Assembly (NCBI GenBank): GCA_023666335.1
Contig: JAMPCE010000016.1
Coordinates: 1 to 57,274 of the forward strand
Direction of reading: 5' to 3'
DNA length: 57,274 nt
From: a bacterium
GTDB lineage: Bacteria > Bacillota > Clostridia > Lachnospirales > Lachnospiraceae
The notes under the pieces are model-generated. The model made no database searches, was not told where the DNA came from, and saw only the letters and a program-made list of their open reading frames with translations. This document shows positions 1 to 57,274 of the stretch, one piece after another. The stretch's first letter is position 1, and every line of letters starts with the position of its first letter. The position numbers and the translations under genes were made by a program.

Positions 1-2
1 CG

Positions 3-1100
3 AAAGATATTTTGTTTCAGGAGCTTATGAAAAACACAATTCAAACATTGATTTACCTGTTATTCATCGAAGCGGCAGTCATCCTGCTTCTGTACTGTCT
101 TGTCAAATGGAAGGTAATTGATGGCATACACAGTATTTTGGAAAGTTTGTCGGCTATCACGGAGGGAAATCTTTACACAACCGTAACGGTCGGCGGAAAC
201 CGTGAATTTGAAGAACTGAGCAGCGGAATCAATACCATGGTGAAAAGTATTATCAATCTTTCAGACAGAATATCAGCCATTATCGACGTCAGCGGTATTC
301 CGCTGGCGGCATATGAATATGAAAACGGAAACGACCATGCTTTTGTCACTTCGGGAATCGGGAAGCTGTTGGAAATTCCGACAGAGAAGGTAAATGAACT
401 TTGTCAAAATACAAATGCTTTTGACAGCTATATGAATGATATTACAAGAGAGCCTGTTGAAAGCGAGGAGGATGTTTATCGAATCAGCGATACAAAATAT
501 GTGCGCATTCATATGTCCGAATCACAGACCGGGAAACTTGGCGTCATCATAGATGTTACGCCAGATATGACGGAAAAAATACGTATGCGTTACGAGAATA
601 CACATGACGCGCTCACAAAACTCTATAAATACCAATATTTTCAGCAACTGGCGCAAAATATCCTGCGGGATATGCCAAAGGGAAAAATATGCGCTGCCGT
701 TATGCTGGATTTGGATTATTTTAAAGGAATCAATGATAGCTTTGGGCATGATAGTGGTGATAAATACCTTCAATGTTTTGCTGAAATTCTTCATGCCATG
801 CCCTCAGAACACTATCTGACTTCAAGACGTTCCGGCGATGAGTTTTGTATGATGATTTTCGATTGTGACAGCAGAATAGATATTGTTCGTTATTTAGAGC
901 ATTTTTATTCTGTTCTTAGCAAGAAAAATATTGCGTTATCTGATACAAAAACACAAACGCTCAGCGCATCTGCAGGTTTTTCGTGGACTGCGGATTCGAG
1001 AGCGGATGTGTCTGTACTTTTAAGCCATGCGGACGAGGCGCTTTATGATATTAAAAAAACAACAAAGGGAACATATGGGGAATTTGGACAGGTCAATTAA
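3..1100 (+). CDS. Membrane diguanylate cyclase (HAMP-PAS-like-GGDEF), 5' end outside the window
   Basis: The frame is open to the left edge of the window, so this is the C-terminal part of a longer protein. Counting from the TTG at position 12, one transmembrane helix lies at about residues 12-31 and a HAMP-like linker at about 33-82. A PAS-like stretch spans about 85-185 and a GGDEF domain about 200-355. The active-site motif is SGDEF (residues 274-278), with the substrate-pocket motif NDSFGHDSGD before it. SGDEF variants can be active in this family. The usual RxxD inhibitory site ahead of the motif is not present. Its likely role is cyclic di-GMP synthesis in response to an extracellular signal sensed by the missing N-terminus. 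The stop codon overlaps the stop of the convergent lipoprotein gene by 8 bp. Confidence 0.85.
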   Translation, partial: KDILFQELMKNTIQTLIYLLFIEAAVILLLYCLVKWKVIDGIHSILESLSAITEGNLYTTVTVGGNREFEELSSGINTMVKSIINLSDRISAIIDVSGIPLAAYEYENGNDHAFVTSGIGKLLEIPTEKVNELCQNTNAFDSYMNDITREPVESEEDVYRISDTKYVRIHMSESQTGKLGVIIDVTPDMTEKIRMRYENTHDALTKLYKYQYFQQLAQNILRDMPKGKICAAVMLDLDYFKGINDSFGHDSGDKYLQCFAEILHAMPSEHYLTSRRSGDEFCMMIFDCDSRIDIVRYLEHFYSVLSKKNIALSDTKTQTLSASAGFSWTADSRADVSVLLSHADEALYDIKKTTKGTYGEFGQVN

Positions 1101-1611
1101 TTCCCGTTATTCCAAGTTTTCCATCCACCGCTTTAAAAATAACATTCGGTGTGGCATCGCCCATGATAACTCCTGCCATCGTTTCCTCCATTGTCGAAGC
1201 ATCCACCGCCTCGATCACAGCACAACGCTCCTCCGTAAAAACAGCATCCGCTCCCAAAGCAAGAAAGGCTTCTTTGTCCTCAATCACCTCTCCATTCACC
1301 ACGAGAGGATAGGAACACAGCTCTGCGAGTGCCTCCATATCTTTCCCCGCAAACGCTGCCTGGATCTGTTCTGCAAATACTGCATTTTCGCCCAGCTTTC
1401 CCTTTTCCTCTAAGTCTTCATAATTATCATTCTTTGCTTCCACTTCATCTTTCGTTGGCACACTTTCCGTCTGCATATCAATTGCTGGATCGCTAACCGC
1501 TTGTATTTCTACAGCCGACATTTCTGTTGTCGGTTCCGCTTCCTCCCCGCCACATCCCACACAAGCAAAAATCATCGCTCCCATTATCAGTACCAGTTTC
1601 CATTTTTTCAT
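1093..1611 (-). CDS. Small secreted lipoprotein of unknown function
   Basis: This 172-residue protein starts with a lipoprotein signal: MKKWK, a hydrophobic stretch, and a lipobox ending VGC at about residue 20. An acidic Thr/Glu-rich linker follows (to about residue 70). The C-terminal part has a compact alpha/beta look, but I do not recognise the fold. A good ribosome binding site (GGGAGG, about 7 nt upstream) supports the start. It should be anchored on the outer face of the membrane. It is convergent with the diguanylate cyclase and overlaps it by 8 bp at the stop codons. Confidence 0.75.
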   Translation of the reverse strand: MKKWKLVLIMGAMIFACVGCGGEEAEPTTEMSAVEIQAVSDPAIDMQTESVPTKDEVEAKNDNYEDLEEKGKLGENAVFAEQIQAAFAGKDMEALAELCSYPLVVNGEVIEDKEAFLALGADAVFTEERCAVIEAVDASTMEETMAGVIMGDATPNVIFKAVDGKLGITGIN

Positions 1612-1669
1612 AACATATCCTCCCTGTTCTATTTTTTTAGACTGCCATATCCAATAATCCTACTGTGAT

Positions 1670-1894
1670 TTACACCATATCGCCTGCACAGTCTGTCTCT
1701 ATTTTATTCTTCGTATGTTTTCCCAGCCATTTCAATTTTTCGCGTTTCCTCCTGATTTTTCGCAATCCTGCGAGAACTTTGCCGTCAGGCTGGTTGATTA
1801 AATGCCTGTGGATTTGTATAATTTTAGAAAAGGATTTGAGCCTTCTGATAAGGGAATTGGGATTTATAGGGTTATATTGATATTTAACAGGCAT
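1670..1894 (-). CDS. Possible small basic protein (74 aa), doubtful
   Basis: An open frame of 74 codons starts MPVKYQYNP and is rich in Lys and Arg (RKIRRKREKLKWLGKH near the C-terminus). A GGAAGAG stretch lies about 7 nt before the ATG. It has no signal peptide, is not AgrD-like, and I recognise no family. It lies divergent to the Agr-type regulator and shares its start region with one arm of an inverted repeat. It could be chance or a remnant, so I list it only because the region is otherwise empty. Confidence 0.25.
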   Translation of the reverse strand: MPVKYQYNPINPNSLIRRLKSFSKIIQIHRHLINQPDGKVLAGLRKIRRKREKLKWLGKHTKNKIETDCAGDMV

Positions 1895-1973
1895 AAATTT
1901 TCTCTTCCATTTGTAGTTAGAATGTGATAGTGTAGATACCTCAATTTTACCACAAGTGGAGAGAAAATTTATC
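1893..1973. repeat. Imperfect inverted repeat upstream of the Agr-like regulator
   Basis: The arm at 1893-1914 (ATAAATTTTCTCTTCCATTT and following bases) is the near-perfect reverse complement of 1951-1972, with a 14-base exact core and about 36 bp between the arms. It lies 35-115 bp upstream of the regulator start. It could form a leader hairpin or act as a paired operator for a LytTR protein. No terminator-like T-run follows it. Confidence 0.5.
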
Positions 1974-2007
1974 ATAATTTCCTATATGAGAACAAAAAAG
2001 GAACGAA

Positions 2008-2754
2008 ATGAGGATTTTCATGAGAATAACGATTTGTGATGACAGTATCAAAGATTTACTTGCTATCGAAAAGCTGGTATTAAAATTTAAATCTCAGAAT
2101 CCAGACAGCGAGTTTGTTTTGGAAAAATTTTCTGATTCTTCCAGAGTGTCCACCGAAATAGCCAAGGGGCAATTCTCCGATATTTATATATTAGATATGC
2201 TGATGCCCGACCGCACAGGTATCGACCTCGGCAGACAACTGCGGGATTCTGGCTGTAACAATGTAATCATCTTTATCACTGCTTCGGACGATTATGCACT
2301 GGACGCCTACGGGGTACAGGCGATCCGCTATCTTTTAAAACCGATTAACGAGGGGAAACTGTTTGAAGCACTCGACTACGCCATGTCTTACATGAATGCA
2401 AAAACAGAGCCTTTGTATCTCATCAAGACAACGGGCGGACTGGTGCAGCGGCCTTATTCTAAAATAGAATATATCGAAAATGCCGGGAGAAAATTAGAAG
2501 TGCATCTGACAGACGGAGAAGTATTAAAAAGCCTTTTCATCAGAAAATCTTTTGAAGAAGAAATCTGTGAAGTCGCAGATAAAAATAATTTTATACAGGT
2601 GCATAAGTCCTTTCTCATCAACATGAATTATATACAGCAACTGACCCCGGACTGCGTACTCATGGAATCCGGCGCATACCTTCCGGTCAGCAAGGCAAAA
2701 ACGTCAGTCGTTAAACGGGAATACCTTCTTTTTGTTTCCCGGAAATACCGATAG
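2008..2754 (+). CDS. LytTR-family response regulator (AgrA-like)
   Basis: The protein has an N-terminal receiver domain (about residues 5-125) with the acidic pair in ICDD and a phosphoacceptor Asp in ILDMLMPD (about residue 63). A C-terminal LytTR DNA-binding domain covers about 145-245 (IEYIENAGRKLEVHL, then FIQVHKSFLINMNYI). It probably binds promoter direct repeats once phosphorylated by the kinase encoded 9 bp downstream. Two starts are possible. The ATG at 2008 has AAGGAA upstream. The ATG at 2020 has GAGG 6 nt upstream and gives the family-typical MRITICDD opening. No agrB or agrD gene is adjacent, so the inducing signal is unknown. Confidence 0.9.
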   Translation: MRIFMRITICDDSIKDLLAIEKLVLKFKSQNPDSEFVLEKFSDSSRVSTEIAKGQFSDIYILDMLMPDRTGIDLGRQLRDSGCNNVIIFITASDDYALDAYGVQAIRYLLKPINEGKLFEALDYAMSYMNAKTEPLYLIKTTGGLVQRPYSKIEYIENAGRKLEVHLTDGEVLKSLFIRKSFEEEICEVADKNNFIQVHKSFLINMNYIQQLTPDCVLMESGAYLPVSKAKTSVVKREYLLFVSRKYR

Positions 2755-2763
2755 GAGGGCAGA

Positions 2764-4053
2764 ATGGTTTATTTCAAAGACATATCCTATATGTTGAGCC
2801 ATGTATTTTTTATGGCATTTATCTATCTATTTCTTCCACACCGCTATTCCAAAAAGAAAACGATCGGCATTTGTTTTATCGCCTGCTCTTTGATGAACCT
2901 GTTAGACTTTCTCAAGCTGAACCTTTTTGGTGACAGCAGTCTGGTCTATTTTTTTGCGCTCCTTATCCAGATTGCAATCGCGCAGCTTACCGGTCTGTTA
3001 ATCTCTAAAAAAAGAAACAGCCGTGTTCTGTTTGTCGGGCTGAGCGCCTCCAACTATGTCATCGTCGGAAGTATCGCAACCTCAATCCTCTATCTGCTTA
3101 CTGAAAGCTTCCCATTTGCACTGTTGGGCAATCTGCTGATGCACATCATCATTCTGCTGGTCCTTTTCTTTCGGATCGGCAGCATTTTTCACAGATTCTG
3201 CGAGCGGGATTCTGAAAAAAACTGGTGGGGACTGTGCCTGATTCCCATATTCTTTTACTGCAGCTTTTCCTGCCTTGCTTTCTTTCCCTATACCCTTTAT
3301 GATTATCCGCAAAACAGCCTCGTTTGTATTTTTTTAATGATTACAATGCTGGTATCTTATATCATGGTTATGCGTTATCTGGACAGCGAAGCAAAGCAGA
3401 TGGAAGAGTACTGGAAAAACGTCATGTTTGAATCCTATATCAAAGGATTGGAAAGCCAGAATTATCTAGTAGAACAAGCCGAGCAGAATGTAAAGATACT
3501 ACGGCACGATATGCGCCATTATTCCATGATGATCGATTCCCTGCTAAATCAGGGTGAATATAATGAGATTCGGAACATTATCGGTCACATTAATGATATT
3601 GTAGCGGAAAATAAAGTCAACCGTTACTGCGAAAACCTGATCGTCAATACCGTACTTCTGCAAATGACAGAACAGGCAAAACGTCTCACCATCACACTTC
3701 ATTTGGATACATTAGTGCCAAGGCAGCTCCCGTTTAATGAATATGAGTTTGCCATGATTTTAGCAAACCTTCTGGAAAATGCGGTCTTTAGCGTACAAAA
3801 CTTAAACCTTGACAAGAGAACCGTCACCGCAAAAGTACACTGCACAACAGAACATCTTCTGGTCGATATGGAAAACGAGTACATGGGAAATATCGAATTT
3901 GACTCCCTGACAGGTCTCCCCAAAAGCAGGAAGGGCAAGGGACACGGTCTGGGTATGCAAAGCGTACAGGCGTTTTCAGACAAGCTGCAGGGGACGATTG
4001 ACTGTTACTGCGAAGATGGGATATTCCGGATCATACTGTTTGTGAAATTTTAA
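2764..4053 (+). CDS. AgrC-like sensor histidine kinase (GHKL type)
   Basis: This 429-residue protein has about six transmembrane helices in the first 205 residues. A cytoplasmic kinase core follows: LRHDMRHY with the presumed phosphorylated His at 248, then the N-box NLLENA near 335 and the G-box GKGHGLGM near 395. This is the class-10 layout of peptide-pheromone receptors such as AgrC and VirS. It follows the LytTR regulator by 9 bp and ends the transcription unit. With no pheromone precursor or AgrB protease nearby, the ligand cannot be inferred. Confidence 0.9.
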   Translation: MVYFKDISYMLSHVFFMAFIYLFLPHRYSKKKTIGICFIACSLMNLLDFLKLNLFGDSSLVYFFALLIQIAIAQLTGLLISKKRNSRVLFVGLSASNYVIVGSIATSILYLLTESFPFALLGNLLMHIIILLVLFFRIGSIFHRFCERDSEKNWWGLCLIPIFFYCSFSCLAFFPYTLYDYPQNSLVCIFLMITMLVSYIMVMRYLDSEAKQMEEYWKNVMFESYIKGLESQNYLVEQAEQNVKILRHDMRHYSMMIDSLLNQGEYNEIRNIIGHINDIVAENKVNRYCENLIVNTVLLQMTEQAKRLTITLHLDTLVPRQLPFNEYEFAMILANLLENAVFSVQNLNLDKRTVTAKVHCTTEHLLVDMENEYMGNIEFDSLTGLPKSRKGKGHGLGMQSVQAFSDKLQGTIDCYCEDGIFRIILFVKF

Positions 4054-4146
4054 TTCTGACAAAATTATCTCACCTTGTTATCGGGTGGGCAGGATAAACT
4101 TATAAACTGTTATTACAATCAAGCGACAACTCATACCTTATCATCT

Positions 4147-4320
4147 TCATGCTCTTCTTATAACCTGTCCCACTTTTCCGATTTCTTCCAGCTTTGTTTC
4201 GTCAAAAAATGTCTGCACTTCCTCATACAGCAACGGCTGGTTCCCTTTTAATGCGAGTACATAATCACCTTTCCCATCCGCGACCGCTGATACAGTTCCT
4301 TTCTGGCAGTTCATGGCACT
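4147..4320 (-). pseudogene. Remnant of an ISAs1-family transposase
   Basis: A fragment of 55 codons from the ATG at 4314 contains MNCQKGTVSAVADG and then GDYVLALKGNQPLLYEE. This is the hallmark strand of ISAs1/H-repeat transposases (family pattern DAMGCQK...GDYVLALKGNQ). Only this short middle part survives, and it ends at a TGA at 4147. The reading can be extended a few codons upstream (E-V-R-S-A), up to the stop codon of the neighbouring reductase gene. No inverted repeats or remaining catalytic parts were found nearby, so the insertion is old and mostly deleted. Confidence 0.7.
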
Positions 4321-4322
4321 TC

Positions 4323-5177
4323 TCACTTCTGTTCATCCACCGGCGGCACCATCTTCACATATCCTTCCAGCATTTCCGGCGTACTGTGGTAATACCGCTC
4401 GTCTTTATTCAGCGCAACGATGTTTGCCATTTCCTCATCTGTCAGAGAAAAGTCAAAGATGTCAAAGTTTGCGCGGATATGATCGGGGTTCTTGGAACCG
4501 GGGATGACAATGTTACCCGCCTGCGCATGCCAGCGCAGAATGATCTGCGCATTGGATTTGTCATACTTTGCGGCAAGGCGTGTAAATATCGCTTCCTGTT
4601 GCAGCGTCTTGTCGCCATGCCCAAGCGGATACCACGCCTGAATGATGATGCCTTCCTGATCCAGAAACGATTTCAGTTCCTTTTCCTGTGAATACGGATG
4701 CACTTCGGTCTGCAAGATCGAGGGCTTCACCTCGCAGACGGCAAGGATCTCTTCCACCTGTTTTGCCGCAAAATTAGACAGACCGATGGCTTTCACCTTT
4801 CCGGCTTTGTATGCTTTTTCCATCAGCCGATATCCGGCAATATAGTTTCCGGCAGGCTGGTGGATCAAAAGCAGATCGATATAGTCCGTGTCAAGGCGCT
4901 CCAACGTCTTTTCCACCGCATCTTCCTGCTCATAAAAAGACGGCCACAGCTTGGTCTCAAGAAAAATCTCCTCTCTCGGCACACCGGATTTTTTCATGGC
5001 GCGTCCTACCGCCTTCTCATTCATATAGGCGTTTGCCGTGTCGATCAGGCGATACCCGTCTTTCAGGGCACTGAGGCAGGAATTTTCCGCCTCATCAGGG
5101 GAAAGCATAAAAGTGCCGATGCCTACCAGCGGCATCTGAATCCCGTTGTTCAGTGTTACATACGCTTGATTACTCAT
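4323..5177 (-). CDS. Aldo/keto reductase
   Basis: This 284-residue (alpha/beta)8 barrel oxidoreductase is NADPH-dependent by family. The catalytic tetrad is visible: Asp and Tyr in RLIDTANAY (about residues 44-52), Lys in LETKLW (about 76-81) and His in LLLIHQP (about 107-113). The C-terminal cofactor motif IVIPGSKNPDHI is also present. It resembles 2,5-diketo-D-gluconate reductase-type enzymes, but the substrate is not predictable. AGGGAG lies upstream of the ATG. A terminator separates it from the LysR gene that precedes it on the same strand. An IS remnant abuts its stop codon. Confidence 0.92.
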   Translation of the reverse strand: MSNQAYVTLNNGIQMPLVGIGTFMLSPDEAENSCLSALKDGYRLIDTANAYMNEKAVGRAMKKSGVPREEIFLETKLWPSFYEQEDAVEKTLERLDTDYIDLLLIHQPAGNYIAGYRLMEKAYKAGKVKAIGLSNFAAKQVEEILAVCEVKPSILQTEVHPYSQEKELKSFLDQEGIIIQAWYPLGHGDKTLQQEAIFTRLAAKYDKSNAQIILRWHAQAGNIVIPGSKNPDHIRANFDIFDFSLTDEEMANIVALNKDERYYHSTPEMLEGYVKMVPPVDEQK

Positions 5178-5246
5178 CTTTTTTCGCTCCCTTTCCTGAT
5201 TCTTTGATCGCAGGATGCTAATCCTGTGATACTTGCATCATAAACA

Positions 5247-5274
5247 AAACGAGACCTCTTGAGAAGTCTCGTTT
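5247..5274 (-). terminator. Rho-independent terminator after the LysR-like gene
   Basis: AAACGAGAC and GTCTCGTTT form a perfect 9-bp stem around a short loop. On the minus strand the stem is followed by TTTTGTTTATG, giving a T-rich tail. Confidence 0.8.
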
Positions 5275-5311
5275 CGTACATAAGTATATACTAAAAGTTA
5301 TAGCTGATTGT

Positions 5312-5830
5312 TCAGCCCGCAGACACAACCTGCCGGACGGCTTCCAAAAAGCGTTCCAGCATCTCAGATGGCTGCGGGGGATAAAGGATCCCGAACGGAA
5401 TCGCGTATTCCCATTCCACGGGTATCACTTTTAACATCGGGTGGACGCACGACCATTTTTCTATCGCCAGCAGAACATTTTTTTGGCGTTCGCACTGATT
5501 AAAAATATCCACGTCATAAAAATCAAAATCGACGAGATTGACGGGCAGATGCTCCTCTAACACTTTGTCCCGCACCGCATCCATATTCAAAATCTCTCTG
5601 GCATTTTCCGGCGTATTCTCAAACGGCACAAGCTGAAAGCTGACATCCGAACAGTGCTGATGAATCTGTGGCCATAAGTCAGTCAGAAGCTGCGCGGGCG
5701 TCATGGGCGACGTGCCGATGCGGACAACGCTGGTCTCGTCCTGCATGGCTGCCTTTGCACGCGCCGCCGCCTTATTGAAACTTCCCGCGTCCGCTGTCCG
5801 GATAAATCTTTCAAGCTGGGAACGATACAT
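5312..5830 (-). pseudogene. LysR-family regulator with two internal in-frame deletions
   Basis: The 172-residue frame is colinear with the roughly 300-residue LysR family but lacks two blocks. The start MYRSQLERFIRTADAGSFNK matches helix 1 of the winged-helix domain. It then jumps at about residue 22 to ARAKAAMQDETSVVRIGTSP, which is normally near residue 95. The recognition helix and linker helix are therefore missing. A second jump at about residue 83 (REILNM to DAVRDKV) removes part of the effector domain. The rest (DFDFYDVDIFNQCE, VIPVEWEYAIPFG) is well preserved. A good AAGGAG site remains. The product should not bind DNA, so I call it a decaying gene. It could once have controlled the reductase or dehydrogenase next to it. 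Confidence 0.75.
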
Positions 5831-5905
5831 GGCTGCCTCTCCTTTCGTCCCTTTCGGTTTTCGACGATCTGACGGTTTCTCTGCATGATATGGCGCATTC
5901 GTTGT

Positions 5906-6592
5906 TCAAATACAGATAGAAACGCTTCTCCCCCGCCTGCAGTCCGCGATCGCCTGCCGCACCACCCGCTCCGGCTTCGCCATAAAAAGCGCTTTCAAAC
6001 GCCCGGGCTTCTCTCCGTTTTGATATGCCTGCGATATAAAAGGCGTGTCCACGGGTCCGGAACAGACGGCGCACACCTGAATGCCGCGGTCTTTCAGTTC
6101 CCTGCCGAGCGCCCGGCTGAAAGAATAGACATATGCTTTCGACGCGGCATAGACCGCAAAATCCGCCTGCGGAAAGAAAGCCGCCCCGGAAGCAAGCTGA
6201 ATGACCTTACTGCCCTTTCGCAGATAAGGAAGACAAAGTTTCGTCATGCGGGTGAGGGCTGTGATATTGACTTGCAGCATGGCGTCGATTTCCGCTGCGC
6301 TCTGTTCGGCAAATGCTCCGTGGCTGCCGACGCCCGCGCAGTTGACCAGCACCGTGATTCGCGGCTTCTGGATCGAGAGCACTTCCGCAAACTGCCGCAG
6401 GGATTTCTCATCGGTCAGGTCAATGGCGATCGTGCGCGTTTTGTGCATCATTTTCTCTGCAAGGCGCTCCATCGGCTCTTTTCTGCGGGCGAGCAGCCAG
6501 ATCTCGTCCGTTTTCCCCAATGCTTTGTCAAGTTGTCCGGCAAATTCCGCGCCAAGCCCGGAGGAGGCGCCGGTGATGATGGCGATACGCAT
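5906..6592 (-). CDS. Short-chain dehydrogenase/reductase
   Basis: This 228-residue Rossmann-fold oxidoreductase has the nucleotide motif TGASSGLG (residues 8-15), NCAGVG near 89-94, a catalytic Ser in QLASGAAF and YAASK as the Tyr-xxx-Lys pair. AAGGAG about 6 nt upstream fixes the start at 6592; a longer upstream frame is spurious. It begins 11 bp after the stop of the YgiQ gene and is probably co-transcribed with it. The C-terminus ends abruptly after GRSVSICI, shorter than close relatives usually are, so the last residues may have been lost. Confidence 0.88.
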   Translation of the reverse strand: MRIAIITGASSGLGAEFAGQLDKALGKTDEIWLLARRKEPMERLAEKMMHKTRTIAIDLTDEKSLRQFAEVLSIQKPRITVLVNCAGVGSHGAFAEQSAAEIDAMLQVNITALTRMTKLCLPYLRKGSKVIQLASGAAFFPQADFAVYAASKAYVYSFSRALGRELKDRGIQVCAVCSGPVDTPFISQAYQNGEKPGRLKALFMAKPERVVRQAIADCRRGRSVSICI

Positions 6593-6602
6593 GTTTTTCT
6601 CC

Positions 6603-8558
6603 TTACGCTTTCTTTTTGGGATGGATGTTGCGAATCGTTTTTTTCTTATTTTTCTGCGGTTTGTCCGTTTTGACAGTCTGTTTCGTCTTTTGATCGGTTC
6701 TCGTCTTCCGGAAATCGCTGTGTGTCTGCTTCTGTCCGGCAGAACCGTTCTGCATCTTCCCACTGCTCTGTCTGGGACGGATCAGGCATTGTTTATCGAA
6801 CCCGATCAAATCCTTTCTGCCAGCCTTTACCAGCGCCTCCCGCACCAGTTCGTAGTTTTTGGGATTGCGGTACTGGATCAGCGCCCGCTGCATGGCTTTC
6901 TCATGCGGATTTTTGCAGACATACACCGATTTTCCGTTTCGGGGATCGATTCCCGTATAATACATGACGGTAGACATCGTGGAGGGCGTCGGATAAAAGT
7001 CCTGCACCTGTTCGGGCATATAGCCGAGATCGCGCAGATATTCCGCGAGCTCGATCGCCTCTTTTAAGCCGGAGCCTGGATGCGACGACATCAGGTAAGG
7101 CACGAGGAACTGCTTTTTCCCTAAATCATCATTTAACTTTTTGAATCTTTTCACAAACTTCTCGTAAACTGCATTCGCAGGCTTGCCCATGCGGGAAAGT
7201 ACGGGATCGCTGATATGCTCCGGCGCGACTTTCAGCTGCCCGCTCACATGGTGCTCTACCAGCTCCCTGAAAAAAGTGTCGTCCGCGTCGGCAAGCAGAT
7301 AATCAAAGCGGATGCCGGAGCGGATGAAGACTTTCTTCACATCGGGCAAGGCGCGGAGTTTCCGCAAAAGTGCGAGGTAATCCGAGTGATCCACCGTGAG
7401 ATTCGGACAGGGCGCAGGAAAGAGGCACTGTTTTTCCTTGCAGACGCCCTGCGTCAACTGCTTTTCACAGGAGGGATGCCTAAAATTTGCGGTCGGACCG
7501 CCCACGTCGTGGATGTAGCCCTTAAAATCAGGATCCTGTATCATGATTTCTGCTTCCCGCAGGATGGATTCGTGACTCCTGACCTGCACCGTTCTTCCCT
7601 GATGGAAAGTCAGGGCGCAGAAATTACAGCCGCCGAAACACCCGCGGTTACTGACGAGAGAAAACTTGATCTCTGCGATGGCAGGAACGCCGCCCGCCGC
7701 CTCATAGGAAGGATGATAAGTCCGCATATAGGGCAGTTCGTAGATATCGTCCATCTCCTGCATGGAAAGCGGCGGCTCGGGCGGATTCTGCACCACAAAA
7801 ACGCCGTTCGGATAGGCTTCCATCAGGGTCTTTCCCGTGAAAGGATCGGTATTGCAGGATTGGATCTGAAAGCTCTCCGCATACCGCTCCGGATGCCGCT
7901 TCATCTCGTCGTAGGACGGCAGCAAGATACCGTCCGGAATGCCGCTTGTATCTTTTGCCCGATAGACCGTCCCGGGGATAAAGGTGATATCCCGCACCGC
8001 AATGCCGCTGTCAAGCGCCTCCGCGATCGCTACAATGGATTTTTCTCCCATTCCGTAGGAGATCAGGTCCGCCTGGCTGTCTAAGAGAATCGAACGCTTG
8101 AAACTGTCCGACCAGTAATCGTAATGCGCCAGTCTGCGCAGGCTTGCTTCGATCCCGCCGATGATCACGGGCACATCTTTGTAAGTTTTGCGGATGAGGT
8201 TGCCGTAGACGACCGCCGCGTGATCAGGGCGCTTTCCCATGACGCCGCCGGGCGTGTAGGCGTCCGTAGGACGGCGCTTTCCGGAGACAAAGTAATGGTT
8301 TACCATAGAATCCATATTGCCGCCGGAAATAAGAAACGCGAGCCGTGGCCGCCCAAGCGCCGTGATACTGCCCTCGTCTTTCCAGTCCGGCTGGGAAAGG
8401 ATCCCCACGCTGTAGCCGTGCGCCTGCAGGACGCGGCTGATGATGGCATGACCAAAAGACGGGTGATCCACATAGGCGTCCCCGATCACATAGACAAAGT
8501 CAAGCTGTTTTATGCCCTGCGCTTCCATATCCTGTTTTGAAATCGGTAAAAATCCCAT
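6603..8558 (-). CDS. YgiQ family radical SAM protein
   Basis: This 651-residue protein carries the radical-SAM cluster motif in CFGGCNFCALTFHQG (CxxxCxxC). A YgiQ-type N-terminal domain (MGFLPISKQDMEAQG, VYVIGDAYVDHPSFGH) and the long C-terminal domain with FYPTPSTMSTVMYYTG are also present. The last 60 residues are a very basic Lys/Arg-rich tail, common in this family. GGAGGA precedes the ATG at 8558 and rules out the longer upstream start. Family members are conserved, but their reaction is not established. It is probably the first gene of a unit with the dehydrogenase downstream. Confidence 0.92.
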   Translation of the reverse strand: MGFLPISKQDMEAQGIKQLDFVYVIGDAYVDHPSFGHAIISRVLQAHGYSVGILSQPDWKDEGSITALGRPRLAFLISGGNMDSMVNHYFVSGKRRPTDAYTPGGVMGKRPDHAAVVYGNLIRKTYKDVPVIIGGIEASLRRLAHYDYWSDSFKRSILLDSQADLISYGMGEKSIVAIAEALDSGIAVRDITFIPGTVYRAKDTSGIPDGILLPSYDEMKRHPERYAESFQIQSCNTDPFTGKTLMEAYPNGVFVVQNPPEPPLSMQEMDDIYELPYMRTYHPSYEAAGGVPAIAEIKFSLVSNRGCFGGCNFCALTFHQGRTVQVRSHESILREAEIMIQDPDFKGYIHDVGGPTANFRHPSCEKQLTQGVCKEKQCLFPAPCPNLTVDHSDYLALLRKLRALPDVKKVFIRSGIRFDYLLADADDTFFRELVEHHVSGQLKVAPEHISDPVLSRMGKPANAVYEKFVKRFKKLNDDLGKKQFLVPYLMSSHPGSGLKEAIELAEYLRDLGYMPEQVQDFYPTPSTMSTVMYYTGIDPRNGKSVYVCKNPHEKAMQRALIQYRNPKNYELVREALVKAGRKDLIGFDKQCLIRPRQSSGKMQNGSAGQKQTHSDFRKTRTDQKTKQTVKTDKPQKNKKKTIRNIHPKKKA

Positions 8559-8629
8559 GATTCCTCCATCTGCCGTTAGACTACATTTTGTCATCAATCC
8601 ATATTGCCATACGTTTCCCGATCACGGTT

Positions 8630-9283
8630 TTATGAAAGCACACCTTCATCAATCAGCTCACTGAACTGATAGGTATAATAATCCGCCAGCTCTCTCTTCT
8701 TTGCATCCTGATATTCCGAATACTTATCGTAGACGGCGCAGACCTGCATCCCAGCCGCTTTCCCAGCCTGAATGCCGGGGATGATATCCTCAAACACAAG
8801 GCAGTTTTCCGGCTCGACAGAAAGTTCCTTTGCCACAGCCAGATAGATATCCGGCGCGGGTTTCCCTTTTTCTACCTCGTTCGCCGTCATGATACAGTGA
8901 AACTTTGACTCCATCCGATGCGCCTGCACGACATTTTCCACGAGTTCTCGGGAATTGCTGGTGGCGATCCCCACCTTGATGCCGTGCTCCGCGCAGTATG
9001 ACAGAAGTTCCCGAACGCCCTCCTTGATCGGCACCTCATGGGCGTACTTATCCCATGCCATGCGGTTCCAGTCCGCCTTGATCGTTTCCAGATCGTCCGG
9101 CAGGGAGAAACGCTCCTTAAAATAAGCCGCCGTCTCGGAAAAACTCATGCCCTCGATGCAGGCTTGCAGATTTTCCGGTAGCTCGATCCCGAATCTGCCG
9201 AGATATTCAATGTCGATCGCCCGCCAGATCCACATGGAATCCACCATAGAGCCGTCCAGATCAAAAATCACCGCTTCTATCAT
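8630..9283 (-). CDS. HAD-superfamily phosphatase/phosphoglucomutase-like protein
   Basis: The 217-residue HAD protein has motif I FDLDGSMVDS (nucleophile Asp near residue 8), motif II GIATSNS, a motif III Lys in EKGKPAPDIY and motif IV VFEDIIPG. The helical cap between motifs I and II is of the beta-phosphoglucomutase type. A sugar phosphate or nucleotide phosphatase is likely; the substrate is not predictable. GAAGG precedes the ATG. It is transcribed away from the YlbJ-like gene, and their shared upstream region is 97 bp. Confidence 0.9.
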   Translation of the reverse strand: MIEAVIFDLDGSMVDSMWIWRAIDIEYLGRFGIELPENLQACIEGMSFSETAAYFKERFSLPDDLETIKADWNRMAWDKYAHEVPIKEGVRELLSYCAEHGIKVGIATSNSRELVENVVQAHRMESKFHCIMTANEVEKGKPAPDIYLAVAKELSVEPENCLVFEDIIPGIQAGKAAGMQVCAVYDKYSEYQDAKKRELADYYTYQFSELIDEGVLS

Positions 9284-9318
9284 CTGTTTTCCTTCTTTCT
9301 TCTATCTTTTGCTGTTTG

Positions 9319-9348
9319 TCATTTTGAAACGCCCCTGCGGAATATACT
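9319..9348 (+). promoter_or_regulatory. Candidate sigma-E-type sporulation promoter for the YlbJ-like gene
   Basis: TCATTTT (9319-9325) and AATATACT (9341-9348), 15 bp apart, resemble the mother-cell sigma-E boxes (about ATATT and CATACANT). No good sigma-A pair is visible here. The call is also suggested by YlbJ being sigma-E-controlled in Bacillus. Confidence 0.35.
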
Positions 9349-9380
9349 GATGAGAGAACGTCCAAACAAGGAGCATCCGC

Positions 9381-10355
9381 ATGACAGCGATCCGCAGACC
9401 AAAGCAGGAAATCCGACGAAACTTCCTGCGCTTTCTGTATCTGGCACTCGGCATATATCTCATCGTTTTGTTGCTGCGCTTTCCCGCGCTTTCCCTGCAA
9501 TACGCGGCAACAGGGCTTAATCTCTGGTTTCAGAAGATGATCCCCACGCTTCTGCCGTTTATGATCCTCTCGGGCATTTTGATCCGCATGAATCTGACAG
9601 AAGAAATCGTCCGTTTCGTGCACCCGCTCCTGCATGTTTTCTTCGGCACTACGCCAAACGGTTCCTACACCCTGATCATGGGCTTTTTGTGCGGGTTTCC
9701 TATGGGTGCGCGCGTTGTCGGCGAACTTTACGGCGCGGGGAAACTCACCCGCCGGGAAGCGGAACGTCTGCTCGCTTTCAGCAACAACATCGGTCCCATC
9801 TATTTCCTGAGCTTCGCCATGCCCATGCTCGGCATCGAAAATGTGCGCCTGCCGTTTCTGATCATGTACGGGATCCCTCTGCTCTACGGCGTTCTGCTCA
9901 TGCGTGTCTTTCCTCTCTTCCCGAAAATGACCAAATCAGTCAATGCGATTTTGCCGGAAAACGGGATGAGACCACAGAAAGAAAAGGGATCGGTTTCTCT
10001 TCTTGCCGCTGTCGACGACGCGATTCTCTCAGGGCTCTTTGGTATCGCAAAGCTGGGCGGTTACATGGTATTCTTCAATCTGCTCAACATTCTCTTTGTG
10101 CCCTTTTCGCATCTTCCGTCCGGGCTGCCGGGTCTTTATAACGGTATGTTAGAGATCACGAGTGGAATTGACCGATTCGGTCAAAAGTATCCGCTCATGC
10201 TATTGATCCTGCTTCCGTTCGGCGGTTTTTCCTGTATCGCCCAGACTTACAGTATGATTAGTCACACGGATCTCTCCATCCGCCCGTATCTGTTTCACAA
10301 ACTTGCGCAGACAGCGCTCACGGCGCTGTGCTATCTGCTCCTGACATTCTTGTAA
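9381..10355 (+). CDS. ylbJ: YlbJ-like sporulation integral membrane protein (nucleoside-recognition domain)
   Basis: This 324-residue polytopic protein has about eight hydrophobic segments. The conserved Gate/nucleoside-recognition features include GFLCGFPMGARVVGELY (about residues 97-115), SNNIGPIYF (about 134-142) and a second half with LLPFGGFSCIAQTYSM. These patterns match YlbJ/SpoIVA-associated sporulation membrane proteins. The length is somewhat below the usual 400. It acts in the cell or forespore membrane, possibly as a transporter. AAGGAG lies upstream of the ATG. It stands alone, divergent from the HAD gene and convergent with the amidase gene. Confidence 0.8.
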   Translation: MTAIRRPKQEIRRNFLRFLYLALGIYLIVLLLRFPALSLQYAATGLNLWFQKMIPTLLPFMILSGILIRMNLTEEIVRFVHPLLHVFFGTTPNGSYTLIMGFLCGFPMGARVVGELYGAGKLTRREAERLLAFSNNIGPIYFLSFAMPMLGIENVRLPFLIMYGIPLLYGVLLMRVFPLFPKMTKSVNAILPENGMRPQKEKGSVSLLAAVDDAILSGLFGIAKLGGYMVFFNLLNILFVPFSHLPSGLPGLYNGMLEITSGIDRFGQKYPLMLLILLPFGGFSCIAQTYSMISHTDLSIRPYLFHKLAQTALTALCYLLLTFL

Positions 10356-10429
10356 TTTTCAGCTTGTTCTATGTGCACGGTTTCGCCAAGTCCTCTTTTT
10401 CTGTGAGGCTGTCAGATCTTGTTTTATGA

Positions 10430-11878
10430 TCATGGGTTTCGCCGTTTTCGTCTTCTGCGCCTTTTCCGCCTGCTCTTTAAGACCAGAAACGCCGTGAGCG
10501 CCGCGCCGACGACAAGAAGTGCGCAGACCAGACAGATCTTCAAAAAGTCGCCGACTGTCGGCGCAGTCTCTTCCTCTGCCTTTGGCGTCCGATGAATCTC
10601 CACATAGTTTTTCTGATCGGCATCAAGCGTCTGCAATCGGTCGGCTTCTTTGGCCCGGGCAGCGGCTTCCAGCGCCTCCTTTTTTGCCAGTTCCGCGGCG
10701 ATCTCCTCCTCCGTCTTGTAATCCATCGACGGCAGGGTGATGCTGTTGCTCTCGGTATACAGGTCATAGCCGTTATATCCCCGCACCATGACCTGCGGAA
10801 TCACATGCGGCGGCGCCTGTAGGGTGAAAGTAATCGTATCGGCGGCTTTATCCGTCCAGGCGTACCGAGGGGAAAAGGTCTTGCCGCCGTCGCAGCTGTA
10901 GTCGTAGTAGAGCATACCGCTATCATAATCCGCGGCGGAAAGAGAGACCGTGACCATGCCCGTCTCGGGCACGAGATCCGTCACCTCGATCATACAGATG
11001 TCCGGCTCCGTGCGGTCGGGCTGCACAACCCCTGACGGAAGCGGTATTTCCAATGTCTGATAGTTTCGGTAATCCGTCCCCAGCGTTTCCGAACGCAGAT
11101 GAAAATATTTGGCGACGCAGTCCGCATCCAGCCTCCCGAACGCCTCCCACTGTTCCCGTCCCTCGCAGAACGGTCTGTCGTTTTCGTGATCCATGTGACA
11201 GTGCTCGATCAGCACACAGGTGAGATCCTGCTCCCTTGCGTGACGGATGATGCCGTAGTAATCAATGCCGTCGTCGTTGAGCCTGGTCTTGATCCCCCGG
11301 GAAAAGAGACCCAGCTCCTCCAACGCTTTGATCTCGATATCGGCAAAGCTGTATCCCTCGCTGTAATAGCGGTCAAAGGCGGATACCCAGCACTCCGCGC
11401 CAAAGAGCGTGTTGTGGTCGGCGGAGAGGTTATAGTGCAGGCAGAACAAAAAGTCCGCATCCACGCTTTTTGCAAAGTCCACCCGCTCTTCCAGCGTCAG
11501 CTTTTTGTCCTCTGTTCTGGTCAGATAGACGGTGACGTTTTCGTATTGCTCCAGTTCCGCCTGCATGGCTTTTGCGGTGATGAGCGTCATATCTTTCTCC
11601 ACAAAGGCGTCGTACATTCCGCCCTCCTGGTCGCCACCGTGGCCGGGATCGATGACAACGACGATGTTTTCTTTCGCCGGCGTTTCCGGCACGTCGGACT
11701 GCCCGACGGGAACGCCTTCCGGATCGTCGTAATCCACTTCCTGCGCAGATACCGGAAAAACAGGAGAAAAGAGGCACAGGCAGGCAAAGAGCATCCCCGT
11801 GGCAAAAATCTTTATTTTGTTGTATAAAAGAAGCCGGCTTCTGTGGAAACCGGCTCCTCTGTTTCTGTTTGGACTCAT
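10430..11878 (-). CDS. Membrane-anchored N-acetylmuramoyl-L-alanine amidase (Amidase_3)
   Basis: The protein (482 residues) starts with a long basic leader and a hydrophobic signal ending PVSAQEV. The zinc amidase domain covers about residues 75-260: VVIDPGHGG carries the first zinc His, a conserved Glu sits in the FVEKDMTL stretch, then FLFCLHYN, and LIEHCHMDHEND supplies the final catalytic Glu. An Ig-like module (about 290-390), a charged helix and a C-terminal transmembrane segment with an Arg/Lys-rich tail follow. It should cleave the lactyl amide of peptidoglycan at the cell surface. A TTG 7 codons upstream is also in frame, but AGGAAAG placed 5 nt before the ATG at 11878 decides the start. 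It follows the coiled-coil gene by about 20 bp. Confidence 0.88.
   Translation of the reverse strand: MSPNRNRGAGFHRSRLLLYNKIKIFATGMLFACLCLFSPVFPVSAQEVDYDDPEGVPVGQSDVPETPAKENIVVVIDPGHGGDQEGGMYDAFVEKDMTLITAKAMQAELEQYENVTVYLTRTEDKKLTLEERVDFAKSVDADFLFCLHYNLSADHNTLFGAECWVSAFDRYYSEGYSFADIEIKALEELGLFSRGIKTRLNDDGIDYYGIIRHAREQDLTCVLIEHCHMDHENDRPFCEGREQWEAFGRLDADCVAKYFHLRSETLGTDYRNYQTLEIPLPSGVVQPDRTEPDICMIEVTDLVPETGMVTVSLSAADYDSGMLYYDYSCDGGKTFSPRYAWTDKAADTITFTLQAPPHVIPQVMVRGYNGYDLYTESNSITLPSMDYKTEEEIAAELAKKEALEAAARAKEADRLQTLDADQKNYVEIHRTPKAEEETAPTVGDFLKICLVCALLVVGAALTAFLVLKSRRKRRRRRKRRNP
11832..11855 (-). terminator. Terminator-like hairpin inside the amidase leader codons
   Basis: On the minus strand AGCCGGTTTC and GAAGCCGGCT form a 10-bp stem with one mismatch and a 4-nt loop, followed by TTCTTTTAT. 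It lies 23-46 bases inside the amidase coding region, so it could terminate the upstream coaD-containing transcript unless ribosomes or antitermination prevent it. Confidence 0.45.
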
Positions 11879-11899
11879 CTTTGCTTTCCTATGTAACAA

Positions 11900-12520
11900 C
11901 TACATCAGGTTCAGTTCCGGACCGGCTCCGGATCCGGCGGCTTCCCCTTCTCCCTCGGCTTCTTTCAGCATCTTTTCCACCTCTACGGGACGAAGCTCCG
12001 CGCGGTTTGCCTTGACCACTTCATAGTAACCGCTGATGGTATTGTAGAAGTTTTCGTAATGTTCCGTGGACGCCGTGAGCGAAACGGTCATGATATTCTC
12101 CAGATTGGAGAGCATATCGTCCAGATACTGCATGGCGGAAGTCCGAACGCCGTTCGCCTCCATAGTCGCCTTGTTCAGGATATCCTGCGCCTGCGTGGTC
12201 GCCATCCGCACGACCTCGTTCGCCTGCGCATAAGCCTGCTGCATGATCTCGTGCTCGTTGATCAGTTCCGTCGTCTGCACGGTCGCGTCCTTGATGAGCG
12301 CTTCCGCCTTGGAGCGGGCGTCGTTCAGGATCGCCTCCTTGTTGGAGATGATCTTCTGATACCGCTTGATCTCGTCCGGAGTCTTCATGCGCAGTTCCCG
12401 CAGAAGCTCGTCGATTTCTTCCTTATTCACGATGATGTTCGTCTTGGAGAGGGGCTGAAACTTACAGCCGTCGATGTAATCCTCAATTTCATCAATCAGT
12501 TGTTCAATTCTGCTGCTCAT
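11900..12520 (-). CDS. Coiled-coil protein, V-ATPase subunit H-like/DivIVA-like
   Basis: The 206-residue, highly helical protein opens MSSRIEQLIDEIEDYIDGC. A long Ala/Glu/Gln-rich coiled coil covers about residues 55-150 (RSKAEALIKDATVQTTELI, YAQANEVVRMATTQAQDIL), and it ends in an acidic Gly-rich tail. Related proteins follow coaD in other Clostridia and are often labelled ATPase subunit or DivIVA-like, without experimental support. A scaffold role at the membrane or division site is my inference. It starts 8 bp after the coaD stop. Confidence 0.7.
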   Translation of the reverse strand: MSSRIEQLIDEIEDYIDGCKFQPLSKTNIIVNKEEIDELLRELRMKTPDEIKRYQKIISNKEAILNDARSKAEALIKDATVQTTELINEHEIMQQAYAQANEVVRMATTQAQDILNKATMEANGVRTSAMQYLDDMLSNLENIMTVSLTASTEHYENFYNTISGYYEVVKANRAELRPVEVEKMLKEAEGEGEAAGSGAGPELNLM

Positions 12521-12528
12521 GCTCGCTC

Positions 12529-13017
12529 CTATCTTTTATATCCATATTTCTGATAGATTAATTTTCCCACAAAATCAGGTACGCATTCCGAGACGTCGCC
12601 GTTAAAGCTGGCAATCTCCTTTACCGTGGAAGAACTCAGGTAAGCGTATTCCAGGCTGGTCGTCAAGAACATGGTATCCAGCTTTCCCGCGGAGTATTTA
12701 TGGTTCGTCTGGGCGATCTGTAACTCGTACTCAAAATCCGTGAACGCCCGCAGACCCCTGACCGCCACATGGATATCTTTCTCTCTGGCATAATCGACCA
12801 GCAGACCGCTGAAAGAATCGATCGTCACGTTTGGGAGATCTTTGGTCGCTTCTTCTAACATTTTAACACGTTCTTCCACAGAAAACAATGGAGTCTTTGT
12901 TTTATTATTCAAGACGCTGACGGTCAATTCGTCAAAAATCGCGGACGCGCGCCTGATGATATCCAGATGCCCAAAAGTCACCGGATCGAAACTGCCCGGG
13001 TAAATTGCTGCTTTCAT
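12529..13017 (-). CDS. coaD: Phosphopantetheine adenylyltransferase
   Basis: This 162-residue enzyme makes dephospho-CoA from 4'-phosphopantetheine and ATP, the penultimate step of coenzyme A synthesis. The N-terminal [16 protein letters not shown] holds the nucleotidyl-transferase (T/H)xGH motif, RGLR follows at about residues 88-91, and YLSSSTVKE is the ISSTxxR-like motif. The length is typical. A well-placed promoter lies upstream, so it heads its own unit with the coiled-coil protein and perhaps the amidase, separate from rsmD. Confidence 0.96.
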
Positions 13018-13074
13018 GAAAAGCCCTCGCCATTTTGTCAGTATCAGTTTCTTGATCTTGTAGAACCAAAACCC

Positions 13075-13103
13075 ATGATACCATATTAAAACACTTTTGT
13101 CGA
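13075..13103 (-). promoter_or_regulatory. Sigma-A promoter for coaD
   Basis: On the minus strand TCGACA (13098-13103), a 17-bp spacer and TATCAT (13075-13080) each match consensus at 5 of 6 bases, about 60 bp upstream of the coaD ATG. Confidence 0.7.
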
Positions 13104-13158
13104 AATGTCTTTTGTTTTTTTGAAAATTTTAAAAATTTTTGTGAAAAACTGCGCGAAG

Positions 13159-13707
13159 TCACTTTTTTCGACAAAAAATGTGCCGATTGGTCTTATAAAC
13201 TTTCTCTTTTTCCAAAGAAAAGCCGCGCTCGTCCAGATAGGACAAGTCTCCCTTTAAGGAAGCCTCGATCACGATCAGCGTGTCGTCCGTCACAAAAGGA
13301 AGCCCCGAAAGCGCATCGAGCACCCGCTCCTCATGCCCGCAGTCATAAGGCGGATCCATGAAGATCACATCGACTGCCTTTTCGTGGATGCCATAGAGCG
13401 CGCTCACCGCGTCCGTCTGCAGGATCGTCGCCCGATCCGCCAGATGCGTAAATTGCAGATTTTCCCGAATGCAGGATAAGGCTTTTTTCTCATGTTCCGC
13501 AAAGTACGCGTGTCTTGCGCCGCGGCTTAGGGCTTCGATGCCGATGCCGCCGCTCCCCGCAAACAGATCCACGAACACCGCATCATACAGATACGGCTGT
13601 AACATATTAAAGAGGGTCTCCTTGATCCGATCCGTCGTCGGTCTGGTATCCGCCCCCTCCGGGGTCTTTAAGCGGAGGCTCCGCGCCGTTCCCGCGATCA
13701 CTCTCAT
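13159..13707 (-). CDS. rsmD: 16S rRNA (guanine(966)-N(2))-methyltransferase RsmD
   Basis: This 182-residue SAM-dependent methyltransferase opens MRVIAGTARSLRLKTP, has the SAM motif DLFAGSGGIGIEALSRGA (about residues 45-62) and the catalytic motif MDPPYDCG (about 119-126). It modifies the N2 of G966 in helix 31 of 16S rRNA. It lies just downstream of parC with about 16 bp between them and before coaD, a common gene order in Firmicutes. Confidence 0.95.
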   Translation of the reverse strand: MRVIAGTARSLRLKTPEGADTRPTTDRIKETLFNMLQPYLYDAVFVDLFAGSGGIGIEALSRGARHAYFAEHEKKALSCIRENLQFTHLADRATILQTDAVSALYGIHEKAVDVIFMDPPYDCGHEERVLDALSGLPFVTDDTLIVIEASLKGDLSYLDERGFSLEKEKVYKTNRHIFCRKK

Positions 13708-13723
13708 AGTTTTGCGCTCCTTT

Positions 13724-15957
<2,234 letters not shown>

Positions 15958-15961
<4 letters not shown>

Positions 15962-17886
15962 ACGTCAAGTTCCGCCTCCTGCGCATTCTTGTAAATAAAC
16001 GCCTTCCGGGGCGGCACTTCCGTCCCCATCAGCATCTCCGTGACCTCGCTCGCCATACGGGCGTCCTCGATCTCCACCAGCTTCAAGAGCCGCTTGTCGG
16101 GATCTAAGGTCGTCTCCCAGAGCTGCTCGGCGTCCATCTCGCCAAGACCCTTATACCGCTGTAAGGTGAAAGGTCCTTTGTGCCGCTTGCGGTATTTTTC
16201 CAGCGCCTTATCGTCGTAAAGGTACTCCTCCGCCCCTTTCGACGGCATGGCTTTATAGAGGGGCGGCATGGCGATATAGACATGGCCCTCGTAAATCAAT
16301 TCCGGCATAAAGCGGTAAAACAGGGTGAGCAGCAGCGTGGAAATGTGCGCGCCGTCCACATCCGCATCCGCCATGATGATGATCTTGTCGTAGCGCAGCT
16401 TCGAGATATCGAAATCGTTACCGTAGCCCTCCGAGAAGCCGCAGCCGAAAGCGTTGATCATGGTCTTGATCTCGGCGTTGGCAAGGACTTTGTCGATGCT
16501 TGCCTTTTCCACGTTCAAAATCTTGCCGCGGATCGGCAGGATCGCCTGATACATACGGTTTCTGGCGGTCTTTGCGCTGCCGCCCGCAGAATCGCCCTCC
16601 ACGATGAAGATCTCGCATTTGGAAGCGTCTTTGGATTCGCAGTTTGCCAGTTTCCCGTTGGAGTCAAAGGAAAACTTCTGTTTGGTCAAAAGATTTGTCT
16701 TTGCCTTCTCCTCCGCCTTGCGGATCTTAGCGGCTTTCTCCGCGCAGCCGATGATGCTTTTGAGCGTCTCCAGATTGCGGTCAAAATAGCGGACGATCTC
16801 GTCTCCCGTGATCTTGCTCACGACTTTTGCCGCATCCTGATTGTCCAGTTTGGTCTTCGTCTGCCCCTCAAAGCGGGGATCCGGATGCTTGATGGAGACC
16901 ACCGCCGTCATGCCGTTTCGCACGTCCGCACCTGTGAAGTTGATGTCCTTTTCCTTTAAGATGTTAAGGCCCCTGGCGTAAGTGTTGATAACGTTCGTGA
17001 ACATGGTCTTAAAACCCGTCAGGTGCGTGCCGCCCTCGGCGTTGTAGATATTGTTGCAGAATCCCAGCACATTTTCGTGGAACTCGTTCACATACTGCAG
17101 GGCGCATTCCACGGTGATCCCCTCGGCTTCCCCCTTAAAGTAGATGACGTCGTGGACGGTCTCGCGGGACTTGTTCATATCCTTGATAAAGCCCACGATC
17201 CCCTCCGGTTCGTGGTACTCGATGTGCTCCACTTCCGCGCCGCGCTTATCCTCGTAGATGATGGTAAGTTCCGGGTTTAAGTACGCCGTCTCATGCAGGC
17301 GGCTCTTGACGTCGTCCTCCTTGAAGCGGGTCTTGTCAAAAATGGTGTCGTCCGGCAGGAAATTGATGGTTGTGCCGGATTCTCTGGTCTTTCCCACCAC
17401 AGGAAGCAGACCGTCTTTCAATTCCAGCGTGGGAATGCCGCGCTCATAATGATCCTCATAGATCTGCCCGCCGGTCTTGACCGTCACATGAAGGTAAGTG
17501 GACAGCGCATTCACCACCGAAGAGCCTACACCGTGTAGTCCGCCGCTGGTCTTGTAAGCTTCGTTGTCAAATTTGCCGCCCGCGTGCAGTGTGGTAAACA
17601 CCAGCCGCTCCGCGCTGATGCCCTTTTCGTGCATGCCGACGGGGATGCCGCGCCCGTTATCCGAGACCGTGGCGGAGCCGTCCGCCTCAAGCGTCACCCG
17701 AATGGTCGTGCAGAAGCCCGCCAGATGCTCGTCCACCGCATTGTCCATGATCTCGTAGATCAGGTGGTTTAAACCTTTTGTGGAGACGCTGCCGATATAC
17801 ATGCCGGGGCGTACTCTGACCGCTTCCAAACCCTCCAGGACGGTAATGCTGGAAGCATCGTATGTGTTTGTATCTGTTTTTGCCAT
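15958..17886 (-). CDS. parE: DNA topoisomerase IV-type subunit B
   Basis: This 642-residue ATPase subunit carries the GHKL features EIMDNAVDEHLAG, DNGRGIPVG and GGLHGVGSSVVNALS. A transducer domain and the TOPRIM motifs EGDSAGGSA, PIRGKILNVEKA and MADADVDGAHI follow. It lacks the inserted domain of proteobacterial GyrB, as expected here. Partner of the downstream subunit A gene, with a 4-bp stop/start overlap that suggests translational coupling. Its upstream region holds the first copy of the structured repeat, whose edge lies 37 bp before the ATG. Confidence 0.92.
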
Positions 17887-17922
17887 AATACGTTTTCCTC
17901 ATTTATAAAGTTTATAGATAGG

Positions 17923-18171
17923 CGTTTGCGAAACTCATTCATGGTTATTGAAATTTGCAAATATAGCGTCAATGTGTAGTGTGCGGCTTGCCGTATCCGC
18001 AGACAGACTCTTGGAGGCCGTCAGCACTTAACGAAGTCATTTTGAGTTTAGTGCTGCTACGGCTGGAATGAAGCGCAAGCGGGTCTGGCAGCGGATATGG
18101 TATGCTGCACACGGCAGTCATTTATACTATATCTTGTAAATTTTAGCATATATTTTGTGTTTTTGCAAAGG
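17923..18171. repeat. Structured intergenic element, copy 1 of 3
   Basis: About 249 bp fill most of the 419-bp gap between parE and the response regulator gene. The ends are inverted (GCGTTTGCGAAACTC at left; at right GTTTTTGCAAAG). An outer helix pairs 17980-18008 with 18083-18111 over nearly 29 bp. An inner helix pairs CAGCACT (18022-18028) with AGTGCTG (18050-18056). A conserved core, TGGAATGAAGCGCAAGCG, lies at about 18064-18081 before the closing GTCTGG. It holds no ORF of note. Copies 2 and 3 are at 54001 and 55134. Beyond the element, 18172-18250 is plain AT-rich sequence. Confidence 0.8.
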
Positions 18172-18250
18172 GTAAATACAAGATACAGTATTATTTTCTA
18201 TATCATTTGAGAGAAAAACAAAAAAACTTTAAATCTTTTTATGCGGTATG

Positions 18251-18259
18251 TGTTATACT
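18251..18259 (+). promoter_or_regulatory. Extended -10 promoter for the response regulator
   Basis: TGTTATACT is an extended -10 element (TGn followed by TATACT), about 47 bp upstream of the ATG at 18306. The -35 region is weak. Confidence 0.5.
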
Positions 18260-18305
18260 GAAAGCCAAACAAAAATGATTCCCATTCTCATAGAAAGGCA
18301 TACAT

Positions 18306-19028
18306 ATGACCAGAATCTTATTACTCGAAGATGACGCCAGCCTCATTGACGGTTTAGAATACGCCCTGCGCAAAAACGATTTCCATGTGGAGACCGTGCG
18401 CACGGTAAAGGAAGCCCTGAATCGACTGAATCAGTCAACGGACACTTCCGCGGCGCGGTACGATCTCCTGCTCCTCGACGTTACCCTGCCGGACGGCACA
18501 GGGTTCGAGGTTTGTGAAATGGCGCGGGAAAAGGATCCTCTGCTCCCGATCATCTTTCTTACGGCTTCCGACGAGGAAGTCAACGTGATCCGCGGGCTGG
18601 ACAGCGGCGCGGACGACTATATCACAAAACCTTTCAAGATCGGGGAATTGAACGCCCGCATCCGTGCGCTGCTGCGGCGTGCAGGCGGTTCATCGGATAC
18701 GGACCACGCTTCCTCCACGATCGCTTCCGGCGGAATCGTCATCGACCTTGCGGCAAACCGCGTGACGCTGCACGGAAAGCCGCTTCCGCTGACCCGCGCG
18801 GAATACCGCCTGCTGTCGCTGCTTATGCAAAATGCGGGCAGGGTCGTGACCCGCGAGATCATTCTGGATAAGCTGTGGGACGAAAACGGCGACTTTGTGG
18901 ACGACAATACCCTGTCCGTCTATGTGCGGCGGCTGCGGGAAAAGATCGAGCGCGACCCCTCGCATCCGGAACATCTTGTCACCGTGCGGGGATTCGGCTA
19001 TCGTTTTGAATCATTGACAAAAATATGA
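18306..19028 (+). CDS. OmpR/PhoB-family response regulator
   Basis: The 240-residue regulator has a receiver domain (RILLLEDDASLIDGLEYAL; phosphoacceptor Asp in LLLLDVTLPDG near residue 58; conserved Lys in ITKPFKIGEL). A C-terminal winged helix follows (about residues 135-238), with LTRAEYRLLSLLMQNAGRVV and the recognition region NTLSVYVRRLREKIE. The kinase encoded 0.9 kb downstream is the obvious partner, and the pair precedes an ABC transporter, the layout of Bce/Vra-type antimicrobial-peptide detoxification systems. A toxin-antitoxin cassette now separates regulator and kinase. Confidence 0.93.
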   Translation: MTRILLLEDDASLIDGLEYALRKNDFHVETVRTVKEALNRLNQSTDTSAARYDLLLLDVTLPDGTGFEVCEMAREKDPLLPIIFLTASDEEVNVIRGLDSGADDYITKPFKIGELNARIRALLRRAGGSSDTDHASSTIASGGIVIDLAANRVTLHGKPLPLTRAEYRLLSLLMQNAGRVVTREIILDKLWDENGDFVDDNTLSVYVRRLREKIERDPSHPEHLVTVRGFGYRFESLTKI

Positions 19029-19047
19029 ATAACGCATACAATTGTAT
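19014..19047 (+). promoter_or_regulatory. Promoter with palindromic operator for the RelB/PIN toxin-antitoxin operon
   Basis: TTGACA (19014-19019), a 17-bp spacer and TACAAT (19037-19042) form a strong promoter that begins inside the last codons of the response regulator. The perfect 12-bp palindrome ATACAATTGTAT (19036-19047) overlaps the -10 box, as expected for an autoregulatory antitoxin site. Confidence 0.75.
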
Positions 19048-19089
19048 AAGAAAATATATAACTCATCTATCTGAAAGGAGATTATAACA

Positions 19090-19398
19090 ATGGCAGAGCA
19101 GGCACTCGTACAGGTACGCTTAGACAAAGATTTACGAGATGAAGTGGCAGACATTTACGCAAAAATGGGGCTCGATATACCGACCGCTATTCGGATGTTT
19201 TTTGCCCGTACAAAAATTGAAAAAGGAATTCCTTTTGAGACTACCCTTCCAAGAACTGACGAAAAAATGCTGCGGGAAAGAGGGTTGCAGGCACTTGAAA
19301 ATATCAGGATCAATGCGGAGACGCTTCCGGAGATGACGCCGGACGAGATCAACGCAGAGATTGCTGCAATCCGTGCCAAGCAGAAGGAGGGTCGATAA
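19090..19398 (+). CDS. RelB/DinJ-family antitoxin
   Basis: This 102-residue protein starts with a ribbon-helix-helix segment typical of RelB/DinJ (VQVRLDKDLRDEVADIYAKM, then DIPTAIRMFFARTKIEKGIP). The C-terminal half is helical and charged, suited to wrapping a toxin. It should neutralise the PIN toxin encoded next and repress the shared promoter through the palindrome at 19036-19047. GAAAGGAG precedes the ATG. Its stop codon overlaps the toxin start as TAATG. Confidence 0.88.
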   Translation: MAEQALVQVRLDKDLRDEVADIYAKMGLDIPTAIRMFFARTKIEKGIPFETTLPRTDEKMLRERGLQALENIRINAETLPEMTPDEINAEIAAIRAKQKEGR

Positions 19399-19841
19399 TG
19401 TCTGTTTTTGCAGTAATCGATACCAATGTAATTATATCGGTATTACTCACAAGACACAGGGAGTCAGCGACTTATCGGGTACTCCAAGCGGTGCTCGATG
19501 GGCGGATTACGCCGCTGTATCATCCGAAAATTCTGGCAGAATATAAAGAAGTAGCACATCGCCCAAAGTTTCATATTCATGAGAAAGATATTGACGTGAT
19601 CCTTGAAACCATTGAAACGTTTGGCATTGAGGTGCATCCATCCCCAACCGGCGAGATAATTCCGGACATGGACGACCTGATTTTTTATGAGGTGACGATG
19701 GAAAAACGTGAAGATGACGCATATCTCGTAACTGGAAATATCAAGCATTTCCCAGCCAAGGAATTCATTGTTACTCCAGCAGAGATGATGGTGATCATTG
19801 ATGCTGTCGATAAAAGGTATAGGCAAAAACAAATCATATGA
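19398..19841 (+). CDS. PIN-domain toxin
   Basis: The 147-residue PIN-family nuclease has the first acidic residue in VIDTNVIISVLL (Asp near 8), a Glu in HPKILAEYKEV, and late acidic residues in IPDMDDLIFYEV and KREDDAYLVTGN. These form the Mg-binding site of RNA-cleaving toxins. Its likely targets are cellular RNA, but specificity is not predictable. It is translationally coupled to the RelB-like antitoxin. The last codons overlap a spurious in-frame upstream extension of the following kinase gene. Confidence 0.88.
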   Translation: MSVFAVIDTNVIISVLLTRHRESATYRVLQAVLDGRITPLYHPKILAEYKEVAHRPKFHIHEKDIDVILETIETFGIEVHPSPTGEIIPDMDDLIFYEVTMEKREDDAYLVTGNIKHFPAKEFIVTPAEMMVIIDAVDKRYRQKQII

Positions 19842-19891
19842 CAAATGCCCTGAGGGTAACATATCGGCACAAAATAGAAACGAGGTCACTT

Positions 19892-21136
19892 ATGTATAAA
19901 CCGCTCTTCCACTTCCTACAGGACCGCCAGTTCAGAAACCATTTTCTGTTCCTGCTCCTCTTCTGCTTCCTGCTCATCCTTGCTGCACTCCTGCAAAACA
20001 AAGCGCTTACGGCATCCGCCAAAGATATGCTGCTTTCGCATGACGAGGCGGTCGCTTCTTCGCTGCTTCATCAGGGCGTGCCGGAAACCGTGATTGCTCG
20101 GGCGCTTACCACCTCCGCTCCGACAACGCCGGAAGGGGCTTTGTTCCTCCAAAAGATCGGCATCCGCCCGGAATTGGAAACGCAGTTTCGCCCACAGGTT
20201 TTTACCTTTCAACAGCAGGCAGAAACTGACACATTTGTCATTTTAGTGCCGGCCTGTCTCCTTTTGCTGGGCGCAAGTCTTTTCTTTTTCCATAAAAGGG
20301 AATCGCTGTACGCGCATGCCGTCTCCGTGCTCGACCGCTATCTGCAAAACGACTATTCCCACCGCCTGCCGCAGACGAGCGAGGGCGCTGTTTTCCGCCT
20401 GTTTTCCGCGATAGACCGACTTGCCACCATGCTGCAGGCGCAGAACGAGACGGAACAAAGATCCAAAGTATTTCTGCGCAATACCATCTCCGACATCTCT
20501 CATCAGCTCAAAACGCCGTTATCTGCGCTCTCCATGTATCAGGAGATCATGGAAAACGAGCCGGATCACCCGGACGTCATTCGGACATTTACCCAAAAGA
20601 CGGGGCTCGCCCTAAAGCGCATGGAGCAGCTGATCGGCGCTATGCTGAAACTTACCCGTCTGGACACAGGCAATATCGTTTTTGAAAAACAGCGCTGTCC
20701 GTTCGGCAGTCTGATCCTACAGGCAGTCAGCGAATTGACGACCCGCGCCGAAAACGAGGAGAAAATGCTGATTCTGGACGGTTCCCCAGACGATATGCTG
20801 TTCTGCGATCCCGCGTGGACGGCGGAAGCCATCGGCAACCTTGTGAAAAATGCTTTAGATCACATGACCTCCCACGGCACGGTCCGCGTGATCTGGGATG
20901 TTTCCCCGCTTGCGGCAAGGATCCGTGTCACAGACGACGGCGAGGGCATTTCGCCCGAAGAGATCTACCATATTTTCAAACGCTTCTATCGGGGCAGCCG
21001 CCCTGCGGATACGCCGGGTATCGGTCTGGGGCTTTCCCTTGCCAAAGCCATCATCGAGGGACAGGACGGGACGCTCTCCGTCGAAAGCATCCCAAACGAG
21101 GAGACAGCTTTCACGATCCTGCTCCCCTGCTCTTAG
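19892..21136 (+). CDS. Sensor histidine kinase of the antimicrobial-peptide resistance-like module
   Basis: This 414-residue kinase has two transmembrane helices (about residues 15-36 and 115-137) flanking an extracytoplasmic region of about 80 residues, then a HAMP-like linker. The HisKA domain has DISHQLKTPLSALSMYQEIM (His near 208). The HATPase domain has the N-box NLVKNALDH, DDGEGI and GIGLGLSLAKAI. An ATG 18 codons upstream is in frame but overlaps the toxin stop. GAGG placed 6 nt before the ATG at 19892 and the family-like opening MYKPLFHFL favour this start. It pairs with the regulator at 18306 despite the intervening toxin-antitoxin genes. Confidence 0.9.
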   Translation: MYKPLFHFLQDRQFRNHFLFLLLFCFLLILAALLQNKALTASAKDMLLSHDEAVASSLLHQGVPETVIARALTTSAPTTPEGALFLQKIGIRPELETQFRPQVFTFQQQAETDTFVILVPACLLLLGASLFFFHKRESLYAHAVSVLDRYLQNDYSHRLPQTSEGAVFRLFSAIDRLATMLQAQNETEQRSKVFLRNTISDISHQLKTPLSALSMYQEIMENEPDHPDVIRTFTQKTGLALKRMEQLIGAMLKLTRLDTGNIVFEKQRCPFGSLILQAVSELTTRAENEEKMLILDGSPDDMLFCDPAWTAEAIGNLVKNALDHMTSHGTVRVIWDVSPLAARIRVTDDGEGISPEEIYHIFKRFYRGSRPADTPGIGLGLSLAKAIIEGQDGTLSVESIPNEETAFTILLPCS

Positions 21137-21154
21137 CCGCAACAATTTCCCATT

Positions 21155-21215
21155 CTTACAAAATCGTAAGATAAATTTCATTTGTCTGTAAGATGGAACT
21201 GTTATGATGGCATAG
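21155..21215 (+). promoter_or_regulatory. Putative operator and promoter for the ABC transporter genes
   Basis: CTTAC and GTAAG form an inverted repeat with a 6-bp spacer (21155-21170). Downstream are TTGTCT, 15 bp and TATGAT, a weak promoter. An operator placed upstream of a poor -35 box is the usual arrangement for activation by the BceR-type regulator encoded in this cluster. Confidence 0.45.
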
Positions 21216-21304
21216 ACAATCATAAGGCTGCGGCAAAGACACATTCTTTCCCATGACAAAAGTATCTGCCGCTTCTCGCATTGTCAGAAAGGAGTTATCA
21301 TACC

Positions 21305-22021
21305 ATGAACATCTTACAAGTGAAAAACCTGTGCAAAACTTACGGCAAAGGCGAAGCACAGGTACGCGCCTTAAAGGACGTGACCTTTTCTCTGGAAAAA
21401 GGCGAATTTTGCGCGGTCGTCGGCGAATCCGGCTCCGGCAAGAGCACCCTCCTAAACTGCATCGGCGCGATCGACGTGCCGACTTCCGGACAAATCTCTA
21501 TTGACGGAAACGATCTTTTTTCCATGAATGAGGAGGCGCGCACCATTTTCAGGCGGCGCAACATCGGCTTTATCTTCCAGTCCTTTCATCTGGTGCCGGA
21601 GTTGAATGTGGAGCAGAATATCCTGTTCCCGCTTCTCTTAGACGATCAAAAACCTGACACAAGTGTCATAGAAGAACTTCTGGAACTGCTCGGTCTTGCC
21701 GACAGGCGGCGGCATCTGCCAAGCCAGCTTTCCGGCGGCCAACAGCAGCGCGCCGCCATCGGACGTGCGCTCGTTATGCGTCCGAAGCTGATCCTTGCCG
21801 ATGAACCCACCGGAAATCTGGACAGCAGGAACAGTCAGGAGGTGCTGGATCTCCTCTTAAAGGCGTCCCGCCGTTACCAGCAGACCATCCTCATGATCAC
21901 CCACAACAACAGCCTTGCGGTCTCCGCAGACAGGATCTTTCGCGTCTCGGACGGCTGTGTGACGGAACCGATGCCGCAGACAGGAAACAGGGAGGGCTTT
22001 CGCGATGAAACATTATCTTGA
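21305..22021 (+). CDS. ABC transporter ATP-binding protein (MacB/BceA type)
   Basis: The 238-residue ATPase has Walker [10 protein letters not shown] (about residues 39-47), signature LSGGQQQR (about 142-149) and Walker [13 protein letters not shown]. The Q-loop lies in [10 protein letters not shown]. The short length and NLDS motif fit the lipoprotein/peptide exporter subfamily that works with FtsX-like permeases. An in-frame TTG lies 8 codons upstream, but the ATG at 21305, with AAGGAG upstream, gives the usual opening [16 protein letters not shown]. The permease gene starts 17 bp before its stop. Confidence 0.93.
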
Positions 22022-24380
22022 CCTTGTCCTCTTCTATCGGCGCGCGCACAAAAAGCAGAACCGCATGTCGGTCTTCTGTATCTTTCTGTCCGTCTTTCTG
22101 GTGGCTGTCATCTTCGGTATGGCGGATATGTATGTGCGCAGCATGCTCCTCAAGACAAAACGCGAGGACGGCAACTGGCATATCATGCTGAGTAAGATCA
22201 GCGACGAAGAAGCCGCGCTCATTGCCGCCCGCCCGGAAGTCAGAGCATTTACCTGCTATGGCGTCCTGAATTACGGGCTGGATCAGGGGTATACCGCCGC
22301 AGGCAAAGACGTGGTGTTCTGCGGAAGCGAAGAGACGCTTCTGACGGAAATCTATGCTGACAGCATAACGGAGGGCACATTTCCGCGTACGGATGACGAA
22401 GTGCTGGTGACCGCCAATATGAAAAAGGAAGCTGAACTTGTCATCGGCAGCCAAATGACGATCCGCGGCAAAGACGGCGCAGAATATCCTTACACCGTCT
22501 CCGGGTTTGCGGAAGATCCCGCTATGATCTTAAGCAAGGACGCCTGCGGGGTCTTTATGACCACCGCCGCTTTCCGCGAGTTCTTTCCCGGCGTGACGGA
22601 CGGCGAACCGGACGATTACGACAGCTGCTTTCTCGTTCAGTTTTATGACCACGCCAATATCCGCAGTACGATCAACGATATCAAGGCGCAGTTTTCCCTG
22701 ACGGATGAGCAGGTCGGGGAACAGGCGATGCTCCTTTCGCTGCTTGGACAAAGCGACGAGGGCAATCTCTTTATGATGGGAATCTACAGTGTCGCCGCGG
22801 GCTTATCCGTGCTTGTCCTGCTTTCCGGTATTCTGATGATCGCCGGCAGCTTAAACAGCAATATCGCCGGACGGACAGAATTTTTCGGTATGCTGCGCTG
22901 TGTGGGCGCGACGCCGAAACAGATCCTGCGGTTGGTCCGCCGGGAAGCGTTTTCCCTATGCGCTGCCGCCATTCCCGCAAGCATCCTGTCCGGCATGGTC
23001 ATCATCTGGATCCTGTGCGCCGTTTTGCGCGCCTTAAGCCCGAAATATTTCTTCGATATGCCTGTTTTTGCCGTCAGTCTGCCTTCGGTCGCCGCAGGCG
23101 TGATCATCGGGATCCTGACCGTGTTTTTGGCTTCACGCGCTCCCGCAAAAAGAGCGGCGCAGGTCTCTCCTCTTGCGGCAGTATCCGGCAGCGCGAACCG
23201 TCTCGCGCCCGTGCGCCGGGCGGCAAATACGCGCTTTTGTAAAGTAGAGACGGCGCTTGGCATCCATCATGCAAGGGAAAGCCGCAGGAATTTTCTGCTG
23301 GTGGTCAGCTCCTTTGCCTTGAGCATCATCCTCTTTTTGTCCTTTTCCACCACCGTGGACTTTATGAAACACGCTATCAAGCCGCTAAGTCCCTGGTCGC
23401 CGGATCTTTCGATCATAAGTCCGGACAATTCCTGTACGATAGACCGTTCTCTGGCAGAGACTTTACAGGAACTTCCCGCCGTCAAAAGAGTCTACGGCAG
23501 AATGTTCGCTTACGACCTTCCCGCGACGGCGGCGGGAAAGACAAATACCGCCGTGCTGATCTCCTACGAAGAACATCAATTCGAGTGGGCAGAAAAATAT
23601 CTGTTGGACGGCTCCCTGAAAGAGGTACAGGAACGGACAGGATGTGCCATGATCGTATCGGCGCCGCAGTACAATAACCAAAGCGCCATTCAGACAGGCG
23701 ATACCGTGACGCTCTCCATCGACGGGCGCCCTGCCAGCCTTACGATCGCCGCTTCCGTATCGGAATGCCCTTTTAACACCCCGGAGGGCGATATCATCAT
23801 CTGTTCGGAGAATACTTTCCGGGAATTGATCGGTACAGACGACTATACCATTATCGACCTGCAACTGACCGCAAAAGCCACGGAGAGCGACGTAGAGCAG
23901 ATCCGCGCCCTTGCCGGAGACGGCGTCACGTTTTCCGATATGCGGTCTGACAAACAGAGCGTGCTGGGCGCTGTCTATTCTTTCCGGCTGTTTCTCTACG
24001 GCTTCCTGTTCCTGATCGCGCTGGTGACCGTCTGCAATATCGTAAACTGCGTCGCCATGAGTGTCGAGGCTCGCAAAAAACAGTACGGCGGTCTGCGCGC
24101 CATTGGCTTAAGCGGCAGACAGCTCACAAAAATGATTATCGCGGAAACAGCCGCCTATGCGATAACTGGCAGCGTCTTCGGCATGGCGTTGGGGCTATTC
24201 CTGAACAAAAAAATGTTTGAGATCCTGGTGACAAGACGCTGGGGCGAATCGTGGAGCCTGCCCGGCACGGAGCTTGCCGTCATTGCGGGAATCATGGTTT
24301 TCTCCGTGATTCTGGCGATCCGCACGCCCACAAAAAAGCTCCGTGAAATGTCCATCACGGAAACGCTTCACGCGCAATAG
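22005..24380 (+). CDS. FtsX-like ABC transporter permease
   Basis: This 791-residue protein has an N-terminal transmembrane helix (about residues 22-42) and a periplasm-facing region. An FtsX domain follows with three helices at about 258-390 (GRTEFFGMLRCVGATPKQI is the typical coupling-helix segment). After a second transmembrane helix at about 435-455 and another large extracellular part comes a second FtsX domain at about 660-785 (RKKQYGGLRAIGLSGRQLT). This is the duplicated layout of eight-to-ten-helix permeases such as those in MacB-like and Bce-related systems. With the neighbouring ATPase and two-component genes it probably removes or senses cell-wall-active peptides; the substrate is unknown. 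Confidence 0.9.
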   Translation: MKHYLDLVLFYRRAHKKQNRMSVFCIFLSVFLVAVIFGMADMYVRSMLLKTKREDGNWHIMLSKISDEEAALIAARPEVRAFTCYGVLNYGLDQGYTAAGKDVVFCGSEETLLTEIYADSITEGTFPRTDDEVLVTANMKKEAELVIGSQMTIRGKDGAEYPYTVSGFAEDPAMILSKDACGVFMTTAAFREFFPGVTDGEPDDYDSCFLVQFYDHANIRSTINDIKAQFSLTDEQVGEQAMLLSLLGQSDEGNLFMMGIYSVAAGLSVLVLLSGILMIAGSLNSNIAGRTEFFGMLRCVGATPKQILRLVRREAFSLCAAAIPASILSGMVIIWILCAVLRALSPKYFFDMPVFAVSLPSVAAGVIIGILTVFLASRAPAKRAAQVSPLAAVSGSANRLAPVRRAANTRFCKVETALGIHHARESRRNFLLVVSSFALSIILFLSFSTTVDFMKHAIKPLSPWSPDLSIISPDNSCTIDRSLAETLQELPAVKRVYGRMFAYDLPATAAGKTNTAVLISYEEHQFEWAEKYLLDGSLKEVQERTGCAMIVSAPQYNNQSAIQTGDTVTLSIDGRPASLTIAASVSECPFNTPEGDIIICSENTFRELIGTDDYTIIDLQLTAKATESDVEQIRALAGDGVTFSDMRSDKQSVLGAVYSFRLFLYGFLFLIALVTVCNIVNCVAMSVEARKKQYGGLRAIGLSGRQLTKMIIAETAAYAITGSVFGMALGLFLNKKMFEILVTRRWGESWSLPGTELAVIAGIMVFSVILAIRTPTKKLREMSITETLHAQ

Positions 24381-24428
24381 ACATCTGCCGAAAACTTTCA
24401 TTGGACAGATTTACAGGCATTGGTTATG

Positions 24429-24462
24429 AGAGAGTAGAAAAGCAATATGCGGCTCTACTCTC
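24429..24462. terminator. Hairpin between convergent genes
   Basis: AGAGAGTAGA (24429-24438) and TCTACTCTCT (24453-24462) form a perfect 10-bp stem around a 14-nt loop. It lies between the permease stop and the convergent gene's stop, overlapping the latter. T-tails are weak on both sides. Confidence 0.5.
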
Positions 24463-25192
24463 TTACTTCATATAAATATTCCCTTCCACGCTTCCCGATG
24501 TGTGCAAGAATATCCAGATAGGTCAGAAGCGGCACCGCCTCCGCGGCCAATTCCCGCCGGATACCCGCCGCCTTTGCAAACTCCGTGATCGTGAAAGGCT
24601 CCGCCAGATCGATGGGCACAAACTGCATAAAGTCCTCCGTCCGCTCCACCCGGATCTCGTCAAAGAGTTCGAGCGGCATCCGGTCATAGCGGGAGGAGCC
24701 GCGCTTGCGGTTTTTGCTCCAGCCGTTTAAGAGGCGGTACTCGTCGATATCAATGAGGGGAAAGATAAAAGACAGGTTCGGATCTTTCAAAAAAGCCTTG
24801 ATCGAATATAACTGTGCAAACGCATGATAAGCGTTTCCCGTCACCGGGGATTTGTGCTTCGGAGAGAGCTCTCCGCTCTCCTCGTTCATCCAGATGACCC
24901 ATTTCAGATGCGGAATCGGATACACGACCGTCACAGGGTACAAGGGCAGAAAAGCCTCCAGTTTCGGGCGCAGTTTCCCGAAATTCCCGTTCTGGATCTC
25001 GATGATATGCCCCTCTTTGTAAATATCTGCGATAAACCCCTCCACCGGCACTTCGTGGTAGTCCTCGTTCGGCTCATAATAGAGCTTCATCACCGCGTGG
25101 ACGGTCTTTTCCTGCAGGGTGCCGAAACCGTGCGGGTCATGCTGTTTTAATAACACTTTACACTTTGCGTCTTCGAATGCGTTCTTATCCAT
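24455..25192 (-). CDS. Conserved hypothetical protein, possible nuclease-like fold
   Basis: I do not recognise a named family. The protein (245 residues from the ATG at 25192) contains VEGFIADIYKEGHIIEIQNG near residues 45-65, an Asp followed by Glu-Ile-Gln. This is a spacing reminiscent of PD-(D/E)xK nuclease folds. VTVVYPIPHLKWVIWM comes next, and the C-terminus looks like a winged helix (FTITEFAKAAGI, LLTYLDILAHIG). A TTG at 25228 in the same frame is really the -35 box of the promoter. The ATG lies only 7 bp after the -10 box, so the mRNA may be leaderless. Confidence 0.7.
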   Translation of the reverse strand: MDKNAFEDAKCKVLLKQHDPHGFGTLQEKTVHAVMKLYYEPNEDYHEVPVEGFIADIYKEGHIIEIQNGNFGKLRPKLEAFLPLYPVTVVYPIPHLKWVIWMNEESGELSPKHKSPVTGNAYHAFAQLYSIKAFLKDPNLSFIFPLIDIDEYRLLNGWSKNRKRGSSRYDRMPLELFDEIRVERTEDFMQFVPIDLAEPFTITEFAKAAGIRRELAAEAVPLLTYLDILAHIGKRGREYLYEVRE

Positions 25193-25199
25193 ATCACAT

Positions 25200-25228
25200 A
25201 GTATACCAGACAGCTCGAAATCGAACAA
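25200..25228 (-). promoter_or_regulatory. Promoter for the hypothetical gene ending at 24455
   Basis: TTGTTC (25223-25228), a 17-bp spacer and TATACT (25200-25205) on the minus strand. The ATG of the gene follows 7 bp downstream of the -10 box, with no ribosome binding site between. Confidence 0.65.
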
Positions 25229-25251
25229 GTGTTTTTACAAGAACCTATATA

Positions 25252-26025
25252 CTATATATTCGCATAATCAAGAAACATATATTTCGTCTTTTTCTCGTTC
25301 TCCCTATACTCATGATCGTGCGGATTCCCGGTATATACGAGTTCTCCGTCTCGGTATGCCAGCAGGGTATTCATGGGAATATTCTCCCAATAATCCTGCT
25401 TTAAGGGTTTGGTGGAAACCAAAAGAGAGTTTGTCTTCTGACAGGCGTAAAGCGTGTCCTTTTGATTCGTATGCACATAAAACAGATCGCCGTCATAAAT
25501 GAGAAGATTCACCTTATTTTCCGGCGTAATGGTATGGACGACCCGATCCACTACCCCAAACCGCTCTTCCTCCTTGAGATTCCCTTTCGCTTTCTTTTCG
25601 GCGGCATTCACGCAGTCCACCAGATAATAGAGGATCCGTTCGCTGTCTGTCTGCCCTTTTTGTCTGGAAACGTAAGGGTCTAACTCTTTGTTCTCAAAAA
25701 TCGTTCCGTTATGCGCCAGCGTCCAGGTGCGGTCCGTCATATCCCTGCGGATAAAAGGGTGGGAATTTTTGTATTCTATCCCGCCTTTGGACGCTTTGCG
25801 GATATGGGCGATTAGCTTGTCTATGACGATCTCTTCCGTGAGTCTGTTCTTTAAATAGGCGCTTTCCAGCGACGATACCGGCTCCTTTTCCAGAGAAACC
25901 GAATTTCCGTAAAAGGCCGCTATGCCCCAGCCGTCCGGATTGCTCTCGCCGTGCTCAAAAAATTCCTGCAAAAGCCCGTTGCATCGGATTGCTTCCGCGC
26001 TGTTAATCCCAAATAATTCGCACAT
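25252..26025 (-). CDS. Class II glutamine amidotransferase (YafJ-like)
   Basis: The 257-residue protein begins MCELFGINS, so Cys2 becomes the N-terminal nucleophile of an Ntn-type glutaminase. Family motifs include NPDGWGIAAFY (about residues 29-39), LIAHIRKAS (about 73-81) and NSHPF followed by LAHNGTI. It is a stand-alone glutaminase domain of the YafJ/DUG3 group with no synthase domain, so the acceptor of ammonia is unknown. GAGAGAAC precedes the ATG. It lies 18 bp after the ABC ATPase gene and may be the last gene of that operon. Confidence 0.9.
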   Translation of the reverse strand: MCELFGINSAEAIRCNGLLQEFFEHGESNPDGWGIAAFYGNSVSLEKEPVSSLESAYLKNRLTEEIVIDKLIAHIRKASKGGIEYKNSHPFIRRDMTDRTWTLAHNGTIFENKELDPYVSRQKGQTDSERILYYLVDCVNAAEKKAKGNLKEEERFGVVDRVVHTITPENKVNLLIYDGDLFYVHTNQKDTLYACQKTNSLLVSTKPLKQDYWENIPMNTLLAYRDGELVYTGNPHDHEYRENEKKTKYMFLDYANI

Positions 26026-26043
26026 TGTTCTCTCCCGTTTTCC

Positions 26044-26793
26044 TCAATGATTTTGGATCGCATTTAGAAAATCCTGCGCTCGCTGCGTCTTAGGACTGGC
26101 AAAAAATTCCTCCGGTCTTCCCTCTTCCACAATGACGCCGTCGTCCATAAAAATCACTCTGTCCGCCACTTTCCTTGCAAAATTCATCTCATGGGTAACG
26201 ATCACCATCGTCATGCCGTCCTCGGCAAGTTCCGTCATGACCGCCAGTACCTCCCCGATCATCTCGGGATCCAGCGCACTGGTCGGTTCATCAAATAAAA
26301 TGGCTTTGGGGTGCATTGCCAGCGCGCGGGCGATGGCGACGCGCTGCTGCTGTCCGCCGGAAAGCTGCGCCGGAACTTTTCCCGCCTGACTGTCCACGCC
26401 CACTCTTGTTAAAAGCCGCATCGCCTCTTCCCGCGCTTCCTTTCTGGGGGTATGCAGTACATCGATCGGTCCGATCGTCACATTGTCCAGTATGGTTTTG
26501 TGCGCAAACAGATTGAACTGCTGAAATACCATCCCGACCTGCGAGCGAACTTCGGCAAGCCGCTTTCCCTCTTCCGGCATCGCTACGCCGTCGATCAGGA
26601 TCTCCCCGGAATCAATGGTCTCCAGACGGTTGATGGTGCGGCAGAGCGTAGACTTTCCGGAGCCGGACGGACCGATGATAACGACCACCTCTCCTTTCTG
26701 CACAGAAAGGTTCACATCCTTTAAAACGTGCAGATCGCCGAAATGCTTGTCGATATGTTTCAATTCTATGACCGGAGTCTGTTTCTGTTCCAT
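26044..26793 (-). CDS. Polar amino-acid ABC transporter, ATP-binding protein
   Basis: The 249-residue ATPase has Walker [10 protein letters not shown] (about residues 36-44), a Q-loop in [15 protein letters not shown], signature LSGGQQQR and Walker [14 protein letters not shown]. It groups with the GlnQ/GluA importers. It powers the two permeases encoded upstream and the binding lipoprotein at 28320-29369. GGAG precedes the ATG. Confidence 0.95.
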
Positions 26794-26827
26794 AAATCTG
26801 TTCTCCTTTATCTGCTACGTTATATCA

Positions 26828-27661
26828 TCACCTAATGTTTGCTGCCGAAACGTCCCGGCGTCTGGCAAGTGCGACCGATATCTTATTGAGCAGGAAATTG
26901 ATCAGAATATAGATCACAGCCACCACCAGATATACGGAAAGGAACGCATTATAGTTGCTGATCAGCACCTTGGCATTCTGCATCAGATCTGCATAACTGA
27001 CGACATAGGCAAAGGTGGTGTCTTTCAGCACGATCACCAGCTCCGAGATCAACGCCGGAACCACATAGCGCAGCGCCTGCGGAAATACGATTCGAAAGAA
27101 TGTGCTGCCGTCGGACATGCCTAGGGAAAGAGCTGCCTCCGACTGCCCTTTCGGTACGGCGTTCACGCCGGAGCGAAGCACCTCCGCCACCACGCCCGAC
27201 GCGGAGATCGCCACGGGCACGGCTATCTTCCAAAAGGCAGTCATTTTTATGCCAAACTGCGGCGCGATCAAGAAGAAAAAGTAAATGAACAGGAGCGTCG
27301 GCACACCCCGGCTGAACTCGATCAACACCGTGCCGATCCCACGGAGAATCTTGCTTTTACTGATCCTGCAAAGCATCAGAAAAAGCCCCGCCGCAAACGC
27401 GATCACCCCTGCCATAAGGGCGGCTTTCACGGTCCCCGCCAAGCCGCTTCCGATAAATTTCCAGGTCGTAGCCTTTGTAAAAAACGACCAGTATTTTGCA
27501 TCCAACTGCCCGACGACATAAAACTGCCGGATCACCGCGGCGATTAGTGCGGCGATCACTGCCAAGGATATCACGGTAAAGACAGTGATCCTCTTGCGCG
27601 CTTTCGGTCCGGGCGGCTCATAAAGCACATCTCTGATGGAAGCAGTCATTGTATTCCTCAT
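26828..27661 (-). CDS. Polar amino-acid ABC transporter permease, second subunit
   Basis: A 277-residue protein beginning MRNTMTASIRDVLY; its ATG overlaps the stop of the first permease gene as ATGA. The longer open frame running upstream is spurious, since it reads the first permease gene in the wrong frame. About five to six helices follow. The EAA loop is SGVNAVPKGQSEAALSLGMS (near residues 190-210), the ATPase contact typical of His/Glu/Gln importers (HisM/GluD type). An alternative ATG four codons later has a GAGG site as well. Confidence 0.92.
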   Translation of the reverse strand: MRNTMTASIRDVLYEPPGPKARKRITVFTVISLAVIAALIAAVIRQFYVVGQLDAKYWSFFTKATTWKFIGSGLAGTVKAALMAGVIAFAAGLFLMLCRISKSKILRGIGTVLIEFSRGVPTLLFIYFFFLIAPQFGIKMTAFWKIAVPVAISASGVVAEVLRSGVNAVPKGQSEAALSLGMSDGSTFFRIVFPQALRYVVPALISELVIVLKDTTFAYVVSYADLMQNAKVLISNYNAFLSVYLVVAVIYILINFLLNKISVALARRRDVSAANIR

Positions 27662-28323
27662 CTTAGGATCCTCACTTTCCGATCGAGCAGGCTGCCGAGC
27701 TGCCCGATCACGACTGCCGTTGCGCAATAGAGAACAGCGGAGATAAAGAATGCGGTAATACCGCCGACCGCCCGGCTGTTGATATACGAGACAATTCCGG
27801 TAAGGTCTGTCGGATTTAACGCCACCTGGGAAGCAAGTGCCGTGGTCAGCATCGTTCCTACTGCCAGATTGGTCAACGGCAGGACGCTTGCCCGCAGCGC
27901 CTGCGGGAAAATGACATTCTTGAGCATTTGAAAAAATGTCATTCCCAGAGCGCGGGCTGCCTCGATCTGTCCCACCGCGATGGTGTTCATGCCCGCCATC
28001 AGATACTCCGAGCAGAACGAGGACGGAATCAGCGTCGTCGCAATCAGCACGCAGGTAAAATAGGACCACATCAGGTCCAGATACGGAAACGCATAGACCA
28101 GAACGACAAGCAGCGCGGCTCCCGGAATGTTCCGAAAGATCTGCACATAAAAATCTCCGAATACTCTTGCCGGCTTGATCGGACAGATGCGCAGCACCGT
28201 GATCACGATACCGAGGGCGAAAGCCAGCGTGAAAGCCAACGCCGTCAGCTTCCACGTTGTCAAAAGCGCCTGTAGATATTTCTCTCCATATTGTGTGAGC
28301 AATTCATTGACCGACATAGTCAT
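27658..28323 (-). CDS. Polar amino-acid ABC transporter permease, first subunit
   Basis: The 221-residue membrane protein has five helices and the EAA loop motif EYLMAGMNTIAVGQIEAARA, then LGMTFFQMLKNVIFPQALR. It resembles GluC/HisQ. It overlaps the binding-protein gene by 4 bp upstream and the second permease by 4 bp downstream, so all three are tightly coupled. The pair forms the heterodimeric channel of a glutamate-like importer. Confidence 0.92.
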   Translation of the reverse strand: MTMSVNELLTQYGEKYLQALLTTWKLTALAFTLAFALGIVITVLRICPIKPARVFGDFYVQIFRNIPGAALLVVLVYAFPYLDLMWSYFTCVLIATTLIPSSFCSEYLMAGMNTIAVGQIEAARALGMTFFQMLKNVIFPQALRASVLPLTNLAVGTMLTTALASQVALNPTDLTGIVSYINSRAVGGITAFFISAVLYCATAVVIGQLGSLLDRKVRILR

Positions 28324-29369
28324 TCTCCGATCTGCGGCGCTGTCGGCGCCTCTGCGATTCCGGTACGGTCGCCCAGACTGATCTTCCAGAGCTGTTCCCA
28401 GGTGCCGTCGTCTTCCAGCTTTTGCAGGAAATCGTTTACGAATGCCACACCGTCCGAATCAAGCGGAAGACCGATTCCGTAATTGTCCTCGGGACCGAAC
28501 ACATCACCTGCGATCTCATAGACGCCGGGGCTTCTTACAAGAGAATTCAACATCAACGTGTAATCGGTAACGTAAGCGTCCACACGCCCCTGCTCCAGCG
28601 CGGTGCGCGCCTCGATATCATCCGTAAACTCCTCTATGACTGCCTCCGGCGCATATTCTTCCAGAATGGAGGGTCCGGTGGAGCCTGCCTGCGTTGCCAC
28701 CGTCTTGCCGGACAGACTTTCGATGCCTGTGATCTCCGTATTGCCTGCCTTTACGAGAACTGCCTGCCGGGAGGTATAGTAGGGACCGGCAAAAGAAATC
28801 ACTTCCTGTCTCGACGGCGTAATGGAATAAGTCGCGAACACGGCGTCTACCTGATCGCTCTGCAAGACCGCCTCACGAGTGCCGGAATCTACCTGTGTCA
28901 GCTCCACTGCACTTTCATCGCCCAGGATATAGCGGGCAAGTAATTGGTAAAGACCTGCATCAAATCCACGGCAGATCCCATCCGTCTCATCCAACTGCCC
29001 GAACAGGAAAGAAGATCTCGTACCGCCGATCCGTAATACGCCAGCCTCCTTGACCGAGGAAGCCCAGCTGCTCGACGCGATGGTCTCATCATCCGCAGTA
29101 CTGCCGGAAGCAATCAGCGTATCAAAGGCTGCTTTGTCCAGTTCCACCGCCACAAGTTCCTCTGGCTCCTCTGCCGCTTCGGCTTCCGCCGCATTTTCCG
29201 TATCCTCTGCAGAATCCGCTGTCGTCTCGGCTGCTTCTGCCGGCGCATTCTCCTGTACCGGTTCAGCTGCTGCGGGCGCCGCCTGCTGCCCGTCGTTTCC
29301 GCATGCCGTAAGCCCTGCCGTCAAAGTCAAACCCAACAGTAACCCTAATGCCCTTTTTCGTGTTTTCAT
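28320..29369 (-). CDS. Amino-acid-binding lipoprotein of the ABC transporter
   Basis: This 349-residue lipoprotein has the lipobox LTAC at about residues 20-23. An Ala/Glu-rich linker (to about 75) and a class-3 solute-binding fold follow (LRIGGTRSSFLFGQLDE, FDAGLYQLLARYILG, YYTSRQAVLVKAG, LSGKTVATQAGSTG). The family takes up glutamate, aspartate or glutamine; GluB is the nearest type I can name by pattern. It is the first gene of the operon binding protein - permease - permease - ATPase, with a near-consensus promoter about 100 bp upstream. The long linker is unusual for a cytoplasmic-membrane importer and may span part of the wall. Confidence 0.93.
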   Translation of the reverse strand: MKTRKRALGLLLGLTLTAGLTACGNDGQQAAPAAAEPVQENAPAEAAETTADSAEDTENAAEAEAAEEPEELVAVELDKAAFDTLIASGSTADDETIASSSWASSVKEAGVLRIGGTRSSFLFGQLDETDGICRGFDAGLYQLLARYILGDESAVELTQVDSGTREAVLQSDQVDAVFATYSITPSRQEVISFAGPYYTSRQAVLVKAGNTEITGIESLSGKTVATQAGSTGPSILEEYAPEAVIEEFTDDIEARTALEQGRVDAYVTDYTLMLNSLVRSPGVYEIAGDVFGPEDNYGIGLPLDSDGVAFVNDFLQKLEDDGTWEQLWKISLGDRTGIAEAPTAPQIGE

Positions 29370-29471
29370 AATCTCCTCCTTTTGACAATTCTCACGGGAA
29401 TCGTCCTTTCTGCTATTTGTCTTAAGTCCGGAACCTGATCCGCTTCCTGTTCCCGCTTATGACATATGGCA

Positions 29472-29500
29472 ATCATACATCATTAAACCTAGTATGTCAA
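29472..29500 (-). promoter_or_regulatory. Strong sigma-A promoter of the amino-acid importer operon
   Basis: TTGACA (29495-29500), exactly 17 bp and TATGAT (29472-29477) on the minus strand. The leader of about 95 nt contains no recognised riboswitch or T-box. Confidence 0.8.
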
Positions 29501-29546
29501 TAGGAAAAATATGAAATATGTAAAAATTTGAGAAAATGAGAAAAGA

Positions 29547-29575
29547 TTTACAAAAGGGTGCTTGTAGGATATACT
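29547..29575 (+). promoter_or_regulatory. Promoter of the membrane diguanylate cyclase gene
   Basis: TTTACA (29547-29552), 17 bp and TATACT (29570-29575). The ATG follows 7 bp later, so transcription should start at or just before the first codon. Confidence 0.7.
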
Positions 29576-29582
29576 ATAAAAT

Positions 29583-30695
29583 ATGAAGAAAGCAGGAGCA
29601 CGCCTGAGAAAAGGGCTGAAAAAAGTAAATGATGTGCTGCTTGGCAGAACGCCGATCACGAACCGGCTGAAGTTTACTGCGCTGATCGCTTCCATTATGT
29701 CCGTGCATGTGCTTCTGCTGGGGCTTTTCTTTGCGTTTCACATCATGCCCTTATTCTTTTTCAATATTTTCAGTGTGCTTACCTATCTCTTCTGCTTCTG
29801 GCTGATGCACCGCAAACGGGAATACTATCTGGAAATTTATTATATTACCTTTACGGAAGTCATTTTACATGCCTTTGCGGCTACGATCTGTCTGGGCTGG
29901 AAATTCGGATTTGCGCAGTACATCATTGCGATCATCCCAGTCGGCTTTTATATCTGTTATACGCTGGAGAACAAACGCCGCAAGATCGGCACCGCTGTCC
30001 TATTGGGGGTTTTCTCGGGAATCGCTTTTCTTGCTTGCAAGTTTCTCTCCTATTTTAACGACCCGCTTGTCGTTGTGGACAATGTCGCGCTGGAGCTGTC
30101 CCTGTATGTCTTCAACTCCTTATGCGCCTTTACGTTCCTCATCCTGTTTTCGCTGGTCTTTGTCTACGAGATCCAGATTTCCAGCCGCCAGCTCAGTCAT
30201 CAGAATGCGATCCTGGAAAAACTTGCCAGCACGGATCCGCTGACCGGCCTTTACAACCGCAGGAGCATGGACATCTTCCTCTCTCAGGCGGTGGAAGCGG
30301 AATCGCATTTTGCATTGATCATGTGCGATATTGATAATTTTAAGAAAGTAAACGATACCTACGGTCATGATTTCGGGGATGTGGTATTGAAAGGCGTCGC
30401 CGGTATCACCGCCGATCAGGTGAAGGGACACGGCTATGTCTGCCGCTGGGGCGGGGAGGAAATTCTGATCCTCATCAACAACGCCTCCGAGGAAAGTTCT
30501 TTCCGCATCGCGGAAAATATCCGCAGAAATGTGGCAAACCGAGTCTTTGAACTGAATGAAAAATGGATCCACTGCTCTCTTACCATCGGCATCGCCCTGC
30601 ATGAGAAGCCGGAAGCCGTGGAGGAGACCATCACGAGAGCCGACTACAATCTCTACCGCGGCAAGCGAAGCGGAAAAAACACTGTGGTATTATGA
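29583..30695 (+). CDS. Membrane diguanylate cyclase with integral-membrane sensor
   Basis: This 370-residue protein has about six helices in residues 35-195, resembling a 6-TM sensor such as MASE-type domains. A C-terminal GGDEF domain starts at STDPLTGLYNRRSMD (about residue 215). The active-site motif reads GGEEI, with Ile for the usual Phe; the NDTYGHDFGD pocket is intact, so activity is plausible. No RxxD inhibitory site is visible. It should make cyclic di-GMP. It is divergent from the importer operon. No ribosome binding site precedes the ATG, which lies directly at the predicted transcription start. Confidence 0.9.
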   Translation: MKKAGARLRKGLKKVNDVLLGRTPITNRLKFTALIASIMSVHVLLLGLFFAFHIMPLFFFNIFSVLTYLFCFWLMHRKREYYLEIYYITFTEVILHAFAATICLGWKFGFAQYIIAIIPVGFYICYTLENKRRKIGTAVLLGVFSGIAFLACKFLSYFNDPLVVVDNVALELSLYVFNSLCAFTFLILFSLVFVYEIQISSRQLSHQNAILEKLASTDPLTGLYNRRSMDIFLSQAVEAESHFALIMCDIDNFKKVNDTYGHDFGDVVLKGVAGITADQVKGHGYVCRWGGEEILILINNASEESSFRIAENIRRNVANRVFELNEKWIHCSLTIGIALHEKPEAVEETITRADYNLYRGKRSGKNTVVL

Positions 30696-30724
30696 TTCTT
30701 TTGAACCATTTCTATCACAGTGTT
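30678..30724. terminator. Possible bidirectional hairpin at convergent gene ends
   Basis: AACACTGTG (30678-30686) and CACAGTGTT (30716-30724) form a 9-bp stem with a 29-nt loop spanning the 3' ends of both convergent genes. The loop is long and the T-tail is poor. Confidence 0.35.
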
Positions 30725-31470
30725 CGCATATTGCGGTCCCCATGCAGGATCCGCTCCCTGTCTGACGCACTCAACTGCGTCAGTTTCCCGTTTTTATCGT
30801 AATAAGTCAAGAGCGTAGAATTTTTGGCTACTGCCCTTTTGCCGTTGTCCGTCAACAGACTGATAACCTGATTCAGATCTCCGGAGCGAAGATGGCCGCG
30901 GATTTTTTCGTCCCGCGCCGCCTGCTGTGCCGCGAAACTCTGCGGCGTTTCCACCGGCTGCCCGGACGGATTGGTATCCGCATCCGAAGCGGCTGTATCC
31001 GCCTCCTGCGCCGTACGTTCGGGCGAAATGCCTTTCATCGCGTAATATTCCTCGGTATAGCGCTCCGCCTCCTCCGGCGTCACATCCTCGGAAAAAACCG
31101 TTTCCGGCGGCTCGTCGTTCCAGATGCGGTAAAAGAAGTCCTTTACGGCAGCGATCAGCGTCTGCACGATGGAAAGAAAGCCCGCGCCGGACGAGACTTC
31201 CGCCTTTTTTGCCGTTTCTTTTTCCGCAGCGTCCTCCGTACGATCTTTACCGGAGATCTCCAGCCTTACCCCTTCTTTGCGGCTGACCTTCGCGCCCGGT
31301 TTTTCATGTAATTTTTTATCCTCGCCCTTGTCCTCTTTTTTCGGAGAAGCCGCCTGCTCTTTCTGATGCTCCAAGCTGAACTTCTCCTGTCCCTCGGCGT
31401 TTCCGACGGATTTTAATTGACTGGTGTAGTCATAGGCGGGATTATTGCCGTCACCGACTCTGTAGATCAT
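30715..31470 (-). CDS. Hypothetical protein, Lys/Glu-rich, after leuD
   Basis: I recognise no named family in this 251-residue protein. It opens MIYRVGDGNNPAYDYTSQL. A highly charged, low-complexity stretch covers residues 30-90, then a hydrophobic helix at about 95-115 (AGFLSIVQTLIAAVKDFFY) that could be a membrane or amphipathic anchor. The C-terminal part looks globular (RGHLRSGDLNQVISLLTDNG, LTYYDKNGKLTQL). GGTGG precedes the ATG and only 9 bp separate it from leuD, so it is probably co-transcribed with leuCD. It has no evident link to leucine synthesis. Confidence 0.7.
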   Translation of the reverse strand: MIYRVGDGNNPAYDYTSQLKSVGNAEGQEKFSLEHQKEQAASPKKEDKGEDKKLHEKPGAKVSRKEGVRLEISGKDRTEDAAEKETAKKAEVSSGAGFLSIVQTLIAAVKDFFYRIWNDEPPETVFSEDVTPEEAERYTEEYYAMKGISPERTAQEADTAASDADTNPSGQPVETPQSFAAQQAARDEKIRGHLRSGDLNQVISLLTDNGKRAVAKNSTLLTYYDKNGKLTQLSASDRERILHGDRNMRTL

Positions 31471-31479
31471 AGTACCACC

Positions 31480-31968
31480 CTATTTTTGGTTGATGTAATT
31501 TACGAGTCCTTCCGCCGCGATGATCTTCTGCATAAATTCGGGGAAAGCCTGCCCCTGATACGTCGTTCCTTTGGTCACATCCGTGATCACGCCGGTGTCA
31601 AAATTCACCTCGACCTCGTCTCCCGCCGCGATCGCCGTCGCCGCCTCCGGGCACTCCACAATAGGCAGCCCGATATTGATGGCGTTGCGGTAAAAAATGC
31701 GGGCGAAAGTCTCCGCGATCACACAGCTTACCCCTGCCGCCTTGATGGCGATGGGCGCGTGCTCCCGCGAAGAACCGCAGCCGAAATTTTTCGTGGCGAC
31801 AATGATATCGCCTTTCTTCACATTCTTGATAAAGTCCTTGTCGATGTCTTCCATACAGTGCGTCGCAAGCTCCGCCGGATCGGAAGAATTTAAGTAGCGC
31901 GCGGGGATGATCACGTCCGTATCGACATTATCCCCGTATTTAAAAACGATTCCTTTTGCTGCTTTCAT
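31480..31968 (-). CDS. leuD: 3-isopropylmalate dehydratase small subunit
   Basis: The 162-residue swivel-domain protein has [15 protein letters not shown] (residues 12-26) and [19 protein letters not shown] (about 61-79), the active-site loop of the aconitase small-subunit family. It belongs to the short LeuD2/archaeal-like type. With LeuC it isomerises 2-isopropylmalate to 3-isopropylmalate in leucine synthesis. GAAAGG precedes the start. The start region overlaps a possible 42-codon ORF in another frame. Confidence 0.94.
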
Positions 31969-32068
31969 TTTTTGCTTTCCTTTCTGTTTTCTCGTTTTCT
32001 TTTCCTTTTCGTTTCTCGGATAATTTATATAAAAATTCCATCAACATTTGGTTTGCAATCAGACCCAT
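31940..32068 (-). CDS. Possible 42-aa leader peptide overlapping the start of leuD
   Basis: A short frame starts with AGGAG 7 nt before its ATG and encodes [16 protein letters not shown] followed by a Lys/Glu/Arg-rich tail. It ends 29 bp inside leuD in another frame. The ribosome site is better than expected by chance and it fills the 148-bp leuC-leuD gap. It may be a coupling peptide for leuD or a chance ORF. It has no run of Leu codons, so it is not a classic leucine attenuator peptide. Confidence 0.35.
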
Positions 32069-32116
32069 AAACGAACTCCTGTATCTATTACATTGTCAAG
32101 ATTGTGCAGAACATGC

Positions 32117-33382
32117 TTAATTCAATTTGCAGGGGCAGGAAATATGTCCTGTTACCGCACTGGCCGCCGCCACAGCCGGGCTGGCGAGATAGATCTCGGA
32201 GCTGACGTGTCCCATACGACCGACAAAATTGCGGTTCGTGGTGGAAACGCAGCGTTCGCCCTCCGCGAGGATGCCCATGTAGCCGCCAAGACACGGCCCG
32301 CAGGTCGGCGTGCTCACAATCGCGCCCGCCTCGATAAAGGTCTTTAAGAGTCCCTCTTCCATCGCCTGCAAGTAGATCGCCTGCGTCGCCGGAATCACGA
32401 TACAGCGCATTCCCTCCGCCACATGTCTTCCTTTTAAGACTTTCGCCGCGATGCGAAGATCGTCCAGCCGCCCGTTCGTACAGGAACCGATCACCACCTG
32501 GTCGATGGCGATATCCTCCTTGATCTCGTCGATGGTCTTTGTATTTTCCGGCAGATGCGGGAATGCCACCGTAGGGCGCAGCTTACTTAAGTCGATCGTG
32601 TATTCCTCGTCATAGACTGCGTCCGCATCCGCCTCGTACACAGTATAATTTCGTTTGGAATGCTCTTTCAGATAGGCGATGGCAAGGTCGTCCACCGGGA
32701 AGATGCCGTTTTTGCCGCCTGCCTCGATCGCCATATTCGCAATGGTGAAGCGGTCGTCCATCGTGAGATTTTGAATGCCGTCCCCTGTAAATTCCATCGA
32801 TTTATAGAGGGCGCCGTCTACGCCGATCATCCCAATGATATGTAAGATCACGTCCTTACCGCTCACCCACTCGGAGGGCTTGCCCGTCAGGTTAAATTTG
32901 ATCGCCGCAGGCACCTTGAACCACGCTTTTCCGGTCGCCATACCCGCCGCCATATCCGTACTGCCCACGCCCGTGGAGAACGCGCCCAGCGCGCCGTAAG
33001 TACAGGTGTGCGAGTCCGCGCCGATGATGACGTCGCCCGCCACGGTCAGCCCCTGCTCCGGCAGCAGGGCGTGCTCGATGCCCATCTGCCCCACCTCAAA
33101 ATAATTCGTGATCTCGTTTCTCTTTGCAAATTCGCGGACACATTTGCAATGCTCCGCCGATTTGATATCCTTATTGGGGACAAAGTGATCCGGCACCAGC
33201 GCGATCTTGTCCTTGTCGAAGACGCCGTCCACTTTCATCTTTTCCATCTCATGGATCGCAACCGGGCTGGTGATATCGTTGCCGAGCACCAGATCCAGAT
33301 CCGCCTCAATGAGCTGTCCGGCCTCCACCTTTTCCAAACCGGCGTGCGCCGCCAGAATTTTCTGTGTCATCGTCATTCCCAT
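32117..33382 (-). CDS. leuC: 3-isopropylmalate dehydratase large subunit
   Basis: This 421-residue aconitase-family protein carries the 4Fe-4S cluster ligands in [12 protein letters not shown] and [32 protein letters not shown] (about residues 127-146) is another active-site segment. The length fits the LeuC2/HacA group. It acts with LeuD in leucine synthesis. GGGAGG at 7 nt fixes the start at 33382; the upstream in-frame extension is spurious. No T-box or leader is visible in the short region upstream, which also contains the terminator of the neighbouring toxin-antitoxin operon. Confidence 0.95.
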
Positions 33383-33472
33383 GATAGATCCTCCCGCTTT
33401 CCTTTTTCTCTGACTCTCCCAGTTTATCACACTTTTTGAAATTCGTACAGATGGGAAATTTGCGCATAAAAG

Positions 33473-33507
33473 CAGGACGGAAGAATCAATCTAATCTCCC
33501 GCCCCTG
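33473..33507 (-). terminator. Terminator of the PIN toxin-antitoxin operon
   Basis: On the minus strand CAGGGGCGG pairs with CCGTCCTG with one mismatch or bulge, followed by CTTTTAT. A sequence-related terminator lies at 35260-35290. Confidence 0.6.
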
Positions 33508-33529
33508 TTACAACATTTTATCAGGTACA

Positions 33530-33943
33530 TTATTTTTTCACTAATTTACAAAACTCGATCGGGGTAATCACTTTTGTAGCAGCGCATTTATAATCTGCTG
33601 CATTTCTCGTCACAATATAATCCGCCTTTACCTCAACAGCACATTTGTCTTGCAGACAGTCTTCAAAATCCTTAAAATCCACGGTCTCCACGGCATTGAC
33701 TACTTCATCATGTCCCGTGCTGACTACCGTCAACAAAGTACATACCTGTTTTAGCATTTCCCTGCGGATATGATCCGGCTTTTTCCTTAATATGAACCAT
33801 ATATTTGGTAAAGAATGAAACGCAACATATCCCTGCGCTTGCCCTTTAGCACATATTTCCATTATTTCCTGTGCATTATCAAAAAACCCCTCTCTTTCAG
33901 CAAGATAATCGAGAATGACGTTTGTATCAATCAATACTACCAT
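33530..33943 (-). CDS. PIN-domain toxin
   Basis: The protein (137 residues) begins MVVLIDTNVILDYLAEREG, with the PIN first Asp near residue 6. It contains FKDFEDCLQDKCAVEVKADY and IVTRNAADY, which provide the later acidic residues of the nuclease site. An upstream in-frame extension exists, but GAGGGAAG about 7 nt before the ATG at 33943 marks the start. It overlaps the antitoxin gene by 17 bp. Its likely action is cleavage of cellular RNA when not bound by the antitoxin. Confidence 0.87.
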   Translation of the reverse strand: MVVLIDTNVILDYLAEREGFFDNAQEIMEICAKGQAQGYVAFHSLPNIWFILRKKPDHIRREMLKQVCTLLTVVSTGHDEVVNAVETVDFKDFEDCLQDKCAVEVKADYIVTRNAADYKCAATKVITPIEFCKLVKK

Positions 33944-34172
33944 ATTTTTCTTCCCTCGCTTCCGCCAGTTCCTTATCCGGATCAAAATCTGTCGGAAAGC
34001 CGCCCCTCAATTGTTCCAGCCGCTGAAATGCCTGCATTTTATCTGATACCGTCGAACTGACTGCTGTTTTTTCTTTCGGAATCAATCTCTCGATTATTTC
34101 CAGTATAAACCTCACATCAACATCTGACATATTGATCACATGATTTATTACCTGTTCTTGTGCCGTTGACAT
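33927..34172 (-). CDS. Antitoxin partner of the PIN toxin
   Basis: The 81-residue acidic protein starts MSTAQEQVINHVINMSDVD; the C-terminus (GGFPTDFDPDKELAEAREEK) is the extended, charged type used to cover a toxin. Unknown family name by sequence alone, but position, size and 17-bp overlap with the PIN gene define the role. GGCGG before the ATG at 34172 favours this start over one 13 codons upstream. The DNA-binding mode is not evident. Confidence 0.72.
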   Translation of the reverse strand: MSTAQEQVINHVINMSDVDVRFILEIIERLIPKEKTAVSSTVSDKMQAFQRLEQLRGGFPTDFDPDKELAEAREEKYGSID

Positions 34173-34234
34173 TATAACACCGCCTTCCTGTATCCGCATA
34201 CCATGATTCATAGTAAAACTTTTATTTGAAATTC

Positions 34235-34243
34235 ATTATACCA
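34235..34243 (-). promoter_or_regulatory. Extended -10 promoter of the PIN toxin-antitoxin operon
   Basis: TGGTATAAT on the minus strand (TATAAT at 34235-34240), about 62 bp upstream of the antitoxin start. The -35 region is weak. Confidence 0.55.
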
Positions 34244-34313
34244 CACTTACATTAGTCATTCCACCAAAATTATGCTTTCACCATATATCATATTTATTTT
34301 GATATAGGGTATA

Positions 34314-34586
34314 TCATTCAATCAACGAACGATAAAACTTCATTTCTTCCTCGGAAACTTCATAATAGAAAATCAAAAATTCTTCGGGAACGGAAAAGGA
34401 TTTGATGCTTTCTTGCGCCACCTCCATTTTTATCATAGCAGTATCCTCATATAATGTAAGGGTGCAGATTTTTTCCAATTCCCTGTCGCCATAACGCGCA
34501 ACGGGGTATTTGTAGGAAACCAGATAATATTGTTCCTTTGCTTCCTCTAATTCCTTTTTCAATTCGTTTTGGCGTTCTTCTTCCAC
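34314..34586 (-). CDS. Small hypothetical protein (90 aa)
   Basis: A charged, Glu-rich protein starting MEEERQNELKKELEEAKEQY, with a probable coiled coil in residues 1-25 and a mixed segment after it (FSVPEEFLIFYYEVSEEEM). No family recognised. AGGAGG about 7 nt upstream of the ATG supports expression. It follows the small lipoprotein gene by 12 bp and is probably co-transcribed with it. Confidence 0.6.
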   Translation of the reverse strand: MEEERQNELKKELEEAKEQYYLVSYKYPVARYGDRELEKICTLTLYEDTAMIKMEVAQESIKSFSVPEEFLIFYYEVSEEEMKFYRSLIE

Positions 34587-34598
34587 ATCGAAATCCTC

Positions 34599-34811
34599 CT
34601 AAAGCAAACACTGGTTATATTGATATAATTGTTCTTCCTCACTGATTGTTTTGATCAACTCCTGATTCTCCGCTGAATAGATTCTGATTTCCGCTAAATT
34701 GTCCAATTCCTTCGCGGTATATTTTCGCTCCTGCCCTGCGGAACAGCCTGCGCAGATCCATAGTCCAAGCACCAGCAACATACCAAATTTGATATAAATT
34801 TTCTGATTCAT
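34599..34811 (-). CDS. Small lipoprotein (70 aa)
   Basis: The start at 34811 (GGAGG 5 nt upstream) gives MNQKIYIKFGMLLVLGLW and a lipobox ending ICAGC at about residue 24. A short mature part of 46 residues follows. This looks like a small membrane-tethered protein of unknown role; it may itself be a shortened remnant of a larger lipoprotein. It lies 2-3 bp after the broken XRE-like gene. Confidence 0.55.
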   Translation of the reverse strand: MNQKIYIKFGMLLVLGLWICAGCSAGQERKYTAKELDNLAEIRIYSAENQELIKTISEEEQLYQYNQCLL

Positions 34812-34834
34812 CTTTACCTCCACGTTTTTCAATC

Positions 34835-35116
34835 TTATATCAAATATTCATTCTTGATTTCCTGATACTGTTTGGTCTGCAAAAAATACCATACAATCAT
34901 GATTACTCCGGCTATCATGGTAAGCCAATAAAGAGAAGACATGATCATATTATATTGACCAAAGCAGTCAAAAACATTTGACAGCATGAAAAGGCTTATT
35001 CCTGCCGTAATCTGCTTTACACACCGCCTGCCTGGATACATCCAGCCGTTCCGCCAATCTTCCTGTATCATAGCGTTTTCTTTCAACAGCGTTTTTAATT
35101 TTTGTCCTAATGCCAT
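34835..35116 (-). pseudogene. Frameshifted XRE-family regulator with membrane domain
   Basis: The start MALGQKLKTLLKENAMIQED matches helix 1 and the turn of an XRE helix-turn-helix. The nucleotides that follow would read LAERLDVSRQAV, the recognition helix, in the next frame, but here they are read out of frame as WRNGWMYPGRRC. After this point the frame again encodes two plausible membrane helices (SLFMLSNVFDCF, LYWLTMIAGVIMIVWYFL), as in membrane-bound XRE proteins. At least one small deletion, probably two indels, has therefore destroyed the DNA-binding helix. Expression of a membrane stub is possible. Confidence 0.65.
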
Positions 35117-35259
35117 TTTAATTATGGATACTCCTTTCTCGATCTGCAATGTTTATGTACACATCCTACTCTCTGGCAATGAAGAAAAACAACCAATCTA
35201 TGGTTTCATTTTGTCAACTTTTCGTTTCGTTCCCTTATTTTATCGTCATTTACGCGCAA

Positions 35260-35290
35260 AAAGGACGGAAGAATCTCTCTCCCGCCCTTT
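35260..35290 (-). terminator. Terminator after the SGNH-like gene
   Basis: On the minus strand AAAGGGCGG and CCGTCCTTT form a 9-bp stem with one mismatch, followed by TTTGCGCG. It shares the ATTCTTCCGTCCT right arm with the terminator at 33473-33507. The 218-bp gap between the broken XRE gene and this gene otherwise looks empty. Confidence 0.6.
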
Positions 35291-35334
35291 CTTTATTTAC
35301 GCAAACTGTTTCTTGATGTCTCCGGACAGCCTCC

Positions 35335-36114
35335 CTATTTCAAAAGTTCCCCTGCCACAAAGCCGGCATATCCTGCCTTTCCCGGTACGCTTAAGTGAAT
35401 CCCGTCCGAGCGGATCCATTCCGGATGCCCGGAAACCGCCTGCGCCCATTCGATCAGATGGACGTTTTCATTATTCTCCGCCAGCGCGCGGATGACTGCG
35501 TTAGAGTCCTCCTGCCAGGAAAGTTCACGCCCGTAAACCGTGACCCAGTAGATTGTTCTGCCGCTTCCCAGGCGATCGATCAGCGCCTGCCCTTTCTCCA
35601 CGCTGAAAGGACCGTTCGTTCCCAATCCGATCACGACGACCTGCCCGACCGCATTTTGGCTCTCCAAAGAAGTCAGGACGTCGTCAGCCTGACTAAACTG
35701 TCTTCCCACTTTCGCGTCGATCACACAGCCCGGCAGCAGCTGCCATAGCGACGCTGATGCTCCCACCATGATAGAATCCCCGATCATGGTAATCGACGTC
35801 GTGTCAAGCGGCGCCTCTTCCTGTGCGGCTGCCGTCTCCCCTGTGCTTTCCTGCGCTGTGCTCTCCGGCTGTGCCGCCTCCGCCGTTCCTTCTGTCTGTG
35901 CCTGTGCAATTTCTGTCTCCGACGGCGCGCTTTCCGTCGATGCCGCATCCGGCTGTTGTACCACCGCTTCCGCGGGCAGCGTCATCTCGTTTTCCGCCTG
36001 CGCCATGAGAAGTGCGCCGGGGCTGCCAAACAGAAGCGCCATGATAAGCAGGACGCGCAAAACTGCCGCCCCTTTTTTCCCTGCATATCCGACAATCATT
36101 GTTTTTCGGTTCAT
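35335..36114 (-). CDS. Secreted SGNH/GDSL hydrolase-like protein (OatA C-terminal-like)
   Basis: This 259-residue protein has an N-terminal membrane helix or signal (VLRVLLIMALLFGSPGALL). A Ser/Thr/Ala/Glu-rich linker follows to about residue 105, then an SGNH domain: MIGDSIMVGAS (block I Ser), GLGTNG (block III Asn) and SDGIHLS (block V Asp/His). This domain occurs at the C-terminus of peptidoglycan and cell-surface acyltransferases; here it stands alone without the membrane acyltransferase part. A surface esterase or O-acetyl transferase is likely. GGGGGAAG precedes the ATG at 36114. Phased repeats in its promoter suggest control by an OmpR-class regulator. Confidence 0.82.
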   Translation of the reverse strand: MNRKTMIVGYAGKKGAAVLRVLLIMALLFGSPGALLMAQAENEMTLPAEAVVQQPDAASTESAPSETEIAQAQTEGTAEAAQPESTAQESTGETAAAQEEAPLDTTSITMIGDSIMVGASASLWQLLPGCVIDAKVGRQFSQADDVLTSLESQNAVGQVVVIGLGTNGPFSVEKGQALIDRLGSGRTIYWVTVYGRELSWQEDSNAVIRALAENNENVHLIEWAQAVSGHPEWIRSDGIHLSVPGKAGYAGFVAGELLK

Positions 36115-36218
36115 CGCTTCCCCCACTTCCGTGCAGAGTGATTTTCCGCACCGCCCCGGAAATCTCCGCGGCTTGTCCGATGGTCTCTGCACCATAATAC
36201 AATATATGCCAGATATGC

Positions 36219-36282
36219 ATTATAATATGACTTTTTTTATTTTGCAAGCATTTTGTTACATTTTTATTACATTTTTGTTACA
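36219..36282 (-). promoter_or_regulatory. Promoter with three phased TGTAAY boxes upstream of the SGNH-like gene
   Basis: On the minus strand TTGCAA (36242-36247), 17 bp and TATAAT (36219-36224) form the promoter. Directly upstream lie TGTAAC (36277-36282), TGTAAT (36266-36271) and TGTAAC (36255-36260), each separated by AAAAA, so the boxes repeat every 11 bp. A weaker TGTAGC follows at 36286-36291. The spacing matches the TGTWAH-N5-TGTWAH operators of WalR/PhoP-type regulators. The array overlaps the 3' end of the kinase gene. Confidence 0.7.
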
Positions 36283-38462
36283 TTTGCTACATTCATTTCA
36301 TGCCCATCCTCCCGTGAAAGCGCCGTTTTCTCCCACGATAACGTTACTTTGAACAGATCCCCGTCCACCGAGATCTCCATCCTGCCGCCCTGCAGTTCCG
36401 TGAGGGTATTCGCAATGGCAAGCCCCAGCCCGCTCCCTTCGGTGCTGCGGGCGCTGTCCCCTCTGACAAAGCGTTCCGTCAGCCGCTCGGGCGGCACATT
36501 CAGCTCCGTGCCGGAAATATTCTTCATCTCGATCTCCACTTTCTGTTCCTGCGTCCGCACGTCGATATAGACGCGGCTGTTTGGCATGGCGTACTTGACG
36601 ATATTTGCATATAAGTTATCGAAAATACGATAAGTTTTTTCTCCATCCAGAGACAGGATCACTTTTTCTTCCGGCAGCTCAAAGCGGAACGTCAGATCCG
36701 CGGCCTGCGCCTTATCCTCATATTCCAGCCAGACCTGTTTCAGCAGGCGGCAGACGTCCATTTCTTCCGGATTTATGTTCACACTGCCGCTGCTCGCTTT
36801 GCTCAGTTCAAAGAGATCCTCGATCAGCACTTTCAAACGCAGGGATTTCCGTTCCAGCACTTCCAGATATTCCGCTCTCTGCGCTTCGGTAATGCCCTCC
36901 TCCTGCAAAAGCGAAATATAGGTGATGATGGCGGTCAGCGGAGTTTTCAAATCGTGGGAGACATTGGTGATCAGTTCCGTGCGCATCCGCTGGCTTTTGA
37001 CCTCCTCCTCCACCGCCCGCGAAAATCCGCTCTGAATCTTTGACAGTTCTGCTTTCAACGGCTCAAATTCTCCCCAGTCTCCAACAAATTCGGTCTGTAG
37101 ATTTCCCTCGGAGATCGAACGTACCGCCGCAAGCAGAAAACCGTATTTTTTCTGCCATTGCAAGCGTCTGTGCCGCCTTTGCGTCCTCTTGACTATAACT
37201 CGTAGTCTTCTAAATCCCCGAACAAGCAGGCTGTGTTTTTTGAGATACGCTCTGACGCCCGCGTCGTAGACCTGACAAAGCGGCATGATCAGTGCAAACC
37301 ACAGACGGAACATGAGCGCGATCAAAACCAGATTCCCGGCAAGGACAATTGTTTGCGCATCCCCCAGGAAAATCCCCGGGAAAAAGGAATGCAGGCGATA
37401 GGGCAGACTGTAATCACGCCCGTTCGACATCGAATACAGGACAAGCCGGGCGGCAAACTCTCCGAACAGCATGAAAGCGGCGGCAAGCAGGACGGCGGAC
37501 ACTTCAAAATGCAGCGGCAAGAGCTGCTTTTCGTGCAGATGATATCCTTTCCAAAACGGCAGCAGCAGGGCAATCACAAAAAGAACGAGTAAAAAGAGTC
37601 GGAAAATCTCCTGGATTCCGCTGTTTAAGTAATTGCCGACATACTGAAACAGACGGGAGGAGGCTTTCAGTTCCGTCAGCTGCGCTTCCGTCATGGCATA
37701 ACAGACCGTACAATTTGACGGCAGATTCGACACCTTAAGCTGCATCTGCCGGACGCTGCCGCCCGAAAGATAGTAGATCTCACTATCCCAGCCGATATTC
37801 CCGTATGCGGAATAAGACAGCGACTCGTACAGGCTCCGCTCCAGATATCGGCTCTTCATCACCCGTGAAGCGGCGGAAAGAAGCGCGTCCGCATTCTCTC
37901 CCCGCGCCCAGACATGGGAGAGCTTTCCTGTCTCGTCGAATTCCAGCCTGATAAAATAAGGATAAGATTCCGCCGCCGTCGGCGGCTCCTGCTCTGTGCC
38001 GAGAACGCTCAGATCATATTCGGTATTTGCGATGCGCTTTCCGGAATCGTTGTCAATGATCTCATAATCGACCATCGCTTCGATCCCCTCCGCCATGTTC
38101 ATATCCCAATCATCAAGGAGACTGTCAAGCTGTTCTCCCGCGTAGGAAAGCGGCGTCTCCTCTCCAAAATCATAGTATTCCCCCTGAAACGCCTCCGCTC
38201 TGTCCTCTGCTGCAAAAAGATAGAGATCCTGCCAGGAAATGTCCTTTCCGCTTACGGTCTCCATGAGTTGCCTGTAGAGTACGATATTCGCCTGATAGAT
38301 CTCGTGCAGAAATTCACTTCCCGATAAAATGTCAGGCTCCTCCGCCTCCGCCTGCTCTCGAAACCCCGGATAAAACGACAAAAAGAGAAGTCCCGCCGCA
38401 AGGCAGAGCGCCCAGACGATCAGTCGTCCGGAAAACGTTTTCCTTTTATTGTTTTCCTGCAT
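36267..38462 (-). CDS. Membrane sensor histidine kinase
   Basis: This 731-residue kinase has a transmembrane helix at about residues 15-35 and an extracytoplasmic region to about 270. A set of further helices follows (about 275-395), then a HAMP-like linker. HisKA has TELITNVSHDLKTPLTAIIT and the ATPase core has a degenerate N-box (FDNLYANIVKYAM) and GSGLGLAIANTL. The multi-helix middle is unusual for this class. AGGGAAG precedes the ATG at 38462, which overlaps the regulator gene by 17 bp. It is probably the partner of the regulator just upstream. The final codons contain the first of the TGTAAY boxes. Confidence 0.88.
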   Translation of the reverse strand: MQENNKRKTFSGRLIVWALCLAAGLLFLSFYPGFREQAEAEEPDILSGSEFLHEIYQANIVLYRQLMETVSGKDISWQDLYLFAAEDRAEAFQGEYYDFGEETPLSYAGEQLDSLLDDWDMNMAEGIEAMVDYEIIDNDSGKRIANTEYDLSVLGTEQEPPTAAESYPYFIRLEFDETGKLSHVWARGENADALLSAASRVMKSRYLERSLYESLSYSAYGNIGWDSEIYYLSGGSVRQMQLKVSNLPSNCTVCYAMTEAQLTELKASSRLFQYVGNYLNSGIQEIFRLFLLVLFVIALLLPFWKGYHLHEKQLLPLHFEVSAVLLAAAFMLFGEFAARLVLYSMSNGRDYSLPYRLHSFFPGIFLGDAQTIVLAGNLVLIALMFRLWFALIMPLCQVYDAGVRAYLKKHSLLVRGFRRLRVIVKRTQRRHRRLQWQKKYGFLLAAVRSISEGNLQTEFVGDWGEFEPLKAELSKIQSGFSRAVEEEVKSQRMRTELITNVSHDLKTPLTAIITYISLLQEEGITEAQRAEYLEVLERKSLRLKVLIEDLFELSKASSGSVNINPEEMDVCRLLKQVWLEYEDKAQAADLTFRFELPEEKVILSLDGEKTYRIFDNLYANIVKYAMPNSRVYIDVRTQEQKVEIEMKNISGTELNVPPERLTERFVRGDSARSTEGSGLGLAIANTLTELQGGRMEISVDGDLFKVTLSWEKTALSREDGHEMNVANVTKM

Positions 38463-39177
38463 TTCCTGTTCTTCCCTGTTTTTCGATCTTATAGCCAACG
38501 CCCCACACCACCTTTAAGTATTTGGGATCCCGTGGATTTAATTCGATCTTCTCCCGGATCTTTCTGATATGCACCATGATCGTATCCGTATTGATCGCCT
38601 GCTCGTTCCAGACCCGCTCATAGATCTCCTCCGCCGAAAAGACTCTGCCGGGACTCTTGATCAAAAGCAGCAGGATCTTAAATTCCGTGGGCGTCAGTTT
38701 CACGGGATTGCCGTCAAGATAGACTTCCACAGTCTCCTCGTGCACCTCAAGCCCGCCGACCGTAAACACATTGCAGTCGGTGCGCCCGGCGTCCTGCATC
38801 TCCAGAAAACGGCTGTACCGCCGCAGATGGGAATTGACTCTTGCCAAAAGCTCCATTGTGGTAAACGGTTTCGTCACATAATCGTCGGCTCCCATGTTAA
38901 GCCCCATGATCTTGTCTACTTCCTCGGATTTTGCGGAAAGCATGATCACCGGAAATTCATAGCCCTGCTCTCGCGCCCGCATCACCATAGTAATCCCGTC
39001 CATCCGAGGCATCATCACGTCCACGATGGCGAGATGGATCGTCTCTCTTTTTAAGCACGCAAGCCCTTCGATCCCGTCAGCCGCCTGAAAGACAGTATAC
39101 CCCTGATTTTTTAAGTAGATTTCTATCCCGTCGCGAATGTCTTTATCATCCTCCACGATCAAAATGTGATACGCCAT
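38446..39177 (-). CDS. OmpR/PhoB-family response regulator (VanR-like)
   Basis: The 243-residue regulator has a receiver domain with ILIVEDDKDIRDGIEIYL, phosphoacceptor Asp in LAIVDVMMPRMDG and Lys in VTKPFTTMELLARVN. The winged-helix output domain (about residues 135-235) has LTPTEFKILLLLIKSPGRVF and NTDTIMVHIRKIREKIE. It is of the VanR/PhoP style. The ATG at 39177 has AGAGGG upstream; the longer frame start is unlikely. It is co-transcribed with the kinase gene. Given the WalR-like boxes upstream of the adjacent cell-wall gene, it is the first candidate to bind them. Confidence 0.93.
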   Translation of the reverse strand: MAYHILIVEDDKDIRDGIEIYLKNQGYTVFQAADGIEGLACLKRETIHLAIVDVMMPRMDGITMVMRAREQGYEFPVIMLSAKSEEVDKIMGLNMGADDYVTKPFTTMELLARVNSHLRRYSRFLEMQDAGRTDCNVFTVGGLEVHEETVEVYLDGNPVKLTPTEFKILLLLIKSPGRVFSAEEIYERVWNEQAINTDTIMVHIRKIREKIELNPRDPKYLKVVWGVGYKIEKQGRTGNAGKQ

Positions 39178-39244
39178 GTTTACCCTCTTTTCTAACGAGC
39201 AGCGCAATCCTTATCGGATGGCACTGCTTTATCATAACCGAAAA

Positions 39245-39287
39245 TTCTAAACAGAAACCGCAGACAGTTCTTAATTCTTTCTAAACA
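39245..39287 (-). promoter_or_regulatory. Candidate autoregulatory direct repeats upstream of the regulator
   Basis: TGTTTAGAA occurs twice on the minus strand (39279-39287 and 39245-39253), 34 bp apart or about three helix turns. The first is followed by TTAAGAA 11 bp on. A TATGAT -10-like box lies between the repeats and the gene. OmpR-class regulators bind such direct repeats. Confidence 0.4.
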
Positions 39288-39314
39288 AATTTCACCCCCT
39301 ATGCTGCCCTTTTG

Positions 39315-41019
39315 TCATTCCGTGATCGGCATAAAACCGTCTTCTATCGTATCGCCCATCAGGGTGCTCCTCGTGAGCATATCCTTGTAGCAGGAAGCCG
39401 GAAAATAATGATAGCTGTTGCGGTCCTCTTCCAGCGCGTACCAGATCCGGTTTCCGCCGATCTCCACGCTGCCCATCGCCGGATCGTCATAGTCTTTCTG
39501 TCTGATATAATATGGCTCCGTCAGGTTATGCTTTACAAAAACGCCAAGTTCCGTGACATAGTTATCCAGAAAAGGCGTCATCGACAAAAACACCAGAAAC
39601 ACCAGCCCGCCTGCGGCAATGCAATACAAGCCCCTCCCGCGCTCCGACAGCCACATGCCAAACGCCAGCATACAGAACGATAACAGAAACGCCAGACCAT
39701 ATCGGATAAAGGGCGCAACCATAAACCACATGATCCCATTTGCGGCGATCGCGGCAAGGAGGATCAGAAAAGCCGGATCGATCTGCTCTTTTTGCATCTT
39801 TTTTCGAAGCAGGACAAGCGCAAGCAGTAACATACTGAACACGACCGCGCCCATCAGCATCTTCTCATCCCGCCGCTGATGCTCCCACCAGACGGGGAAC
39901 CACCTCGTGATTGACCAGTCCGTTTTCGTCACATCGTACAGACAGCGCGCCCAGACCTTGATCTGCTCTGCGTCATGGATCAGATATTCCTCCGGCACTT
40001 TCCATTTCACGGAAAAAAGGTCGATCCCCTGAAACGGATACAACAGCCAGCCGGAGATCAGATAGTTTCTGACGAGAAAAGGAAGCAGCACGGCAAGACC
40101 GCCGCCGATGCAAAAAGCGATCTCTTTCCATTTCCTGTCCTTTAAGAGGAGCCACGCCGGATAAAGCGCCACGATGACCAGAAAACCCGCCGACAATTTT
40201 AACGTTACGGTAAAGACTGCCAAAACGGAAAGCAGGCAGTATTCCGACAACGCTTTTTCCCGTTCCATCGTATCACACCATGCGGCGATCAAAAACAGCG
40301 AAAACAACATCGCGCTGTAATCCGTTGCCGGAGACATGCACCGATCAAGAACCGTAAAGGTATAAAACAGGATGCCGACTTTCATCAGATCCGCCGTGTG
40401 CCGTTTGTGTTTCCCAAAATCCCGCAGACCATGCAGCGCATAAAGGCAGAAAAGCGCTTCCAGAAATCCCGTCGTCGTATGCAGGGACTGCCCCACAAGC
40501 CACTTCATGCTGAAAAGAGAGGCAAACGCCAGATAGGCGCTGTTATAGGCAAAATGGAGCTGTAGATTTCCCATCCCCCGCAGCAGACCGTATTCTTCGT
40601 ACAGACGGATCATCTGCGCGTGGTAAATGCCTGTGTCCGTGTGAAATTCTCCTCTGGAGGCGCAAAACGCGATAAAAAGAAGAATCCCGCCATAGAAAAA
40701 CAGTTCCCAAAATCGGAAATCCTTACGGCATCTTACAAAGAATGCTATTATTTCCTTGCGTTTCCCAATCAAAATCAAAGCTGCGATGCAAAAGAGCAGT
40801 ATATGACAAACGCCGCCCACTTTTCCAAAGATACTGAAAACTTCCGCATAGACGGTAACGGAAACGATACCGACGACCGGATAAAAGATCAGCGGAAAAG
40901 AAACGGCAGGACGTTTATTTTTTACCCCCCCCGCTTAAAAATCGCAGGTTTAGGACGCCGAATCCGATCAAGGTACAGATACACAGGATATACGCCCAAC
41001 TGAAAAGAACCGTGACCAT
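39315..41019 (-). pseudogene. Large polytopic membrane protein (glycosyltransferase-like), frame broken at a G8 tract
   Basis: From the ATG at 41019, with GGAGG 6 nt upstream, the frame reads MVTVLFSWAYILCICTLIGF, then meets a run of eight G (40925-40932 as C on the plus strand) and stops at 40915. Seven G instead would join it exactly to the 501-codon frame ending at 39315, through VKNKRPAVSFPLIF and YPVVGIVSVTVYAEVF. That long frame has about eleven hydrophobic helices and an early acidic GEFHTDTGIYHAQMIR, as in LIC_10190-like and other polytopic glycosyltransferase-family proteins. It could be a phase-variable gene in the off state, a pseudogene, or a sequencing error in the homopolymer. 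A GTG at 40820 may allow a shortened product. Confidence 0.8.
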
Positions 41020-41043
41020 GATAATCCTCCAAAATGTGAGAAA

Positions 41044-41077
41044 ACAGGGTTTGTCCGACCAATCGGGCAAGCCCTGT
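41044..41077 (-). terminator. Strong rho-independent terminator of the ilv operon
   Basis: Fifteen paired bases (41044-41058 with 41063-41077, including two G-T wobbles) close a 4-nt loop, followed on the minus strand by TTTTCT. The membrane-protein gene starts only 25 bp beyond it with no clear promoter of its own. Confidence 0.85.
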
Positions 41078-41116
41078 CCCTTTCATTTCCCTTGCTGTTT
41101 TTATAATGTTCGATCA

Positions 41117-42169
<1,053 letters not shown>

Positions 42170-42220
42170 TTACAGTTTTTATAATTTCAAGGGATCGCTC
42201 CCTTTCATTACCGATTTCCT

Positions 42221-42724
42221 CTAATCGAGATATGTGACGTTCTCAACGCCGCGGGACAGCCCCGCGATACCCGTACGCGCCAGTTCCAGAATCTCGTATC
42301 CGTCCAGCACCGCGATAAACGCGTCGATCTTCTCCTGATCGCCGATCAGCTCAATGGTGATGCTGCCGGGAGACACGTCCACGGGATCCGCGCGATAAGC
42401 ATTCGCCACCGCAAGGACGTCCATACGGTCTCTGGCGGAGTTCACCCGCACCTTGATCAGCGCGAGTTCCCTGTATACGCTCTCGTCCGGCTTTAACTCC
42501 TTGATATCCCGCACGTCCACCAGCTTCGACACCTGTTTCTCGATCTGTTCCAAAATCTCGTCGTCTCCGGAAGTCGCAATGGTGATGCGCGTGTAGCGGG
42601 GATCCGCCGTCACGCCTGCGGTGATGCTGTCGATATTGTAACCGCGTCGGGAAAAGAGCCCTGCGATGCGGCTCAACACACCCGAGGTATTGTCTACCAA
42701 TAATTGAAACACTTTTTTCTGCAT
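42221..42724 (-). CDS. ilvN: Acetolactate synthase small (regulatory) subunit, second copy
   Basis: A 167-residue protein with an N-terminal ACT domain (MQKKVFQLLVDNTSGVLSR, SRRGYNIDSI) and the C-terminal small-subunit domain (GSITIELIGDQEKIDAFI, ILELARTGIAGLSRG). AAGGG precedes the ATG at 42724; the frame can be extended upstream from a GTG, but that is less likely. It binds the catalytic subunit and usually mediates valine inhibition. A second small-subunit gene lies 1.8 kb upstream (44520), from which it is separated by a HicAB cassette and a DNA methyltransferase. It is the more conserved of the two by eye. Confidence 0.93.
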   Translation of the reverse strand: MQKKVFQLLVDNTSGVLSRIAGLFSRRGYNIDSITAGVTADPRYTRITIATSGDDEILEQIEKQVSKLVDVRDIKELKPDESVYRELALIKVRVNSARDRMDVLAVANAYRADPVDVSPGSITIELIGDQEKIDAFIAVLDGYEILELARTGIAGLSRGVENVTYLD

Positions 42725-42782
42725 ATCATCATACCCTTCTGTTTTGTGAATCGGTACAAACACTGTTCATAATTGTAGCAAC

Positions 42783-43730
42783 TTAAGGGGAAAAAGTCAA
42801 CCTTCGTGCAGACGTATTTCTTTCCCAAAAAACACCGTCAGCATACCCCTGAATTGTACGATCGGCACAAGCCATTTCTAACCGTTTTTCTGCCCATATA
42901 CAATACTGTTCGTTTATTTCAATACCGATATAATGACGATTCAGCTTTTTGGCTGTCACTGACGTTGAACCAGAACCAAGGAACGGGTCAAACACAATGT
43001 CCCCCGCATTCGAACTTGCAAGGATCAGTTTCGCAAGCAGCTTTTCGGATTTTTGCGTCGGATGCGCAGTATTTTCCGGCATTGACCAGTACGGAATAGA
43101 AATATCATCCCAAAAATTTGACGGATAGGTGTTTCTGAAATTTCCGTTTTCTGTTTCTTCCCAATCTTTAGGCTTTCCGTCAACCTTATAGGGAGCAATT
43201 ACCTTTCGCCGCACCTTAACATCCTCTATATTGAAAGTATATGTTTTAGAGTTTGTAGCAAACCATATATCTTCCATCCCGTTTTTCCAGTTACTGAAAG
43301 CGCCGCGTCCTTTTTCTCTTTGCCATGTTATCCTGTTTTGGACAATAAAATGTTTCTTTAATACGCTTTCAATGGCGGAACTTGACTGCCAATCGCAGCA
43401 AACATATATAGTAGCATCAGGTTTTAACAAAGGGATTACTTTCTGAACCCACGCTTCCGTATATTCTATATATGACTCGTCAGATGTTTTCTTGAATTTT
43501 CTGCCGTTAAAATCCTTATCAAGATTATATGGCGGGTCTGCAATCAGCAAATCTACAAACCCATTCGGCAGCAAGGGCATAACCGCAAGGCAGTCACCCA
43601 ATATTGTTTTGTCAAGAACGGCATCGATCCCAATGGCTTGTTCTGCCGATATACATCTTTCGAGATACTGTCTGCCATCTTCAAGAGAAAGATCAATGGT
43701 CTTATTTCTTCCTGCTTTTTCCTTTGGCAT
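42783..43730 (-). CDS. Solitary DNA methyltransferase (beta class, N4/N6)
   Basis: This 315-residue enzyme has the catalytic motif IV DPPY (residues 65-68, in IADPPYNLDKDF). Motif I lies near the C-terminus (FDPFLGSGSTSVTAKKL). The target-recognition region sits between them, an order typical of beta-class DNA N6-adenine or N4-cytosine methyltransferases. No restriction endonuclease gene is next to it, so it may be an orphan regulator-type or defence remnant. The recognition sequence cannot be predicted. AGAGGAT precedes the ATG. It lies between hicB and the second ilvN, 19 bp before the latter on the same strand, and interrupts the branched-chain amino acid genes. Confidence 0.9.
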   Translation of the reverse strand: MPKEKAGRNKTIDLSLEDGRQYLERCISAEQAIGIDAVLDKTILGDCLAVMPLLPNGFVDLLIADPPYNLDKDFNGRKFKKTSDESYIEYTEAWVQKVIPLLKPDATIYVCCDWQSSSAIESVLKKHFIVQNRITWQREKGRGAFSNWKNGMEDIWFATNSKTYTFNIEDVKVRRKVIAPYKVDGKPKDWEETENGNFRNTYPSNFWDDISIPYWSMPENTAHPTQKSEKLLAKLILASSNAGDIVFDPFLGSGSTSVTAKKLNRHYIGIEINEQYCIWAEKRLEMACADRTIQGYADGVFWERNTSARRLTFSP

Positions 43731-43815
43731 TGTCTATCCTCTTTTAGGCTATATTGAGTGCAAATCGATTAAAAATGCTTTTTTAAGTCAAACTAAAATC
43801 CTACTATTAAACTCC

Positions 43816-44196
43816 CTAACCAACGAAAAGCGGTTGTTTTGCGGAGCGCTTATTATTTACAGTCCCATTGTAATATACGATTGCGTCATTGATATATTGA
43901 TTGAGACTCACACCGAGCGCTTTTGCGTTTTCACTGGCTTCTTCATGGGTAAATGCAGAAAATCTGAGTGATACTTTACCACTGAATGCGTTTTTCTTCT
44001 GAACCGACGGGAGTGGAATAGGAATGCCACATTCAGCAGCCGTAGTAAGCCATTCCGACTCATTCGCTTCTAATTCTGCGATGGCTTCCTGAACAGTATC
44101 GCCCTGTCCTACGCACCCCTTAAGAGCAGTACTTTTAGCAACCCAAAAAACATGTTCCTCAACCTGCATTTGAAATACCTTGAATTCGTATTTCAT
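43816..44196 (-). CDS. hicB: HicB-type antitoxin
   Basis: The 126-residue protein has the HicB fold (MKYEFKVFQMQVEEHVFWVA, VGQGDTVQEAIAELEANESEW) followed by a C-terminal ribbon-helix-helix (GKVSLRFSAFTHEEASENAK, LGVSLNQYINDAI). AGGAGG 6 nt before the ATG at 44196 fixes the start. It overlaps the toxin gene by 38 bp. It should bind HicA and repress their promoter at the palindrome 44469-44486. Confidence 0.88.
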   Translation of the reverse strand: MKYEFKVFQMQVEEHVFWVAKSTALKGCVGQGDTVQEAIAELEANESEWLTTAAECGIPIPLPSVQKKNAFSGKVSLRFSAFTHEEASENAKALGVSLNQYINDAIVYYNGTVNNKRSAKQPLFVG

Positions 44197-44446
44197 TAGA
44201 ATCCTCCTTAATAGAATCAAATAAATCTTTTAGCTCTTTCACATAAGCTTCACCAATACATTTATCATGTATCGGAATCGGTATGACTGTTCCGGATGGC
44301 CGATGAACTACTTTTTTGCTGTGATTTCCACCGGTTTTTATCTCACAACCATAATAATGTGCAAGAGCTTCCACATCAGAGAATGTAATATCGTTCGGTA
44401 TTGGTTTCCGATAGAATTTTTCGATTCTTTTATCTATAGTTGTCAT
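44159..44446 (-). CDS. hicA: HicA-type toxin (mRNA interferase)
   Basis: A 95-residue double-stranded-RNA-binding-like protein; ITFSDVEALAHYYGCEIK precedes the catalytic His region GGNHSKKVVHRPSGTVIPIP and HDKCIGEAYVKELKDLF. The extended N-terminus is longer than the typical 60-80 residue HicA. AAGGAG 4 nt before the ATG at 44446 supports the start. It cleaves mRNA when free of HicB. Confidence 0.87.
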   Translation of the reverse strand: MTTIDKRIEKFYRKPIPNDITFSDVEALAHYYGCEIKTGGNHSKKVVHRPSGTVIPIPIHDKCIGEAYVKELKDLFDSIKEDSNEIRIQGISNAG

Positions 44447-44466
44447 TTTACTCCTTATCTTTTGCA

Positions 44467-44495
44467 ATAGTATCACATTTGATACTGACAGTCAA
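44467..44495 (-). promoter_or_regulatory. HicAB promoter with palindromic operator
   Basis: TTGACT (44490-44495), 17 bp and TACTAT (44467-44472) on the minus strand. AGTATCA-N4-TGATACT (44469-44486) is a perfect inverted repeat covering the -10 box and part of the spacer, as expected for HicB autoregulation. Confidence 0.75.
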
Positions 44496-44519
44496 TTCTA
44501 TTTTAACAAATTTTACTGT

Positions 44520-45005
44520 CTACTCCTCCTCAAAACACTTTTGCAGCGCGATCGTCCCCGTGCGCGCAAGCTCCACGATGCTGACGCCTTTCATCAGGCT
44601 GATAAAGAGCTTGATGCGTTCCGGCACATCGCAGATCTGGATGATCAGCATATTTTTGGAGACGTCCGCGACCGTGGCGTTCATCATATCGCAGGTCTCC
44701 AGAATATCCCGCTTATTATTCTTATTGTATTTCACTTTCATCAGCATCAGTTCACGGCTCACGCTCGAAGGCTCATCGAAAGTCTTGACCTTGATGACGT
44801 CGATCTTTTTGTTGAGCTGCTTCTCGATCTGCTCAATGGTGCGCTCGTCCCCGGAGCTTACGATCGTCATGCGGGAAACCGCCGTATCCTCCGTCTCTCC
44901 CACCGCCAGGGAATCAATATTAAAGCATCTTCTGGAAAACAGACCTGCCACCTTGCAGAGCACACCCGAACGGTTCTCCACCAAAACCGAATATATCTTC
45001 TTCAT
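44520..45005 (-). CDS. ilvN: Acetolactate synthase small (regulatory) subunit, first copy
   Basis: A 161-residue protein with an ACT domain (MKKIYSVLVENRSGVLCKVA, SRRCFNIDSLAVG) and the small-subunit C-terminal domain (SKNMLIIQICDVPERIKLFI). GGAGG 5 nt before the ATG at 45005 fixes the start, 11 bp after the ilvB stop. Compared with the second copy at 42221 it is clearly paralogous but diverged. Two small subunits for one large subunit could give different feedback regulation, or one may serve a second large subunit elsewhere. Confidence 0.92.
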   Translation of the reverse strand: MKKIYSVLVENRSGVLCKVAGLFSRRCFNIDSLAVGETEDTAVSRMTIVSSGDERTIEQIEKQLNKKIDVIKVKTFDEPSSVSRELMLMKVKYNKNNKRDILETCDMMNATVADVSKNMLIIQICDVPERIKLFISLMKGVSIVELARTGTIALQKCFEEE

Positions 45006-45016
45006 TTCATCCTCCA

Positions 45017-46639
45017 TTATTTTACGACTACTAAATCCATAGGATCGATCACGCATTCTAACAGCACCGACTCGTCTTTTTCCAGAAAACGGCGGATCGT
45101 CTCGTCCGCCCCTTTCATATCGGTCAGGCGCATAAAGCGGAGATCATAAGCCGCCGCCAGTTTCTCCAGATCGGGGCTCCCCGACAGATCGACCACGGAA
45201 TAATTGTCCCGGTAAGTATAATGCTGATATTCCCGCACCATGCCCAGATAATTGTTTTTCAGGACGATGATCTTCACAGGCACGTCAAACTGCCGCATGG
45301 TGGCAAGTTCCATCATGGACATCTGGAAAGAGCCGTCGCCGCAGACCGCGACCACCTGGCGCTTTTTGTCCGCCAGTTTCGCGCCCATCGCCGCCGGGAT
45401 GGAATATCCCATAGTGCCCATGCCGCCGCTGGTCAGAAACCGCCCCTGCTTTACGATGTGATAGCCGCAGGACCAGATCTGATTCTGTCCGACGTCCGCC
45501 ACATAGACCGCATCCTCCTCCATTGCTTCGGAGAGTTTTGTGATAAAGACCGCCGGATCCACATAGGAAGGATCAGGTCTGCGGACGGGCTGCATGGTAT
45601 CACGGTAATTGTCGAGCGTCTTGATCCACGCCGCCGTATCGCAGGAAAACTCTTCCGTCTGCAAATCTTCAAAAATGTGTTTCGCATCCCCGACGAGCGG
45701 AATCGCCGGACCTACATTTTTTCCAATCTCCGCAGGATCCACGTCGATGTGTACGAGCACTTTGTTTTCGGTGATCAGATCCGGCTGGTTCACCGCCCGA
45801 TCCGCCACGCGCGCGCCCACCATCAAGAGCAGGTCGGAATCGTTCATCGCGCGGTTTGCAAAGGCTTTCCCGTTATTGCCGACCATCCCGTAGTAGAGCG
45901 GATCTTTCGTCGGCATGGCGCCGATCCCCATCATGGTGGACACCACGGGAATCTTGTATTTATGGGAAAATTCCCTAAGAGTCCTTTCCGCCCGGCTAAG
46001 GAGCACGCCGCCGCCCGCACAGATCAGCGGGCGTTTTGCATGGGAAAGTTCTTTCGCCACCTTTTTGATCTGCGCCATATTGCCCTTGACAGTGGGCTTA
46101 TAGGTACGCATATTCACTTCTTCCGGATATTTGAATTTCGCCACGGGCGCGTTCTGCACATCGATGGGGACATCGATCAGCACAGGACCTTTGCGTCCGG
46201 TGTTTGCCAGATGAAAAGCCTCCTTAAAAATACGCGGGATCTCTGCCGCATCTTTCACCAGATAGCTGTATTTCACAAAAGACTCCGCAGCCCCCGTGAT
46301 ATCGGCTTCCTGAAAGACGTCCGAGCCGAGCAGCTCGCTGTTTACCTGCCCCGTGATGCACACCAGCGGAATGCTGTCCGCAAAGGCGGTGGCAATGCCT
46401 GTGATCAGGTTCGTCGCGCCGGGACCGGAAGTCACCGCGCACACGCCGACCTTTCCCGAGACCCTCGCAAGACCGCTCGCCGCATGAGCCGCGTTCTGCT
46501 CCGTGCGGATCAGGATCGTCTTGATATCGGACTCCAAAATACTGTTATAAAAGGGGCATATCGCCACCCCGGGATAGCCGAACACATATTCGACCCCCTC
46601 TTCTTCCAAACATTTTACGATTGCGTCTGCACCTATCAT
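45017..46639 (-). CDS. ilvB: Acetolactate synthase large subunit
   Basis: The 540-residue ThDP enzyme starts MIGADAIVKCLEEEGVEYVF. A catalytic Glu sits in RTEQNAAHAASGLARVSG (near residue 47), a central FAD-binding-like domain follows, and the C-terminal ThDP motif begins GDGSFQM with the metal site around LKNNYLG. It condenses two pyruvates, or pyruvate and 2-ketobutyrate, for branched-chain amino acids. AAAGGAA precedes the ATG. It follows metH by 21 bp, so it may be part of a longer transcript with metH. Confidence 0.94.
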   Translation of the reverse strand: MIGADAIVKCLEEEGVEYVFGYPGVAICPFYNSILESDIKTILIRTEQNAAHAASGLARVSGKVGVCAVTSGPGATNLITGIATAFADSIPLVCITGQVNSELLGSDVFQEADITGAAESFVKYSYLVKDAAEIPRIFKEAFHLANTGRKGPVLIDVPIDVQNAPVAKFKYPEEVNMRTYKPTVKGNMAQIKKVAKELSHAKRPLICAGGGVLLSRAERTLREFSHKYKIPVVSTMMGIGAMPTKDPLYYGMVGNNGKAFANRAMNDSDLLLMVGARVADRAVNQPDLITENKVLVHIDVDPAEIGKNVGPAIPLVGDAKHIFEDLQTEEFSCDTAAWIKTLDNYRDTMQPVRRPDPSYVDPAVFITKLSEAMEEDAVYVADVGQNQIWSCGYHIVKQGRFLTSGGMGTMGYSIPAAMGAKLADKKRQVVAVCGDGSFQMSMMELATMRQFDVPVKIIVLKNNYLGMVREYQHYTYRDNYSVVDLSGSPDLEKLAAAYDLRFMRLTDMKGADETIRRFLEKDESVLLECVIDPMDLVVVK

Positions 46640-46660
46640 AGCTGTTCCTTTCTCTCTGTA

Positions 46661-49117
46661 TTAACTTAAGCCCAGAAGTTTCTGCGTCAATTTCACCGCT
46701 TCTGCCGCATCCTCCGAGTACCCGTCCGCCCCGATCTCGTCCGCATACTCCTGCGTGATGACCGCGCCGCCGACAATGATCTTCGCATCCACCTGCTGTT
46801 CTTTCGCATAGGCGATCACATGGCGCATCTGCTGCATGGTCGTCGTCATCAACGCCGAGAGCGCGATCACCTGCGCGTTATGCTTTTTCGCCTCCGCGAT
46901 AATAGTCTCTTTCGGGACGTCCTTTCCCAGATCGATCACATGGAAGCCGTAGTTTTTGAGCATCAGCGCCACGAGATTCTTGCCGATATCGTGAATGTCG
47001 CCCTCCACCGTGGCGATCACCACCGTCGGCATCTCCTCTCCTGTTTTTGCCTGCAGCAGCAAAGGTTCCATATATTCAATGGCGGTCTTCATCGCCTCTG
47101 CGCTGGCAATGAGCTGCGGCAGGAAATACTTTCCTTTATCGAACAGCTCCCCCACCTCGTTGATGGCGGGAAGCAGGACTTCATCCAACAAAGTCTTTGC
47201 CGCGCTGCCCTCGTCAAGCGCGCTCTGCGTGTCCGCTGTAATGCCCGTCCGATTCCCTTTCAGGACATCGCGGTAGAGTTTCTCCCGAAAGGACTGCGCC
47301 TCCTGTTCTTTTGCGGAAGCCTGCAAACGGATCCCCGTCTCTTTCGGAGCGGTCTCACCTGCCGCCTCACGCTTTGCAGCGACCGCATTCATCAGCTCGA
47401 TGTAGCGGATGTCCGCCTCTTTTTTGTTAAGCAGCAGGTCGGAAGCAAAGGCGCAGCTCATCAGAAGCTCCTGCGACGGATTCGCGATCGCCATCGTAAG
47501 TCCCTCGCGGATTGCCATAATAAGAAACGCCGTATTGACAAAGCTCCGCTCGGGCAGACCGAAAGAGATGTTGGAGAGACCGCAGATCGTGGCAAGCCCT
47601 TTTTCTTTGCAGTAACGGATCGTCTCCAGCGTTTCCAGCGCGGCGTTTTTATTTGCCCCGACGGTAGCTACCAGCCCGTCCACCACGATATCTTCTTTCG
47701 TAAAGCCCAGTTCGTAAGCCTCTTTTTCAATCTGCTCGATGATCGCCGTTTTTTCCGCAAGATCTTTCGGAAGCCCCGCGTCCGACAGGGGCAGTAGAAT
47801 GAACATCGCGCCGTATTTCTTTACGATCGGCAGAAGTTTCGACAGTTTTTCCGATTCGCCCGACACGGAATTGACAAGCGCCCTGCCCGGATAGATGCGG
47901 AGAGCCGCTTCGAGCACCTCCACATGACTGGAATCCAGCGACAGCGGCAGGCTTGTGACAGCGCTCACGGTCTCGACCGCCTTTTGCATCATGGCGTTTT
48001 CGTCGATGCCGCTCATTCCCATGTTCACGTCAAGGATGGCGGCGCCGCAGGCTTCCTGCTCCTCCGCAAAGGCGGATACCAGCTCCATAGAGCCCTCTTT
48101 TAACGCCGCCTGTAACTTTTTCTTTCCGGTGGGATTGATGCGCTCCCCCACCACCAAAAACGGATCGTTAAGGCCAAAGGCGACGGTCTTTCGCTCGCTG
48201 GTAAGATAGCGCAGTTTCGGCTTTTCGCGGCGCATAAGCGGCATGCCATCCACCGCGTTTTTTGCCGACTGAATGTAGTCGGGCGTGGTGCCGCAGCAGC
48301 CGCCGATCACGGAAGCGCCCGCCGCAATGATATCCCGCATACAGGTCCCGAACGTCGCGGCGTCCATATCGTAGACCGTATTGCCCGCCGCATCGAGCGC
48401 AGGCAGCCCGGCATTCGGCTTTGCGATGATGGGAATGGAGACTGCCCCCGCCATAGCGCGCACCGTATCCACCATTTGATCCGGTCCTGTGGAACAGTTC
48501 GTCCCCACAGCCGCTGCGCCAAGGCTCTCCAGCACGACAGCCGCCGTGACCGCATCCGTTCCAAAGAGCGTCCTGCCGTCCGACTCAAACGTGAGCGTCG
48601 CCATCACCGCCAGATCGCAGACCTCTTTTGCTGCGATTACCGCCGCCCGGGTCTCCTGCAGGCTCATCATGGTCTCGATCACCAAAAGATCCGCGCCTGC
48701 ATCGACCAGATAACGGATCTGTTCCTTATATACGTCGATCAGTTCCTCAAAGGCAAGTTTTCCGACAGGAGAAAGCTGCTCTCCCGTCATGGTCAGATCC
48801 CCCGCCACATAGGCGCGGTCCCCCACCGCCTCTTTCGAGAGCGCCACAAGTTCCCGGTTCATACTCCCGATGCGGTCCGCAAGACCGTACTCCGCCAGCT
48901 TGATACGGTTCGCCGTAAAAGTCGGCGCGTAGACGATATTGCTGCCCGCCTCCACAAACTGCCTTTGCAGCTCGATCATGATGTCCCTGTGTTCCAGGAT
49001 CCACTGTTCCGGACACACGCCCGTGGGCATGCCCTTTTTTTGCAGATTCGAGCCTGTCGCCCCATCCAGAAACAGAGGTTTGTCTTTTAGTAAAGCCTGA
49101 AATTCCTGTCTATTCAT
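46661..49117 (-). CDS. metH: Cobalamin-dependent methionine synthase lacking the reactivation domain
   Basis: This 818-residue protein joins several domains. Homocysteine binding covers about residues 1-290 (VGTNCSTG and GGCCGTTPDYI supply the zinc Cys). A pterin-type methyltetrahydrofolate domain covers about 310-575 (FLVVGERINPTGKKKLQAAL). The cobalamin cap covers about 610-690, and the B12-binding domain has the His-on motif EGDIHDIGKN. The roughly 330-residue AdoMet/flavodoxin reactivation domain of E. coli MetH is absent, as in many Clostridia, so reactivation must come from another protein. The stop of the upstream lipoprotein overlaps the start as TAATG. Confidence 0.93.
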   Translation of the reverse strand: MNRQEFQALLKDKPLFLDGATGSNLQKKGMPTGVCPEQWILEHRDIMIELQRQFVEAGSNIVYAPTFTANRIKLAEYGLADRIGSMNRELVALSKEAVGDRAYVAGDLTMTGEQLSPVGKLAFEELIDVYKEQIRYLVDAGADLLVIETMMSLQETRAAVIAAKEVCDLAVMATLTFESDGRTLFGTDAVTAAVVLESLGAAAVGTNCSTGPDQMVDTVRAMAGAVSIPIIAKPNAGLPALDAAGNTVYDMDAATFGTCMRDIIAAGASVIGGCCGTTPDYIQSAKNAVDGMPLMRREKPKLRYLTSERKTVAFGLNDPFLVVGERINPTGKKKLQAALKEGSMELVSAFAEEQEACGAAILDVNMGMSGIDENAMMQKAVETVSAVTSLPLSLDSSHVEVLEAALRIYPGRALVNSVSGESEKLSKLLPIVKKYGAMFILLPLSDAGLPKDLAEKTAIIEQIEKEAYELGFTKEDIVVDGLVATVGANKNAALETLETIRYCKEKGLATICGLSNISFGLPERSFVNTAFLIMAIREGLTMAIANPSQELLMSCAFASDLLLNKKEADIRYIELMNAVAAKREAAGETAPKETGIRLQASAKEQEAQSFREKLYRDVLKGNRTGITADTQSALDEGSAAKTLLDEVLLPAINEVGELFDKGKYFLPQLIASAEAMKTAIEYMEPLLLQAKTGEEMPTVVIATVEGDIHDIGKNLVALMLKNYGFHVIDLGKDVPKETIIAEAKKHNAQVIALSALMTTTMQQMRHVIAYAKEQQVDAKIIVGGAVITQEYADEIGADGYSEDAAEAVKLTQKLLGLS

Positions 49118-49743
49118 TATTCTCCCGTTTCTTCGGACGGATCGACGTAAAATACGGTATCGTCCGTATCGAAATCATCCTCCGGCATCTCCTCCGCGCC
49201 ATCCGACGACATTCCGTCTTCCTCCCCGTCCGCATCCTCGCCCTGCTTATTCAAATAACCGCCGCCGAAGAAGTTATTGTTCTCCTCCGTGTAAGTGACG
49301 CCCTCCCCCTCTGGGATCTCCCCGTGCAGAATGGTGATGATATACTGGATGCGGATGTTGGTGCGGTTATAATATTCGATTGCCGCCTGTGCGGCAGCGT
49401 CGTCAAACGTATCTCCGTCGTACGCCTGATGAAAAAGCGCAACAGCCTGATCCATATTTTCCGCCGCCTCATCGGCAAGGCTCTCCGCCGCGGAAAACTG
49501 TTCCGGCACTTCCAGTTTGGCCATCCACGCGATATCTTCCTTAAGCGCATCCAGATAGCCGAGAAGCTCCAACATCGCGGTATCCGAATCACGGTCGATG
49601 GCGTTCATATTTTCATTGTACTGCGCCGCCCGCGAAAAAAAGGTATTCATATCCTCCAGATAAGCATCCAGCTCTTCATCTTTGCCGCAGGCTGTAAGTA
49701 ACAGCGCCAGAAACAGACAGACGCCCACAATCTTATATCTCAT
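49117..49743 (-). CDS. Lipoprotein of unknown function
   Basis: This 208-residue lipoprotein has the lipobox LLTAC at about residues 15-19. A helical mature domain with CAB/MxEx-like composition follows (TFFSRAAQYNENMNAIDRDS, YLDALKEDIAWMAKLE), then an Asn/Gly-rich turn (NNNFFGGGY) and a very acidic C-terminal tail. No family recognised. It is coupled to metH by a 1-bp overlap. No enzymatic link to methionine is evident. Confidence 0.72.
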   Translation of the reverse strand: MRYKIVGVCLFLALLLTACGKDEELDAYLEDMNTFFSRAAQYNENMNAIDRDSDTAMLELLGYLDALKEDIAWMAKLEVPEQFSAAESLADEAAENMDQAVALFHQAYDGDTFDDAAAQAAIEYYNRTNIRIQYIITILHGEIPEGEGVTYTEENNNFFGGGYLNKQGEDADGEEDGMSSDGAEEMPEDDFDTDDTVFYVDPSEETGE

Positions 49744-49837
49744 AAAAACAAAGTCCTCCGATCATGATTACAAAACCCCTCATTAAACCATAGTAATGAT
49801 TTCGAGGCGTTTCGTCAACCCTTAACACACGAAAAAA

Positions 49838-49865
49838 CCACAGGCTGTTCTCTGACAGCCTGTGG
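49838..49865 (-). terminator. Rho-independent terminator of the chemoreceptor gene
   Basis: CCACAGGCTGT and ACAGCCTGTGG form a perfect 11-bp stem with a 6-nt loop, followed by T6 on the minus strand. It lies about 24 bp after the chemoreceptor stop. Confidence 0.88.
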
Positions 49866-49888
49866 AATCATCTCTGTCATATGGTGTG

Positions 49889-51607
49889 CTACAGCTTGAA
49901 GAAAGAAACTTCCTCCTCCAGATGCTGCGCCAGCTGCTTGAGCTCTCCGGCTTCTTCCGCCAGCAGATTGATAGTCGCATTCAACTCTTCCATAGATGCG
50001 GTCGTCTCTTCGGTGGAAGCCGCATTTTCCTGCGATACCGCCGACAGATTCTGGATCACATCCACGACCTTTCCTCTCTCGCTGTCGCACTCGCCCGCCT
50101 GCTCGTTGATCAGATCGGATTCTTTTCTGGAATCCTCGATGCCGCGGCTCACATCGCCGAATTTCTCCTTGGTCTGCTCCAGTTTTTTCTGCTGTTCCAC
50201 AATGATCTCGTTCACTTCATTCATGATCTGCACAGACGCTTCGGAATCCGCCGTCAACTGATGGATGATATCCTCGATCGTCTTTGTGGACTGTGCGGAA
50301 TCCTCGGACAGCTTCGAGATCTGTGTCGCTACAACGGCAAAACCGCGTCCCGCCTCGCCCGCTCTTGCCGCCTCAATACTTGCGTTTAAGGCAAGCAGGC
50401 TTGTCTCGCTGGCGATGGATGCGATCAGGTTGACGGCATCCTGGATCCGTGTCACGGACTCGTTCGTCGTATGTACGGAAACTTCGATCTTTTTGATCGC
50501 CTCGGTGGTCTTATCGTTGGATGCGCTCAATTCATTGATGATGCGCGCGGACTCTACATCCGCAACGTGCATCTGTTCGGAAAGACCGTTCAGTTCCTTG
50601 ACCCTGTCCACGATCTTTTCAATGATATGCCCCATATTAGCCACCTGTCCCGTAGCGGATTCGATGTCCTCCGCCATAGAGACAGCGCCCTTGGAAATAT
50701 CCTCCACCGCTCTGCTGATCTCGTCTGCGGTCGTCGAGGTCTGTGACGCCATGCCCTCCAGATTTTCACCCTGCTGCATGAGCGCGTCGGTATTATCCTT
50801 GATGCTGCCGATGATCTTCTGTAACTCATTCAAGAGCCGCTGTACGGCATGTCCCATCACGCCGATCTCGTCGGTTCTCTTTAAGATGCGCCCGTTTACT
50901 TCCAGATGCAGATTGCCCTCCGCCAGAGAGGACAGAAGCCCTTCCGTCTGCGCGATCACCCTCGCGATTGCACTCGCGATCTTGATGCAGATAACCAGGG
51001 CAATCGCCAGAATAAAGACCGCCATGCCGAGGATCATCATAGAACTCTGGTTGATCCTGCTAATCGCTTCGGTAGCGGGCTGTCCGGCAAAGACCATCCC
51101 GACCACTTTTCCGGTATCATCTTTTGCCGGCATATAGTAAGCATAATATCTTTCGCCGTTGATGGTGACGTCGTCCGTCTCGTATACTTTTCCTTCGTTT
51201 AAGACAGTCTGGATCACCGCGTCGGACGCCTTGGTGCCGAGGATCCGCTCGCCGGTCGTCTTATCCCGCAGGGAAGTCGCGCGTCTGGTATCGCCGTAGA
51301 AAATGGTCACATCAGCGTTGCTTCCTTCTACAAAGCTGTCGATGACTTCCACATTCTCGGAGACGCAGTATTCACCCTTATAGAGCACATCGCCATCCAT
51401 ATGGTAGTAACCGCTGTCGAGTGCATCGTACGCCGCAAATACGCTCTGGCACACATTTTGAAGACTTTCCATCGTGCTGTCATGTACCATAGACCGCATG
51501 GTATTGATGGCGTATACGGTGACAGCCGCAACCATAACGACCATTGGAATCACACACAACATGACAAGCTGCGCCATAATGCCTAGCTTTTTCTTTTTTT
51601 CTTCCAA
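49889..51607 (-). CDS. Methyl-accepting chemotaxis protein with Cache-type sensor
   Basis: This 572-residue receptor has a first transmembrane helix at about 14-35 and a single-Cache extracellular sensor to about 185 ([38 protein letters not shown]). A second helix spans about 190-212, a HAMP domain about 213-265, and the long signalling coiled coil ends near 560. Its tip is [20 protein letters not shown]. The sensor belongs to the sCache group, which often binds small organic acids or amino acids; the ligand is unknown. The start is a TTG, with GGGAG about 8 nt upstream; an ATG nearer upstream is out of frame. A G10 tract lies about 30 bp upstream. Confidence 0.92.
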
Positions 51608-51637
51608 TTTTCCATCTCCCTCTCTTATCTGATTTTA

Positions 51638-51647
51638 CCCCCCCCCC
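51638..51647 (-). repeat. G10 homopolymer tract upstream of the chemoreceptor
   Basis: Ten consecutive G on the minus strand (C on the plus strand), 30 bp before the TTG start and directly before TAAAAT, which could be a -10 box. It lies either in the leader or in a promoter spacer. The surrounding region 51608-51842 is otherwise promoter and AT-rich sequence with no gene. Confidence 0.9.
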
Positions 51648-51756
51648 TTTGCATACGCCCTATGTAAGCAATGCCCGCGCGATAAAAACCTGATAACCCC
51701 TTCAAGCCGCAGCGAATGTAAGCCCGATCGGATGCAAAAGAGACAGATATAGATTG

Positions 51757-51785
51757 ATTATAGCACCTTATGCGAAACTTTTCTA
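51757..51785 (-). promoter_or_regulatory. Promoter upstream of the chemoreceptor
   Basis: TAGAAA (51780-51785), 17 bp and TATAAT (51757-51762) on the minus strand. Transcription from here would give a leader of about 145 nt that contains the G10 tract. Confidence 0.5.
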
Positions 51786-51842
51786 CAAAAATGTGTAAAA
51801 TCAGTAAAATTATTCAAAAATTACAAGATTTTTTATCAATTG

Positions 51843-53117
51843 TTACGGGCGTACCTGCCCCTCTCCCGTGATCCGGTATTTGTAGGAAGTCAGCTCTTTT
51901 AAGCCCATCGGCCCTCTGGCGTGAAGTTTCTGCGTGCTGATGCCGATCTCCGCGCCGAAGCCGAACTCAAAACCGTCTGTAAAGCGGGTGGAGGCGTTCA
52001 CATAGACGCATGCCGCATCCACTTCCCGTAAAAACAGTTCTGCATTTGCCCGATCTTCCGTGAGGATCGCGTCGGAATGCCCGGTGTTGTAGCGGTTGAT
52101 ATGCGCGACCGCCTCCTCCACGGAAGCGACAGTCTTTGCCGAGATGATCAGATCCAGATACTCTCTCCCGTAATCCTCCTCGGCTGCGGGAACCGCGCCC
52201 GGTATGGTCTCCACCACCGTCTCATCGCCCCGGATCTCCACCTGTTTTTCGGAGAGCGCCTTCCCCAGAAGAGGCAGAAATTTCTCTGCGATTCTCTCAT
52301 GGATCAGCAGAGATTCGCAGGCATTGCAGACGCCGATCCGCTGGGTCTTCGCATTGATGATGATGGGAATCGCTTTGTCGAAATCCGCCGTCTCGTCCAC
52401 GAAAATATGACAGTTTCCGGTGCCCGTCTCGATCACGGGGATCGTGCTGTTTTCCACGACGGAGCGGATCAGACCCGCGCCGCCTCTGGGGATCAGCAGA
52501 TCCACATGCGATTTCAATTTCATGAAAGCGATCGTCACCGCCCTGTCGTTGTTTTCGATCAGCTGGATGGCATTTTCGGCAATATTCTGCGCCGAAAGAC
52601 TTTCCCTGATCACTTCCGTGATCGCCTGATTGGAATAGAAAGCGTCTTTGCCTCCCTTTAAGATCACGGCGCTTCCCGCCTTAAAGCAAAGCCCGAACGC
52701 ATCCGCCGTCACATTGGGTCTCGCCTCGTAGATGATGCCGATCACGCCCATAGGGACGCTCACTTTTTCGATATGGAGACCGTTCGGTCTGTCAAAGCGT
52801 TCCAGGATCTCGCCGATGGGATCCGGCAGCGCTGCGATCTGGCGAAGCCCCTCCGCCATCGCTTCGATCCTTGGCGGCGTGAGTTTCAGGCGGTCTAACA
52901 GCCCCTCCGCCATGCCGTTCTCTTTTGCGATCGCATAGTCTTTCTCATTAGCCACAAGGAGTCTGTCCGTCTCCTGTACAAGCGCGTCCGCCGCCGCACA
53001 AAGCGCCCTGTTTTTCCCCTCTGCACCAAGGCGCTGGAGGGCTGCCTTTGCGCCCGCCGCGTTGTCTCCGAGGGCTTCCAGATATGCCTGAATATCCGTG
53101 TTCTGTTCTACATTCAT
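51843..53117 (-). CDS. proA: Glutamate-5-semialdehyde dehydrogenase
   Basis: This 424-residue NADPH-dependent dehydrogenase reduces gamma-glutamyl phosphate in proline synthesis. Catalytic Cys lies in [12 protein letters not shown] (near residue 265); other family segments are [34 protein letters not shown] and [19 protein letters not shown]. The length is typical. GAAAGAAC precedes the ATG. It follows the 5-formyl-THF cyclo-ligase by 10 bp and the proB gene lies 1.1 kb upstream on the same strand. Confidence 0.96.
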
Positions 53118-53127
53118 GTTCTTTCTC

Positions 53128-53754
53128 CTATCGTCCGATGCGCGTTTTCTCTTCTATGATTTCCCGCTCCGTCACGATCCTCTCCGGCTGCAGATCATGC
53201 GCTTCCTGCGGAATTTCCGCAAGTACCTGACAGGAATACGCGAGCGCGGTCGTCCGGATCGTTTCCGTTTTTTCCTGCGCGGCAAAGAGCGCAGACAGAT
53301 AGCGGTCGTAATAGCCGCCGCCGTAACCGATGCGGTGTCGCTGCCTGTCAAAGGCGGCGCCCGGCAGACAGAGAAGCGTCGCTGCCTGTGTGCCTTTTCT
53401 TTGTTCCCGCCATGTGCGGTAAGAGTTCTCCGCCTCCTGTTTCGGTTCCAAAATGCCCTGATAGCCGCTTTTTAAGTCTTTCCAGGAGGCGATACGGAAA
53501 AATTCCATCTCCCACCCCGATACGGCAGGCACAAAAACCGCCTTTCCGATATCGAACGCATGTTCTATCAACTTTTCCGTCTCCACCTCGCTGCGGAAAT
53601 TCACATAGGTAAGCAGCGCGTCTGCCGCCTGATACGCTTCCAGACGGATCACTTTTTGCAAGATTTCTTCGCTGTATCGTTTTCGCTCCTGCGCAGGCAG
53701 GGCGTCCCTTGCGGCAAGGGCGCGCAGCCGCACTTCACGCTTTGTCATTTCCAT
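53128..53754 (-). CDS. 5-formyltetrahydrofolate cyclo-ligase family protein
   Basis: The 208-residue protein opens [19 protein letters not shown] and has the ATP/substrate motif [13 protein letters not shown] near residue 150. It converts 5-formyl-THF to 5,10-methenyl-THF with ATP. Start alternatives are the ATG at 53754 or the one at 53748. The frame also extends upstream into the DUF896 gene, with which it overlaps by about 20 bp. It lies in the proline cluster for no obvious metabolic reason, though the same neighbours recur in related genomes. Confidence 0.92.
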
Positions 53755-53971
53755 GCTCTTTTTCACGATGTTTCTCACGCAGATTCGTGATGCTGCCGTC
53801 TTTCTCCACGATGGAGATGTTATCGAGCTGACCTTTTAAATTTGCCCGCACGTTGGCAACGTACGCCTGCCGCAGCGCCGCCTGCTCCTCTTTCTCCTCG
53901 TCAGTCAGCCCTTCCGCCTGCGATTTGTGGTATAATTCGTTGATCCGTTTTGTCATTTCCGCGACGTTCAT
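53735..53971 (-). CDS. DUF896 family protein (YnzC-like)
   Basis: This 78-residue helical protein with MNVAEMTKRINELYHKSQ, LTDEEKEEQAALRQAYVANV and LKGQLDNISIV is the canonical DUF896/YnzC sequence, a two-helix coiled protein of unknown function (YneA-linked in Bacillus). GAGG 6 nt before the ATG at 53971 decides the start. The second structured repeat begins 30 bp upstream of it. Confidence 0.92.
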   Translation of the reverse strand: MNVAEMTKRINELYHKSQAEGLTDEEKEEQAALRQAYVANVRANLKGQLDNISIVEKDGSITNLREKHREKEHGNDKA

Positions 53972-54000
53972 GCGATTCCTCATTTCTGAGCGACCTTAGA

Positions 54001-54221
54001 CGTTTGCAAAACTCTTCTCAGTACTGTGATTATTGTGCAAATAGTATAGCCATAAGCAGACCCTTGAAAATGTGGTAAATTCCTACGGAATTAACCACGT
54101 CAGTGCTTAATGAGGTTTTTCACGAATTTAGCACTGTTACGCTTGGAATGGAGCGAAAGCGCGTCTGCGTTGGTTATGCTATTTGTACAATTTCAACAAA
54201 CACAAAGGAGTTTTGCAATCG
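54001..54221. repeat. Structured intergenic element, copy 2 of 3
   Basis: The 221 bp fill almost all of the gap between the DUF896 gene and proB. Ends: CGTTTGCAAAACTC at left; at right GAGTTTTGCAATCG, its near inverse. The outer helix pairs 54033-54061 with 54163-54190. Hairpin P2 covers 54072-54098 (GTGGT, AATTCC and complements). P3 pairs CAGTGCT (54101-54107) with AGCACTG (54130-54136). The conserved core TTGGAATGGAGCGAAAGCG follows. P2 is missing from copies 1 and 3. Confidence 0.85.
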
Positions 54222-54232
54222 CCTATCTTGCT

Positions 54233-55099
54233 CTATTTGTCATACAGATGAAGCTGCTGCACATAGAGGGGCAGGTCGAAGTTCTCATCCTTATGCGAAA
54301 GGAACAGGGTGCCGATGTTCTGCCCGTCGAGAATCCTGTGGATCACCTTGATGTCCTTACTGTTGGCGATGACCATATCGACCCCGGTGCTGCCCGCGAT
54401 CTTCGCCGCCTGTAATTTGGTCGTCATGCCGCCGGTGCCGACGCTGCTTCCGGTGGACGCCTTGCCCATATTCATCAGTTCGTCCGTCAGCTCCTCCACC
54501 ACTTCGATATAAGTCACGTCAGGGTTCGTTCGGGGATCGTCGGTATAAAGCCCGTCGATATCCGATAACAGCAAGAGCATATCCGCCTCGACCAAAGAGG
54601 CGACGATGGCGGAAAGCGTGTCGTTGTCACCGATCTCGATCTCGTAAGTGGCAACGGTATCGTTCTCGTTCACAATGGGGATCACCCCCAGCTTAAAAAG
54701 TTCCGCGAAAGTGTTCTTTGCATTATAGCGGTTCAAGTTATCCACGACCGTATTTTTTGTCATCAGAATCTGTGCCGCCACCTGATTATACTCGGCAAAG
54801 ATCTTCTGGTACGTCATCATCAGCCTTGCCTGCCCCACGGCGGCGTAAGCCTGTTTGACGGCGATCGGATTATCCCCCGCCTCGCGGTTTGCGGACACGG
54901 CTTTTTCGCCCAGCGCGATCGCCCCCGAAGTCACGAGCACCACGTCTTTTCCGCGGTTTCGCAGATCGCACAGCTCACGCACCAGCACATCCAGCTTCGT
55001 ATAATCCAGATCCCCCGTCTCCTTGTGCTGCAAAGAGGAGGAACCAATCTTTACAACGATTCGTTGTTTATTCTTTAATATGTCTTTTCTGTCTATCAT
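54233..55099 (-). CDS. proB: Glutamate 5-kinase
   Basis: This 288-residue kinase phosphorylates glutamate in the first step of proline synthesis. Visible motifs are RIVVKIGSSSLQ (residues 13-24), LVTSGAIALG, IPIVNENDTVATYEIEIGDN and STGSSVGTGGMTTKLQAAKI. The C-terminal PUA domain of the long form is absent, as in short Firmicutes ProB. AGGAT precedes the ATG. Structured repeats flank it on both sides: copy 2 after its stop and copy 3 upstream, 35 bp before its start. Confidence 0.96.
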   Translation of the reverse strand: MIDRKDILKNKQRIVVKIGSSSLQHKETGDLDYTKLDVLVRELCDLRNRGKDVVLVTSGAIALGEKAVSANREAGDNPIAVKQAYAAVGQARLMMTYQKIFAEYNQVAAQILMTKNTVVDNLNRYNAKNTFAELFKLGVIPIVNENDTVATYEIEIGDNDTLSAIVASLVEADMLLLLSDIDGLYTDDPRTNPDVTYIEVVEELTDELMNMGKASTGSSVGTGGMTTKLQAAKIAGSTGVDMVIANSKDIKVIHRILDGQNIGTLFLSHKDENFDLPLYVQQLHLYDK

Positions 55100-55133
55100 A
55101 CTTTTATCCTATCTTTGTTCTTTTCGTCTGAAT

Positions 55134-55360
55134 CATTGCGAAACTCATCTCAATACTATGATTATTGTGCAAACAACATAACCATAAGCAGACCCTTGCA
55201 GAACGTTGGTACTTGACGAGGTTTGGAGTTGCTGCGCAACTAAAGTTGCACGGCAGCTCCCGAGTCTAGTACCACTACGTTCGGAACGGAGCGCAAGCGC
55301 GTCTGCGTTGGTTATGCTGTTTGTACAATTTCAACAACCACGAATGTGTTTCGCAAATAC
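55134..55360. repeat. Structured intergenic element, copy 3 of 3
   Basis: The 227 bp fill the gap between proB and the next gene. Ends: ATTGCGAAACTCAT at left; at right the inverse, in TGTTTCGCAAATAC. The outer helix pairs 55165-55193 with 55301-55328. P3 pairs GGTACT (55208-55213) with AGTACC (55268-55273), with an extra nested hairpin inside (GGAGTTGC with GCAGCTCC, then GCAAC with GTTGC). The conserved core is CGGAACGGAGCGCAAGCG. It lies 10 bp after the stop of the upstream flavoprotein gene. Confidence 0.85.
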
Positions 55361-55370
55361 TTAGCCCCGC

Positions 55371-57086
55371 TTATCTTATCACAGGATGATACGCCGACGC
55401 AAGTTTCTCCGCGATCAAGATTCCGTCCATAGCCGCCGAAACGATGCCGCCCGCATATCCCGCGCCCTCCCCGCAGGGATACAGCCCCCGAATCGCGGAT
55501 TGCCCGGTCTCATCCCGCAGGATGCGCACCGGAGAGGAAGTGCGGCTCTCCACCCCCGACACAAAGGCGTCCCCGTCATCGAAGCCTGGCAAAGAACGGC
55601 CAATCGCGTCGATCCCCTCCACGAGCGCCTGATTCAAGTTTGCAGGCAGGATGTCATGCACCGGAGCAAAGCGCCATTCGCCTTTGATCTCGGGCGCAAA
55701 GCGCGGATATTTTTCATGTAAGATACCTTTTGCCATCTGTCGACACTCTTTTGTCCCTTTGTCGTCCGCTTCTGCTGCGGGCTGCTCTTCCATGTCCTGC
55801 TTTTCCATGCGCTGCTGTCTTTCGGAAACCGCCGCGCGAAAATCTCCGTAGCGCTCCACAGGCACCGCGCCTTTTCCGATCTCATATGCTTTTTCTTCCA
55901 GCCGCCTCTGAAAGGCGACGCCCGCAAGCGGTCCCTCTCCGCCATAATCCGCAGGCGTCACGGTGACGATCATCGCGCTGTTGCTGTTGTTTCCGTCCCG
56001 CCCGCTGTAACTCATGCCGTTTATCGCTGTCCGTCCCGGCTCCGAGGAAGCGTTCACCACATAGCCGCCCGGGCACATGCAGAAAGAGTAGACGCCTCTG
56101 CCATCCGCTGTCTGTGCCGTCACTTTATAGGGCGCCGTCGGAAGAAAGCGCGCATTCTCCCCGTATTGCAGGCGGTCGATCATCTCCCGGGGGTGCTCCA
56201 TGCGAAGCCCCACCGCAAACGCCTTTTTTTCCATAGGCACCGCCTGCGAAAGCAGCGTCTCAAAGGTATCCCTGGCGCTGTGTCCGATGGCAAGGATGAC
56301 AGCTCCGCCCCGGATCGGCTGCCCGTCTGCTATGACACCCGCCGCGCGGCCGTCCTCGATGATCAGAGACTCCGCCTGCGTCTCGAAACGAATCTCTCCG
56401 CCCCAATCCAGAATCCGATTGCGGAGATTTTCCACCACTTTGACCAGAATATCCGTGCCGATATGGGGTTTTGCGTCATAGAGGATCTCCTCCGGCGCGC
56501 CCGCCTCCACAAAGATGCGCAGAACTTCCCGCTGTCTGCCGTTATTATCTTTGACCGATGTAGTCAACTTTCCATCAGAGAAAGTTCCCGCACCGCCCTC
56601 GCCAAACTGCACGTTGGAGGCCGGATCAAGAACGCCCTCCCGCCAGAACCGTTCCACATCCGTAAGCCTTTTATGTACTTCTTTTCCCCGCTCCAAAAGC
56701 AGAGGACGATAGCCCGCTTTCGCCAGAAAATAGCCGCAAAAAAGCCCCGCAGGTCCCGTACCCACGATAATGGGCGGCAAAGGAAGCGGTTTCTCGCCGG
56801 ACGTGACAAATTGATAGGGTTTCTTTTCGACCGCACGAAACTGTCCCTCTTTTCCTTTCAGGCGTTTTAACAATTGCGTTTCGTTCTTTACCTCCACATC
56901 CACGGTATAGACAAAAAAGAGCGCGGGCTTTTTTCTGGCGTCGATGGAACGGCGGACAATGGAAAGATGCAGGATCGCCGCCGCATCGATCCGCAGGAGT
57001 TTTGCGGCGCGCGCCGTAAGCTGCCCCATTTCTGTGTCTGACATTTTTTCTGTGATCGGCAGTTTGATCTGGCTGATCCGTATCAT
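55371..57086 (-). CDS. FAD-dependent dehydrogenase (COG2509-like)
   Basis: This 571-residue flavoprotein has an N-terminal domain of about 95 residues (MIRISQIKLPITEKMSDTE). The FAD motif is PIIVGTGPAGLFCGYFLA (about residues 106-123), then FGEGGAGTFSDGKL, an ILAIGHSARD second motif and a C-terminal GLYPCGEGAGYAGGIVSAAM. Members are annotated as uncharacterised FAD-utilising dehydrogenases; the substrate is unknown. The ATG at 57086 has AGGAAG somewhat far upstream. The longer frame upstream is spurious and covers the end of the neighbouring flavoprotein gene in another frame. Confidence 0.9.
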   Translation of the reverse strand: MIRISQIKLPITEKMSDTEMGQLTARAAKLLRIDAAAILHLSIVRRSIDARKKPALFFVYTVDVEVKNETQLLKRLKGKEGQFRAVEKKPYQFVTSGEKPLPLPPIIVGTGPAGLFCGYFLAKAGYRPLLLERGKEVHKRLTDVERFWREGVLDPASNVQFGEGGAGTFSDGKLTTSVKDNNGRQREVLRIFVEAGAPEEILYDAKPHIGTDILVKVVENLRNRILDWGGEIRFETQAESLIIEDGRAAGVIADGQPIRGGAVILAIGHSARDTFETLLSQAVPMEKKAFAVGLRMEHPREMIDRLQYGENARFLPTAPYKVTAQTADGRGVYSFCMCPGGYVVNASSEPGRTAINGMSYSGRDGNNSNSAMIVTVTPADYGGEGPLAGVAFQRRLEEKAYEIGKGAVPVERYGDFRAAVSERQQRMEKQDMEEQPAAEADDKGTKECRQMAKGILHEKYPRFAPEIKGEWRFAPVHDILPANLNQALVEGIDAIGRSLPGFDDGDAFVSGVESRTSSPVRILRDETGQSAIRGLYPCGEGAGYAGGIVSAAMDGILIAEKLASAYHPVIR

Positions 57087-57153
57087 AACCGCTGTATCTT
57101 CCTTTCCTGCACGCTTGTTTTTCCGCTGCCGTGCGTCTTTTGGCCTTACGTCC

Positions 57154-57273
57154 TCAGTTCCTGCCGCGCGCCGCCGCCTCTCCTGCCGCCGCGCCGCTGG
57201 CAAACGCCCATTGCAGATTGTAGCCGCCGCAGATCCCGTCCACATCGAGGATCTCCCCCGCAAAATACAATCC
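57154..57273 (-). CDS. C-terminal end of a BaiN/HI0933-like flavoprotein, cut by the window edge
   Basis: Thirty-nine codons read GLYFAGEILDVDGICGGYNL and then QWAFASGAAAGEAAARGRN before a TGA at 57154. This is the hallmark C-terminus of HI0933/BaiN-type NAD(P)/FAD oxidoreductases. The rest of the gene lies beyond the window. It is on the same strand as, and directly upstream of, the COG2509-like dehydrogenase, a pairing that suggests an operon. Confidence 0.85.
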   Translation of the reverse strand, partial: GLYFAGEILDVDGICGGYNLQWAFASGAAAGEAAARGRN

Positions 57274-57274
57274 C

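Follow-up and report, generated by a model that had tools for sequence, protein, structure and literature searches.

The three structured intergenic elements described here are most likely non-autonomous, MITE-like transposons that carry a conserved structured RNA. They lie in a stretch of 57,274 nucleotides (the window) from a bacterium of the family Lachnospiraceae, whose genome is referred to as G000, and comprise the following features:

17919..18143, plus strand: copy 1, inserted element with a TIR-like left end (TAGGCGTTTGCGAAACTC at 17919) and no right TIR; delimited by the fold and the flank in relatives
18001..18088, plus strand: copy 1, conserved core (P1, P1b, P2, P3, GNRA hairpin); model R2, 83.1 bits, E 7.1e-20
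18072..18081, plus strand: copy 1, GNRA mini-hairpin A-GC-GCAA-GC-G, from the sequence and the R2 alignment
18144..18175, plus strand: host sequence initially read as the right terminus of copy 1; counterpart in 19 of 29 relatives
53997..54225, plus strand: copy 2, whole element; terminal inverted repeats 53997-54014 and 54208-54225
54054..54168, plus strand: copy 2, conserved core with an extra hairpin at 54072-54098; R2 match 54083-54168, 61.9 bits
about 55129..55363, plus strand: copy 3, whole element; inverted ends about 55129-55148 and 55344-55363
55186..55306, plus strand: copy 3, conserved core with an extended P4 hairpin; R2 86.8 bits, E 7.1e-21

An initial annotation of the window had proposed that the three stretches share one layout, and they indeed fold far better than shuffled sequences (z-scores of -7.4, -10.3 and -10.9 for copies 1, 2 and 3). 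The inner helices are CAGCACT/AGTGCTG in copy 1, CAGTGCT/AGCACTG in copy 2 and GGTACT/AGTACC in copy 3, exactly as read at that time, and the GGAA(T/C)GRAGCGNAAGCG core with its GNRA-type loop is present in all three. The assumed single 29-bp outer helix is instead a long imperfect stem, in which the 60-nt arms form a median of 29 and a minimum of 0 Watson-Crick pairs (110 copies). Inverted ends are found in copies 2 and 3, whose limits are corrected to 53997-54225 and about 55129-55363, but the supposed right end of copy 1, TTTTTGCAAAGG (18160-18171), is host DNA: a counterpart of this flank with at most 6 of 20 letters different lies near the start of a gyrB-like gene in 19 of 29 relatives (one of them, L468, doubtful). 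As these counterparts adjoin the gyrB-like gene, and as in the relatives that have them no core lies between the gene and the conserved flank sequence, the flank belongs to the host, and copy 1 therefore spans about 17919-18143 and has no right TIR. The sole core that R2 detects among the 29 gyrB-like loci (L465:2398-2509, genome G306) lies some 90 bp past the conserved flank sequence, a distance that argues for a separate insertion. The core of copy 2 scores lower than those of copies 1 and 3 (61.9 versus 83.1 and 86.8 bits) because of the extra hairpin that precedes its inner helix. This hairpin is formed by GTGGTAAATTCC/GGAATTAACCAC, and similar modules occur in L002, L006, L014, L016, L023 and L025.

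The term “three-copy family” holds for the window, where the three copies are the only matches at E values up to 1, but not for the genome, in which 85 matches were obtained with the covariance model R1 (150 of 906 first-look candidates scored). R1 was built from 23 copies with a MAFFT alignment made without structure; in a BLASTN search with copy 2 as query, the same genome gave 53 matching pieces. Many additional copies exist in the family as well. R1 matched 23 of 41 genomes, which were 23 of 25 from the genus (G000 included) and 0 of 16 from other families of the order, and within the family it had matches in 91 of 250 genomes and 90 of 249 genera, a lower bound because strict filters were applied. 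Genome G067 was missed by R1 and later matched by the broader model R2, which was built from 110 matches. Across a sample of the class, R2 matched 11 of 391 genomes, all 11 in the family of the window. A pattern scan of named genomes pointed in the 80 loci listed mostly to Lachnospiraceae, Acetatifactor and unclassified Clostridia, and the few pattern matches listed for other taxa, such as Streptomyces (L167) and Microcella (L202), had no R1 match. The named relatives also place the window in Lachnospiraceae, in the lineage of Acetatifactor. BLAST searches of plasmids and phages with copy 2 gave no match, and viral contigs contained one pattern match.

Several of these copies are mobile. At the site of copy 2, next to a proB-like gene, the core is absent in 11 of 11 relatives displayed, with about 1 kb of other sequence at that place in L341, and the site of copy 3 is filled in 1 of 11 relatives displayed (G002). 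Over all 29 proB-like loci, R2 finds the core only in L333 (G002) and in L360, in the latter case away from both sites. In locus L012, the arms form a perfect unrelated palindrome, and the element is absent together with its arms from three relatives; inspection by eye revealed neither a recognised TIR nor a target duplication in this locus. Likewise, copies of genome G106 are absent from congeners, namely L323 from G706 and G707, and L320 from G706. At the corresponding intergenic site in L423 (G705), the orthologue of L323, there is another long hairpin, which has no core match.

The ends of the elements add to this picture. The 61 partly overlapping locus sequences of G000 were resolved into 19 distinct units with TAGG-type ends on both sides, and terminal inverted repeats without a transposase gene characterize these 19 units, but not copy 1 and L012. 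Three of the 19 have a perfect target duplication, 6 reach 8/10 or better and 13 are without a clear duplication; in 2000 random pairings, 0 reached 9/10 and 2.55% reached 8/10. The duplications comprise 10-11 bp in some copies, and 10 bp by eye in some copies of genome G023. With up to 2 mismatches allowed, the end sequence of G023 was counted 126 times on one strand and 137 times on the other, as compared to 0 and 1 times for the control, and 17 of 20 loci taken from the first 100 places listed have the core between CAATGTCATTAAGTTAAG ends. The remaining three comprise a 1.7-kb IS, a single end and an 84-bp spacing. The IS encodes a 436-aa DDE_Tnp_1 transposase, and its transposase motif and the duplications suggest an IS4-type element. 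At E 1e-10, two of the 10 genomes searched, namely G023 itself and G171, contain relatives of this transposase, and G000 and 7 of the 9 others contain none; a partner transposase for the TAGG-type ends of G000 was not found in these searches. Of the six matches, five are IS loci with CAATGTCATT ends, located in G023 and G171, and none of these five loci contains a core detectable by R1 at E values up to 10. R1 likewise found no core in L253, L259 and L261. The G023 loci L244-L249 and L263, in which the end-to-end spacing is 31 bp shorter on the 3' side of the core, have nevertheless spread. For the families with recognisable ends, mobility of the MITE type is evident.

What these elements carry is a fold of defined architecture. 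The core consists of P1 (six pairs) and P1b (two covarying pairs), which together form the closing helix, a long P2-P3 arm, a variable P4, and the hairpin A-GC-GNRA-GC-G, a 2-bp GC stem with a GNRA loop. The P2-P3 arm has a UU/CU bulge and a U-U mismatch, after which 80 of 110 rows show a G-A/G-A step. A GNRA loop is present in 107 of the 110 rows and a GNYA loop in none; of the other three rows, two have a different loop and one a gap. When the 22 rows drawn by a GNAA-requiring pattern are left out, the counts are 85 of 88 and 0. The residue before the GC hairpin is A in 109 of 110 rows, and the hairpin is followed by G in 108 of 110. A second P1 type, in which the closing helix has a tandem G-A step (GGAGCC/GGCGAC-like), was seen by eye in L017, L066, L079, L116 and L118, and in L017, L066 and L118 it sits in a head-to-head pair.

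The compensatory changes that the initial annotation had noticed exceed both shuffled and slid controls. In a structure-blind alignment, 595 of 598 pair cells hold standard pairs, two-sided change is seen at 11 of the 26 pairs, and double changes occupy 69 cells, as compared to a shuffle mean of 21.8; when the partners are shifted by one to three columns, pairing falls to 21-38%. Further pair types are fewer than in shuffles (16 versus 22.6), as true pairs use few types. Family-wide, with 69 distinct rows, 97.0% of 1786 cells are paired, two-sided change extends to 23 of the 26 pairs, and 318 double-change cells stand against 77.0 in shuffles, values that lean towards the model because the alignment was fitted to it. 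The annotation had not recognised the family, and Rfam release 15 contains no relevant match either for the window at gathering threshold or for 26 loci scanned at E values up to 10 and 5; a sub-threshold MIR8007 hit on L137 (28.5 versus 195 bits) was the sole one to overlap an element. Near copies, Rfam recognizes an FMN riboswitch (L004:121-267) upstream of one element and a TwoAYGGAY RNA (L030:1145-1311) close to another.

The fold is strand-polar. G-U pairs outnumber A-C combinations in the core (64 versus 36, with 18 of the A-C at one pair beside a bulge), and G-T outnumbers A-C among the 1x1 mismatches of the arms (70 versus 39), which identifies the strand as written as the folded strand. 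Together with the adherence to the GNRA rule, this polarity suggests that the core acts as RNA. Could it be the folded single-stranded DNA that is functional, recognised at replication or excision by a transposase or an HUH enzyme in the way of REP/REPIN or attC sequences? We consider this fairly unlikely, although G-U makes up only 2.4% of the canonical pairs, which is low for RNA and would suit DNA, and although the arms are palindromic, the element also folds well as DNA (z -7.3) and GCGNAAGC forms a very stable mini-hairpin in DNA, too. The purine at loop position 3 in 107 of 107 GNNA loops follows a rule of RNA, and the 10-11-bp duplications at fixed ends in G023 (by eye) and in three G000 units as well as the spread of L244-L249 and L263 despite their shorter spacing speak against such a mechanism. 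The arrangement of neighbouring copies, which would fit the DNA hairpin, is reminiscent of REP pairs, as closely spaced copies of opposite orientation (gap up to 500 bp) are placed head-to-head in 13 cases and tail-to-tail in 0, with 18 further close pairs in tandem; these counts are complete for the G000 list and certain loci with two hits, hand-picked from partial lists elsewhere, and include tandem arrays several times. In G020:C206 (L104) and in G150:C59, C41 and C21 (L312-L314), two to four cores follow one another as direct tandem repeats with a period of about 130-190 bp. Some elements are situated within REP-like palindromes of the GTTACTATTCACGGC and GTAACAGTTCAGCC types, which recur from locus to locus (L091, L098 and L101 in G023; L300 and L301 in G155).

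The core is found between CAATGTCATT ends in G023, between TAGG/AGG..TTGCGAAAC-like ends in G000 and, by eye, in G228 and G171, and between yet other types of ends, also by eye, in G150, G091 and G242. As the same core occurs between unrelated ends, it has the appearance of a passenger module. One could go further and regard it as an independent RNA-based module, possibly a new ribozyme or a protein-guiding RNA, that resides in several unrelated transposon types across one family and needs a trans-encoded host factor, but this extended version seems doubtful to us.

The arms behave differently from the core. In 14 distinct copies of G106, mean core identity is 0.87 and arm identity 0.58-0.59, as compared to 0.43 for shuffled arms, and the complementarity of the arms inside a copy is 0.80. 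The G106 arms are thus related sequences that diverge fast and keep their pairing. This difference between pairing inside a copy (0.80) and likeness between copies (0.58) would also be expected of a neutral palindrome, in which template switching during replication corrects the arms of a MITE and so maintains their complementarity, and the core is merely young and functionless; two-sided changes with few G-U intermediates would agree with it as well, and the low G-U share would suit arm-to-arm templated correction. Such correction could not conserve loops, however, and it is the unpaired positions (GNRA, the flanking A and G, the tandem GA) that are conserved over 97 loci, whereas paired positions vary; with the same core being present between different ends, we regard a neutral palindrome as improbable.

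Other origins of the arms were considered. An insertion of cores into pre-existing palindromes, or a copying of host flank as arms, was discarded for L012, whose arms are missing from three empty sites, and for L323, which is absent in G706 and G707. Arms that are freshly random at each insertion would not retain the residual similarity seen in G106 (0.58 versus 0.43 for shuffled arms, 14 copies). Some G106 copies may still lie in terminator-like outer palindromes: in L320 and L450, the outermost arms resemble by eye the stem of a rho-independent terminator with a T-run, as if the element were placed in the terminator loop.

With regard to neighbouring genes, each Pfam family is limited to at most 3 of the 106 ORFs adjacent to 56 loci (best 25 of 154 families), and no cis partner gene was found among the commonest 25 of these 154 families. 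Orientation counts, which rest on crude ORF calls, gave for G000 24 loci antisense to both neighbours and 7 sense (of 45), for named loci outside G023 18 and 8 (of 38), and for the young copies of G023 8 and 8 (of 25). In 76 further loci, 28 were antisense and 21 sense, with 13 versus 3 in congeners (of 21) and 15 versus 18 in other genera (of 55). Grouped by kinship, G000 and its congeners reach 37 to 10 (p 1e-4) and other genera 15 to 18 (p 0.73), and the antisense bias is therefore a feature of this genus, neither of G023 nor of the family at large. An age-driven bias was dropped, as the pooled comparison with G023 yielded p 0.27 and the recount by kinship limits the bias to the genus. Since other genera and G023 lack it, the antisense bias cannot serve as general evidence for an action of the RNA on mRNAs. 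It is very improbable that the copies are domesticated leaders, terminators or sRNAs kept at each locus for gene control: the intergenic placement, the antisense bias in G000 and congeners and the terminator-like palindromes around some G106 copies (by eye) would fit, but sites differ among relatives, no neighbour gene recurs, orientation is unbiased in other genera, and a promoter and terminator scan of window positions 53940-55420 remained at background level.

The initial annotation had envisaged a non-autonomous mobile element, a structured RNA, or both, and the mobility of several copies together with the conserved, strand-polar, GNRA-bearing and covarying structure supports this view. 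The outcomes that the annotation had named as refuting a new structured family did not arise in the genome searches, in the comparison with shuffled and slid controls, or in the Rfam scans of the window and 26 loci. How could a MITE-like transposon with an RNA payload function? Each copy would be a non-autonomous DNA transposon of about 120-240 bp, and a transposase made elsewhere would act on its ends, which in one congener are common to transposase-bearing ISs; an analogous action on the TAGG...TTGCGAAAC ends of G000 may be assumed by extension. The palindrome carries at its tip, as payload, a conserved nucleic-acid fold that is inherited as a module, with the ISs tested having the same ends but no core. 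Once transcribed, the strand as written would fold, and the invariant face, consisting of the GNRA loop, the flanking A.G and the tandem G.A, might dock to a host protein or RNA in trans. We conjecture that there is such a partner and that the core confers a benefit, in that docking could help the element persist, while the arms would be constrained only to pair.

How does this compare to known systems? Like IS4-type MITEs, the elements are short, share their TIRs with a DDE transposase gene (in G023), have 10-11-bp duplications in some copies and reach tens to about 100 copies per genome. Unlike those, they have as their centre a covarying fold that occurs in 90 of 249 sampled genera and is common to unrelated end types. 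REP and REPIN sequences have conserved ends and a variable spacer, an organization not found here, where the apex is conserved and the arms are variable. In being palindromic, intergenic, of high copy number and arranged in pairs and in tandem, the elements do resemble REPINs and BIMEs, which according to the accessible text consist of REP pairs and are associated with RAYT (PMC3116915).

The nearest published concept that we found is the class of mobile/repeat sequence candidates (PMC11109978). Its motif MRSC-65-2, as far as detailed in the accessible text, consists of one long stem with a UYCCGG repeat and occurs in diverse phyla, and it shares with our elements a covarying structure and often dozens of copies per genome; a transposase gene is nearby in some instances, and that text leaves open whether RNA or DNA is the active form. 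Compared by description, our elements differ from it in structure, sequence and range, as they have a branched core and were detected in a single bacterial family. IStrons combine a group I intron with an IS, again according to the accessible text (PMC4227781). They thus likewise represent a structured RNA carried by a DNA transposon, which for our elements would apply if they act as RNA; our elements are far smaller and have no group I intron match in the Rfam scans. HEARO and OMEGA guide RNAs are structured RNAs tied to mobile elements and occur in many copies. Here, in contrast, the loci scanned gave no Rfam HEARO match, and IscB/TnpB nuclease genes are absent from the commonest 25 of the 154 neighbour families (106 ORFs, 56 loci). 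A description of the core element was not found in the openly available journal literature searched, including the accessible text of PMC11109978 and PMC8632094.

The elements thus constitute an abundant and strongly covarying nucleic-acid family without a match in the scans of Rfam release 15, and the models and alignments will ease the annotation of copies. They are a clean case of a conserved fold that is common to transposons with unrelated ends, and this provides a testable handle on the question whether MITEs carry functional RNA. Lachnospiraceae are common in the gut, and the core may be an unrecognised RNA that is spread among them by transposons.
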